DNA from: Polytrichum commune
Lineage: Eukaryota > Streptophyta > Polytrichopsida > Polytrichales > Polytrichaceae
DNA: 64,000 nucleotides
Direction of reading: 5' to 3'
NCBI GenBank assembly: GCA_950295325.1
Contig: OX485803.1
Coordinates: 29,760,001 to 29,824,000, forward strand
Shown here: piece by piece, positions 1 to 64,000 of the stretch
How positions within the stretch are numbered: position 1 is the first letter of the stretch
How the letters are laid out: each line of letters opens with the position of its first letter
Program-made: the position numbers and the translations under genes
Notes under the pieces: model-generated
The model's database searches: none
What the model saw: only the letters and a program-made list of their open reading frames with translations
Told to the model about the DNA's origin: nothing

Positions 1-1404
1 TTCTATCTAGAAATCCCCATAGCCTTTACAAATTTCATGTTGTACATTGATATGGCCCAGTATTCTCAACTCTCAAGATTCGATGAACTCGGCAAGCTGG
101 AAAGGCATATTGGCTCATCATGCTCTGAAGGTACTCCAGCCTAGTGACAAGTTAAACTTTTTGTTTGTTTGAAGACACGCGCTTCAAAAAGTAGTTCCAC
201 GAAAAAGTCCGATTGGAGTTACCGTCCTTGCACAAGTGGGACGATCCACAAGGTTATTTATCAGTTGCCTTGAAGTAGCCAATAAACTTGATTACTTGCT
301 TGCAGGTTGAAGTTCGTAGGCCGGTGGGGTTGAAGGGTGCACTAGCGCTGACCTTAATACAGTATATTGCACTTAGGCTCCACTATTAAGTCTCTTAATT
401 CAATTTGAGACTACAAATTCAAGATTTCAAAAGCCCAAAAATGTGTTTCCACAGAATCCATTAAGATACTAAGAGAAAAGCAAACACTGTCCAAACTCTA
501 CTCTCTGACTTAGCAATGAACCTCTTGAGAGTGTTTTAGTTGATACATTAAAATACTTATCAAAACACTCAACCAAATACTGTATCATGCTCAAACGCCC
601 CTAAGTCTTGTTACCATCAATAATAAATATATATTTCAGAGAGTGTTGAAACCTTCATACTGGCCCAAGGTCACACTTTTTACATGAAGAAATACAATCC
701 TTAGGGTACTAATTACTATATAACATCTTAGTCAAGCAAAAAGACTCTAAGTAGGTAAGTCCTTTCCAGTCACCTTGCACTAGTTCATAGCATCAATGTC
801 GTTTATTTTTGAAGCACAGAGAGGAATTAGCTAGGAGGGCAGGGTATAAGGATGAGCAGATGAATAGACTTCAAAAGCTGGGAGCAAATCAAAGTCACAC
901 TCTAGTAAGGCTCCGAATGATGTGAAACCGGAAGTTGATTGTTGAGTTTAGACTTAAGTGGACCAAATGAGACGCATAATTCTCTTAGGTTTTCAAGTTC
1001 TTCTGTTGATACCAAACCTTGAATTATAACTTGGTGCTAAGTCGCTCTACCCTACGATCACTTCTCGATTTACTTATGCTGGATTTAGAACCTTGGATTG
1101 GCGATTTGATCGTCTTCATCCAGAACCATGCTGGGATTGATCTTGATGGCACACCAAATTGGCAGCAATCGTGAAGCTCTAAGTAATTCGGAGAGCAGCA
1201 AGACATGAGGAGGGGAGGTCGTGAAGGAAGGAGGGTTTGGGGTTAAGGGTTAGGGGATAATGCTTAGGGTTGAGGCCGTGTTCATGTGCAGAGGAAATTG
1301 CAAAGGAGTTGATCGGGTCATGGCGTCTGGATGATTCCAGACGAATTATTTAGGAGACTTATTAGGACGCTACCATTTCTTCATCTCCTTCTTCCTCCTC
1401 TTCT
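1..1404. other. Intergenic / 3' flank of the NIP gene
   Basis: No supportable gene. The last few hundred bases before 1404 should contain the 3' UTR of the minus-strand NIP gene. Two things stand out. An imperfect inverted repeat lies at 507-607, with ends GACTTAG and CTAAGTC and an inner stem GAGTGTTTT/AAAACACTC at 529-570, and looks like a small MITE or hairpin. A G-rich patch at 1229-1275 contains degenerate GGGTTAG/TTAGGG telomere-like units, too short and irregular to be called a telomeric array. Confidence 0.5.
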
Positions 1405-4192
1405 TCAACGGCGGAAGCTGCGAGGGATGGCGGCAGTGGACTCTTCCACTTTGAGGCGCACGGCTGTGTAAGCGGTGGCTCCCGAAACGCAGCCCAGGAC
1501 TGGCCCCAGTATGTAAATCCAGATGCTTTTGTAACTGTCGGCTGCAATTGCGGGACCTAGAGTGCGTACCGGGTTCATGGATCCGCCGGAAGTCGACCTG
1601 CAGTGGAGAATACAACACACATTGAAGTTGCATAAGCAGAGGCATGAGAATAAGAATAAGTTTCCTATACTCTGAAATGATCGATCTGAGACTCATATAG
1701 TTCTTAAGCATGCGTAAGGACGTTCTCTTTCTAAACGAGCTTCAAGAACAAATTTCCAAAGAATTGAGGTCCTGCTTCCATCTACCATCAAGCTTCAATT
1801 GAAAAGACATTGCCAAAGAATAATCCCGCCGAGTGCTTCTCTCCAAGATGCTTATCTAGGGAGAACACCCATGACTACACCACTTAAGACTGTTTCGGAG
1901 TCAATCGACTGTGATGACAAATACTGTGCGAAAGAATCAAACAAGTTGAGGTAAGGAGGGAAATGGCTTGAAAAGAGACGACATTACTTCACATTTGCAG
2001 GAAGAGACTTGCACCCGCGCCCTATGAGCTCAATGACACAACGTTATGAACGATCACATAATAATCTGAGTATTCAGAGGAAAGTTACAGAGCTGAAGTT
2101 GAAGAGTAAAGGGAGTAAACTTAAACGCCTACCCAGCAATCATGACGTTCATCATCACAACGGCGCCCACAGCAATGCCCGCTAGTTCCCCAACCTGAAA
2201 TATATCCCTGTCTCATGTGTCAAGAATGATGCATGTATCTCACAAGGATCTTTGATGAAACTTTGGGCAAATTAGTACTAAATTAACCTGGGGTATGATT
2301 GACCCTCTCAGATCATCAAAGAGCTAGTTAAATCCGAAAGAATTAGGTTCAGGACATCACTTCCATAAAGAGGTCTGTTGTGATGCATGCACATGTGTAT
2401 TGTAATTCAGGATTTTCGGTGATTGGATGGCAGACTTACGGCACGAGTGTCGGTTGCAACGGCGGTGACGACGAACATGAGGTTGAAGGAGATGATGAAC
2501 TCCAGTGCAAAAGAAGGCCAGTCGGTCCCTTCTGGAAAGGTGACGCCTCCATGCATGTAGGGATGAAAGATCCCCTTGAGTGCAAAAGAGGCTGCAATGG
2601 AACCTAAAACTTGTGCCGCAATGTAAAATGGCACCTGCGGACAACATCACACTTGAGCATGAATTCAACTTGTCTATGTATGCTTCCATAGTATATGCAC
2701 AGAATTGGAAGATCAATTACAAGAAGTTACACCAGGTTGCAGTGAGACACACGGTAGTACCTGAATCCAAGGAAAGTGGCGGAGTGATGCAAATGCGATG
2801 GTTATGCCGGGGTTGACATGGGCACCCGAAATGTGGCCGGTTGCAAAGATGACGATCATGATTGCCAATCCGGCGGTTGCTGCGTTGCCAACCAGTGTGA
2901 CGGAACCACTTGTCTTTTCGTTCACGATTGGAGTCGCCGTCGCTGCGAAGATCAGCACAAATGTGCCTATGAATTCCGCTGCAATCTGGTTACATGAGCA
3001 CTTCATCACTTGTGTTAGGAGCTTGTTGATGCATCCAAAGTTCTCCCTTCACAAGCTTTGAATCTCAGTGTTCATAGCTTCAGTGACAAATTCTTTGACC
3101 TTGGCAAGCTTGAGCCGTGTGTGTGGCAACCCTTTAAGGATATGATTTACCAGCAGTTAAATTACATTCATCTTGCTATCGGCTTCTCTCCGGTTTCAAG
3201 AGTACCTTGCCACTGTTAAATTACATCAATGATCTGAAATATATGATAATCTACATCAATGTTAGAGATTCTTTGAGGATCGATCAATCATACGATTGCT
3301 GCTCGTAGTAAGTGATTACTTCGTTTCTGGATGTTCAATTTCAGCGGAGTCCAAGGATTAGTGCATGCTGTCGTGTGTAGCAACCCCACAAGAACCTACC
3401 AGCATATCATGCATCTTGCTACCGAGGATTCTCTCTGATGGGAACACCTTCTTGGAAAAGGTCAATTACATCAATGGTGTTAAAGTTAATGACTACCATC
3501 GACATTATTCCTGTTTTTAATGGAAGAATCTGTGAGGATTGATGATGATAACATTGCTGCTGATAGTAATTACACCATCATGGCAACTTTGTTTCTGGAT
3601 CTTGGATTAGTGCATGGGTGAGTTGGGATGTTGTGTGTATATGTATATAGATAGCAACCCCATTATTAAGAACCTATCACGACCAGTTCATGCCTCAGAT
3701 TGCTACCGAAATTCCCTCTGATGGGAATGAATACCTTGAAAAAGGTCAATTACATGAATGATCATCGACATTATTTTTGTTAATGAAAAAATCTGTGAGG
3801 ATTGATGGTAATTATAGCATCATTCATGCAACTTTGTGTAATTTCTGAATGTCCCTGAATTTCAGCAGATTCGACGGAGGCGTTGGGGGCTAGGGATGTG
3901 GGCACAGATTGAGTACCTTGCGTTGGAGAGAGACTGTGGGCGGGTACACAACAGGAATGTGCGCGAACAGGCCATTGTCATGATTGCAGTACTCGGCCGG
4001 AAAGCATTTGTTGGCCTGCGGAGCGTTGCTGCGGGTGGAGAGCTGTCTGTCGACCTCAGCGATCTGCACAGACAGCTGACGCTCTGGGGGAAGAGCGAAC
4101 ACCACGGGGGTCATGTGCGGAGGAGGACCACCTCCAGCTGCGCAGGCTTGATCGAACATCACCATTTCGGGCTTCATCCCTGCTCCCGACAT
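1405..4192 (-). CDS. NIP-type aquaporin (NIP5/NIP6-like, putative boric acid channel), 5 exons, 316 aa
   Basis: Membrane channel of the nodulin-26-like intrinsic protein family. Exons (minus strand): 3917-4192, 2761-2985, 2440-2634, 2133-2194, 1405-1597. All introns are GT..AG and phases close to 317 codons including TGA. Exon 1 is a cytosolic N-tail with no membrane segment. Exon 2 begins the channel (AEFIGTF), carries GHISGAH and the first pore motif as Asn150-Pro151-Gly152. Exon 3 has the EFIISFNLMFVVTAVATDTR block; exon 5 has the second motif Asn261-Pro262-Val263-Arg264. The C-terminus ends RSFRR, as in the NIP5/6 group. Aligning to known NIPs, the aromatic/arginine filter reads Ala130, Ile in EFIISF, Gly258, Arg264 (A-I-G-R), the group II metalloid type. 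NPG instead of NPA/NPS is unusual. Start chosen at 4192 because it is the first ATG of the frame, has A at -3, and follows an A-rich leader without upstream ATG. Expected to import boric acid across the plasma membrane. Confidence 0.93.
3160..3885. repeat. Diverged tandem repeat in NIP intron 1
   Basis: Intron 1 (2986-3916) is built largely from about 2.5 diverged units of 265-285 bp. Anchors: CTCTGATGGGAA at 3433 and 3716; GTGAGGATTGATG-like motifs near 3270, 3531 and 3795; GCAACCCC near 3380 and 3655; TTTCTGGAT near 3324 and 3592. It therefore grew by local duplication. Confidence 0.75.
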
Positions 4193-4297
4193 AATTCGAT
4201 TTTTGCTGTTTTTGGTTGTTTTTATTTTGCTGTTTTTGGTGTTTGTAAATTCTTGATGCAGGAGGAGAAGTCAATCCGTCGCAGAAGAAGCTTAAGA

Positions 4298-4322
4298 AAA
4301 GTATATATATGTATATATATGG
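4298..4322 (-). promoter_or_regulatory. Candidate TATA region of the NIP gene
   Basis: On the minus strand an A/T run (ATATATAC repeats) lies about 105-130 nt upstream of the NIP start codon. If used as TATA box, the leader would be about 75 nt: A/C-rich (CAAAAACAGC repeats) and free of ATG. The core consensus TATAWA is not cleanly present, so this is tentative. Confidence 0.35.
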
Positions 4323-4409
4323 ACTTACACACGAGAGTCACTCAAGCAAAAAGAGTACAAATAAGGAGTCGGAATGAATCTAGAGCCAAGAATTGTGCTC
4401 GGTTTAAGA

Positions 4410-4486
4410 CTACATCCTGGTGCAAGTTTCTTTTCTTTTTTGGTTTTTTTGGGGGAGTTTTGGCAGCTTTGAGGAGCGCTTTACAT
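4410..4486 (-). promoter_or_regulatory. Two minimal AUG-stop motifs upstream of the NIP start
   Basis: On the minus strand ATGTAA is at 4486-4481 and ATGTAG at 4415-4410, 289 and 218 nt upstream of the NIP ATG. In Arabidopsis NIP5;1 an AUGUAA minimum uORF in the leader mediates boron-dependent ribosome stalling and mRNA decay. Whether these motifs are transcribed here is unknown: a TATA-like run lies downstream of them, though a GTAAGT near 4326 could be the donor of a leader intron. One such hexamer can easily occur by chance. Confidence 0.3.
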
Positions 4487-5052
4487 GCTTGGAAGTGTTT
4501 TTATAAAGGTGACGTTAAGGAATCGTGGTTGATTCCACTCTCACAATCTGAACAACTGAGCACTAGGAGCTAGAAGACTGCAGATGGTTACACCAACTTT
4601 GGGAAGAGTAGATGAATCTATAAGGACAAGCTTGAACTGGTGGTACAATCTACAACTAGAGCGCATGCAACTTGTTAAGAAATGGTTCAAAGAATCGACG
4701 GAAAGCTTTAGCTCGCTAACATCAAGTAGAAATAAAATTGCAGAGTAGCCGGAATTACGAATTAGAGACAGAATAGAGGATCCAGGAGAGACGTGTCAGG
4801 TCCAGTGACCATGAACAATATGTGTTGTGCAATGCTGCGAACGAGTGCTAGCTAGGTGCAACTCTAGAGCAAATTATGCCATGACAAACTTGGACTAATC
4901 AAGTCACGAGTACTATTGTGCACAAGCTGAAGAATCAGAGCACAGCAATTCGTGAGCAAGGTTTGCAAATTTCCTGAAGGAAACTGATCACTACAAGACA
5001 GCAATGAGATTGACGGTACCCCAAACGTAGGAAAGAATACCAAACACACACA

Positions 5053-5055
<3 letters not shown>

Positions 5056-5098
<43 letters not shown>
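5056..5098. repeat. (GA)n microsatellite
   Basis: About 21 uninterrupted GA dinucleotides. On the NIP coding strand this reads (CT)n, about 870 nt upstream of the start codon. CT tracts are common near plant transcription starts, but the distance argues for a plain microsatellite. Confidence 0.95.
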
Positions 5099-5100
<2 letters not shown>

Positions 5101-6820
5101 GGGGTGGAGATCATATAAGGGAAGTGGAGAATCATCCGTAGTAGGCCAGGCTTATGACGATCTTCACACTTTTCATCAACACATGAGTATCCCTGCTGCA
5201 AAGATCCTGGAGGCACAATTGTCGGAGTCGGTTACAATTGAAAGCTACGAAACCAATTCCCCAAAAAGCTTTAGCTACATACTACATTCATCAGCACAAG
5301 CAAAGCAGCCTAATATAAGGAGTTCCTTACTGCAAACAATTAATTTAATAGTAGGCTCTCAACTCATCGAAATTCAGAATGATAGATCGATGTCATGTAT
5401 TAAGAGTACTTAACCTGATCAAAGTAGTTTCCAAGCCATCAGGAGTAATCAGCACTTTTATTCCCCCGTGATTAAAGTGGTCCGTGTATACATATATATA
5501 CGTACATGTACGCAGTTCTTCTTTTTTCTTTTTTTTTTGGTTGACTCTGCTGTCTGTCTGTCTGTCTCGTTCGTCCACAAGCATCATGTGACTGATCTAC
5601 AAATGCCGTGATAATCTTTCAGTTGATGAATATTATTGATGTGGTCATATTGAAAAAAAGATGTGATCCCACAATGCGGCTTAAACCAGTGATGGGGTTT
5701 ATATCCACGAAGGTGGTAGGTATCTTGCTTATATATAGTGATTATCATTTTGTTATTTGTATTTACACTAAGGTGGCACTTGATCATTTCGGTCCAATTT
5801 CGATGAAAATTGATCTGTCTATGAGGAAAGTGTCCACTTATAGGATCGATCGTACCTTGGTATTATTGATTATGGTCAGTAAGTACGTGGTTGAAAAAGC
5901 AGTCAGTGGGATATGCGTTATCTTAACCGTGGGCAGGCAAAGTGGTTATGCAGCAGATTAGCAGAAGGTTTGAATTTGAAGGTCCAGATCATGAACACTG
6001 GAGGTGGTGCCGCTTAATTGTAAGGCTTGTGATGTCATTGATCTGAGAGAAATAATTAAGGAAATCGGTGAAATTGAATATCCTATTGTGTATCCAGTGT
6101 ACGAAGGAGATTCACTGACAAAGGTGATCACTTGGCTCACAATGGGCCAGAGAGCATGGCCTGTGGTATAAGTACGTTACATACACCAATTTTCTTTGGA
6201 ATGTGTGAATTAGTCATAGCGGTTGCTGTAATGTACAATGAGCCTCATACAAGTGCAAAGCCTCTGGGTAAGTATGTAGAAGCTGCAAATTTATACCAAA
6301 TTTTGGTGTGATATATATGCACATTTATCATATTACAGGTAGGAATACATTTTCAGCAGAAATTAATGCTAGTGACGATAGGATATGTTTAACATATGTT
6401 TAGTTGGACTAAGTATGCAGACAGCAATAATATCATGGACTGAGTCTGTTGAATGTGCATACGCAACAACTAAACATACTTCGATGGAAACATTCATGTA
6501 AGGAATCACGGACATATATAGGAAAGATTTGATGAGGAACAAAAACGTAGCAAGCTTGGAATGGTGAGAGAACAATGAACATAGAAGATGTCAGTGGCTT
6601 AATTAGTAATGGATGAACAGCCTGACTCTACTCTAATCACAGCAGGGTCCAGCTGATTTGACTAAAGTGAATCAATTTCCCCCAGCCATGGACATTTAGC
6701 TTCTGATATTCTTCCCCAGAACTGGAGCATAAGTCAAGGTCAATGATGTATCAATTTTGGAAAACAGTATCTCTGCCAAGTAGTAGTAGCAGAAGAGATC
6801 TGAGCCATTATTCGAAGAAA

Positions 6821-7140
6821 GTGGTCAAATTGGTACATAACTCATATGAATGTCGTCAAACTCTTTGAATTGGATGGAAGAAGGGCCTTATCCATCTCTT
6901 GTGTTCTTCCTGCATTCTGCGCCTATTCTTTTGTGATTTAATACGCTCATCTGTTTCGGAGAGCCGGTTTAGGGAGGGCAGATGGGTGAAAGATCTCAAC
7001 AGAATGCTTGAGGGGAAATTGGTCAATTGGTACAACTCTTATGTAATGTTGTTAAGCTCTTTGAATTCAATTGAAGAAGTGCTTTTTCCGTCTCTTGTGT
7101 TCTTCATCCTTTCTGCCCCTATTCTTGTATGATTTTACAC
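6821..7140. repeat. Direct tandem pair, 196-bp period
   Basis: Two diverged copies of about 125 bp (6821-6948 and 7013-7140). The shared block CTCTTGTGTTCTTC begins at 6896 and at 7092, exactly 196 apart; CTCTTTGAATT and GCCCCTATTCTT-like motifs keep the same spacing. Confidence 0.8.
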
Positions 7141-7754
7141 ACTTATAAGGCACAACGAAGAGCCTGAGACTAACTTATGCTACGGTCTTAGAGAGGATTT
7201 CCCTAGAGTCAAGTAGGACGAGTTTACCATTTGCATTGTGCGTAGGACCGTATCGATCGGACAGGAGAAACGATTATAGAGGCCTCATTTTTGGTCGAAA
7301 ATTAGGAATTCTCTCGTTCCATCGATCCGAAAGCGATTTTGCAGTTTTGATAAGGCTTAGTTTTTACATAAGGTCATGAGGTCAATTCGGTTAGCTTGCT
7401 TAGTAGGACACTTATTTTTGGTTTCAAATCGGCAGTACGGTTGCTCTAATTCGGTGGCTGAGTAATACATCCTGATTTACTTGGTCGGTCTCATGTCTTG
7501 ATCATACAAATTTTCCATCCAGTTCCAACCGTGAAATTGTTGGGGATTATGTCATAAATAGATGTTGGCCCACCATTTTTCACACTATTATAACAAGAGA
7601 TGCCAACGGATGGTGTTAGAACTGGCTTGTGTGATCAACCCCTCAATTTGCGATTCAAGACTTTATTGAACTTATGATCTTGATTATTTTCAAATTCCAA
7701 GTGAGTATTCCAACTGTGGACTTAGTGCCCCCTTAGTCCTCCATCTGTATTTTG

Positions 7755-7960
7755 TGTCAGTAGATTTTAGGTTTATTAAGGTAAGCATGGCCCAATTCGG
7801 TTACTCATATTAAATAGACACCTATACCTATTTGAGTGGTGTGTGGTTAGGGGTGGATTGAAGAACAAACACCAAAAAGACATGTGTTTAGAATAGATTA
7901 GATCACATGATCAAGATTTAATCAAGCATTGTGAGCTCATTAATCAATATTATACTTCAA
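7755..7960 (+). mobile_element. MITE family A, partial copy A1
   Basis: Shares with the other family-A copies the order ATTCGGTTACT / GACACCTATA / GTGTGTGGTTAGG / CCAAAAAGACATGTGTTTAGA. Only the left half of the consensus is recognisable; no right terminal inverted repeat was found. Confidence 0.55.
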
Positions 7961-8602
7961 CTTACAACACAATAGAGAGGACTCTTATCATATAATCATT
8001 CAATAAGAACTCAGACGTAACTTTGACAAATAATAAGATATTCATACGAGCTCCGAAATTTATGAGGATCATGGCTACGGGCACGATGATTTGGATTTGC
8101 TAATCATCTCGCACTAATCGCGCGCTCCATCATCTGCTGTACAGCGAGCTCACATAGCGCTTTCGTATTGCGCGGTGTAGGACGAAGTTATTAGCCAATC
8201 GCTTCTGTTCTGTAACCCAAGGTGCCTCAAGGATCAGGGTTTCTTTGCACTCGAATTTTGTCCTCAATTCATTGCGGCATACAGGTCACAGAAAATGATG
8301 GATTTTTTCTTACTCTCTGTGGTAGATTTCGCAGATTCTGAGATTTTCTCTGGAGCAAAACCATCTGAACTTGTCCATGGCACCTAATGTCTCTGTGGGA
8401 TGAGATCTATGTGACTTTGGTCTATTCCTACATGTTCTTTCCTTTAGAGTGCTCTTCGTTCCCCTCTTCGGGATACTGCTCCAGCTCCAAGGTTTGGAGA
8501 TGAAGAATCCGTCAACATTAAAGTCCCTTCGGACGATTATCTTGTGAGAGGAAGCCTATAGATTGGGTGAATCAGAATGGCATTCTCATCAAGTGCTTTC
8601 AC

Positions 8603-11600
8603 ATGAAATCCTCATCGATTATGCTTCGTCCTTTGCTCCTCACGAGGTTTCACCCTTCTGTTAGGGTTTCCAAGATGCAAACCCCCTCAGTGTTGTGCAA
8701 TTACACGCACTTTTGCAGCAAAACGTTCATCATCCCACAGCAATCTTCTTTCTTCTCCTCCTCCTTCTCTTTCCCCTTGAAGCTTTCTTCACTTTCTCCA
8801 GCATGCCTTCGGAGATATCCAGGACAGTCGTATGCATTGTCAGAATTTCCACCCCCTTCCAAATCCCTAGGGTTTGTGAAGACATTTCCTAAAGACATGG
8901 AAGAAGTGGTGAAACCATATCTTAAAGATATGGAAGAAGAAGTGGTGAACTCGTTTCCTAAACATGTGGAAGAAATGGTTAACTCATCTCCTAAACATAT
9001 GGAAATAGCGGTGAAACCGTATCCTAAAGACATGGAAGAAGTGGTGAAAGAGGCTACGGAGGTAGTGTATGATGGTACGCACAAAATTGGTCGCAGGAGA
9101 AGGAAACCACTTGTGAAGAAGTTTGTTCCTCCAACGAGGGTTTACTCGGATGCAGATGATGAAAGGTTCATGCGAGAAGCTTTGGTGGAGGCTGCGAGAG
9201 CTGCAGAGGCGGGTGAAGTGCCGGTGGGCGCTGTTCTTGTGCACAATAACAACATCATTGCGCGACACCATAATCGGTTAGTAAATACACTGTGCTATTT
9301 CAACATGCTTATTGAACATGAGTAGCCTTTGGGGATGAAAAGTTCTTCCCCAAATTAATGTACCTCTTCTGATTGCATTGACATAAGAGCGCGTCTCGAA
9401 TGCAATTGTTCTCTCAATAGTCTGCTTTCTAGGGTTTCTTGGGAGCAAAGCTGCATGCATACTCATCCCACCCACAAAGCTCAGCTGCTATCCAAGTCTG
9501 TATTGCCCACCCACCCCTACCCACCCCTGAAGAATTGAGTGACCGAGGGCTTTAGAGGTTGTCTTTCACAATTAATCTGTATGCGTTGTTCTTGTGCACA
9601 AGAACATCATAGCCTGACACCATAATTAGTGAGTAAAATTCTGCGCTATTTCAACGTGCTTATTGAACAAGAGCCAGCCTTAGGGATGGAAGTTCACAAT
9701 TTATGTAACCTTGTCATTGCATCGACATGATATAAGAGTGCGTGCATCTCCAACAATTACTGTAGAATTGCTCTCTCAAAAATCTGCTTTCTAGTTTTTT
9801 TTAGGGGTATTGCCTACAGATTACTGAGAGAGAAGCAGCTCTCTAAACCCATCCTCAAAAATCGAGTGGCTGAAGACCTTAGAGGTTGTCTCTGTCAATA
9901 AATCGCCCACTACTCTCCTCACGCTTATTGAATGTGAGTCAGGCTTGGAATGAAAGTTCAGAATTTGAGCAACTCTTCTCATTGCATCTGACATAAGAGC
10001 GCATGCAACACCAACATGTTATCCAAACCTGTATTGCCCACTGATTGTTGAGAGAGAGAGAGAGAGAGATGAGCATGCAGTATTGGCCTAAGCCACTTTG
10101 AAAGCCAATCATTCAGAGAATTATTTCAGATTAAATGTTGGACATGCTCTAAGGTCTCCAGTGCAAATGTTTCAACTCACAAAGGGTGATCTTGCATCAA
10201 GAAGTCTTCATTATCAACTTCTTATCACATTCTTTGTAACCGTCAACACTCTGTTTTGGAGATGCTATTGCCTTGGAATGGGACTTTCAGTAGAAGCATC
10301 AAAGCGTCAACACAACATACTTGCAGCTTTTATAAGGATTCCTTCAATCTGATCAACCACAGATAGGAAATTTTACTAACTTTACAGTGCCCCCATGTAA
10401 TTGCAGTTTCTGCAAAAAAATTGTCAGATTTGTAATGGTGTTTTGATGCCACAGTGGGTGAGCGCAGAGTGGAAACAGATGGTGACCCAACCTCCCACGC
10501 TGAGATGCTTTGCATTCGCAGTGCTGCTGCCCAATTAGGCGGCTGGCGACTCTCGGTACATTGAATTCATCCTATCATACCAAATTATTGTGTCAAGAGT
10601 TTGCCATCATGAGCTGTTGATTCTCATTGCCCTTCTTTGTGTAGTTGATTTCTGTGGGACATTAAAATTATAGGAGTGACCACAAATTACTAGTGGTCAG
10701 CATCAAATTACTCTCTTGGAGAAAATTATTTAAGAAATGGTAACAAGGAGTCACACTTCTGCTAATAGAGATGTCTAGGTGGTTTCCCCAGAGCTCCTCT
10801 GATAGATTTCAAAACCTTGGAAAACTATTCTGCAGCCAAACCATCTTTAGCAATCAGCACTACAATAAGAATGTCTAGACATGATATGTAGTGGTGAAAA
10901 TTTACAATCAGCTATCTCAATCCAGTCTCCTTGAAAGCTTTTCTCTCATTTCTTTTCCCATTTCTCAATTTGAGTCTCAAGACATGAGTGGCATTGATGC
11001 AGGATGTAACCCTATATGTGACACTTGAGCCATGCCCAATGTGTGCTGGAGCTATTCTGCAATCACGTGTGGGTGAGCTTGTCTGGGGCGCACGCAACTC
11101 ACTTCTAGGTGCAGATGGCAGTTGGATCAAGTATGTATTACACCTTCTCTTGTCATAGGAATCCATAGGAGGCACATGTGCCATTTCTGTGGTTTGGATA
11201 GAGTTATCCTTTTAACTCAATGGCACTTTTCGTTGCGAGTTGGTCCCCTATGATTTCCCATTGGTTGATTTGCATACATTACAATAAAAAATTTCCACTT
11301 GTGGTGCATGCTTGGAGGTAGTGTTCAAATTAAATGAAGAGCAACCTATTTCGGTGCATTGAAAGCCATACTCATTTAGCACCTCTTGGCATGCCAAAAT
11401 GAGTTTGACCCACAATGAACCATTTTAGAATGTTCTTTGTTCAAACCTCCACACTACCTCCAGGCATGCACTGCAAACTTACCAAACATGGAAGTTGTTG
11501 TATGCAAAACAACCAACTCCCGACCAAAGCCATGTAGAGTTAGAGGATAACTCTTAGAGTCGAGCCCACTTCTCTCTGTTCCCTTGTATCTTCTGGTTGC

Positions 11601-12086
11601 AGCCCATGCACTTGTTGCAAAATATTTGATGGGCGAAGTCAAACTATCCATGTATGTGTTCTTATACAGGTATACTCAGATGTGATGCAAGGTGTTAAAT
11701 TCCACCTCTCATATACTAAATCCATTCAACATCATTTTGGACTCATTGTAAAGGTGTTTTCTCATCTTGCCTGCAGACTGTTCCCAGAGTTTTCCAATTG
11801 TGAGGATTGTGAAACTGCCACAACTGATAGCTCTCAAGAAGCCAACCTCAGAAACAAAGATTACATACACCCATTTCACAGGACAATTGCAGTTCGGCGA
11901 GGTCTGTTAGCTGATGAAAGTGCTGACATGATGCAATCCTTCTTCCAGATGAGGAGACTCCAAACTAAAGGGGCACAACAAACTAGCACACCCATGGATA
12001 ATGTAGTTCCTTGGACAAGGGCCTTGAGGTGGTTCCCATCAGTGTTGAAGAGGCTCAACCTTCCTAATCAATGGTTCCACTTTTGA
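8603..12086 (+). CDS. TADA: tRNA adenosine(34) deaminase (TadA/TADA type), probably plastid, 4 exons, 399 aa
   Basis: Zinc enzyme of the cytidine deaminase fold that converts A34 to inosine in the anticodon of plastid tRNA-Arg(ACG). Exons: 8603-9276, 10468-10555, 11003-11130, 11777-12086; GT/AG introns, frame closes to 400 codons including TGA. Start at 8603 is the first ATG of the frame and opens a Ser/Arg/Phe-rich, acid-poor stretch fitting a transit peptide (about residues 1-80). Residues 92-147 are five tandem 11-residue repeats. The deaminase domain begins near residue 186 ([18 protein letters not shown]). The zinc/catalytic motif is His235-Ala-Glu237; the second zinc motif is Pro-Cys265-Pro-Met-Cys268. 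The C-terminal part keeps [17 protein letters not shown], as in plant TADA proteins. Arabidopsis TADA has a very long N-terminal extension (about 1300 aa in all); this protein is compact. A cytosolic TAD2 role is less likely given the N-terminus. Confidence 0.92.
8876..9043 (+). repeat. Five in-frame 11-residue repeats in TADA exon 1
   Basis: Units follow V-[KN]-x-[YFS]-[PL]-K-[DH]-[MV]-E-[EI]-[VMA], residues 92-147 (one unit has 12). The 33-bp DNA units are still alike (CCTAAAGACATGGAAGAA variants), so they arose by recent tandem duplication. They are charged and amphipathic, like 11-mer repeats that form long helices. They lie between the presumed transit peptide and the deaminase domain. 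Confidence 0.9.
9232..10040 (+). repeat. Tandem duplication in TADA intron 1 that copied the end of exon 1
   Basis: A unit of about 330-350 bp starting inside exon 1 (GTTCTTGTGCACAA at 9236) recurs at 9587 with the exon end, a GT splice donor and the following intron text (CTATTTCAAC.TGCTTATTGAAC). A third, shorter copy begins near 9906 (ACGCTTATTGAATGTGAG). In the second copy the reading frame hits TGA after GCC, so it is a dead exon copy. GACATAAGAGCG-like text marks all three copies, near 9380, 9730 and 9990. Confidence 0.85.
11270..11510. mobile_element. Foldback (MITE-like) element in TADA intron 3
   Basis: Inverted arms GTGCATGCTTGGAGGTAGTG (11304-11323) and CACTACCTCCAGGCATGCAC (11452-11471) differ at one base. 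Similarity continues outward to TTGCATACA on both sides. The loop centre contains the palindrome TTGGCATGCCAA. Confidence 0.6.
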
Positions 12087-12089
12087 TGC

Positions 12090-12892
12090 AGCATTCATGG
12101 TTTTTGTCAAGCTGTTTGCAGTCTTCTTGCTCCTCCTGTATGGAATTCATATGCCTCACCATCTGCTCTGCATGTCGTTGACAATGTTCGACCATTCTTG
12201 GAATAGCGGTTGTGTGTTTACTTGTGCGATCACCGGTCAACCTTCTCAAAGTGTATAGTAGATTACCATTTTTTTGATTTGTTACGCTTTCCAGGGACCT
12301 TGACCAAGGACATCGAGGTTCCAGTATCTCACATACTGTTTGTCTAAGCTCATCTTGAAATCTGATCAGTGTGGTAGCCATTGCAGTTACTAGAGAAATG
12401 TGCAAACAAGGTAAGTGATGGTGTCCTCTGTTGAGGATTGTGCTCTTGACTGAATCAAGTTTCACTTCTGGTATAGCCACAAAGATCATCTATGGTTTTC
12501 GTCAAGCTTTGCAGTCTTCTTTTATGGCACTCGTATAGGCTGCACCGTCCACTTTGCATGTTGTTGTCGACAGCCAACAGTTTTTGGAACAGTGGTTGCA
12601 TGATTACCTGTGCGATCACCGTTCAGCCTTTCCAAAATGTATAGTAGATTACCATTTGTTTGCTTTGTTTCGCTTTCCAGGGACCTCATGACCAAAGACA
12701 TCAAAGCTCCAGTATCTCACTTATTGTTTGTCTAAGCTCATTGTGAAACTTAATTGGTGTCAGCTGTTTAAGTGTGGTAGCAATTGCAGTTGCAAGAGCC
12801 ACGTGCAAACAAGGTGACTGATGGTGTCTTCTGTTAGGGATTGCACTCTTGACTGTATCTCGTTTCACCTCTTTCATAACCATAAAGATCAC
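12090..12892. repeat. Tandem duplication of ~400 bp just downstream of TADA
   Basis: Copy 1 is about 12090-12488 and copy 2 about 12489-12892, roughly 80% alike by eye. Shared anchors: GTCAAGCT..TTGCAGTCTTCTT, GTGCGATCACCG, TGTATAGTAGATTACCATTT, CGCTTTCCAGGGACCT, CCAGTATCTCAC, TGTTTGTCTAAGCTCAT, GTGCAAACAAGGT. It starts right after the TADA stop codon, so copy 1 may form the 3' UTR. A minus-strand frame is open in copy 1 but is broken in copy 2. Confidence 0.85.
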
Positions 12893-12967
12893 ACATGGAA
12901 TTAACGATGCTGGTTTTAGGGCGACTCAATCTTTGACCTTCAAATTGAAGAGCTGTTTACCTTTGTG

Positions 12968-13535
12968 TACGATAGGTGGGGGTCTTATGCGGCTTGTTTT
13001 CTTAATCAGACCCCTAGATTTGATTGGTATATGGTTCGGTGAGGATCAAAGAGCAAACATCACAAAGACACATGTTTAAAAGAGATTGGACTATGTCTTC
13101 AGATATTGATAACTACACTATTTAGTCTGATTAGTGTGGGTTACCATTCAGAGTTACATGTAGCTATAACTTTTCACCTAAGTTACATCATATGCTTCAG
13201 TGTGCATACTAATTACTTATGTTATTTGAGTAAAAAAGAATACTCTTAGTAAAATGTTATAGCAATGCGTAACTCCAAATGGCAACATACACTAATTAGA
13301 GAAAATTGTGTACTCTACACTCAATAGCGGACACAATTGGGAGGACCTTTGTATCAAGTTTAGAAACCAACAAACATGCATTTTTGATAACCATAACTAA
13401 ATCAAGGAAGGTTTGATTTTCAATCCATTTTTTACATATGCTCCATCTTAGATTTGCTAATGCAACATGAGTTTTGTTGTGTGAATCTAATTGGTAGAGT
13501 TGGAGAACATGAAAACAATCTAAATAACACCCACA
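12968..13535 (+). mobile_element. MITE family A, copy A2 (interrupted)
   Basis: Matches A7 (56400-56776) block by block: CTTAATCAGA, TTGATTGGTAT, GGTTCGGTGAGGATCAAA, GACACATG, AGAGATTGGACTA, CACAATTGGGAGGACCT, CAACAAACATG, TTGTTGTGTGAATCTAATTGG, ending AACACCCACA. It is split near 13117 by a second element (D1). Confidence 0.75.
13118..13314. mobile_element. MITE family D, copy D1, nested in A2
   Basis: Ends are inverted repeats of about 40 bp: TGATTAGTGTGGGTTACCAT, then GAGTTAC and GCTATAAC on the left; GTTATAGC, GTAACTCCAAATGGCAAC and ACACTAATTAG on the right. CTACAC before (13112-13117) and after (13315-13320) may be the target-site duplication. Removing it restores the family-A text. Confidence 0.65.
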
Positions 13536-15639
13536 TACATTATGTGCAGAACATGTTGCAGGTACTGCTCGAATGTTGTGCATGTATATAGATTCAAGGC
13601 GGGTATCAATAGGTGTAATGGGATGGATAGAGGGTATCCATGTATGTGCTTAGGGGACTTCCATCAGTATACCCTTCTTGATTGGTTCGTATTGATACTC
13701 ATATATGTCTCTAGCCAATAAATATTGATTCAAGGCAAGAATGCTAAATCTAGAAATTTCCTTTAAGCCCGTGCCATGCCCATAGGATCTACAATTTCTT
13801 TTCTTTTCTTTTCTTTTAAGTACCCATACCCACCTTTATCCTATAGGGTGTTGTCCGATGCAACAATGAATGCTAAAAGAAAATTTTCACATCGGATCAA
13901 ACATGGTCTTGACCTATGTGAATACCACTCCACGCGGCAAAAAAATTTCAAACAATAACATTAATTATTTTGTGTTTGTAACATCATACAACTCCTTGGT
14001 GCGTTCCGTGGGACCATGTATCATATGAGCATAATTTTCCTTTAATTTTGGATTTCATGTCTATGGAGAGCACTCAAGTTAGGAACTATGAACTTTTCAA
14101 CAAGCAACTGTAAATTATTAGAGTTTTTTAATCGCAACCTCTTTCTTTGGAAGAAGACCATCATGGAGTTGCTTAATAATGTTTTGTCAAACTAGACAAC
14201 ACCTCGGGTATTTAAAATCTAATACTTGCACATAATTGGTCCACTCTAGCACTTGCCTGTGCATACATCACTTTAGTGACTATCACACATATCATCTTAC
14301 ACACACACACACACACACACCCCACTTTCCTACTGAATTTCTTACAAGGGAGCCTATAAAGGACAATGTCACATATATTTTGGGTCCTAGTAAGCTATGC
14401 ATATTAGATTTATTTGTACAGTAAAGAAGATGAAACGAAAGGTTTAGTGTCCAACCCGGAGTGTAAGAGATTTAATACAAAGTCACCCAAGCTTTTTTCA
14501 TGCTTAAATTATCATACATAAAACGTAGTGTCAGGCTATTAAAAACCAACTTTCTAGTTGTTCTACTAGGATGGGTGGGCCAAGCTAGCCTTCGATAGGC
14601 CATTCTGGGAATTAGTACAACAGATACCATGCGCATACCCTATTTTAGATCCTAAAGTTCGCTCAAATTTTGAGAGGTGAAAAGAGGAGGTCTTAAAACT
14701 TCACCCAACTTTCAAAATAGGCTCCGACACAAGACAAACTGACAAGCTCTTGATAGAAAGTTTCCTTAAAGAAGGATCAAACCCACAATTCCATCCCTCT
14801 TTGAGGGACTTTGTGGATAACTCTATTGTAACCACCTACTCTTGGAAACAGTGGATGATCCAACACTACATTTGTGATGAAAGAAAAATAAATACTTCTA
14901 AATTGCTTGAGAGTGGCACATGAAGCACCTACATTACTCATTTAATTGACGAGAAGTGCTTTGTGGTCAAATTTGCAACCCCATTTATTAGCATCCTCAA
15001 TCCACAGTACCTAAATAATCGCAATAGTGGGTGTCAACATAAATGTCATGAAGTAACCAGAGCAAGACAGCAATCAAATCGGAATGAAACATGTAACCAA
15101 TCGTGATGAAGTTAATGGTTATTCGCTTCATCTCTTCATGGGCTTGGTGTGAGGGAAGCTAAGACATGAGCGATGAGTAGTGAGCAATGAGCGGTGAGCG
15201 GTAACACATGAGCAGTGAGGAGAAAAAACTATCAAATTTAGCAAATAACCACGGTTGTAGGGTTATATTCTAAATTTGGTATATGTATTTGTTAAAAACA
15301 TATTATAAACTATGTGCGTTTTTTTGGGGGGGGGGAAATGATGGGAGCTTATTACCATGGATACTTCAAAAACTATCAATCCATTGTTGATTCTTATTGT
15401 AACAATCCACACTAATACATGTCACTTACAGAAATTGTCAAACACGCGGTTGAATACAACCCTTGCAATATTACTCACAAGTTACCATACCTGCAAGGTC
15501 AAGTAGCCCCATGGCCACTCCAAATCTGGGATATGAAATGGCAGTTACTCCAACCACATAAGAACCATCCATGAGCCCAACGCTCTCTTATTTGTTTTTG
15601 TGTTCGGCATTGGTGCTGCTAGATTACGGCGTACTGTCT
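13536..15639. other. Gene-poor stretch
   Basis: No supportable gene. A (CTTTT)n tract near 13797-13817 and a (CA)n microsatellite at 14299-14320 are present. Text at 14795-14840 (GAGGGACTTT..ATAACTCTA) resembles one arm of the foldback element in kinase intron 2. Short TGAGC-rich repeats (GAGCAGTGAG variants) lie at 15165-15220, and a G10 run near 15325. Confidence 0.5.
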
Positions 15640-17690
15640 TTCCAAACTTGAAATTTGGGTGGACATCTAGGTTTAGTGGAGGACGGAAACCCATTCGAGG
15701 GATTGGAGGTGCGGTGATCGTGGAAAGCCTGTGACGAGGAGAGAGAACCTCCCTCTGCTGCAATTGGACCAATGGGTAGAAGGGCAATCAATCTCTAACA
15801 CAGATGTGGTATGTGCCACACCATGCTCTGTAGAATTCAAGTAATCCTCTATGCATACCCTTTTAGCTCTTGTATCCGGGCAAGGAATTGAGTAGTTCAC
15901 TTTGTCAAATTGATGTGAATCGCAATCTACACCTGGTGGCAAACTAAGCTTCCATTTGGTACATCCAAAAAACTCATAACCCTCTAGAGCACAATCCCTA
16001 GTGTTGAGATCTTCCGACCCTAGATAGGACTTCATGGCCTTTGCCAATAATTTTGGATCTCCACACATAATAGCAACCTTCAATTTCAAGGATGCGAAAT
16101 CAGGGCCTTTACCAACAGAACCACCTCTCAACCATGACTTGTAATTTGCAATCTGCATAAACGCACAGATCAAATTATCCACTATCGCTTCGTACAAACA
16201 AGTTATTTGGTTTCCGGAGCCATTTGTTGTACACTGTCTTTGCAAGGTTACACGTTGGCATTTCTACACATTCATTCATAGTCATACCCTGCAAACATTA
16301 CACAAATTATAGTAAATTTCATATATCATGGATATTCATAATCAAATCATATTGCAAAAAACAAAGTGGTAATGCACTCGCAAGAATCATATGACCACCC
16401 CACTCCTGATAACGAAAGTGCCAAAAACCCTACCACTTTGAATGCCAAAAAATGCCTTCCTCTATGATAGCTTCAAATGATAACCACCATCAACAAATGA
16501 CATGATATTTAATTTTAGCTTCATCCATTGTTTTTAAGTCCTTGGAGTCCTTGCATAGATGTTTGTGCTGAAATTGCAAAGATGCCTTGATGTATTTCTG
16601 TGTAACCTTATCCAAAATTTGTGACCTATGGAAAAGACAAGTATGTTCGTGACCCACCATTGGCAAAGTTGGATCACCTTCACCAAATATATTTTTTATC
16701 GCAATCCAATTGGCCTACGCATTGTCCGCCATAAAACCTTTAAAATTCAAGTTTGACACACCATTCTCTGCCATGACAGAGTTCCAATTTCCCCTTAAGA
16801 AGGTTTGAGTTGCGCCATTTTGAAATTGCATGTCACAACATGTAATGATCAACACCTTACAATATTTGCTATTGTACATATAGCATGCAAGGGTGGTCCA
16901 GTCTTTGAGAGGTTAGACATGGTCAAACATAATACATGAGTTCTTCATACCTCCTCCAACCTACTCTCTTAAGTTCCTCAATACCAGACCAAAGACGGTA
17001 GTAAGACTCTTGGCTTGAATTACCGTACTTTCGATTTTTTTCGGATAACAAGATCCACACCACTCCCTTGAAGGTCCACAAACATTTTGAAGACAAATAC
17101 TTTATTTTTGGATTGGCCAATGAATCTGCTGTCATTGACGTATTTGAAGTTTGAATGGTCATTAAACACCATTATACTATCCATCGTGTCTATTCCATTA
17201 CAAACAAAATGTTTGGAATATGATACAAACTTACGACAATTTAAAGATGCAAGAGTACTAAATTTATCTATGACAACTTCAAAGGATAAACTTGCTAGAT
17301 GATGTCCTTCATCATTTGATGGAAATTTGAGGAGGTAGTCCACAAGGAATTGTTTGTTCACTGCTATTAATATAACAAAATTCTCAGCAGTGGGTGTTTT
17401 CATGACCTTGTTAGCAATAAATTAATAATCCATGTTTAGTGACTCATGGCATGTACCATTAGATATAGGACGTTCATGAACACCAAGATGTATACAAGCC
17501 CTTGATATCTAAAAGAATGTGGAATGGACATATATTATCCGAACATGACACCATGAAATACATATAGGTGTGGAACAACACATCTTACATTCTAATCTTG
17601 ATTTTTCTGGGGCAACATTCCCCACAAAAAATGGGACATGAGTCAATCCAATACATTCAGTATTATTAGAGACACCTCCATTACGATACA
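15640..17690 (-). pseudogene. Degenerate MULE-like transposase gene
   Basis: Minus-strand frames from about 17680 down to 15640 give a broken protein read in successive blocks with stops and frameshifts: VMKTPTAENFVILIA and NFVSYSKHF (around 17400-17200), SRFIGQSKNKVFVFKM (17100), LACYMYNSKYCKVLIITCCD (16900), GFMADNA then NWIAIKNIFGEGDP (16730), HTCLFHRSQILDKVTQKYIK (16640), and a C-terminal frame of 190 codons (15673-16245). The middle block has the look of a MULE DDE core: a GFMAD aspartate segment and a downstream C-x2-H segment. It is clearly non-functional. I recognise the style of repeated plant transposase proteins but cannot run a profile; it might be another DDE superfamily. Confidence 0.55.
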
Positions 17691-19230
17691 TATAATCACA
17701 ATATTTGTTTGTGTACTAAAGATGACTTACATAAGAGAATTATCTGAAAGATGGTCCAAAATCATTTTGGATATTTGTGGTTTAGTTGTGGATCAAGGAT
17801 GGTTGTCACACATCTTATCCATGTCATCCATAGAACTGCCATATGCACTAGGAATATCTATAGACAATGGGGACAATACAAACAAAATATCATCATAAAA
17901 AAAAGATGGTAAATATTTAATGTCACATACATCTATGCTATCAAAAGCAATTGTGATAAGATCAGATTTAGACCTTCTTCTAAACTTTATCAATTTTAAG
18001 ACATTGATGATATTCAAGCGTAAAGAAGATGAAAAAAAATAAAGAGGCCGACAGGGAAAAAAAATCCATAAAGAGGCAATTTTATCTATGGCAAACTGCG
18101 ATAAATGTTATCAACATCTATAGGAAACAAACTCGGTGGACTTGGAGTTCCAGCTTTTCTAAAAAAAATGTAATATTTCAAAATAATCAACAACATGACA
18201 AACATCATCATCCAAATTCAAGAGTAGAAGAACGATAGCTTCACTTAGTTCAATCTTGATATTAGAGAGAAGAGATAGTTGGACAATAGATATGCAAGAA
18301 TTATTTATGAGCACAACAGTGGATGAGTGAACTTGTGAATCATAAATACCTATAACTCTAAATGACCCACGATCTAAAATCCAAAAATGACTATACCCAT
18401 TCATGGTCTTTTGCAGTAAGATAGTTTTCAAGATACCACCATCCACAAAATACATATTTTTCTTCACAAACATGGTTCCTATCAAGAGATTGAACCTCAA
18501 GCTAAACAAATCCTCAAAAACATTCACATGACTTTAATTCCCAAATGACAAAGTAAAAGGCATAAAGGATTTAGAAGCTCCAATGATAGTCATGATGAAG
18601 TAAGGGGGAAATAGAGACATTGGATAACGAAATAAAACCACTATTTGTATTGGAAATATGAGATTGATTTGATTGTATAATATTAAAGCACATAAAACAT
18701 TGAATGTGGGTCAAGCGAGTAGAATGAAGAAAAAATCCCAAAAGATATTGTATAAAGATGTTGTTGATTCAGCGGAAACAGAAAAGAATATAGACATTTT
18801 TTAAATGATAGAGAACAATGACAAGAACGAAATAGACTTTGATGCAAATGTAATTCAATATATAGCAGAACAATTCTAAAATCAAAGTGACAACAACACA
18901 AGTTTGGAATAAGAAGAAACCAACACCGATAACAAGAACAAAGAAGGTGATAGGGAAGGTGAGTTGCATAACCTAAATACATAATTCCCACACAAAGATG
19001 CAAGATAGGTAGTATTGATAATGATGAAAATTTCCTTCAACATGAAATTGAAAATGACTTTGAGTATGATTGTGGTATAAGTGATGATGTCAATATTTAT
19101 GAGAAAGCGAATAGAAATCGATTCCACAACTACTTGGACAATCTCTATATTATAAATTATATATGAGTCTGAATATAAAATAGCTTTGTGAATAGACTTT
19201 TCGTATTGGCGGTATCTGTTAAAACAGTAA
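17691..19230. other. AT-rich stretch without recognisable gene
   Basis: Open frames here (for example minus 18159-18527, 122 codons) are compositionally biased, lack known motifs and have no coherent exon chain. It may be the remainder of the transposon at 15.6-17.7 kb, but nothing shows that directly. Confidence 0.5.
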
Positions 19231-19239
19231 CGGATAATG

Positions 19240-20065
19240 AAATTGGTTTATTGAGGTTCACGGATGCCTACAGTATCCTAAGGGGTAGAAATAAAAACTA
19301 ATTGTGGAGGCCCTACAAATATTAGTGTTGCCTCCAATACCCCGGGGATTTTAAATGAATATTGATTTTGGAGGACCTGATGGGTGAATAAGTAATTTAG
19401 TAGGTTCAAAGTAGATAATTCCACTAAAAAACAATTGAGAAGGATCTACGTACACATGTGTAAGAAAACATTCTATGTATCTATCATGCTTCATTTCTTG
19501 GCTAATCAGTTGCTCATTAAAAAATAACAATAATCAATGCAACCAACCGAATTCGAACCCATGTTGGTACAAACTAGAACATTAGTTTTTTTACATTACT
19601 CATATCCACATGTTGATGTCTTGAACCATTTTTACCACACTTATATTCTTTTTTTTCAGGGTTTATGATCGCTCTACCTAGACTAATACAAACAATATAA
19701 AATATGTATAAAAGCGCCAGGGGTATTGGGCACCGCCAATACCTCGGTGTATGAAATAGGAAATACCTATAAAAACACCAGGGGTATTAACAACACCGCC
19801 AATACCCCCTGGGTACGAAAATGAAAATACGTATAAGAGCCCCAAGGGTATTGGTAACCCGCCAATACCCTAGGGGGTAAAAATAAAAATTAGTTTGAAG
19901 GCATTAGGGGTATTAGCAGTGCCGCCAATACCCCCGGGGTTAAAAATGAAAAATAATTTAGGAGGGCATGTGAGTATTGGCAGTGTCGCTAATACCCCAC
20001 AAGGTAAAATTAGAAATTAGTTTTGAAGGCACTCGGGATTATTGGCAGAGCCGCCAATATGTCAA
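19240..20065. repeat. 64-bp minisatellite whose every unit is a palindrome
   Basis: Six consecutive units of 62-65 bp from 19710 to 20065. Each has a stem such as GGGGTATTGG .. CCGCCAATACCCC, followed by an A-rich spacer (AAAAATGAAAAT.. variants). Two older units sit upstream at about 19240-19378. Both halves of the stem vary together in some units: AGGGTATTGG pairs with CCAATACCCT in unit 3. Confidence 0.85.
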
Positions 20066-21057
20066 GAAGAGGAAGATGGATATAGGGAAGATTAAGTCAT
20101 ATATAATGATTTTTTCACCCAACTAGGATTATTCATTAACCGTTTGTAATTTTATCATAAAATGTATGAAATCCTAGTTTTGTAAGTTTTTTCTTCTTGA
20201 AACTCTGGATGGATGTGAGATGAAGACGTGGTTATGAAAAACAAGATCTTTGGAAGAAAAAAAAATTGTGGTTTTCAAGCTATGAAACAAGTTGTTTACA
20301 TGTAACCTCTTTTATATTTTTATATTTTTATATTTTTTAAAAATTCGTTTTTGTAGTCTTTTTAATCTTTTTTTTAAAAAAAATTCTTCACATATACTTT
20401 AAGCGCGTCTTGATTTCTCTTAATGTTTTGGACAAGCTACCATCATTTTTTGATAGTTATAAAGATGTTGAATCAGAGAATTTCATGTTCACTCTTGAAA
20501 TATGCAAACAATGAGATCAAGTTCATTGGTACGAATGAGGATGGTATATGGATTGTCACCTAATAAAACTTCATTATCCGAATTGGAATTGCATGACCTT
20601 CTTGAACCCACGTTTGTTCTTTCCAACTTAGACCAATATCTACCATATACAAAGCCCACGAGAGAAAAGATAAAAATCATTACTCAAGTCTCTGCACACT
20701 CTAAGGAAAATGACATCATGAGTGGTGAACCTTCTTCCAAGAAGCATAGGGTCCTTCAACCATCCACTTCACCTTAAACAGATTATGTCTTTCATTTCGT
20801 GTTGGAGCCTGTAACAAACCTCTCACCGGTTTATCACCAACTTCCACACTAACACGTATCAACCCAAAACAATCATAGACCAAGTAGATCTTGGTTAAAG
20901 CTCAACCACCCGACCATAGGAGAGAGACAAAAGATGCTCTCTCCTCCCCCGAGCTTCTTCTTATGCCGAAGCACTACTTTTACTTTCTATCTTTACATAT
21001 AGTAAAAGTATCATATTCATAGCTCTATCTTTTAGTCCTACTATGAATCTTCTATCT
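20066..21057. other. Stretch without recognised gene; one 91-codon frame
   Basis: An ATG frame at 20502-20777 encodes a charged, Ser/Leu-rich peptide ending SKKHRVLQPSTSP. A second frame just upstream reads ANNEIKFIGTNEDGIW. Neither matches a family I know. They may be the tail of a decayed transposon gene. Confidence 0.3.
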
Positions 21058-21475
21058 TTGGTTCTTCTAGAACCTTCTTCCATGATTCTCTTATCTCAAT
21101 CTCATTCTTCCAATTGGAATTGTCTAATTCCAATTGGATTCATCCATCCTTCTTTCTAGTTGGAACTCTCTAATTCCAACTAAATTCATCCATTCATTCT
21201 TCTAGTTGGAATTGTCTAATTCCAACTAGATCCATCTATTCATTAAGAGTTGTCTAACTCCAATGAATAACATTCATCTTTCCAATTCTGGAGCGGTCCA
21301 ACTCCAATGCACCTCATCGAGAGTTGTCTAACTCATGTGCACATGTTCTCAATATGGAATGGTCTAATTCCAATGCACTATATGCGGAGCTGCCTAACTC
21401 CAGTGCACATGTTGTCAATCTGGAGTTGTCTAACTCCAATCCATCCATCTTCAACTAGGAGTTGTCTAGCTCCCA
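21058..21475. repeat. Array of about ten short hairpins sharing a GTCTA loop
   Basis: Stem-loops at 21110-21137, 21158-21181, 21202-21229, 21247-21260, 21290-21305, 21321-21334, 21356-21372, 21386-21401, 21421-21438 and 21458-21473, spaced 30-47 bp. A looser one, GGTTC..GAACC, is at about 21060-21074. Units 1 and 3 have perfect 12-bp stems (CCAATTGGAATT and CTAGTTGGAATT) around a GTCT loop. Stem sequences differ between units yet remain self-complementary. Spacers are CATCCATC/GTGCACATG-like. Confidence 0.85.
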
Positions 21476-21619
21476 TCATCCTCCGCTTACACACTGGCAC
21501 ATGTGGTTAGAATATTCAATTATCCATCAATATTGGTATTTACCTTACAATGACACTACCGTCGATGACTAAGTGTCCATACACCCAACCTCGTCATCAT
21601 GGTATACATTAAATGTCAC

Positions 21620-21775
21620 ATTGTCAATTAGCCTTGTCGTTGAGGACGCCTCGTCGTCGTAGGATGGCAACTAGGTGTAGTTACTTTACAATATCATATT
21701 GTCAATTAGCCTCGTCGTTGAGGACGCCTCGTCATCGTAGGATGGTAACTAGGTGTAGTTACATTACAATCCTTT
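21620..21775. repeat. Tandem pair, 78-bp period
   Basis: ATTGTCAATTAGCCT..GTTGAGGACGCCTCGTC..GTAGGATGG.AACTAGGTGTAG at 21620 and again at 21698, nearly identical, directly following the hairpin array. Confidence 0.9.
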
Positions 21776-24700
21776 CTCCTCTTTCAGAATCAAGACTAAA
21801 GCCTCCAAACTTATGCCATGTAGATGTAATTAGAACTCATTCGAACTCATTTTAAATGAGTCATTCTTGAATATTTTGAATGTCAAAGAACAAACTAAGA
21901 TTTGGCCTTAATCTTTTCACGAGATCAATACATTTCTCACAAAGATATTCTTCTAGCCTATTCTTTCAAGTCATATATTGAATTATTGAATTTTTTCAAA
22001 GCATATATTGAATTTTTTTTATTCTCCTTTAATCGTTCAATAATCCATTCACCTAACATGGTTTGTATTTTTGTTGCTTAGGTTGGTACAAATCGCACTT
22101 TCTACTTTCAAACAATCCAAAAAACAACACCGGCTGTTGATTTAGTTATTGCATATATCTTAGAGGGGGTTTCTGTGCCTGGACTTTCAATATTTTCTTA
22201 TTCTATACCCCCTTGGAATGCAAAATCCAATTTTTCCTTGTTTTATTTTTATTTTGCATGCAATATCTTCACAAAGATGGTGTTTTGTCGGTATTTTATC
22301 CTGGTGATGCAAAATGAACAAAAAAATTTCTTCACATTTCTTTAATTATAATTTCAAAGTTGGCCATGAACCTTGGACTTGTGTGAATCCACTTCGTTTG
22401 GCCAATCCCCGCAATTCCTACAGAATGTGTCCCAATTCATTCTTTCACATTTTCTTTCATTTTCATAAGTAATTAAGATTTGTTGTATTATATTATTATT
22501 GGTTTCTCATTTTGGTTTTTTTCATTACTTTCGCAAACAGTTAAATTCACAACATTCTTGCTTGTTCGTTCTTTTGATAATACTACCGGATGGATAGATT
22601 TGCTTTTGCCTTTTTAAATGAATATTGACAAAGATTTTTTAGACAATGATATGAATTTGTATGATGATGTTTTATATAACTTCACATATGCTACTTCTCA
22701 ACTTATGAGAAATGATGGTGTTACACCTTGAAGGGGTCCATGAGAAAAACATTCATTCTTCTTTCAAATTTTGATCGATGATTTTTTAAAATCCGAGGTC
22801 ATTGTTGCAAACCTCACTGCATCAACATGAATAAATTCATTTATTTGTTCTTTGATATTATTTTTTTCATATGCTTGCAATATCAATTATTATGAGTCAT
22901 TAATTGTTCTCTTCATAATTGTATTCTATTACGTCTTTGATAGGACCCTTCATACATGCTTGCCGCACTTTGAAGCATCACTTTTTGGCATTGGAAGGCG
23001 ACAAATATGTGTTTTTGATTCCATCTCATCTTGAAGCCTTTCATTATGCAATCCCCTTTATGTATCGGCAAAGACATCAATTGTGAAGACTCCGATGATT
23101 CTCCAATTGTTAATCGCGAGGCCGTCAATTTATTTTGTGAGTAAGTTTGTTTGTTTTCTTCTTTAAATACTTTAAATGGTTGGTGTTTTTTTTTTTCTTG
23201 AAGCTAAATGCACATATATTTCCCTAAACTTATATGAAGTAAAAAATAATTATTAATATATTTATGTGGTTATGTGGTTATGTGGTTATGTTCTAGCAAG
23301 GTGATACCACAATGTCGCCGACGTTGGCGATCATTTTGTGAAGATCCAAGATTTTTATCAAGTCCATCTCCCCCTCGAGGTCTCCCTATCTATGCTGAGA
23401 ATATGACTTCCTTTCTTGTTGCTCAACCATCCCCTTCAATGCATAGAAACACTAAACATTATGATTGGTGGGTTTTGGGTTTCATAAATTAGAGGCCGAT
23501 TCATGTTCATGATATATCACAACAAGTTTTAATGATGGTTAGTTCTTTGGTAGCATTTGTTCAAGTACCATAACTGAGGCTTTTATTTTTATCATCCTTT
23601 TTAAAAAAATACTTTCATTTATATCTTGGAATTACACATGTTTTCTATCCACTTCTATCTTTCTTGCATTTTCTATGTTTGTATTGTATTATTGACTTAT
23701 TACAAAATTAAGTCTTTCTTGTAATATGTTGTGTTTCATTTTTTAAGGTGGTCTTACTATGAATGTCAAGGATAATTATAACTATCATGTTATAAAGGAT
23801 GCAATACAACTATTAAAATTTCTATATGATACATATATATGCCCATTGTCGTTTTCACTTCTCAATGTTCATTCCTCACTATTGATAATCTAGAATTATA
23901 TTGTTTATTCTCCCCACCCTTCTTGTTTTTTAACCCTACAATTGTGCTAAAATACCACGGTTATAAGATACCAATGGGCCTATTACCAAATATTTTTCTT
24001 TCCTCACCGCTCATGTGTAACTGCTCATAAGATAGCACTCCCCGCTTGGTGTTAGAAGAGATTTTTTTCTAGAGAGTTGAAACCCACAGACATGATTCTC
24101 ACCACTTTCTTCTTTCATTCCTTAAGAAAAAAAGAAAAGAAAAGAAAAGAAAAGAATAAAATAACGCCCGTATCTAGGTACCGGCGAGAATGTGAGCATG
24201 TTGGCCTAATGTTGATCATGGTTGTCCGTGATGCAACTTAAGGTGTTATGCCTTCTTATTCTTTAGGAGAATGAATAGAGAATGCTTAACATACCATTGA
24301 CTTATTGGATATCAAACTGATATTTTTTTTCTTGTCTCCTTATTGCCTCTTACCACTATGCTCCTGTGGATTTATCCAAGAGAGGGTAAGAGCTTTTACT
24401 AACAATCCATTGCAAACCTTGATGCTAGTAAGCATGTGCACTAGGGTGATAGTCCCATATGGCCACCTCACCTCAAAATTCCAATTCCACTTGTTTGTGG
24501 GTCTTTGGTAATACAACATCAACACACTCTACCTTGACACCCATTAATGTTGGTCTACATACTGGTGATGCCCATCAATCTACATGTAAACTCACAAAAT
24601 TCAGAAGGATACTATGAGTGGGAAGCATTAGGTTATCTTCTAAAATTGTATGCATGCCAACGCTTACCCCCCCCCCCCCACACACACACACACATATTTG

Positions 24701-25054
24701 TGGTTAAGTCATCCCAACATGGCCCCCACTAGACTAATTTGGGCCACTAATGTTGATTCCATAGTCAAATCTACTAAAGAGAGTAATTCATGTGAGATAT
24801 ATAGGTGACCATGTTTTCACCTTAGGTAAGATATGTGGAGCATCTTACCCCCAACCCCAATAGGGGGCAAAAGACTCACAAATTGAGAGCCTTTTGAGGC
24901 TCACATCCTATGATCTCTATAGTATACACCAATAGACCACACCACAAGCTCACCCATACGTATGCCTTCAAAAGTGAAACACAAATCCTCACCTTCTTTA
25001 GCTACCATAAGTGGGTCTAACTAAAATGGCACTTTTAGCTCTACACCCAGTTCC
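21776..25054. other. AT-rich stretch without supportable gene
   Basis: At 22620-22825 the plus strand reads a peptide-like run (NIDKDFLDNDMNLYDDVLYNFTYATSQ..) followed by stops, suggesting a decayed coding fragment, possibly of a transposon. A frame at 23274-23492 is similarly isolated. Simple repeats include (AAAAG)n at 24124-24155 and a poly-C/(CA)n compound at 24667-24693. Confidence 0.4.
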
Positions 25055-25245
25055 CTAGGTTATTAAACCCTAAGGGGATGGTCTCTTCATACCACATACA
25101 AACTAATGTGAGTATAGAAAGGGGTATTATTGGAGGCACTAGTATACATAGCATATATAAGGTAGAGATGTTATTATTTTGTAGTTTGTACATTTAAGAA
25201 GGCGATTGAGAATTTTGAAGTCAAGGTAGATGTACTAAAAACCTA
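25055..25245 (+). repeat. Dispersed repeat C, copy 1
   Basis: Shares with 62395-62575 the order ACAAACTAA, GGGGTATTATT, AGAGATGTTATTATTTT, AAGTCAAGGTAGATGTAC; clearly related but well diverged. No terminal repeats seen. Confidence 0.6.
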
Positions 25246-26754
25246 AATCTATTTACAGATAATGTGGTGGTGGTGAGGCCATCACCCCACCGTTCCCCAC
25301 TACTCCTTCCAGTTCATTCTCGTTCAAATGAAACACTCCCCACCCAACAACAAAAAGAAAAAAACCACAGAAAACCACATGTCAAAGATTCAGAGAAAGA
25401 AAAAACATGTGACCAAAAACAAAAATAAAACAAAAGCAACAAAGGAAACAAAAGTGGAAAGGTGGGGGGACCATGGGTGCATAATAGTGGGAGTATGATG
25501 GGGGAATCCGAGGGAGGTGGCGGCCATGGGTTTGGTGGGGAACCCATGAGGGGCATGATGGTGGCTCATGATGGGGCTTATGAACTTGGGCATGGGCATA
25601 CCTCTATATGTCGAACCTACACATGGGCATGGGGGATGTAGTTGCATGAGCTTCGGAGGCGGGGGCGGCCTAGGAGATTACGTCATATGCATGTAACGGG
25701 TTGGGCCAGCATTGGTCCAAGTAAGTATTAAACAAGATCAACAAATCCAAATCGAATCCGTAACCATTTTCCTTGTGTATTTTGAACCTCGTATGAACAC
25801 CTCATTCTTTATCAAAGATGTCACGGTATGCGGCGTCGACGGCCGCACCTTATCTGTTGGATTTCATCCATCTAGATTTGGATGGATGAATCTAGAGGTG
25901 GAGATGAAGGCTCCTAAGTGAGGAGCCTCTTCCTTGGCTTGGCATTCTTGCCAAGTTAAGTCTTGTGAATGAATGTGTGGAGAGAACTTGTGTGAGGTGA
26001 AGATTGCATGTTTTTGCAATAAATCTTGAGTTCTTCTTCCTCTACTTACACTCTTGGATTCTCCCGTGGTGGAGTGAGAGATAGCTTGACTCATTATGTA
26101 CATTTGAAGAGAGATTTAAAGCTCTTGCAAGAGTTTGATTCTCTTCCTTCTCACTTGGCAAGAATGCTTCATTTTTTATATTTTCTTCTTCATTCTTGAT
26201 ATATAACACACAAGGAAAAGCGTGAGGACAAGGAGTGGCGGAGTTTTGAAGTATTGGAATGGAGAACGCCGCGAATTTGTGGAGCAACAAGGAGAAGAAT
26301 GTTTCCTTGTGAATGTCACATCAAGGTGAATTGTGGTGATGAAGTATTTGATTGATCACGGAATTCTTTGTCATTTTGCTAATTACAAGCTTGAATTCAT
26401 ATCATTGAGCTTGTGAAGAGCATTCTTTGGGATCTGATGGCCAAATATCAGAGGCGATTAAAAATGGGGCTCACCTTGCACCCAACCTACAGTTCCTTGG
26501 AATAACGTTTACCACACTAGTTAGTTGCGGAGCAATATTTCATTATCCATGCCCTTTAGATTGGCATTGGTCCTAGCTGCTTGGCGGGACTCCATAGTCA
26601 ACTGAGGGAAGGCATGTCGAGGTGTGTTGTTTATGTGTGATTTTGCTATGTTTTAGTGTTGTTTGTTAGTGGTGGTTGGTACTCGAGCTGCAGTGATACA
26701 CGATCGCTATTTATACGACAAAAAGAATATTCTCTATTTTCTCACATGCTCTCT
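25246..26754. other. Stretch without supportable gene
   Basis: GT/GGTG-rich low complexity at 25450-25680. A hairpin ATCCATCTAGATTTGGATGGAT lies near 25866-25887 and another (CTTGGC..GCCAAG) near 25935-25956. Nothing else is recognisable. Confidence 0.4.
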
Positions 26755-26950
26755 ATTACCCCCCACCCCCCCCCCCCACACACACACACCAATTATGTTG
26801 ACAATTGAACCTAGAGGTGTCAACAAATTTTGAACACATAGCCCATCATATCTCTTTCGGACATTTTTTTCAAATGTTTCATTCTTGGATCCACAATCGA
26901 CCACACACACCACTCAAATATTGGCATCCGATCAAGATAAGTAACAGATT
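26755..26950 (-). mobile_element. MITE family A, copy A3 with poly-C/(CA) tract
   Basis: AATTATGTTGACAATTGAAC, then ATCCACAATCGACCACACAC and ACTCAAATATTGGCATCCGAT match A9 (59735-59900) and the reverse of the family-A consensus. A C-rich tract followed by (CA)n occupies the place where full copies have the GGACCTCCC segment; A9 shows the same replacement. Confidence 0.55.
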
Positions 26951-27294
26951 CATGCCCGTACACACATCACCTTAACTCAGTAAACCGTCTTTTGGACTCA
27001 CAATCAATGAATGGAGAGAATCAACTGGTAGTTACAGATGAACCGGTTGAGTTTGAGAAATAACCGGTTCAAATTCAAGAGTGCAGGGAGAATTATTGAT
27101 CCATTTAGAGGATCTTCGGTAGAATATTCTTCCACGTAATACAGAGACTGTGAAAGATGTTAACATGTAATCGGTTGACTTGTAACTTATTCTTTAGAGA
27201 TGCCATTAGAAAAGTTACTAAAGTGATGTAAAAAACCATATGACACTAAATACAATATATACATATATTTAGGGTAGCAGTCGGTTCTCCCTGT

Positions 27295-28343
27295 TCATTG
27301 TTCTGAAAGGCCCACAGTGATGAGAGCAATGGAGGGCAGGCCATGTGCACCTACCTCTTCATTCATTCATAGCATGAGGAGGAGGAGGAGGAGGAGGAGG
27401 AGGAAGCCCAGGATGGATGGATGGATGGATGGATGGATGAGGAAATCTCACTAGTAACCTACTACCACTGGCCCCCCGTCGCCCATTGTGTTCTCCACCA
27501 TCTTGTTCGCTGCGCATGGCAGCAATCGCTTTCCCCTTAATTTCCGCTCCATACAACAGCAACGTCTCCATCTCCAGATCCCGCTGTAGCTAACTTATAC
27601 CCATCAACACTCGCAACGCGCCCTCGCAGTTCCTAGGAAAAACCAAACCACATCTCAATGCTCCCTTCACCATCATTGTGGCGCCTGTTCTTTCTACTTA
27701 CAAACTACTGTCCGCAACGAAGGCAGGAGAAATCGACGAGGAGCTGCGGCAGCAGCATCATCAAGAGAGCTTGCAGGAGACAGACGCGTCAGAGCGAGCG
27801 AGCGAGCGGCTCGCAAACGGCGATGTAAGTGACTTGGTGAGCGAATTCGGGAGCTAAGTTGTTGTCATATATATATGTGGCGGAGAGAGTGTGGGCAGTG
27901 AGGGGATTATAAATGGAGTGAGCCATATTAGAGCTATGGGCATGCATGTATTGGGGAGGCGGGCCAAGATTAGGGTAAGGGTGTGAGAGAAGAATCAAGG
28001 AGAGAGGGAAGGGGAAGGGGAAGGGGAGGGGAGGGTGGTTGAGTCTGCAGCTAGCATTGGGGCAGCAATGTAGTGGTCATCCAGGCATTGTTTGTGGTGC
28101 GGGGTAGCCATGGAAGATGAAATGGCCTCACTGCAGCAAAGCTTGGATGGTTGCGTGGTTCTAGTACTGCGTTAGCATGTGGGCGGGGAGGGAGAGAAAG
28201 GGGTTCAGTGCAAGAAGAGGAAGAGGAAAAGGGAGAAAAAGAGGAAGACTCCCCGCATTGAGCTTACATGTGAAAGCACTTGGAGGTGAGGGGAATTTGA
28301 GAGGGTTGCAGGTGAGGTGAGGGGAGGGGAAGGGAGGGTTAGG
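27295..28343 (+). promoter_or_regulatory. Promoter and leader region of the DUF1068 gene
   Basis: About 1 kb upstream of the start codon becomes GA-rich: GAGCGAGC repeats at 27793-27808, GGAAGGGGAAGGGG at 28008-28034 and AGAAGAGGAAGAGGAAAAGG near 28208. A TATATATATG run is at 27868-27878. (GGA)n at 27376-27403 and (GGAT)n at 27411-27439 are microsatellites. No defined TATA box or start site can be assigned. Confidence 0.45.
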
Positions 28344-30723
28344 ATGGCGGCAGTTGGGGCAGCTGGGACAGGGAAGGCATTGTGCGGGAGCTATGGGTTA
28401 CGAGTGGTGATGATATTGCTGGCGCTAGGTTTAATGCTCTACACCATGGCTCCCGCGTTGTACTGGCATTTTGTGGGAGCGGATGGAGATGTGGTGACCA
28501 CCACCAAGGTTGGAGCAGGCGCATGTGCCCCCTGCACCTGCGACTGCACTTCTGTCAATGCAGGCGCTGACAAATCCACCCTCTCCATCGCAGGTTAGTC
28601 CCGATAATTGCAACTCCTTATCCTCGATGTGCAGGTGAATGGATAAAGTGTCTCGCTCCTTTTCTCCCTTACTGTACTTTGGAGCAGACGTTCCCCGTGG
28701 CTTTTTGAGTGAAAGATGTGAGGAAGAATGGGTCATGGTGTGTATCCCAAGTCTGCTGAAGGGACCCTGAGATGTTGCCCAGGGTTGTTGAATGTCATTC
28801 ATAAAGTCCATCTCTCCACCAATAAAGAATCAGTAAAATGCAGGTGAATGAATAGAATGTCTGGCTATTTATTCTCCTTACCACACGTTGCATACATACA
28901 TTCTCCTTTGTGGTTTCTATCATCACTTAGCATGGGCTTTACGAGTGAGTGATATGAGGAAGAGTGAGGGTTTGCGTCTCAAGCCTGTGCAGGACGAAAT
29001 GCCGCCGAGGGTTACCGAATGTCATTTAAAAGTCCATCTCTCCACCAAAAGATGATGGCCGGTTGAAAGTGCTGGACGACGTTGTTGTTTTGTTTTACTC
29101 TGTTCACATCAATTTAGAATCAGCATGGGCAGTGTTTTCGAGGAGCTTCAATATATTCTCCTGGTGGTTAATATCACGGAAACGACCAGCACCCCAGGTT
29201 TATTGATGGTTCTACAATTTGCTCACCTAGATATGTAGTCCTCTTTGTCACAAGGATTGATTTCCTTATACTGAGCCGCCGAATTTTCCCCCAAGGTTTA
29301 CCTAGTGGTTCCAAACCCAAATGTGGGGTCATCGAGCATTGGGATAGTTGCTTATAGTCGACTTGAGAATTCTATCATCAATGTCGAAGTAAATTCATGA
29401 CCTAAATCAGACGAATGCTTTTTTATTACCTTTTGTGAGGATTGTCTTGGTGCTGCTTAATGATGCAGCCAAGTAAAACCTAGTACTTCAAACTCACTTG
29501 CTGGAGCTAATGATGTCCATGAACAAAATGTTTTATTGACATGCCCTAATTTTGGTCTTCTGTTTGGATTTGATTACGTAGTGAGATCTGTCTAGATCGG
29601 GTCATGGTTGGAGGCATCGAAACTTGTTACTCTGTATTAGAGGGTTTTGGTTGAAGCATATCGCTCCTACATATTGCTCGTGCCCTCTTTCTGGACATCA
29701 TGAATGGTTGTTATTTAAACTGACGGGGTTCGTAATAATAATACTCTGCAATATGTTTCATGTGTGGCTGATAACTAGATAGTGCACGGGTAGTTATTAT
29801 CTATTATTATCTCCATGATCTCCCTCATCAATTCTTAACAAGGATGTTCTGTGTGATTGAGCAGCTCTGGCAGAGGGACTGAATTTCACGCTTGCAGGTG
29901 CACACATGGCCTCATCTCTCTCACACTCAAAAATTGCTGTTCGCAATGAGGGGGAATCTGCCGAACATGTGGTCACAGTTTAGGTTCCTTCGAAAATCAA
30001 GAGACTGATTGCAATTTATCATGATCAGCTTTACATTTAAGTCACCTGTATATTCATGGACCCAAGACTAAGCGATAAGTGGTTGCATTATTGAGTGGAA
30101 ACAGACTGCCTGCGGAATGACCCTGAAATGCAAGAAGAGCGGGGGAAGTCACAAGTGGAGCTACTGAAGGAGGAACTCAAACTTCAGAAAGAAGTGAACG
30201 GGGATGCACAACAACGTGCGGAACTTGCTTATCTGGATGCTAAGAAGATTGCTTCACAGTATCAAAAAGAAGCCGAGAAGTGTAATTTGGTGCGTCCATA
30301 TTTCTTTCACACAATGTGATAACCACACCATATTCATACGGTGTGCGACATTAACCATTCACGTCTTTGTAACAGTTGACTGATTTGATAGTAGATGGAA
30401 AAGTATACCGCATGTTTTACATATCCATCCTTTCAAAAGTGAATCCTTCGCTTGGGATCTTTGTACTGCTTTTCTTCGTAATGGAATCCAGATGAAGACA
30501 TGCATGTGCATAAAGTATAATTGTGAAATCACCGCCTCATGTTATGCATCAGGGAATGGAGACAAGTGAGGAGGCACGAGAACGTGCAGAGGCTGAGCTT
30601 GTGCAAGAAAGAAAGAGGACACAACTTTGGGAAAAACGGGCCCGCAGTTTGGGTTGGAAAAGTAAAGTGGAAGGTAAATTAAAGAAATCATCTTCACAGG
30701 ATTCAAAATCAGCCTCCCTATAG
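28344..30723 (+). CDS. DUF1068 protein, ELMO/NKS1 family, 4 exons, 212 aa
   Basis: Single-pass Golgi membrane protein. Arabidopsis relatives (ELMO1, NKS1/ELMO4) associate with pectin (homogalacturonan) synthesis complexes and are needed for cell adhesion. Exons: 28344-28593, 29865-29897, 30105-30289, 30553-30723. The second exon is only 33 nt. Frame closes to 213 codons including TAG. A short N-tail is followed by one membrane helix (residues about 18-42, ending PALYWHF, a family signature), then the Cys cluster C61-x2-C64-x-C66-x-C68. Residues about 105-190 form a charged coiled coil with the conserved LAYLDAKKIASQYQKEAEKCN and GMETSEEARERAEAEL blocks and WEKRARSLGWK near the end. The start is the first ATG of the frame. 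The exon 3 donor (TTG/GTGCGT) is less usual but gives the family's expected join. Length fits the family (about 170-220). Confidence 0.92.
28628..29047 (+). repeat. Tandem duplication in DUF1068 intron 1
   Basis: Two diverged copies with period 210-225: TGCAGGTGAATG at about 28630 and 28841, GAGTGA..GATATGAGGAAGA near 28710 and 28945, GAATGTCATT at about 28790 and 29017, AAAGTCCATCTCTCCACCA at 28803 and 29028. Confidence 0.85.
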
Positions 30724-33700
30724 CAGACAAAGAAGATGGTGGGATCAGCTACATAACCATTTTGTTCCACCAAATTTTCTCCTATTTCAATGTTCTCATT
30801 TGCACTAGTAGTCAGGTTGAGTGTTAGTTGACCCATGGAAAATTACCACCATCTTGTGTTCTTAAATTACATATTAGTTGGGGAGTAGCTAACTTCTAGA
30901 CCTTAATGAATAAGCAGGTTCCTAGGGACAACACAGTTGTTTCTTTAGTACAAGTCTAATGGCGGACTCCCGCTCACCCACTCTCTGCAGTCTAATTGTG
31001 CGGGGTGTCATGACTTGTAGCAAGAATCATATGTAACTGGTTATTTGAAATCCCGTGCCATTAAAAGGCTTGGGGGTCAGATTTCAATTGGACTACTGTA
31101 TCAATCAGGTCCTTCTCTTCACAAAACATCTGTCAACCAGTGGACATCGCCTATGTGCTCAGCATGATTTGAGTTGTCTAACCTTCAAATTTGTCTTTTG
31201 TGTTATTCGATTCCGCTTCCTCTCTGCCATAGCTCTGAATACTGTATTGTCAACAAAGAAATTAATCTGTTATATACTTGATATATGCAGTACAATAAGT
31301 GTTACTCAATGCACATCACAGTTATAAAGATTGTTTTGCTCAACGTACAGGATGGCTCTTACAAAAGCCTGCCCATCCTGTCAGACATTTATGGTTAGTA
31401 TGTGCCATATTACATGTAGTCTCTGGAGTTCGTTTTATTTTGTTTTGGTTGTTTATTTTTTTAGTTCTTCATTCATTTCTGGTATACATTTGGTGCACGT
31501 ACTTACATGGGGGAGTCTTATGGTTTCTGTCAACATCTAATGGTCGACTCCTGCAACAAGGTGGGAGACCATGACCTGATAACAGAAAGCCTAGGTGAAA
31601 AATAAAACAGGAAGTGAAGAGATTTCTTACTTTATTTTGGAGTGTAAGAGGTAAGGCGAGAAATAACTCAAGACACAAGTCCCGCAATGGAAACATCTAG
31701 AGAATAACTCAACCAAGATACGAAAGTAAACCATAGGGTCCCAATCCTCCAGTCTCACACAAAATCATTGGTGACCATAGACAAGAGGCCAATATATATA
31801 GAAGATTCAAGCAACTCTCTTCACCTACTGTTGTAGGCTCATAATTAACTCGTATAGCCTGTCTCACTCCACAGCAAAAAAATTGCTCAAACCCTTTTTT
31901 TTACTCCAGATTTTCTGATTTCTGATTCGTGCTGTGGATTTCTTACTCAGTCATGTGTCATTGCCAGAAGTATACCGGCATAATCTGTGCTAACTCTCCT
32001 CTTTTTGGCCATAGGTCTAAATTCTTGTGAAACTTCCAATGTGCACACACCTTCTCAAAGACTAACAAGAATACTTGTTGGCCCAAACACTTGATGGCAT
32101 AAAATCTACTCCAAAACTTCACTAGAGATGTTTTGCACTTTGTGAGGAGAGAGAAAGGAAAGGTTGAGAAGTTAAGGGTATGTGGGCCTTATGTAGTCAC
32201 TCCTCTTAATTAGAAGCCTATATTTGAGTGGTATGTCGCAAGGCTTGTAGTCGAGAACGGACACCAAAATGACATGTGTTACATTCAAATTGAACAATAT
32301 GTTCAAAATATAAGTTGAAATCCACAACACCTACCAACCAACCTACTCAGCTTCAAAGTAACAAACCTTCACACATCCACTCCTACTAAAAATCACTCCC
32401 ACAATCATGTCCTTGTCTCATCATAACAACTTGTTATCGATTATCTCAAATAGAACCCTCCTTTGAGAGGGGGCAGTAGCTTGCATACGAAGATACTCCT
32501 CACTCATGCTTGCTCCTACGGAGCCAACATACCTATCTATCCATCTAATAAAAAAACCATTCTAGATGCAACAGTGAACACATTTGAGAGGGCCTATGTG
32601 ATCATTCAAAAAGAAAGAGGATCTCCACTTCCACCTCTCATAACTTCAACATCTCAACTCTGATGCTGAAACTTAAAATGACAATCTCATTGATACGCAA
32701 TCGTTGAGTGGATGAGACAATTCCCGAGCCGAGCCAATTCAACGGCCAGAATTATATGTGGAGTTGGAAGTGCCCCCAACATTACACCTTTTTAATGTAA
32801 ATTAAGGTGCACGTGAGAATGTGCTGCTGGGAATGTTGATCAATTGAGAGCAGGTTGCAGATTCCAATCTGAACCAAGTTCATGATGAAGAGAGTACTTC
32901 ACGAGCAACCACACTAAATGCCACTTGTATGATACACATTTATACCTTGGCCACAAAAACTCTGTTTCATAATTCACTTCCCAAACCGCAAGGCCTGTCC
33001 AGTCCACACTAGTCTCGCCGCAAGCTGTCAGAAGCAATCACATTGGACGCTTGCTGGCAGTTTGTTGTATAGGTACTACACTTGCTTTGGGGGTGAGGGG
33101 GGGGGGGGGGGGCATTTTCGTTGGTGTTTTAGCTTTTTTGCTTCCCGGATTTTATAATCAATTTCATTTCATTTCATTTCAGTTGTATCAACAACTGATT
33201 TTCGTATCTATATGTGTGTGTGTGTGTGTGAGGATTCATTATGGAGTACTTTTGATGTTTTGACAATCTTAGTTTGGAGCAGGACTGGCACCATGCAGGT
33301 TTTTACAGTTGGGTTGTTCTGGGTATTTTAAAAAAACCCCAATCATATGAGGTCCAGCAAAATCCGGTTTTATTTGGTTCTATTCGGGTTTTTTTTTGCA
33401 TTAAAACAAGAAATCCAATGCATCAGCCGAAAAAGTTGGGGTTTTCCCACCCTTGATGATAATTGCCGGCTGGAATACACTGGCAACAGCTAGAATAAAA
33501 CCATGGTTTTATTCGCAGAAATTAGGTTTTTTGCGTTAAAACCAAAAACCCAATGCATCAGCCGGAAAAAATTGGGTTTTTCCCACCCTTGATTTGGAGG
33601 TCATTCATTAGAGTTATCTGTTGATTCAACCATAGTTTTGATTGGGAGTTGGTTGTTTTGCATACAATCTTTGTCATGTTCGGTAAGCTTTGAAGATATT

Positions 33701-35663
33701 CAAACAAGTAAGTATACTTACTTGAATTCACCTTGCCTAGCAATTCAATTGAGCAATTTAAGCATGCTCGTCAAATCTAAGGTTCTTTATAGATTCATTG
33801 TAGGCGAATCGGAGGTCTTTTGAGCACAGAAGCAGAGAACCTCTTTGAAGCATCTACCTCCACCACAACCAATTGAGACATGTTTTATGAACTAGATGTT
33901 CAAATTCAACGTTCCAATGCATAAAGATCTCTTAGGTGATCACTTTAGCAAATGCAAAATGGGATCTTGTTTAGACTTAAAGAAATGAAGCCCTTATAAG
34001 TGTTGTAGGATTTTGCCTTCAAAAATCAAATCCACATTTTTTCTTTTTGGGGTTTATATATATATATATATATAATTTAAGGTTTAATGACTTCAATGGA
34101 TAGGGGACATTCTCATAAAACCATATTAATTTACTTTGCAGCTTCCATCAAAATGTAAAGGAGTTGTGAAAGTTTTCAAGTTCATTATGTCCAAAACACG
34201 TAGGTTGGTGTCGTCTTGTCAAGCTATTGTTGGTTCATTTTATGAAATGTTATGGGTGCAAGCATGGTAAATTGGATCAAAAAAGTGCTCCGGTATACTG
34301 AAATCATTTTTATTTTGGTCAAAGACCTAATTATAATAGCAAATCGTTGTTTAAATTATATTTCTTTTCATGATGACCTTTGTTGTTGTGTTGAATACTC
34401 AAATGTAGAAAATCATATCTTCAATACTTACTATTAAAAGTGATGCTCAAAAGCAAATAGTTGAGTTTGGTTTTGGACGTAGATTTCATGACGTTAACTA
34501 TTTTGAAGTGGAAATTTTCTTTCATATTCCTTGAATTTATTATGTACTTGAGGGCATCATCACAAAACTTTGTGGAAAACCACCAATTTCATGTAATTTT
34601 ATCGTACTTTAAACAAATTTTAGACAGTCACTTGTTCAATATCACCTACTTGCACACCACTTGTACCATCTTCTAAAATATGTAGACTTTTCTTGGAATT
34701 TTTCTTGTCATCATCATATGCTCGGCTTTGTAGATCAGTATGTTTTAAAAATGTCTAATATTTTTTCCTTCACAAAATTCAAAGTTAGTGTATAGTTTTA
34801 AATCACTTTCATTGAACACTAGGCAGTAATTAGGAACTATCCACTTTATCTTGCTTGCACCCTTATATAGATATATCAAATACAAGTCAAAAAAAGGTGA
34901 GTTATGTCTTTGTGAACTATCATAGCATATGTGCATTCCAATGTCATGTCTATGTGGACATATATAGTGTATATACATTCCAACATGTTGGTCTACACTC
35001 AATACCTTGTCCTATAAAGGTCTTATAGAACTTGAAACTAACTCCTCTCCTCCTATAAATTGAAAAGGTTTGTATAAATAATGTTCAACAATTAGGTGAA
35101 AGTGCACATAAAATGATAATACCATATAGAACATGTATGTCCTCTACAAGTTATCTATACCAACTATTGACACAACACTTTAAGCATTATTGAATGCAAT
35201 GTTTGCTACAACACAAAAGTAGTACAAGGAAAGTCCAAGTTCAAGGAAATAGGATATAATTAAAAATCATAAGAATATCAAAATTCCACCATTTGTCATT
35301 CTTGCCTCCAAAAGACAAAAATTATGGGCCAATCTGTGAGCCCAAATTGATGCCCACATTGGTTGTTAACACTTGTAACACATTACAAATGGTGTTTTGG
35401 TGATTTATGATTATCCACAAAAATATAAAAAGAGTGAAGCTTGAAGAAAGCTTAGTTTGAAGCATTAGGCTTTTGTGGAGTGGATTTAAGTAGGAGAAGG
35501 ACAAACCTTGGTAAAGTGTGGTAGGTAGAAAGTCAAGCTTAGTTAAATGTTTGAATTAGGATCCTTGTTGATCATTTGAGGGAGGAAGGCTTAGGAGATA
35601 GGATTAGAACCTACAAAGTAGGAGGAGATCTCGAGGGCTTATCGTGAACCTTGAGGGTGCTCA
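30724..35663. other. Intergenic region downstream of DUF1068
   Basis: No supportable gene; the first few hundred bases should hold the DUF1068 3' UTR. MITE copy A4 (partial) is at 32185-32310. A poly-G run at about 33096-33113 is followed by (GT)n at 33212-33230. A direct repeat pair lies at 33398-33458 and 33530-33590 (AATGCATCAGCCG.AAAAA.TTGGG, CCCACCCTTGAT). (TA)n is at about 34057-34073. Bases 34090-35500 are plain AT-rich sequence. Confidence 0.5.
32185..32310 (+). mobile_element. MITE family A, partial copy A4
   Basis: TATGTGGGCCTTATGTAGTC at the left end, then CTTAATTAGAAGCCTATATT, GAGTGGTATGTC and GGACACCAAAATGACATGTG follow the left half of the family consensus. The right half is absent or too diverged. 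Confidence 0.5.
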
Positions 35664-36051
35664 CCCCCTCAAACTCAGAGAGAGAGAGAGAAACTCCGGT
35701 CTAAAAGGGGCCGGCGTGAATAAAGTGTCCGTTCGTAATGCCAATGAACCCGATGGCCACTGGACAAGGGGACACTGGGACAATACTACTCTCCCCTTTC
35801 GAGGATGGACACTATAGTGACACACTATACTAGTTCCTAGCTAGCCACTAGTGCCTTGAAGATACCGGACATGGTATCCCCCCAAAGGGCTTTAGGTACC
35901 CATACAACAAGATCTAAGGACCCCCCACCATAGTTGGGTGGACTAAGGTGGTGAGCACCACGCCGGCATGGAGAATAGAACCCACAACCTCCTCATTGGG
36001 GGCCATGAGCCTAACCACCAAGCCAAGGCCCGTGGTGCCCCCTCAAACTCA
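35664..36051 (-). mobile_element. tRNA-derived SINE (family S1), copy 1, with perfect 14-bp TSD
   Basis: The body 35678-36037 (360 bp) is flanked by the exact direct repeat CCCCCTCAAACTCA at 35664-35677 and 36038-36051. On the minus strand the 5' end has an A-box-like TTGGCTTGGTGGTTAGGCTC and a B-box-like GGTTCTATTC (35973-35982) at tRNA spacing. The 3' end is a CT tract (TTTCTCTCTCTCTC). Copy 2 at 52897-53289 is nearly identical over the whole body. Structure is that of a pol III SINE mobilised by LINE machinery. Confidence 0.9.
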
Positions 36052-36328
36052 CTATATAATCCCTCATTTTTCCCTCACTCATCCTCTCTTCCCTTCATGC
36101 TCCAAGGCACCCCACGTGTTATAAGTGTGGGTGTGTTGGAAGCAAGATTGGAGCACATGTGTGTCCTTAGTTTTTAGTTGGAGAGCCAAGGCTAGTTGAC
36201 CTTGAAGAGGGCTTGACCTCTTGTTAGAATTAGTTTTGGTGTGAATAATTTAAGATATTTTATTGCTTCAAGTTGTAGTATTTGAGTTCATATTTCTTGG
36301 GTATTTCTTGAGTAGTCTAGGTTGTAAG

Positions 36329-36928
36329 GGGCATAACTTCCGAGCAGGAGAAGACACTTCGTTGAAATTTAGAGGGTTAGTAAAAAACTTGTTTATATGA
36401 ACATGGTCAAAATCTGAGGATGTTTGGAGTACTAGAGCAAAAGTTATGACATTCTGAACTTCGCCTACATTTTCGAGCTAAAATGGGCATAACTCCTGGA
36501 CAGAGGCTTGGAAACGCATGAAATTTTCAGGGATGCGTTGTTCTTAGGTTTCCTAGTTGTGGTACAAATTTCAAGTCATTCCGAATAGATGAGAAGGAGA
36601 TATATCATTCTGAAGTGTTTTCAAGAGTTGCAGACTAAAAAGGCCATAACGTTTTGGCAGAAAATGAAAATAGTTTGAAATTTCAGGGGGTCATAAACAA
36701 TTAGTTTTTGTGATTGCTCCCAAAATTTGAAGTTCTTTGGAGCCTGTGAGAGGAAGTTATGACATTCTGAAATCTGGGTAGACTAGCACACTAAAATGAT
36801 CATAACTGTCGGACAGAAAATGGGATAGGCTCACAAATTGGTGAGATGTTTTTTGCCTTGTCTCCCTAGTTACAGATAAAATTTTAGGACATTCCGAGAA
36901 GTAATGGAAAAGTTACACTATTAGCTAG
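36329..36928. repeat. Four tandem diverged units, 156-157 bp period
   Basis: CATAAC begins at 36332, 36488, 36645 and 36801. Each unit runs CATAAC, then GGACAGAAAATG or a variant, ..GAAATTTCAGGG, GTTT/CTCCCTAGTT.., GACATTCTGAA or CATTCCGA near its end. Units are heavily diverged but spacing is almost exact. Text of this kind occurs in internal or LTR regions of plant retrotransposons; no LTR pair was found here. Confidence 0.85.
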
Positions 36929-39900
36929 TAAAGTCTAGGAGAACAAAGGAAGTTTGCTTGGTTCCATTAGGGATAACCATTAGTTCATTAAACCAATATA
37001 GTGGTTGAAGCGTGAGGAGAAAACTACAATAAGTGACAAGTATTTATCAATACTTAAACTTGTATAATTCATAGAATCAATAAGCGAGAACTCATGTAGT
37101 AGTGTGGAGTCGACGGCAAGGACTCGCTTCACAAGAGGGATATCTTTGAAGGCATGCGTGGCCAAAGCGGCCGGGTGGACTTTAGAGAAGTACAAGGATG
37201 TAACATTACCCGAGGTTAAGGAGTGTAAGAAGACATAATATAGACTTGGCTAAGTTGTGTATATTCCAACGATAGATTGGAATCATACATTGTGTTACAA
37301 AGAGAGAAATCTCTACATGTCATTATAAACTTCTTCATTCGGGCTAGGACGAAATTGAAGGATGGAGGTTTTTTGGTGACACAATCACACGTAGGGTCTA
37401 TGCAACATGCATCATTGGAGACATCATGTAGTCATGGTTTATGGTTGACAATTCAGCAACATCCAAGATGCATGATGTCTTCTTCATTCCAACCTTGGGA
37501 CATGCTGAGATATTAATGCACACAACAAGTTGGTATGAATGTGTGTAAAACTTTGCTCGCAATAAAACAAACAACTTTTATGAATAAATGAATGGGTAAA
37601 ACCAAAACCAAAAATGGGGGAAGAACAAAATTATAAAAAATAAAAAATAAAAAATAAAGATACTACAGTAGTAGTTCCAATCTCCATTCTCACAACTTCA
37701 ACCTCAATTCACATCTCCTTAACCTTAACCTCAATCTTGACCTCAACATCAACTCAATCCAAACTTACATCTTATCAACCTCAATTTGAATCTCAAACTC
37801 ACCTCACCTCAACGTCACCTTCTCATGTCAACCTTTTGCATTATCTCCCTCTTAAACCATGAACCTCTTCCTCCTCGACCTCACCTCCCTCCCTCCCTCC
37901 CTCCCTCCTCCCTTCCCCCCCAAAATTCTTTCCAAACTCCCAAGGCCCAGATCCCCTACCTACTCCTCCCAATACCATGTTTGTATTGTAAACATTCCCC
38001 CCACCACCAGAAAAATCCAAATACTTGGCGAGGGCTTAAAAAGATTATACAATTAATGAAGTTGTTTGCTGTATGGTTAGCAGTAAGTGTGATACATACT
38101 AAGCTATCAATGAAGTTGCTTGCCAATGACCGACCACATCTAACCCACCTTATCTTCCACAAGTGCCACGTACTCGGACCAAGCTCCAACACAAAACTAG
38201 TAAGAGGTGCCCTAGAGGTAAGGCACAAAACTTGCTAAAACTATATAGATATCAATCTACAAACTTACCTATTTATGATTCAAGGGAAGGAAAGGAAAAC
38301 CAACATCACTATAAAACCAACAAGAATTTGAGAATGTTGGTCCTACCTTGATCAAGAATCCTCTTGGTGCAAGATATGATTTATTGCCTATCTTATAGTA
38401 GGTAGGGCTTTACTTCCTAATCCATATGCTAAAGTGTCACATACATGTATGCCACATGCCAAACCAATGGTGTACGTATGTCAAACAACTAACCCCTTTG
38501 GATTCCTCTATCTAAGTAAAATCATCCTTCAAAAATGAAGATGCTCTAGTAAAAACAAGCCACAAATATGTCTATGTTTGATTCAATCTAACTAGGATCA
38601 TTAGACTAATTTGAGGTTTCTGATGCAACATTAAGCCAAAATAGGCTCCCATCATTCCATTCAAAAAAAAACGTGTAGTCAATTGGATACCTTAAACCCC
38701 TAACTTCCAATTTGGGCGAACCAACCCATACACTCATTCCTTGTTGAATGCCTAAACCCTTGCCTCCAAGGAACAATTTACGGGTTGGTTCGCCCCAACC
38801 CTAACTTCCCAATTTCCCTCAAATCTACCCAAAAAAACGTGACCTCAATTTCAATGAGCATAACCGAAGATCTAAAGCTTTTTGGACAAATCCAACCGTA
38901 TAGATGTTTGCAGGTTATGGGTAACATTTTGAACAGCAGCTCGAATCAGCTCACAAATCTTGATATCATTATTTTGTGATTTTTTTAGAAGCTTTGCAAT
39001 CTAAGGCAGCAATACAACAATTGCGCACCTTCCACATGGATTTACACCCACCAACACATGTCCAACTAAAAATTCCAACAATAAATGTGTAGGATATGTT
39101 GCATTTGAGTGTGATGCAAATTTTCAAATCAATTGGGAACCGTTTGAACATAGGGATCAACAACAAAACATGTTTAAGATATGCTACCCCTAAGCCGCAG
39201 AGGTGAAAAATGTCAAGTTTTACTTCGTGGACCAGTTCCACCATAAACCAATTGAGGGCACACTCACATATTTGAATCAATTCAAAATAACTAACTTTGT
39301 TGAATCAAAATTATCCACAAGGCAAAACATAGCAGACTTGAACATGAACAAGAGAAGTAGTTGAAACAATCAAGAAATCATCCGAACTAGTGTCTAGATT
39401 GTGAAAGCATAGGACATTAAGGCTTAAAATGGAAACTCTTGTAAATGCAGTCTCCTCAGGAAGTAGGGAGAGGGAAAAAGAAATAGTGTAACACGAAGAT
39501 GAAGCGCCAAAAAATATTCCATGGAACCTCTAATCTCTAAAATTTCTTTGAAAATCTTGATGGCAAGTTAAGCCACGACGATAGGAACAATAATTTAGTA
39601 ACACAAAGCTTTTCTGCCTTAGTACCTCGACACAGTTACCTTGCAAATGCCAAAAGGCACACCTAAAAAACTCAGGAATCTGAGTTTTAGAAACTATCCA
39701 CTGGGAGCATCTTATGCTTGGGGCTGCTGGACAAAGTTGAGGAAGGCTTCCCACTTTGCAGCCACCCATATTCTTCCTGGTAACAAAATCAGATGGTCAG
39801 CCTTGTCACCTGCTAACCCAAAGCTCAAACAAAAGAGTTTGGGATCACATCTCAAAGGCTTCATGCATCGCCATCTACATCTAACAGATTGTTCTTAGGT

Positions 39901-39937
39901 GCTTAAATTGGATAATTATCTACATCTCAAAATTGAA
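36929..39937. other. Intergenic region downstream of the kinase gene
   Basis: The right end should include the 3' UTR of the minus-strand kinase. (AAAAAAT)n at 37635-37660, CTCAA/ACCTC-rich low complexity at 37690-37830 and (CCCT)n at 37888-37912 are present, plus the 82-bp hairpin at 38714. No supportable gene. Confidence 0.5.
38698..38815. mobile_element. 82-bp hairpin with flanking direct repeats
   Basis: Perfect 14-bp terminal inverted repeats GGGCGAACCAACCC (38714-38727) and GGGTTGGTTCGCCC (38782-38795). A second inner stem is TTCCTTG / CCAAGGAA. Direct repeats flank the hairpin: CCCTAACTTCCAATTT at 38698-38713 and CCCTAACTTCCCAATTT at 38799-38815. This fits a tiny foldback insertion or a duplication around a palindrome. 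Confidence 0.55.
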
Positions 39938-42900
39938 TCAGAAAGGTGGCTCTCCTTGTGGAGAACTTTGCCTTTGCCCTCCTGGAGTGCCTGGGGCCCC
40001 TGGCCTTGGAGTCCTGGGGTTGTCTGCTGCCAAGGGTTTCAACTCTGCCATAATATCGGAGAACGAGGGTCTTTGTCTTGGGTCCCTGCCAGTCATCCAA
40101 AAACAAAACCAAAAAAACAAAAATGCTTAACAAAACACCACACAAACATGAATCGATGTTCGGCAAGTAATAGAATTGGCACCAAACCCTCCTCCGGTTA
40201 AGATATGTGGGTGTTATTTGGTTCATTTTTCATGTTCTCCAACTTCTACCAATTAGATTTACAAAACATTACTTGTGTTGTGTTAGCAGATCTACAATGA
40301 AGCATCGTCAATTATTGAATTGAAAGTCAGACTTCCCAAGTGTTAGTAAAGGTTACTGCAACTACATGTTTGCTGATTCCTTAACCAAGTACATAGGTCC
40401 TCTCAATTATGTTCACTGTTGAGTGTAGAATATTTAACAAGATTTGAAGATGTAGTCCAATCTCTTTTAAACATGTGTATTTATCATGTTTGCTCTTTGA
40501 TCCTCACCTAACCACACATCAATCAAATATAGGTGTCCAATTAAGGTAACCAAATAGCACCCACAAACCTTATCACAGGCAGTTCTTCACATACATAACC
40601 ACAGTTCTTAAAAATGTCAAATAACTGGAATGATATAAAACCACAAGTCTACGAAAGCCAAAACCCAGTTAACTTTTGAAAGACCACCGGCTCTTTGCCA
40701 GTTCTTTGCCGGTTCTTTATTCTATTTAATTCTATACCAGGACCGGATTTTCAAAATCACAAAACCAGAGGTTATTAACAAAATCAAATACCCACCCAGC
40801 ATTGGTATGCATTCTCCATAACCTCTAGGATACTTGCAGATCATCATTGTAGCTCCTTCAGAAATACACTTTTATTTATATTATATACTCAAATTAGAGG
40901 ACATTTTACTGGTTAGTGAAACGAGGGAAAGCTGTCATAGTAAGCTGAGAATGAGCCACATACATGCGCCAACATGCTTGTATAATGTTTGCGATAGCTG
41001 AATCGACAGTCTCGGGAATGGTAAGCCTTCGATTTTGGAACCCTACAGCTCCCACAACCTGAACACAACAACAATCGTAGCACAACAATTACAACATAGA
41101 ATCATAACCAAGAGCTCCACTTAAGCCCTCGGACTTAAATATCCATGTCAATATAACCCTTGTGGGCCTATATATATGAACCATATTTAAACCATTCAGC
41201 ATTAATCTCTTATAACTCATCAACATCCACAAGATGAACCAAATTAATACAATATATATGATAATAACACAAATAAGCAAGAAAAACCATAAAAATTCAC
41301 ATCTCCCCTTCCACTCACAACTCCAAAATAGCAATGCCAATATTAGTGTCTTATTTTCCAAACCAAGTACAGATCATTAAGAGAGAGAAAATGTGCGCAT
41401 TTAGTGTTGAACAAAATTATACTACCTGAATAGGGTTCATGCCTGCCCATGGTTGCTGAAGAGTAGCAAGCTCCCATAAAATCACTCCAAAACTATAAAC
41501 ATCCGATCTGCCAAAATAGAGACCCAGTTCAGTACAGGACAAATCGCAATGTCAGAACACTCAAAATTGCTTTGTTCTGTAGACAGTTTATGCATGTTAT
41601 TTTGGTAAAAACCAATTCTCACACATGAGGTAGGCCAAGGTAAACCCTCTATAGGTATCAGCATGAAATCAGTATGATAAATAACCACAAGTGTAGGATT
41701 GATCAAAAAAACCCTCACTCCTTATAAAACAACATAAAGAGAACTCCAGATTGCCATTAATATTTGTATATATTTAAGCATATATGAGAATAGAAGAAAC
41801 ATACTTTTCATCAGAAAGCTCATTCCGAAGCACTTCTGGAGCCATCCACTCTGGCTGCAATGTCACAAGCATGCCCAAAATGAGGTTTTGAAAAAACCAC
41901 TTCAAGGTGTTAAGGGCTAACTGATGACAGCCAAAGTTCAGAATCTGATCAGAAATTGAACACAAAGCTACATGCCCTTGGAGCTAACAACACATTAGTC
42001 TTCCTGACAAGTAATTACTTAAGGTTCAATAAACCTAACACCACAATCTTAAATCAAAATTGTGTTAAGAAATTTACCGTTCCTGCACTTGACTTTGAAG
42101 TCAAAAAAGTGTTGTGTTTTTGCCGTGACAATCCAAAATCACAAACCTGAAAATCCCCAACTTCTCGTCTTAGCAAACAACACTTCAATACTTCCAAAAA
42201 CAAACTTCTGGAAAACTTAAGAAGCATAATCTAGGTTCACAAACAAGAAATCAAACACTACAATAAGGATAGCCAAAAGACTAACCTTCACAGTCCAGTT
42301 TTTATCAACCAGTAAATTAGGTGATTTTAAATCCCTATGTACTATCGGAGGTGACGAACGATGAAGATAATTCATTCCCTTCGCCTGAAGCAACAAGACA
42401 AGGAGCACCCATTAGGCAGTTTTTCAGGACTCCACCACTAATATGCAAGAAATTATCCTCATTACTTCTTCACAGGAAAATTTTCATTCTACCTCCACAT
42501 CAGAGCCATGACGTAACTCACAGATTCACATAGTTATTAAATGAGTAAACAGCAAGCATGTGAGAGACCTTTTATCATCCAAACTTACAACTGAATATAT
42601 TCCGACATGTGAGATTATTATTCACCCTTGATAATTTTTTAGCATCCATGACTGCAACCCTTAAAAGTTCAAGAGGTGTCACACAGAAAGGTTTTAAATT
42701 AATTGTTACTTTTAGATAAAAGTGTCAACAGAGACCCTATCTAAAATGACCCCATTTATCATATGCAATTTTCCAATACGAGCATACATATATGTAAATT
42801 CAATTATATGGAGATTTCAGCTCATGTAAGTGTTCTAGACTCAAATACATACCGCACATATCTAATCACCATTCTCGCACATGACATTTATATCCAAATC

Positions 42901-45900
42901 CTCTTTTTGTGCTATATATAAATTCAATATCATAAGTTGCATCAAATATTGTTTTGATTCTTGTGGGGTTTGAAACAAATATCACGATCCCATAAAGACA
43001 CACAAAAACAATTGCAATACTTACAACGTCCAGAGCCATGCGAATCCGGCGACGCTCATCCAGCTCTCGATTTGGTCTATGCAGCAGCCTATATAGACTT
43101 CCTCTGCAATGTTTTACATAGACACAAGATCAGCAATTTAGTGTCAGATTGCAATTATAACAAACAAAATCATTTTTAAGGTCACAACCAATCATGTCAC
43201 CATGGTCATAACCACATATTCAATCACTATCTTGCAAATAGAAGACATTCTGATCACTAATTGAAACCAAAACCCACCACAAAAACAAAGAGATAAAAGG
43301 CAACTCCTGGCAAGACCTGATCTGACAAATACCCGACCATCATCACTGTGTCAATAAGAAGCTTCACTAAACGTTTTGTGCACTTGCCATCAAATTTAAG
43401 ACAACGAACCTTGGGCAAAATTCAGTGACAATAGATAAGTTGGGAGGTACTGTGACTGCTCCCATAAAAAGAACAACATTAGGATGTCTTAGTCGCCTCA
43501 TTATAGCAACCTGTACCCCACAAAGAGATGGTTATTTACTAACATCAACCATCATAATTGCAGGATCATCAACTAATACACAATGTCCTTCAATGCCCCT
43601 CTTCAAAGGCATTATTCAAAAGAAAAGGGAATATGTCTAGATTTCAGGAAAACTTTGCTTTATGTAACTGAATTGATAAGTTCCCATTCCAACTAGAAAA
43701 TCTTACAGGAATGAAGCAGACAAACACATACCTCCCTCTTAAATTCATCCAAAGCCTCGACCTTGATATCTTGCTCTAAAAAGACCTTCACAGCCACATC
43801 CTGTACCCACCAGAAATAATCCGCAAATGTTATCCCTACAACTGGTAAGGACCAGGATTACCTCAAAATCACCAAATTCATCAAATTCATCTCAAGTTCA
43901 TCAATTCAACGGACATACTCACTGATCCCAAAAAATTACAGAGAAGAAATTATAGGGTAATATTCTTAAAGGACAGTAGTGAACCCTGACACTCACCGAA
44001 CCCTGCCAATCAGCACGATAGACCTTGCCATATGAACCTGCCACAATAAGATGCATATCATTTCACTGAAATTTTATATACATTTTAATACAATGACCCA
44101 CCAGGTATCAAACTTTGAGTTTTCATTCAACACCCCTTACCCACTGGTACATGAAAAAAGTTGATATATGCACAACACTGGTCCAAACCTCATGACCTTG
44201 GTAGCAAATAAAATTTCAATACTACACAACAACACAACATAAACATAAACATAAACATAAACATACCTTGCCCTATCCGGTCACCAATCATCAAATCCTC
44301 CCATAAAATCTCGAACTCCCTCGCAAACTCGCCCAACCGAGCTCTCCTAAGATTATTGTCTTCCTGCCCGCTCAAAGATCCCTTTTCATTCGGCCGTCCA
44401 CCCCCATCATTGTCACTGCTGTCGCCTGCATATCTTCCCCTATACCCATCCTGATTTTGACTTTTTTGTGACCCCTGATATTGTTGATCCCTGTCCCTCG
44501 GTTGGCTGTTCTCCTTTTCAAGTTCACGTTCTTGTGCAATTTGTGATATACTACTCGGATCAAAAGGTTGAGGTGTGAAATCAAAGGGCTGGGGAGGTGG
44601 CTGTCCTCGAGGCGAAGGAATTCCTCCTCTCCATGTATTTGGATAATTCTGGGCTCGTGGAGACCTAACTGCAGCCGCACCCTTGTCAGGGTCAAATGGC
44701 ACTGTCTTCACAGGAACCATGGCTCCAGCTGTATTATTACCAGACATAGATTTCGAAACTTTGGAGGCATTGGAAGTATTTCCGTTTTTAGCCCCTCCAG
44801 ACTCACCACGTGCCCAGTGGTTTACAGTGACGTTACTGCTATTAAATAGACTTGGCCTTTCAAACTGCAAGGGTGATGCAATCACAGCAGGAGGTGCAGC
44901 TAACCGAGAATCAGGGTTTGTAATTTGGCCGGGCTTGCTAAGAAGATCCACCATCCATTCCCTGGAAATTGATTGCACAACCCAAAATATGAGTTCCAGA
45001 AAAATGGGTTGCATCACAAGATAAATTTGAACTTCAGACTTCAAGCCATCAACCATGATGTGTCCCTCCCTTTGCCTAATTAAGGCTCCTACATCTACTG
45101 TAGTCAAATTCACCATTTCCATCAGTGGTGAACACCTGTAGGTGATAAGCAGGTTAAGCACAAATTAATTCAAATTTTGAGCAAATTGCCACATGTCACT
45201 TTTCTATGAGTCCCAGACCTCTACAAAAAAAAGTCCATGTGTAACTTCAAGAAATTAGCATTTTGGCACCAAAGTGCCGAACTTGCTTATCAACTTCAGT
45301 AATAATCGACAATCCTTTCATGACACTAATGACTTCCTTCTGCTAAAATGTACAGAAAGTATGTGTTATAGACCTCTCATCATTACACTTGATGACCACC
45401 ATGGCATCCTCCTCCTTCCCGCAGTAGGAACTCCCGCGAACAAGCCGACATGGAAGCCCAACACTATCGGCAATCCACTGTTCACATAAAAAGAGGAGAT
45501 TCAAAATTGTAAGCTCTCATATCAATTACTCCATATTTTGCATACTCACTTCATTTCCCCTAGGTTGCAAGTATTTCATATGCACACTGTTTTCAATCCA
45601 ATATAATATACTGTAACCTACAACATGAACCTCTGATGTTTAATATTGTGAGTTGGTGAATAGTGTGCAAAAACCCACAGTATTATCCCCAATGTTTTTG
45701 GTGTGGAAATATGCTCAATATGTGGCATACAATACACACCATCATGCAAGAAATATAATGTGCATCGCTACTTACACTTTCATGCCCCTGTGACATACCC
45801 ACCTCCTCCTATGTTGAAAGTCTTTCAAATGCACAATATTTCAATCTGATAGAAGTATTGTAACCTCCAAAGGTGGACCTCTAATGTTAAATATTGTGAG

Positions 45901-48900
45901 ATAATAAACAGTGTGCAGGCACCCACAGTATTATCCCCAATACTTTTGATGTGGAAATAAGCTTAACAATGTGGCCAACAGTAATTACCATTATCAATGT
46001 AGTAATCTATAAGACCCAGACAAAAGTAACATTTCTTGGTATTTTCTAGGTAATATTTTAGTCTAAAATGGTGACCTATAAAATTGCATACCTTGAACAG
46101 CAATGCTCGATGCCTACCCAGGCCAACATGTAGCCGTCCAATAGGAAGGACAAGGCTGCCCAACTGCTGTGTCAATTTGAAAGTATTTGAATTCCATGCA
46201 TCCACCAATTGTTCGTCTGTAAGCACAGGGCCTCCCATTTGACCTGCCACCAACTGCGCCAACTTTGCCGCCAGGTCCAAGACTTCTTGGGACATGTATG
46301 CAATTCCCACCGCCTTGTCTTCGAGTTCTCGTAGCTGCAAATCTGTGTTTCGATCCACCAAAACAACCTCAAAAACTGCATCTGTAGGGCTAACATTTCG
46401 GAGCGACTCGAGTGGAGGCATGCGTCCGAGTTCATTAGAATCAGTGCACATGGACCACACATAAGGGCTCATACCCCACACCTCATAAAATCCATCCTCG
46501 ATGCGATCCTCATAGCCCAAGCAGTTGCTCACCTGCAAAAAAAGAAAAAGAACAAACCAGCAGAAAATTAAACTTGTTTTGTACCTGAGGCAAAACTCTG
46601 GAGAAAGAAAGAAAGAAAGGAATATGACTCCAATGCTGTTAATGGCGTGGATTACGGGGCTGTTTCATTTTGAGTCAGTCTAAGTCTATATGTAACCCCA
46701 AAAGAGACATCACAAGAATTAGAGGGCCCCAAAGACTACTGCCCCTTTTCAAAGGTGAACACCTTGAACGGGCGCAGACAAGCCAGCCTACACCTATCTC
46801 CCCCCAGGTTAAGGCTTGGCTTTAAGCCACCCTTAACTTTGCAAACTTTTGGTGGACCATACGCACTATCACATTGATGAATCTTTTGGGCAATAGCGCA
46901 CGAAGTTGCATGAAGAAGACTTCTCAACCATTCTGCTCATGATGAAGTGATAGATGGATTTGGACAACATTCCAGTCATCCCTCAAAAATTCCACCAACA
47001 TTAAGTAAGCAGGCCTCATCAAACACCTATCTTAACCGGACCTCTATATTTGAGTGGCGGGTGGTAAGCTGTGGATCTAAGAACGGACACCAGAAAGGCA
47101 TCATGTGTTTAGAAGAGATTGGACTGTATGCTCAAAATTGCTTGACAACCATTCTAGGCTCTATAGTCAACATAATCCGGGGGCCCTATGTGGCCTTCTT
47201 ATGGCTCACTATTAGTGGCTTTGAGAAGTTGTAACAATTTAAGATTATTTCCAAAAATTTGATGGATTGATGATGGCTTCTTCAGATACATTTGCAGACG
47301 CACAGAAATTTCAGCTGTGCTAATTCAAGTACTATAAGTAGCAAACAGCAAAAAGGAACCAAATAAGACCCATCTACCTTAATTGTGATAAAGTACTCAC
47401 CCAATACCGATATGCAGTTGCTTCTACTTTGCTGACACCTGGCATCAAACCTTTGCTCCCATGAGGACCCCTTGTATTTGCAGATAAATCTGGATCATCA
47501 ACAGCCGCTGCCTCAGCTGCGACCCGCAATGCCAGAGCTAGCTGAAGTTGAAAGTCTTCTTCAGCTTGCTTTAAATTGATCCCCACTGCAGGCCCGCTCA
47601 ACGAGGTCGTTCTTAATGAGTTTGCCTCAACTGACCTTCCCTGTACTGAAGCTATGTTAGGGCTCGGTGACACAGAATTTTCTGTACTTGCACTGGACGT
47701 CCTCGAAAGCACCTGAGACAGTACCAGCAACTTCTATTTTTCAAGCTGACTACAGACGGACTTACAAGTGCCAAAACATATCTGCACACTTTTTTTCCTC
47801 TTTAAATTTCTCAGATTGAACAAACACGGTAAAAACATTCCAATCTGTACCACCTACATACAGGACTCTTTCGCTGCTCCAGAATCCTTGCTGCCACCCA
47901 CACCTCCATATCCCAAAAACTATTTCGAACCTCCAAAACTCCACACAACAAAGTAGATGATTCTTGTTCACTAAGAATATGACTATTATTACTCCAAATT
48001 TATGCGAACACCTCTATCTGTAGCAGCTTTAAAACCTCAATTCTTGTATCATTCAAATACAAACCCTTGTCTTCTTAAATGATATGCCAAGCGCTTCCAT
48101 ACAACCTAGAGCAGCTCCATTTACATTGTTCTCAACTATATCAACAAAGTCAGATTTACAAGTAAGGGTGGGTGCCTACTACAGCCCATTGCAGGGCAAC
48201 ACCTGTCCAGTACAGGACATAGTCATGCCATGGCAAGGTCATAAATTACAAACTAAGGGTATTGGATGCGATGAGCCTACCAGATGTTGTAGTAGGCACC
48301 CACCCTACCGAGGCTCAACAAGGGCAAGGTAGGTATCGGGTGCCTATTGTAAGTGATGCCAAAGCAACACGTTCCCATTATCAAACATAATGGTCTGATC
48401 ATGGCAAGGTCACCAATTACGGGTGATAATGTGCCTCCTCGTACCCAATCAAGAATACAGACGTCAAAAATGCTTAGCCTCACCACTACAACTTACTACA
48501 AGTCCAGTGGGAGGTTACCTGGAAGCCTGCAGATTCTTCATCTCCTCCATCTCTTCCCATCATATAGGGCCCAGCCCCATGACCAATCACGACAAGAGGA
48601 AGTGTCACGCCATCTGCACTTGAGTCATTCTGCAATGCATTATTTGCAACTAATCTATTGGATGACCACTGATCTCGTTCTTGAAGGAACTCATTCTCGT
48701 GTTCTGACTCCCATGAGTTTTGTCTTTCAGGTGTCTGTTTCGGGCTGGCGTTGGTTTCCTCTCCATCCCAACTACCAATGTGGAGTTTCCGCAAAAGTTG
48801 TTGAACAGAAGTTCGGCCCAATTTCTGTTCAACAGATTTCAGAGAGTTAAGACACACTACATAATGGAAGTAATGACTACAATAGAGTTATCCTTGAAGT

Positions 48901-51684
48901 GTCTTAAAAACTCTTGTTTTGGTAGAGAGTTTTGCTCCACTCTAGACAACTTGTAGCATTTAAGGTGTGTCCAAGTGGTGCCAGGACCCCCAGTTTTTGG
49001 TGAATTGAAGTGGAGGTGTCTTGACTTTGGCCAAGAGACACTTATGTAAAAATAAACACCTTGTCAAACTTTCGAGAACATCAGTTTAGGTGCCTTCAAA
49101 AGTGTGTCATGAAATTCATTTTTACATAACTGTCTTTTGGCCAAAGTCAATTGCCTTTCCTTCATTTCACCACAATTGGGGGTCCAACACCACTTGGATG
49201 CTCACAAGTTGTCAATAGTGGGGCAAAACTCCCTACTGAAACATGAGTTTTTGAGGGACTTTAACAATAACTCTAATGACATAAGCATAACACTCAGATT
49301 CTCTTTCTTAACTTGTCTCTGCCGAGGAAGGTGTCTTACCAGAAGGTTTCTCCCAGTGGCCTCCCCATCAGGTGGTGGAGGCTCCAATAATAATTTTTGA
49401 CCTGAATGTGTCCCATCCAAAACATTATTATCGTCGATTACTCTACCAAGTCCTTCTGAATAGCTTCTACCTACAACTTGTGGCATGCTGTTATAAGATT
49501 CAGAAGAGAATGAGATTCCAATAATACTCTTCTCGTCGTCAACTAAGGGCTTCTGAGCCACCACTGTGTTCAAAATATAGCCATCTCTACGTAGACTCGG
49601 GTACGGCCCTGTCCATGACTCCCCCTTCCCAACACGCACTAGAATATCCTTTGCAGTCTTCTTCAAATTAGAAGGTATCAAAAACTCTAATACGTTCAAC
49701 CCTAGGACCTCCTCTGCATTCCACTGATAGAATTGCTCTGCTGCTCGGTTCCTGCACCCACCAACACATCCAAGAAATGTCATATGGGTTAGTCCATGCC
49801 ACCAAGTACGATTGAAATAAGCACACAAAATATATGATATAGTGTGGCCCACACTATTCAATATCAACCCGCATTGATTGTCTTGTAAACACTGGGTGGC
49901 AACCAGAGAAGGTGTCACATAACACTTGGTGCTGTATGACAAGTTACAAAGACCACTCTATTATTTGCTGTGTTCAGCTCCTGTTCAAAACTCTTCAGAA
50001 TATGAGCACCACTCGACATAGGAGAAGCAGTACAAAGAAATGATTGACTGTGATGTGGATAGGTATACTGTGTAGAATCATCCCCCTGAGTGATTTTAAA
50101 GTTCCACAAATCCCAAAATTCTGTAATCTTATACATATGGCCAGAAACTCAAAGCAGAAACGGAGCTTCTTCTCCCCAGTCAAATAGCTCTCACAGGACA
50201 TCCTCCAATCCCTTCCCGAAAAATAGTAGACACAATTTTCGCTAGGAGCAGGTGAGTCCATGTGTCTGATACTACAGGAATCTTACAACTCTCAAAATTC
50301 CTCCCTAATCTCTCTCTCTTTCACTTCTGCAAAAGCTCCTTGAAGTAACACTAATTAGAGACAACTCTTCCCATCATCTGAATTAGGGCACCATCATAAT
50401 TACCCAAAACTCCTGATTGTAAGTGGCATTGACAAAGCAAACAAAAAATCCATCACATCTCCGCCAAAGACATGAAACGTCTGACTGACAAAGTTTGTGA
50501 TTTCTAAAAACCTGTGGGAACTGGGAACTCGTACTACGAGGTTAGGGAGAAAAAGGCTGCAACTATTACCGAGGTAGGTAATCAATGAGGTGGGAGGATA
50601 GGATAAAGCTAACTCAGTCTTGAAGACTGTCGCTATCTTCCTCACCCATTTTCCTCATTCAAGTCTTCTGCGGAGTTGTGGGTTGAGTCGGACCATGCAA
50701 CCACCATATCCAACATACAACAACAATAATACCACTTGCTCCAGTCTCCACCACAACACTAGTACAAATACAGGACTCTCTCACAGGCAGGAAAGTGGCC
50801 AACTCCAAATGGAAACCTACAGACAGACAGGTAATTAACGTACTTCTCCATCTTCTCCTCCTTCAATTTTTGTTTCCGGCCAACTGTGACCATTTCAAGT
50901 TGGTCACCATCATCAAATGAGCTTCTTCGAAGAATTTGAAGGTGACCAACTTGTCGAGAAAGTGTGCCAACTGATGACCTCCACTAGATAATTGACGATA
51001 TTTCTCTCTTCTCCAACGGTGACCATTTCAAGTTGGTCAACATCAAATGAGCTTCTTGGAAGCATTTGGGGATGACCAACTTATCATCTAACCAAAAAAC
51101 CAGGACTCGCTCAAACACTGCAAAGTGGCCAACTGATGACCACACCACTAGATAAAATTAATAAAGTTGATGGCTGTATCTCTTCTCCGATAGCCGGTCA
51201 TCGTCATATGAGCTTCTTCGAATAGCTCAATCGAATTTGGGGTCACCCCAACCCGCCGCCGCCGACGACGACGACGACAACAACAACAACAACAGCCAAA
51301 TTTCAAGCGGGCAAGCCATCCTGTGACAGATAGGAGTTCTTCTGCATCATCATCATCATCATCATCATAAGTCGTCGTCGTCGTCATCCCTATCAACTTC
51401 CACATGTGCACCTGGAATTCATTCTCACAACTTCCCATCCCACATAACCCAAACCATCATTTCATTACCTCCCACATCCCACTCCCCTCAAACCACTCGC
51501 GCCCATGTCACCACTCCTCACACACAGCCTAGACTTCTCCTTACCAGCTGGTGATATTGCCACGTAGATCCGTGAGCACGTAAGGCTGGTTGAGGCTACC
51601 GCTCCTGCCGAACGATCCCCCATACGTTACAGTCCGCCCATACTGCTGCTGCGTCTGCTGCTGCTGCGGTGTCTGCAACGGCAT
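39938..51684 (-). CDS. ANR: PAS-EDR-Raf-like MAPKKK (ANR/ARK type), 17 exons, 1080 aa
   Basis: Ser/Thr kinase of the B-type Raf-like MAPKKKs. In the moss Physcomitrium the ANR/ARK protein activates SnRK2 in abscisic acid and drought signalling and is required for desiccation tolerance. Exons (minus): 51545-51684, 49340-49751, 48519-48824, 47401-47712, 46092-46532, 45374-45477, 44267-44961, 43997-44037, 43732-43800, 43410-43510, 43025-43103, 42286-42384, 42078-42146, 41805-41854, 41426-41507, 40964-41058, 39938-40085. All junctions are GT/AG; the total is exactly 1081 codons. Residues 1-20: Gln-rich. About 33-140: PAS ([28 protein letters not shown]). About 333-590: EDR1 domain ([49 protein letters not shown]). 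About 590-785: disordered Pro/Ser linker. About 790-1055: kinase with GQGSYGKV, Lys822, HRD Asp918, DFG Asp936, activation loop Ser952-Ser953, APE 961-963. All catalytic residues present. Exon 3 is the least certain. Confidence 0.93.
40206..40565 (-). mobile_element. MITE family A, full copy A5, in kinase intron 16
   Basis: 360 bp with 18-bp terminal inverted repeats TGTGGGTGTTATTTGGTT (40206-40223) and AACCAAATAGCACCCACA (40548-40565), one mismatch. The interior matches A2, A7 and A8 in reverse orientation. No clear target-site duplication is visible. Located wholly within the intron 40086-40963. Confidence 0.8.
45552..45972. repeat. Tandem pair, 248-bp period, in kinase intron 5
   Basis: CCCACAGTATTATCCCCAAT at 45674 and 45922; TTTAATATTGTGAG or TTAAATATTGTGAG and GATGTGGAAAT or GGTGTGGAAAT keep the same spacing. 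Lies in the intron 45478-46091. Confidence 0.85.
46990..47185 (+). mobile_element. MITE family A, partial copy A6, in kinase intron 4
   Basis: CTTAACCGGACCTCTATATT, TGAGTGGCGGGTGG, GGACACCAGAAAGGCATCAT, GTGTTTAGAAGAGATTGGAC and CTATAGTCAACATAATC follow the family consensus in plus orientation. Right terminal repeat lost. Confidence 0.6.
48165..48306. mobile_element. 142-bp TIR element in kinase intron 3, with a diverged second copy beside it
   Basis: Perfect 19-bp inverted ends AGGGTGGGTGCCTACTACA (48165-48183) and its complement (48288-48306). From about 48336 a related sequence repeats GGGTGCCTA, CATGGCAAGGTCA..AATTAC and ends near the GTACCC at 48440, a decayed second copy. Both lie within the intron 47713-48518. 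Confidence 0.7.
48883..49275. mobile_element. Long foldback element in kinase intron 2
   Basis: Arms 48883-49053 and 49118-49275 are inverted copies of each other (about 160 bp each, roughly 75-80% alike by eye), separated by a 64-bp loop. Anchors: TAGAGTTAT / ATAACTCTA at the outer ends, AGTTTTGC.CCACT, GACAACTTGT, CCAAGTGGTG, TTGACTTTGGCCAA, TTATGTAAAAAT at the inner ends. Unspliced RNA would form a long hairpin. Entirely within the intron 48825-49339. Confidence 0.8.
49835..49950. repeat. Dispersed repeat shared with the 57-58 kb array, kinase intron 1
   Basis: ATTGTCTTGTAAACACTGGG, GTGGCAACCAGAGAAGG, CACTTGGTGCTGTATGACAA match 58395-58470 in order. A reverse-orientation relative occurs near 57180-57235. 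Confidence 0.6.
50790..51260. repeat. Tandem triplication in kinase intron 1
   Basis: GAGCTTCTT at about 50921, 51050 and 51209. The unit also contains CATTTCAAGTTGGTCA .. TGACCAACTT (an inverted repeat), AGTGGCCAACTGATGACC and CCACTAGATAA. Period about 129-159 bp. Confidence 0.75.
51262..51375. repeat. Trinucleotide repeats in kinase intron 1
   Basis: CGC/CGA/ACA tract at 51262-51296, (ATC)n at 51342-51369 and GTCGTC at 51370-51385. The ORFs seen through them are artefacts of low complexity. Confidence 0.85.
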
Positions 51685-52530
51685 GGCTCCCCTCCCCCCC
51701 TCCTCCCTCCCTCCGTTTCTACTGAAACCTCAAAGCCACGATGACTCTCTCTTTCCCTCAAGCTCTGCTCTCTTCTTCTTCTGGTCTGTTGTGGTCTGCT
51801 GTGTGAGTTCCCTCCCTCCTGCTGTTCCTGCCCCTGCTGCCACCGCACAATAGTGCGAGAACTGTGGCAAGCAATCAGCTCCGATCCTCGCGGACACCGC
51901 CAAGCTCATCCCTGCCTAGGAGCTCCCCTCTTGCTTGCGCAGAATCTTTGGACCATCAACAAGTTGCCGATGAGGGCGGTGATGATGACGTTGCGGTGGT
52001 GTCTGGTTTGGTATGTACGTGGGTAGTGTAAGCTACATAAAGATAGTTAGTGTTGTGGCGATGGCGAGAGTCAGTGAGTGAGTCAGTGAGTCAGTGAGTA
52101 GCAGATGATGGTGAAAATGATGATGTTGATGGTGGTGGTGATGATGTTGAAAAAGTGTTTGGGAGTAGTAGCGATGGTGGTGGGAAAGAGGGTGGTGTGA
52201 TTTGGTTCGAGGGAAGGGAAGGCTTGTTGCTCGCTCGCTCGCTGGCTGGCTTTGCTTTGCTTTGCTTTGCTTTGCTTTGCGAACCTTTTGCCTGCCTTCC
52301 TTGTGTAGACCAGTGAAGTGTACTGCCTGGCCTAGCTACTCCCCTCTCTACTCCTCAGCCCAGGTGCCACGACCCCCCCCACCATGGGGCCCACCCCCTT
52401 TCTGGGGGCCCACCAATGCCTACTACTAACTTGAATAGTTAGTAGCCCCTCCCCCTCCCTTTCCCTTTCCCTTCCCCTCCCCTTCCCTTTCCCTTTCCCT
52501 CGCCTTGCCTTGCCTAGCTAATGCCCTTGC
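51685..52530 (-). promoter_or_regulatory. Upstream region of the ANR-type kinase
   Basis: Directly upstream of the start codon the coding strand is GGAGGGAGG-rich, then GAGAGAG/CAGCAG-containing leader-like sequence. An ABRE-core-like ACGTGGG lies at 52017-52023 (plus strand), 335 nt upstream of the ATG. Simple repeats follow: GAGTCAGT units at 52075-52100, (TTTGC)6 at 52251-52280, CCCTTT runs at 52455-52500. A start site cannot be assigned. Confidence 0.4.
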
Positions 52531-52752
52531 TGGCTCCGCTTGCTTCCCTTCCACCACCCGACGAGGTCCCCTTCCGCTCATTATCCAGGGGCCAGGTCAT
52601 GTGCCTTTGCCACGAAGCCCCGGGGCTGGCTGGTCCACGGGCCGGCCCGCGTCTCGAACGAGGTCCCAAACAGGAGTCCACGGCCACCTAGGCTAGGCTA
52701 GGCTGGATTCGGTGCATGGCAACTACACTGATTATCCCATTTGCATGGTGGT

Positions 52753-53373
52753 TTAGTGCATGTTCCTTATTTGGAGTCACGGAATGCAGTAATAAATACA
52801 TCCGATAAGCAACACATTGTTCAATCTTTTTACTAATCAATAACAAAGTGTTACTCAAGGGTTTTACTAGCCAAAGTTTGATAGGTTGGTCAGACGTGGC
52901 AGAACAGAGAGATAGATAGAAACTCCAACCCCTTTCAAGCAAGGGGCCGGCGTGAATAAAGTGTCCGTTCGTAATGCCAATGACCCGATGCCCACTGGAC
53001 AAGGGGACATTGGGACAAATACTACTCTCCCCTTTCGAGGATGGACACTATAGTGACACACTATACAAGTTCCTAGCTAGCCACTAGTGCCTTGAAGATA
53101 CCGGACATGGTATCCCCCCCAAAGGACTTTGAGGTACCCATACAACAAGGTCCAAGGACCCCCCACCATAGTTGGGTGGACTAAGGTGGTGAGCACCACG
53201 CCGGCATGGGGAATAGAACCCACAACCTCCTCATTGGGGGTCATGAGCCCTAACCACCAAGCCAAGGCCCGTGGTGCCTTGGCAGAACACAAATGACTTT
53301 GCTTGGTAACATATTAACATTTCTCATTGAATTGTTGTAGCATTGTGTAACTCTAAATAATAACACGCGCTAA
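52753..53373. mobile_element. MITE family D, copy D2, split by a SINE
   Basis: The left end TTAGTGCATGTTCC..TTTGGAGTCAC..AATGCAGTAATA and the right end ATTGTTGTAGCATTGTGTAA..TAACACGCGCTAA are inverted relatives of each other and of D1 ends. SINE S1 copy 2 sits between them (52897-53289). Without it the element is about 230 bp, close to D1. Confidence 0.55.
52897..53289 (-). mobile_element. tRNA-derived SINE (family S1), copy 2
   Basis: Body 52907-53279 flanked by TGGCAGAACA at 52897-52906 and 53280-53289. Same A-box (CTTGGCTTGGTGGTTAGGGC) and B-box (GGTTCTATTCCC) on the minus strand and the same 3' TTTCTATCTATCTCTCTC tail type. Near-identity to copy 1 over some 360 bp indicates recent activity. 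Confidence 0.9.
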
Positions 53374-54135
53374 CTGGGATAGTTAGTGTACTTGTTATGT
53401 TAGGTTATACATCTAACTAAGTTGGGTGGTATTTGGTTGTGTTGGTGTGGTGTTAAAACGGGTGTGCCCCGTCACAAAGCCTTGCAGGTTGCTTCATTGT
53501 TTGTTTCTCCAAGGAGGTCTTGAAACAAAGTCCACGGCGACCTATTAGGATGTGTGTTTGGTTTAAGGTGAGTTAACCATCCCCTGAACATTTGATCTCC
53601 CTAGTTGGTTTTGGTGTGCCCTTTCAACCCATCATCATCCAGGCCCCAATTTGTATGTCCAACGACAACATCTTGAACAAGGTTTTGAACAAAGTCAACG
53701 GTCACCTAGGATGGATTTGGTTCATGGCAAATACACTAAACATGTGTGATTTAGTTGTGATTGATAAGGCCCCAGTGAAGGGGTTTTATGTGAGTAAGGA
53801 CCCCACGTGAGGGCGGCGCCTAAGGAGTGGCATGTATTTGTGGAAGGTTACGGCCCATGGACCGTATTGCATATGAACCCATGGCATGGATGTCACCTGT
53901 CATATTGAAGAGGCAATATACAATATTGATGTTGTTGTGCTTAAAGTGTCATCACGGTCCACAATGGGGCAATTACACAGTGTAAGGTGTAGAGGGAAAT
54001 TCGTGGCATGGCTTTATGTTTTGGTGTGCCCACTAAATTGCTCATCATGTAGGGCCCAATTCATGTGCCATGCTACAAAGCCTTGCTTGTTATTATATTG
54101 CATGCATCTTGAATGAGGTCTTGAACAAAGTCCCC

Positions 54136-55167
54136 CCCCCCTCTTGATTTGGTGGTTCTCTAGAGGCCAAGTTTCTTGTCTGAGGATTTGAGATTGTCCA
54201 ACAAACTTGACATCCAAAGAATTCCCTTAGAAACAAATGTTGTTATGTAGGCAACCATGTTGTTTTCTCATCTATGCTTGAAATTCTCTACTAGAGAAGT
54301 CTTGACTATATTATAAACCACATCCAGTGAAGAACCCACTTCATAGCCAATCATATTGCTCCATTCCCCTAAAATCCTTGAGTGGTGCACTTATTCATTT
54401 TGATCTAAACTGACCCTTCATCAAGATCCTTACAACGCATGATGGTTCCCCGGTCCACTAGCGCTCCGCCAAGGTCCCTTAAAAACGGCCCATAATCCAC
54501 ATCCAAACCATATTTTGAGTTTATCCCAAGTCCACCGATACACCATCCATATTAGTGCCCCCCCCCCCCCCCCCCAATCCTAACCTCAAAAGAAGGCTCC
54601 TCACTCAAGTTGCCAAATGTCATCGTATTGATGCCCCCATTGGCTTTGTCAACCTATCCCACCTCATGTCTCAACCCATGTCCCAGCCCACGTCCCCATA
54701 TCACCACATATCAACTTATTATTTGGCAACCATTGAGCCTCTATCCACTTGATTACTCCTCAATCCCAAAAATTTATCCACCCATGTTTGTATGGCCCCC
54801 ATTAGAGTGACTCCCTAACCCATTCGCCTTGTCGGTCTGTCCCACCACCGCATCACGAGTCAGCCATGTCCCCAAATGGAGCAGTGAGGTCTCAATCCAC
54901 GTCCCAAGCCATAACACAACTCCCAAGTCTACCCCACATATGGCCCATCACCATGCCAACCATGACATATGCATCCCATTATGGGTCAACTTCTTAAGTG
55001 ATTGCTAAATGATAAAATAGTTGGGTACCTACCATTGTATTTTGATGCCAACTGGGTCTAGGTAATGAAATGTGTCTTGGTTGAAAGAAGATATGAGGAT
55101 ATTTTGATATCAACTGGGTCTAAGTTATACAAAACGTGATGACCACTTACTACGCCAAATTGCACAA
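54136..55167. other. Stretch without supportable gene
   Basis: Poly-C runs at about 54131-54140 and 54558-54576. CCC/ACC-rich text near 54600-54960 (CCCATTGGCTTTGTCAACC, CATGTCCCAGCCCACGTCC) is a diverged relative of the 350-bp repeat at 57.3-58.3 kb. Isolated short frames only. Confidence 0.5.
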
Positions 55168-55378
55168 ATACCACACTATTTTATTTTTTTGAGAGAGAAG
55201 GCCAACAGGCTAGTGCCAAAGCACATGAGGCAGTTCACCACATGGCAAGTTTTCCGTCAAGTAGAGAGGAGATTTCACAGCCATGATTCGAACCGTCAAC
55301 CTTTTCCTTGAGATTTGGGTATCTCTCCACCATCATCCGGTAGTTTAAGGTCATCTCGGACCATTATACCACACTATT
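55168..55378 (-). mobile_element. Short tRNA-derived SINE (family S2) with 13-bp TSD
   Basis: ATACCACACTATT at 55168-55180 and 55366-55378 flanks a 185-bp body. On the minus strand: A box TGGTATAATGG (55371-55361), B box GGTTCGAATCA (55294-55284), and an A-rich tail (TCTCTCTCAAAAAAATAA) at the 3' end. Size and boxes resemble Au-type plant SINEs. The A box partly overlaps the apparent target duplication. Confidence 0.8.
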
Positions 55379-55548
55379 GTATTGCCTCGAGATTTGGGCC
55401 AGGTGTGATTAAATTCTATAAAATTCTATAAAATAGAATGTCAATTTTATGATGTCTTGAACCTAGTATTGATTTGAATGCATGATATTAAAACCTTGAT
55501 ACTGATCACATGCAATCGTGAACCATGCTACATTGATGTGTGCAATTA

Positions 55549-56100
55549 GGGCCGGTTTACACCATGGACCATGAAGTCGGACCATGGAAGATGGCCTTTT
55601 TTCATGGTCTAACTTCATGGTCTGATTTCTCAAAGAATCGATTTACAAAGCTTTTGGGCTCCTCACTAGGTGTAAACCAAATGTGGACCAAGAGGAATGA
55701 CCATGCACCATAAAGTGAATCTGATGTTTTTTTAATATGCATGCCAAAAAAAAAAGGCAATTTTGAAGTTTGATAATTCTCTTGTCTTCTCTTGTTGTCA
55801 TCTTCTCTTCCCCAAACAAAATTCCATTAAATTTTTACTATAACAATATTTCTTTGCAATGGACCCATGTCTTTTTCTACCATAGCATCTCTTTTGCCTC
55901 TCCCACCGCAAAATCTCATTGGACCGTGTCACTGGACAATGTAGGCCTTAAAACATGTCTTTTGGGGATCTCGAACTCCATGGTCACTCTAACATTTTTC
56001 CTTGGTGTAAACCAATGTGGTTTTGGGACAAGTTCAACAACTAATCACATATTTTCCAGGGCCTTGTGGCGACTTCATGGTCCATGGTGTAAACAACCCC
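55549..56100. mobile_element. TIR element family B, full copy B1 (552 bp)
   Basis: Terminal inverted repeats of about 31 bp sharing GTTTACACCATGGACCATGA and AAGTCG; outermost bases are GGGCCG at the left and GGGGTT at the right (reverse complement). A subterminal CATGGTC.AACTTCATGGTC repeat is also present. A TTA before the left end suggests a TWA target site (PIF/Harbinger-like) but the right flank reads GTA, so superfamily is unsure. No transposase is encoded. Confidence 0.8.
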
Positions 56101-56399
56101 GTAGATTGCCTTTGCAAATAGGTTGTTTTTTTACCCATTCAAATTACCTTGGGTCAAAATCACATCCCAAAAACTTATAACTTTATTTATCAATCTATAT
56201 GGCAACCACAATAAACAAAACAAGAAAAATAAAATAATCATGTACTATGTTAATGTGGTAATAAATACTCAAAATATTGTGGAATGTTAATGAAATAGCA
56301 TGGGCAACCTACTTGCACTTTTAAGCGTAGTGAACCTAATTGCATGGGTTCACTATATATGTGCAATATGATTCACATTGCAACATGGTTCACTACACT
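56101..56399. other. Short AT-rich spacer
   Basis: Nothing recognisable apart from the right part of a frame that begins within element B1. Confidence 0.4.
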
Positions 56400-56776
56400 A
56401 GTAGATGGGTCTTAAGTGGCTTGTTTCCTTAATCAAACTTCTATAATTGATTGGTATGTGGTTTGGTGAGGATCAAATAGCAAACATCATGAAGACACAT
56501 GCTTAGAAGAGATTGGACTACATCTTCAAATATTAATAACTACTCTAGGCTCGATAGTGAACACAATTGGGAGGACCTATGTATTCAATTAAGAAATCAA
56601 CAAACATGTACTTTCGATTATCATAAGTAGATCAAGGGAGGTCCACTTTCCAATCCAATTTTTGCATATGTTTCATCTTATATTTGCTATTGCAACACGA
56701 GTTTTGTTGTGTAAATCTAATCGGTAGAAGTTGGAGACTGTGAAAAACGAACCAAATAGCACCCACAATATACACC
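56400..56776 (+). mobile_element. MITE family A, copy A7
   Basis: Near full length: GGGTCTTAAGTGGC at the left end and CCAAATAGCACCCACA at the right, with every interior block of the family (GTGAGGATCAAATAGCAAAC, GAAGACACATG, AGAGATTGGACTACATC, CACAATTGGGAGGACCTATG, GTTTTGTTGTGTAAATCTAA). The left terminus has diverged from the right. Confidence 0.75.
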
Positions 56777-57299
56777 TGGGTTGTATATTGTAGCCTTCAA
56801 TGGGGCTCCTACCAATAGTTGTCTTCGTTGATGGAAGGGATGACCAACTTGGCTTGGAAGGTGTGACCTTCCAAAGTATTGTAGGCCAAAGTGTAGGAAC
56901 ATGGTGACATAACATTATTATGGATATGAATAATGTTATGGACATCTGACCTAGAAAATTCAAAAGTTTTCTCAAGCCTATACTAACAACCCTTGAAAAA
57001 AAATGCTCATATTATGAAGTGATGACAATTTAATAACAATCGTGATTCCACATTTTTTTCGTAAGTGATCTAAGGTCAAGTCAAACCAACTTCCATTTTT
57101 TTAACCACACTAAACATCTTAGTTGATGTCGCATTACAATTGGTGTGCAACGATTACAGAGATGGTGTTTGTGACTTCTCATGTAGCACCAAATGTTATG
57201 TGACACCCACTTTAGTTGCCACCCATTGGTTGTAATATAAGAAACATGGGTTGATGGTGAATAAGGTGGGCCACATTAAATCAAATGTTTAGTGTAATT
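56777..57299. other. Stretch without supportable gene
   Basis: Contains CACCCACTTTAGTTGCCACC near 57208, an inverted relative of the repeat at 58395-58470. Otherwise featureless. Confidence 0.4.
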
Positions 57300-58330
57300 A
57301 ATTTTAAACATGACCTGCATGTAGGGTATCATGACATCAAAAGTTTATTTCCTCCACCTTCAGTGCCAGTTTATTGGTTCCCAATTTAATCGAATGTATG
57401 GTCATGTGAGATCCCATTGGCCTTGTCATCGTGGCCCACCACCAAACCACATCCCAAGTCGGGCATGTATGCTTGAAACATGATGTCTTCCTCTTGCGTT
57501 GAGGGTCTCACCAATCTCGTCAAGGTAAATGGGGTCTAGTAAAAAACAAGTCATCCTATTTCTATGATTAATTTATTTCTATTGGGTCCCACTAGAGCAA
57601 GCTAAAGTTTACGATGGTGAATTTAGAGGCAATCGGGTAAGAAAAATAATATAGATGTGTGGAGGATACATTTGATCGTCTTTTCACCTTATGTAAGATT
57701 GGTGGGGCTTGACTCAAATAAAGCAAGGCATCTAACCTTTGACGGCAATATGGGTCCCATTGGCCTTTGTTAGCATAGGCCACCACCATACCAAATGTTG
57801 AACCACATCTCAAATTGAGCAAGTCACCTTGAAAAACATATGTCTTACTTTTTGAGATGAGGCTCCACCACTCTCACCGAGGCAAGGCTTCTAGTCAAAA
57901 CATGCGCCTATGGATTTGTGGTTTAATTCATCCCTATTAGATCCCACTGAATTAAACCATTGTCTTTGCTTTAGTTATGCAAAGAAATAAACTAAAACAA
58001 AGTGATTTATGTGTGTATAATGCATGGATCATGTTTTCACCTTATGTGAGATTGGTGAGGCCCAACTCAAACATCAAGACATTTGGCCCTAGCTAATGAC
58101 AAGTGTCCCGTTGGCTTTGTCAATGTGGGGCACCGCCAAACCACATCCTAAACCATACACCCAACAAGTTTGACATGGTTAATTCATCCACATTGGATAA
58201 TATTGGAATAATTTGGAGTCTATGATGCTAGTTTTAATGGGAATGTACTAAATAAAGCACTATTTGTTTGTGTGATATATTTAGTTGTATTTCAACTAAT
58301 GGTGAGATTGGTGGGGGCCAACTCAACAAG
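57300..58330 (+). repeat. About three tandem units of ~350 bp
   Basis: CCCATTGGCCTTGTCA..GGCCCACCACCAAACCACATCC begins near 57412, 57755 and 58107; TTTTCACCTTATGTAAGATTGGTGG at 57681 and 58033, with a variant near 58293. A fourth, detached unit is near 59080. Also present: CCATCCCTATT(A/G)G..CCCACT text in each unit. No coding sense. Confidence 0.75.
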
Positions 58331-58717
58331 CAAGACATCTCCACATAACATCCAAGTTAATGTCACCCACACTATATATCATCCGATCCACATGAATTGT
58401 CTTGCAATCAACATGTGGCAACTAGAGAGGGTGGCACATGTCACTTGGTGCTACATGACAAGTCACAAAAACCACATTTGCGTTCTTCAACGAAATCAAC
58501 GTGTTTGCTTCCTGGTGAATCATGTTTAGTGGACGTTGACAAATACTATAATCAATACGGAATGTTGCTAGCAATCAATTTGAATATGCAATTTGCAACA
58601 TGGACCGAGTTCTATAAAAAAAACCAAACATTAAGTGTAGCTAAAACAATGTTATGCACTACAAATAATCGACACATCATAACAATTTTAAGACCACGCT
58701 AAACTATGCAGATCTTG

Positions 58718-59049
58718 ATTGGTGTTTCCTTAATCAGATAGACGTCTTTGAATAACATATGGGTAGGATAGATTTAAGAAAAGAAAAGAACCCGACATGA
58801 AAACTGAACTACATGTTCATAATTTATCAATCATTCTAAACTCAATAGTCAACACGATTGAAAGGACCTAGACATTCATTTCAAAAATTAACATACACTT
58901 TTAATAATCATAACTAACTCATAATACATCCGATTTGTGCTTATGTTTCATCATAGATTTGCTAATGCAGTACAAAATTTGTTGCATAAAACGTGATCCG
59001 TAAGTTAGAAGTTGGATAATATGAAAAACGGACCTAATAGCACCCACAA
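58718..59049 (+). mobile_element. MITE family A, diverged copy A8
   Basis: TTGGTGTTTCCTTAATCAGA, CTCAATAGTCAACACGATTG, GGACCTA, AATAATCATAACTAA, CATAGATTTGCTAATGCA, and the right end CCTAATAGCACCCACA follow the family order. Confidence 0.65.
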
Positions 59050-59284
59050 AACCTAGAGTTCACGACACGTGTCCCATTGGCCTTGTCAGCACGGGCCACC
59101 ACCAAACCACATCCTGAACCACGTCCCGAGTCAAGCCGGTCCACAAACCGGAGCCCATTGACCCCAACACCCACAAAAGGGGGAAACTAACTTAAACAAG
59201 ATAACAATAATTTACATGTGATGGCCACCATGAGTCATGGGACATCATTGAGATCCCCTAAAAGTTTGACGTTCCCTAGTGCAA

Positions 59285-60335
59285 CCGATAATATTCCCTT
59301 CGACCATTTTTATCACGGGTTTAATTAGCTTAGCACTTTTCATTCGGACACATGGCGACCGACCTTTTTCCGACTAGCCATATATAACTTATTATGCTCC
59401 CATTACTACTAGTGTACTACTACCACCACCGCTAGTTAGTTAGTTAGTGTGGTGCGTGTCTCTCTACCTAGCTTAGTTGGAAAGATCACCGAGCGGGTTT
59501 GTTAATGCAACGGATAAGGTAAATGGGTCCTCAAATGGTTGCTTTTTCCCAACTATCCCACTTCTCGTAGGATATGAAACATGCAATTAAAATGAGGTGA
59601 TTGGCAAATCCAAATCGAGGTGGTAGCTGCTTTCCTCATAATTTTCAGAGCGTGAATGAATAAATTATTCATTGTCAACGTGAAGATTCTCATGCTCGTC
59701 AAGTGGTCATACATGTCCTCCCCCCCCCCCCCCGCCCTCCCAATTATGTTGACATTTGAACCTAGAATGGTTATCACTTTTAAATACAAAGGTCCAACCT
59801 CTCCTAAACACATGTCTTGTTGATATCCATTCTTGGAGCCATAACAAACCACACACCGCTCAAATATAAGTGCCCTAATAAGAAAAGTAGCCAAAGGAGA
59901 GGTGTCTAACTTAGTGCTCCCTTCCGAGCGTTTTTTTATCACATACTAGCACCTTTTGTCCCGACACATGGCAACCGACCTTTCCCACTAGCCATATATA
60001 ATGATCACTCACTTACATTCCCACTACTACTTACCACCACCGCTAGTTAGTTCGTTAGTCTAGTGCGGTGCGGGTCTCGCTAAACCTAGCTTGGTTGGAA
60101 AGATCACCAAGAGGGCTTCCCTTCCGGCCATTTTTAACTTAATATTCCCTCCCTTCCGACCATTTTTATCTTGCTTTAGCAACACTTTTCGTTTGGACGT
60201 GTGGCGACCGACCTTCTCCCTTTAGCGTGGCCATAAACCCCACCCACTACTACTACGACTACCACCACCACCAATTAGTTAGTTAGTGTGGTGCGGGTCT
60301 CGCTACCTAGCTTAGTTCGAAAGATCTCCACTATG
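59285..60335 (+). repeat. Three copies of a ~210-bp local repeat
   Basis: Copies at about 59285-59500, 59908-60120 and 60145-60335. Shared blocks: CTTCCGACCATTTTTATC, TAGCA.CACTTTTC, CATGGCGACCGACC, AGCCATATATAA, CTACTACC ACCACCGCTAGTTAGTTAGT, GTGGTGCGGGTCTCGCTA, CCTAGCTTAGTTGGAAAGATC. MITE A9 lies between copies 1 and 2. Confidence 0.8.
59719..59900 (-). mobile_element. MITE family A, partial copy A9 with poly-C start
   Basis: A run of C (59720-59733) leads into CAATTATGTTGACATTTGAA, TCCAACCTCTCCTAAACACA, CATTCTTGGAGCCATAACAA, CACCGCTCAAATATAAGTG. Matches A3 and the reversed consensus. Confidence 0.55.
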
Positions 60336-62312
60336 AGGCAGGTGTTTTACAACCACGAATCACAAGGGCCAAGGAGGTCAGAGAATTATTATGCAGTTGA
60401 CACCGAGAGTTGATTTTGTACACGCTTCCAAAGACACACCCACACTAATTAGCCAATGGTCGCGTGAATGGCATAAGCTTGACAAGGGGATGGGCATAAG
60501 AGAAGCACCTTTCTCTAGATGGTGAAATGTGATCGAGGCCAATCGAGGGTGCACACCGATGTCAATTTGGACTCGCAACGTTTCCAAAAAATTCTTGTAC
60601 TTGAGGCGAGTGATTTGCTAGGGATTCGAAGCCTCTTTGTGTGTGGGCCACCGTGGATGGAAAAGAAGGAGGGTGTTTGAGATATCAACCTCCAACTTTT
60701 AAAACGTAAGATCCGAAATTGGTGTGGCCCATACTAATACTCACTCAAAGAAGGCTCGTTGTTTTCCACTTGAACGGTTGCATACAATCGCTAGAAAGGA
60801 GTTTGTCCATCACAACCATCTGTTGCAGCTCGTCCATTACAATTGATGACGAGAAAATGCATAAGCAAACAAAGTTGATTATCAACCAGAGGTTTTTGGT
60901 TGTGGTTTTTGGATAATTGACAACCGAAAATATTTCATTTATGCATTTTTTTCATCGTGACTTACAATGAACAAGTTGCAGTGGATGGTTGTAATGGGCA
61001 AAGTTTTTTTAGTGAATCTTAAGCTCGTCTTGTTTTGCATGCAGTGAATGCTTTATCAATGGCTAGAGCTTCGTGGTTGTGTTTACCTTTATGATGCTAC
61101 ATTCAACATAACATGTCCATCAAATGTTGGAAGTGGAATAAACAACTTCAACGTATAAGGTTGTATATATTTATAAATATGTATGTGTATGTATGTATGT
61201 ATGTATGTATGTATGTATAGAACTAACTTTTCAAAACTTTTACAAAGTTTGAACTTCCTCTTTTCATAGGCTAAATCCTTCAGCAACTTCTTCATTGCAA
61301 TGCAAGGGTGGGTGGGTGGGAATTTCCACAAGACTCTTTCTATTTCCTTTGCATCTTCCTACTTGGTAACACAATAGCATAGTAGAGTTGTTTGCAATCA
61401 TGCCTATCAATGTGTTGTATAACCTGGACATTTTGTGTTATATCCTACTTTGGTTTGCAAGACTATGTACCTTATTTAGGGTTTCTGCTATAAAATGGTA
61501 TCCAACAACAAACGTTTGAGTTTGACTACCCCATACCTTGGAAGTTTAATCACCTATCCTCTTGCTTCACCACAAAGTACATAGATCTAATCCACCACAT
61601 GTATGGAGTGCTTACAAAGGAAATGTTCCTAGTAACATCAACCAATAGAAATGCATAAAATGTCATAATCATAATACATCATCGTATTGAGAGTGTGAAG
61701 GGCATGTCTCGCATGTGCCCATGCAACCAACCAACAAACATTTGAGGATTAGTTACGTTCACAAGGTAAATAATAGAAGGACCCAATTGTTATTCATGTC
61801 GCACACATTTAACCAACATCAAATGCATTGCAATATTCCAAATTACAACACTCATTGCAAAATGACATATGGGTGCTCAAGACCTATTCCTTGGCCATGG
61901 CTAGGTTACTCCAAGTAGAATACTCCTCTTGGTGATTATTCTTAGTTTCTCTCACTTTCCACACGTATCTACTATTCTAGTGAGTATGCACAATGTCACC
62001 CCACCTTACGCTTGCATAAATGGTAAAAAAGGAAGCTCCTTTTAGGGTTAGGGGTTTATATTGGAGTTCTTACCTATGGTAAGTTTTTCCAAATCCTATT
62101 TTTACCATGGGTTAGAGACGTGGGTCATAGCTATAACCATGGTTATTTTACTCCATTCATCTACATCTTTGTTACATATCTAGCATGGAAAGTATGACCA
62201 TTTTCCATGTATGTATGTTTAGGATATTTTGAACTTATTGTCATCTATTTATAAAGAAGACAATTGCTAGTTGATTAATGTGAAATTTTATAATCAAAGG
62301 TTTTAATATCAT

Positions 62313-62314
<2 letters not shown>
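60336..62314. other. Stretch without supportable gene
   Basis: A minus-strand frame at 60378-60587 (69 codons) has no recognised motif. (ATGT)n microsatellite at 61179-61219. Hairpin-like CCATGGTTA/TAACCATGG text near 62088-62150. Nothing else. Confidence 0.45.

Positions 62315-62351
<37 letters not shown>
62315..62351. repeat. (GA)n microsatellite
   Basis: About 18 uninterrupted GA units. Confidence 0.95.
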
Positions 62352-62354
<3 letters not shown>

Positions 62355-62394
62355 TAAGCACTTTCAATTTGAGCTTGTGAATTTGTCATAACCA

Positions 62395-62575
62395 AATCCT
62401 AGGGAGTGAACTCTTCAAACCATGTACAAACTAACATGAGTGTAAGAAGGGGTATTATTTGAGGTATTAGCATACATGTAATACATACGGGAGAGCTATT
62501 ATTTTCCTCTAGTGTGTGCATCTAGAAAGGCTATTTTTTTTGAAGTAAAGGTAGATGTACAAAAGGGGCCCCTAA
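62395..62575 (+). repeat. Dispersed repeat C, copy 2
   Basis: ACAAACTAACATGAGTGTA, GAAGGGGTATTATTTGAGG, AGAGCTATTATTTT and GAAGTAAAGGTAGATGTAC match 25055-25245 in order. Confidence 0.6.
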
Positions 62576-63731
62576 GGTTTACGGAATTTTTTTTTATAAA
62601 AGATGTGCTACTTTTGTCCAATTCACCATCCATTGGTGTCATATGGTCATAGTCCTAAATGACTACCATGTATGTTCTCGTTAGGGTTTGCATATGGGTT
62701 CTAGGTTTTTACAAGCTAGAGGCTCTTGGAGTGCTCATGAGCTTCCTTGAGTTTCGCTCTCTGGATCATGGCTAAACTTACGCTCTTGTCTTTGTTTATT
62801 TGATACAATCATGAGTTACATGTGATGGATGGAAAACAGAAAGTGACTATCCCATTGGAAAGTGAAAGTGGATTCTACGTGTAATAAATAATTATTTAAT
62901 TCACGAATTAAACTTTGTATATGTAGTGGAGGCAATGATCTTATTACATTGAAAGCTTAGTATAAATACATGAGTTCATTTTCTAGCATGTTGTAAGTAT
63001 GTATATATTTGTTTTTATTTATAAAATTCTCGTATATAGGGGGTTGAATTCCATTGTGACCCACGCATGTCATTTAGGTTTCCAGTGAAGAGTCCACCCC
63101 TCCCTCCCCTAGCCCCCCCAAAAGAACCAAATACTGAACTCAAATCGTGTAGGTGCACTCACGATATTGAGAGACATTTAGACATTTTGATCTGACTTCA
63201 ATAGTACTGGTCATAGGTACTATTGTGTAAACTGATCTGTGTAGATACATGAATTATAGATTATGATTTCTTGTTTTATAATTTTGACCCAAGGCAATTT
63301 GCATGAGTAAAAAGATCCCCCCCCCCCGGCGCGGTTATTGGGATTTGCCTCTCAAATGGCTGTACTGTGCTTTCCTGCAATGGCTTCATTGAGTCATTTT
63401 TGCACCAGAAACATAAAAGCATAGCTTAAGAAATCGCCACATTTGAAACCAGTTTTTGCATATACCCCAGTGCTAGTACACATGTTACATAACTCCGCCT
63501 CTGCTATGTGAAAATGAATACACATACCAATGATATTGATAGTCCATCTCCATATTAAAGTCAATCCTATGTGAGCTCTAATTTGGGGCTTTATAAACCT
63601 GAGACGAACGCATTTATGATGAAGATCATAACTTTATGCGTTGAGTTTCAAGTTATAGATTTTTCAAACCCAACTTAGGGTGGCTTAAACCCTCAGCCTT
63701 GATCTAGATCTCGTGTGAACTATGAGGTTAA
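62576..63731. other. Stretch without supportable gene
   Basis: AT-rich; a C8 run near 63318. No coding, RNA or repeat feature recognised. Confidence 0.45.
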
Positions 63732-64000
63732 GGGCCGGTTTACACCATGGACCGTGAAGTCGGACTATGGAAGATGGCTTTTTTCTATGGTCTGACTTCT
63801 TGAAAAATCAATTTAGAAAGTCTTGGGCTTCTCACTAGGTGTAAACTGAATGTGGACCAAGATGAATGACCATGGATTAAAAAGTGAAGATGTTGATTTC
63901 TTTAATATATGCACAAAAAGGGCAGTTAAAAAAGATTCCAAATTTGATTATTCTTTTGGCTTCACTCGTTTTCTCTTAACCTCACTTCTTGTTTTTACTT
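63732..64000. mobile_element. TIR element family B, copy B2, cut by the window end
   Basis: Begins GGGCCGGTTTACACCATGGA and follows B1 closely (TGAAGTCGGAC.ATGGAAGATGG, TCACTAGGTGTAAAC, TGTGGACCAAGA.GAATGACCATG). The right terminal repeat would lie beyond 64000. Confidence 0.8.

Follow-up and report, generated by a model that had tools for sequence, protein, structure and literature searches.

A probable ARK/ANR-type PAS-EDR1-kinase gene in a moss genome and a sister gene with no detected PAS domain

Do a PAS domain, an EDR1 domain and a Raf-like kinase, read as one frame in the first-pass annotation, form a single gene of the moss ARK/ANR type, and does this gene have relatives in its own genome? 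The window, i.e. the whole stretch of 64,000 nucleotides that was analysed, was re-examined, and the host genome (407.8 Mb, 64 contigs) was searched. Its seven large contigs (77.9, 70.3, 59.2, 59.1, 52.9, 44.7 and 42.1 Mb; sum 406.1 Mb) are taken as seven chromosomes; contig 8 has 0.15 Mb.

Rebuilding of the gene from the minus strand returned the same model as before, a single 1080-codon frame over 17 exons. The 3243 nt are translated into 1080 residues and one stop codon, with the start at 51684 and the stop at 39938; all introns have GT...AG ends (16/16) and matching phases. The following features were assigned:

39938..51684, minus strand: probable ARK/ANR-type gene, 17 exons, CDS 3243 nt, 1080 aa (spliced model, 16/16 GT-AG introns)
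51545..51684, minus strand: exon 1, start codon and N-terminal portion of the PAS domain, aa 1-46 (spliced model, 5iu1 match)
49340..49751, minus strand: exon 2, remainder of the PAS domain, aa 47-184 (spliced model, Pfam, 5iu1 match)
48519..48824, minus strand: exon 3, linker, aa 185-286 (spliced model, sister-gene match)
47401..47712, minus strand: exon 4, linker and EDR1 start, aa 287-390 (spliced model, Pfam)
46092..46532, minus strand: exon 5, EDR1 core, aa 391-537 (spliced model, Pfam, EDR1 family search)
45374..45477, minus strand: exon 6, EDR1, aa 538-571 (spliced model, EDR1 family search)
44267..44961, minus strand: exon 7, EDR1 end, linker and kinase start, aa 572-803 (spliced model, Pfam)
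43997..44037, minus strand: exon 8, kinase glycine loop (spliced model)
43732..43800, minus strand: exon 9, kinase with Lys822 (spliced model)
43410..43510, minus strand: exon 10, kinase (spliced model)
43025..43103, minus strand: exon 11, kinase (spliced model)
42286..42384, minus strand: exon 12, kinase catalytic loop with Asp918 (spliced model)
42078..42146, minus strand: exon 13, DFG Asp936 and Ser952-Ser953 (spliced model)
41805..41854, minus strand: exon 14, PEWMAPE segment (spliced model)
41426..41507, minus strand: exon 15, kinase (spliced model)
40964..41058, minus strand: exon 16, kinase (spliced model)
39938..40085, minus strand: exon 17, kinase end and stop codon (spliced model)

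The join of exons 1 and 2 is supported, since the match to the PAS sequence of PDB entry 5iu1 continues without a break across the junction (ITSW before it, NRAAEQ after it). Exons 3-17 are also present in a paralog, with equal phases and, in 13/15 cases, equal lengths. The start ATG has an in-frame stop 45 bases upstream with no Met in between; the model is weakest at the 5' end, which may include an additional upstream exon. Intron 2 contains an inverted repeat (window 49021-49150; 55-base arms, 82% complementary) that looks like a small transposable element, and intron 5 two direct 93-base copies that are 83% alike (window 45626-45966). Elsewhere in the window, an exon of a major intrinsic protein (aquaporin) gene was found on the minus strand (2713-3045; Pfam MIP, E 2.8e-18), and an exon of a cytidine-deaminase-like gene, with a repeated segment ahead of the domain, on the plus strand (8522-9322); the latter gene is possibly a tRNA adenosine deaminase.

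Pfam analysis of the spliced frame revealed, above cut-off, a PAS domain at residues 31-127 (E 2.5e-10), an EDR1 domain at 382-585 (E 2.7e-71) and a kinase domain at 797-1047 (E 8.8e-70), while a second PAS model, PAS_9, stayed under its Pfam cut-off. Thus, one predicted protein carries the three modules in ARK/ANR order, as the first-pass annotation had read them. These E-values and the spliced model rule out a chance open frame, and the EDR1 match excludes the window gene from the B2-Rafs, which have PAS and kinase without EDR1. The residues named in the first-pass annotation were all found in place: Lys822 in AVKVF, Asp918 in HRDLKSPN, Asp936 in DFGL, and the pair Ser952-Ser953 in SSAGTPEWMAPE.

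A search of all PDB sequences with the PAS segment gave two distinct matches with E no higher than 0.001. The top one (E 1.2e-35; 54% identity over 113 alignment columns) was 5iu1, listed without organism as 'CTR1-like protein', which we take to be the PAS structure of Physcomitrium patens ANR. Trp47 and Trp93, two of the three Trp residues of the PAS region, align with Trp in 5iu1. A genome search with the 5iu1 PAS ranked the window gene first, so that from both directions its PAS is of the ARK/ANR kind.

The kinase segment was less discriminating. With E 1e-40 as the limit, 128 distinct PDB sequences were found, and among the best 60 of these Arabidopsis CTR1 came first (E 1.4e-122). No other plant B3-Raf was found in the best 60 of 128, hence this list cannot separate ARK, EDR1-like and CTR1-like kinases. 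In P. patens ARK, ABA induces autophosphorylation at Ser1029, and the D995N change disrupts the kinase, as reported in PMC12290401. Asp918 and Ser952 are both offset by 77 from P. patens Asp995 and Ser1029; the window protein has an intact kinase and an activation-loop serine equivalent to Ser1029, which makes the earlier guess, that regulatory phosphorylation would fall on Ser952-Ser953, a sound one. By alignment, the same Asp-to-Ser spacing occurs in Arabidopsis CTR1; it is not ARK-specific and supports the residue assignment, not the family.

The window gene is, on its sequence, very probably a complete ARK/ANR-type B3 Raf-like kinase gene of a moss-like plant. Orthology to ARK/ANR is supported by the PAS match, the architecture and a weak tree. 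The first-pass reading as moss ANR/ARK type fits the module order, the PAS-5iu1 match and a kinase lying outside the CTR1 group, the tree being the weak part of this evidence. P. patens ARK/ANR/CTR1L is reported to have the same PAS-EDR1-kinase order (PMC9370073), with its catalytic Asp and activation-loop Ser in register with those found here (PMC12290401). Marchantia polymorpha MpARK1 likewise has the three modules in one protein and shares a clade with P. patens ARK, but it is described as 1294 aa long with the PAS at 178-290 (PMC9370073), against 1080 aa and 31-127 in the window protein. Since the three-module kinase is known from P. patens and Marchantia, the window gene joins a known family, in a lineage where such a gene is expected; that a moss has it is the normal case. 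The first-pass annotation had this module set absent from seed plants; the loss itself stands, but not its extent, as PMC7367143 describes the loss of the trimodular kinase for vascular plants.

A single ARK gene had been noted previously; contig 2 carries a further gene of the ARK type, which was overlooked. An EDR1 family search of the genome (13 candidates scored) gave 10 matches at six places, two of which are the window gene and a close sister at C2:46752903-46763338. Others of the six are C2:14.35M, C2:45.75M, where a CTR1-like gene lies, and C1:62.1M, which has a more distant kinase. An EDR1 fragment resembling this CTR1-like gene, with a stop in frame, lies at C3:13358467-13358673 and is probably a pseudogene piece. 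The sister gene consists of 15 consecutive exons that match exons 3-17, with GT-AG ends at 14/14 introns, and encodes 925 residues with a single terminal stop. It is 69.9% identical to the window protein overall and 90.7% in the kinase, exon lengths are the same in 13/15, and the catalytic residues are kept. The NG86 estimates (dN 0.22, dS 1.71 over 889 codons; dN 0.11, dS 1.40 over 285 kinase codons) indicate an old duplication, undated because dS is near saturation, with both copies under constraint.

In the whole genome, the window PAS as query found its own two exons only (3 candidates scored). In a control, the 5iu1 PAS query detected window exon 2 at 51% identity, and a similarly diverged PAS exon would therefore probably be detected; the only other match, with E 0.32, lies where two PAS-family matches are located as well. 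The PAS family gave 12 matches in the genome, none near C2:46.76M, in a search where the PAS of the window gene itself scored no better than E 0.002. Closer to the sister, a six-frame profile search with filters off was run on C2:46755001-46805000 (open pieces of at least 15 residues), which takes in up to about 42 kb ahead of exon 3 of the sister. The best E was 3.6, and a PAS concealed near the sister was rejected on this basis.

The sister's exon 3 is preceded by an AG acceptor and the frame is shut by stops upstream, which points to an upstream exon, present or past. An extra copy of this exon lies about 8 kb upstream (C2:46770672-46771266; 99% over 702 and 535 bases), interrupted by an insertion with stops. 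By its near identity it is a recent partial duplication, and this broken second copy shows that the 5' end of the sister has been rearranged. Apart from the gene, comparison of the window with C2:46735001-46805000 gave only short pieces among matches above 60 bits, taken for dispersed repeats. We put at about even the chance that the PAS exons disappeared from one of the two ARK-type genes after the old duplication, its EDR1 and kinase parts being kept under constraint. Otherwise the sister may have a 5' part that escaped detection, or it may be a gene of the MpARK2/3 type. Like the sister, Marchantia MpARK2 and MpARK3 have EDR1 and kinase and no PAS. They are reported to be related to Arabidopsis B3-Rafs (PMC9370073), whereas the sister groups with the window gene. 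A search of the literature on the family, whose coverage stopped short of most subscription journals, yielded no description of a moss gene of the ARK clade that lacks a PAS.

With two such genes present, the role of main ABA kinase could fall to the sister, the window gene having diverged or become specialised. The two kinases, each of them intact, are very similar, the P. patens ark mutant is reported to regain its ABA response with PAS-less B3-Rafs, and a special role in gemma dormancy is described for MpARK1 (PMC9370073). However, neither copy is set apart from the other, since the dN and dS values speak for constraint and the catalytic residues are present in both; we regard such a division of roles as unlikely, at roughly one chance in four.

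It is very improbable that the window gene is a CTR1-type ethylene-signalling kinase instead of an ARK. Arabidopsis CTR1, a B3-Raf kinase not known to have a PAS domain, does top the PDB kinase matches, with 69.1% identity to the window kinase over 265 columns and no other plant B3 kinase in the best 60 of 128; the P. patens protein, too, is named CTR1-like. However, the genome contains a separate CTR1-like gene with an EDR1 domain, spanning C2:45.752-45.761M, which is the slightly better match: its kinase, assembled by eye, shares 72.1% identity with Arabidopsis CTR1 and 71.2% with the window gene, so that among the compared EDR1-domain kinases of this genome the window gene, at 69.1%, is not the closest to CTR1. 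A tree was calculated from seven kinase domains, namely those of the window gene, the sister, the CTR1-like gene, Arabidopsis CTR1, EDR1, SIS8 and B-Raf, the last three entered by hand. The window gene and the sister paired at support 85, EDR1 and SIS8 at 83, and the CTR1-like gene and Arabidopsis CTR1 at 75, apart from the window gene; the node uniting ARK-like and EDR-like kinases had a support of only 42 in this set with three hand-entered sequences. The tree agrees with the three subgroups named in PMC6340887, but it is weak evidence because the seven domains include neither the P. patens ARK kinase nor a B2-Raf. The CTR1 question is also partly one of naming, as P. patens ARK/CTR1L is tied to ABA and submergence responses (PMC12290401). 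With a closer gene that groups with CTR1 in the same genome, CTR1 identity was rejected for the window gene.

That the PAS exons and the EDR1-kinase exons are two adjacent genes, fused into a trimodular frame by annotation, is even less credible and was rejected: the joining does rest on a predicted model, and the sister has exons 3-17 with no PAS detected, but the exon 2-3 join is supported by matching phase, GT-AG ends and an intron of only 515 bases, the same order occurs in one protein in P. patens ARK and MpARK1 (PMC9370073), and the genome-wide PAS searches found no other PAS of the ARK kind.

The remaining Raf-like kinases were approached by a kinase search (140/1064 candidates scored), which missed the window gene and its sister because introns split them, and so cannot count Raf genes. 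No B2-Raf was seen in this search or in the PAS-family search, both of which are weak; a genome without B2-Raf genes is weakly supported, and P. patens is likewise reported to be without them. The PAS-family match at C7:2.579M, whose frame is presumably LOV-like by its motif, was rejected as a B2-Raf, as no match to the window protein turned up in the surrounding 30 kb. The 10 kb around C6:24.81M also gave none. The other three places with multiple PAS matches (C6:27.83M, C2:39.76M and C5:32.78M) look phytochrome-like, judged by pattern only.

ARK acts within the ABA pathway, of which further components were sought. The PYR1 query returned three PYL-like genes at 46-52% identity (3 matches, 4 candidates scored). 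The SnRK2 query listed 127 kinase matches (150/355 candidates scored), of which the pieces at C4:49.26M stood out with 70-89% identity. The SnRK2 at C4:49.26M encodes the SQPKS motif, which is phosphorylated by ARK in the activation loop of P. patens SnRK2 (PMC6340887). At the gene level, retention of the ABA pathway in this organism is supported by these PYL-like and SnRK2 genes, in agreement with the first-pass annotation, which had proposed that the ABA/dehydration pathway is kept. By analogy with P. patens, the window kinase would be expected to activate subclass III SnRK2 on ABA.

The course of activation can be sketched from the P. patens work, from which the order of steps, autophosphorylation, targets and histidine kinase link are expected to carry over. 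ABA or osmotic stress would be the input, and ETR-type histidine kinases would act on EDR1 together with the region ahead of it. Ser952 in the activation loop would then be autophosphorylated, the active kinase would phosphorylate the SQPKS serines of subclass III SnRK2, and the phosphorylated SnRK2 would switch on protective genes. The PAS domain probably contributes weak dimerisation and modulation and would not be essential. According to PMC9370073, deletion of the ARK N-terminus up to a domain next to EDR1 abolished the histidine kinase interaction, whereas deletion up to the PAS alone left both this interaction and the ABA response unaffected. The same source describes an ABA-insensitive mutant with a Ser to Phe change in EDR1, and restoration of the ABA response of the P. 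patens ark mutant by PAS-less MpARK2 and, less so, MpARK3. Given this rescue, the three-module structure alone does not predict desiccation tolerance, to which the first-pass annotation had linked it.

With the window gene, a known kinase of desiccation signalling has a well-resolved gene model in a further plant, very probably a moss. In P. patens, ARK is the only B3-Raf according to PMC9370073 and PMC12290401, while this genome adds the sister and the CTR1-like gene; these two genes qualify the statement of a single B3-Raf in mosses, which is itself based on P. patens. The apparently PAS-less sister and the window gene, both present in one genome, would offer a natural pair for testing the role of the PAS domain. 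If the sister did lose its PAS exons, this loss within the bryophyte ARK clade would parallel the absence of a PAS from the B3-Rafs of vascular plants, and the two copies would allow one to ask what the PAS module contributes.
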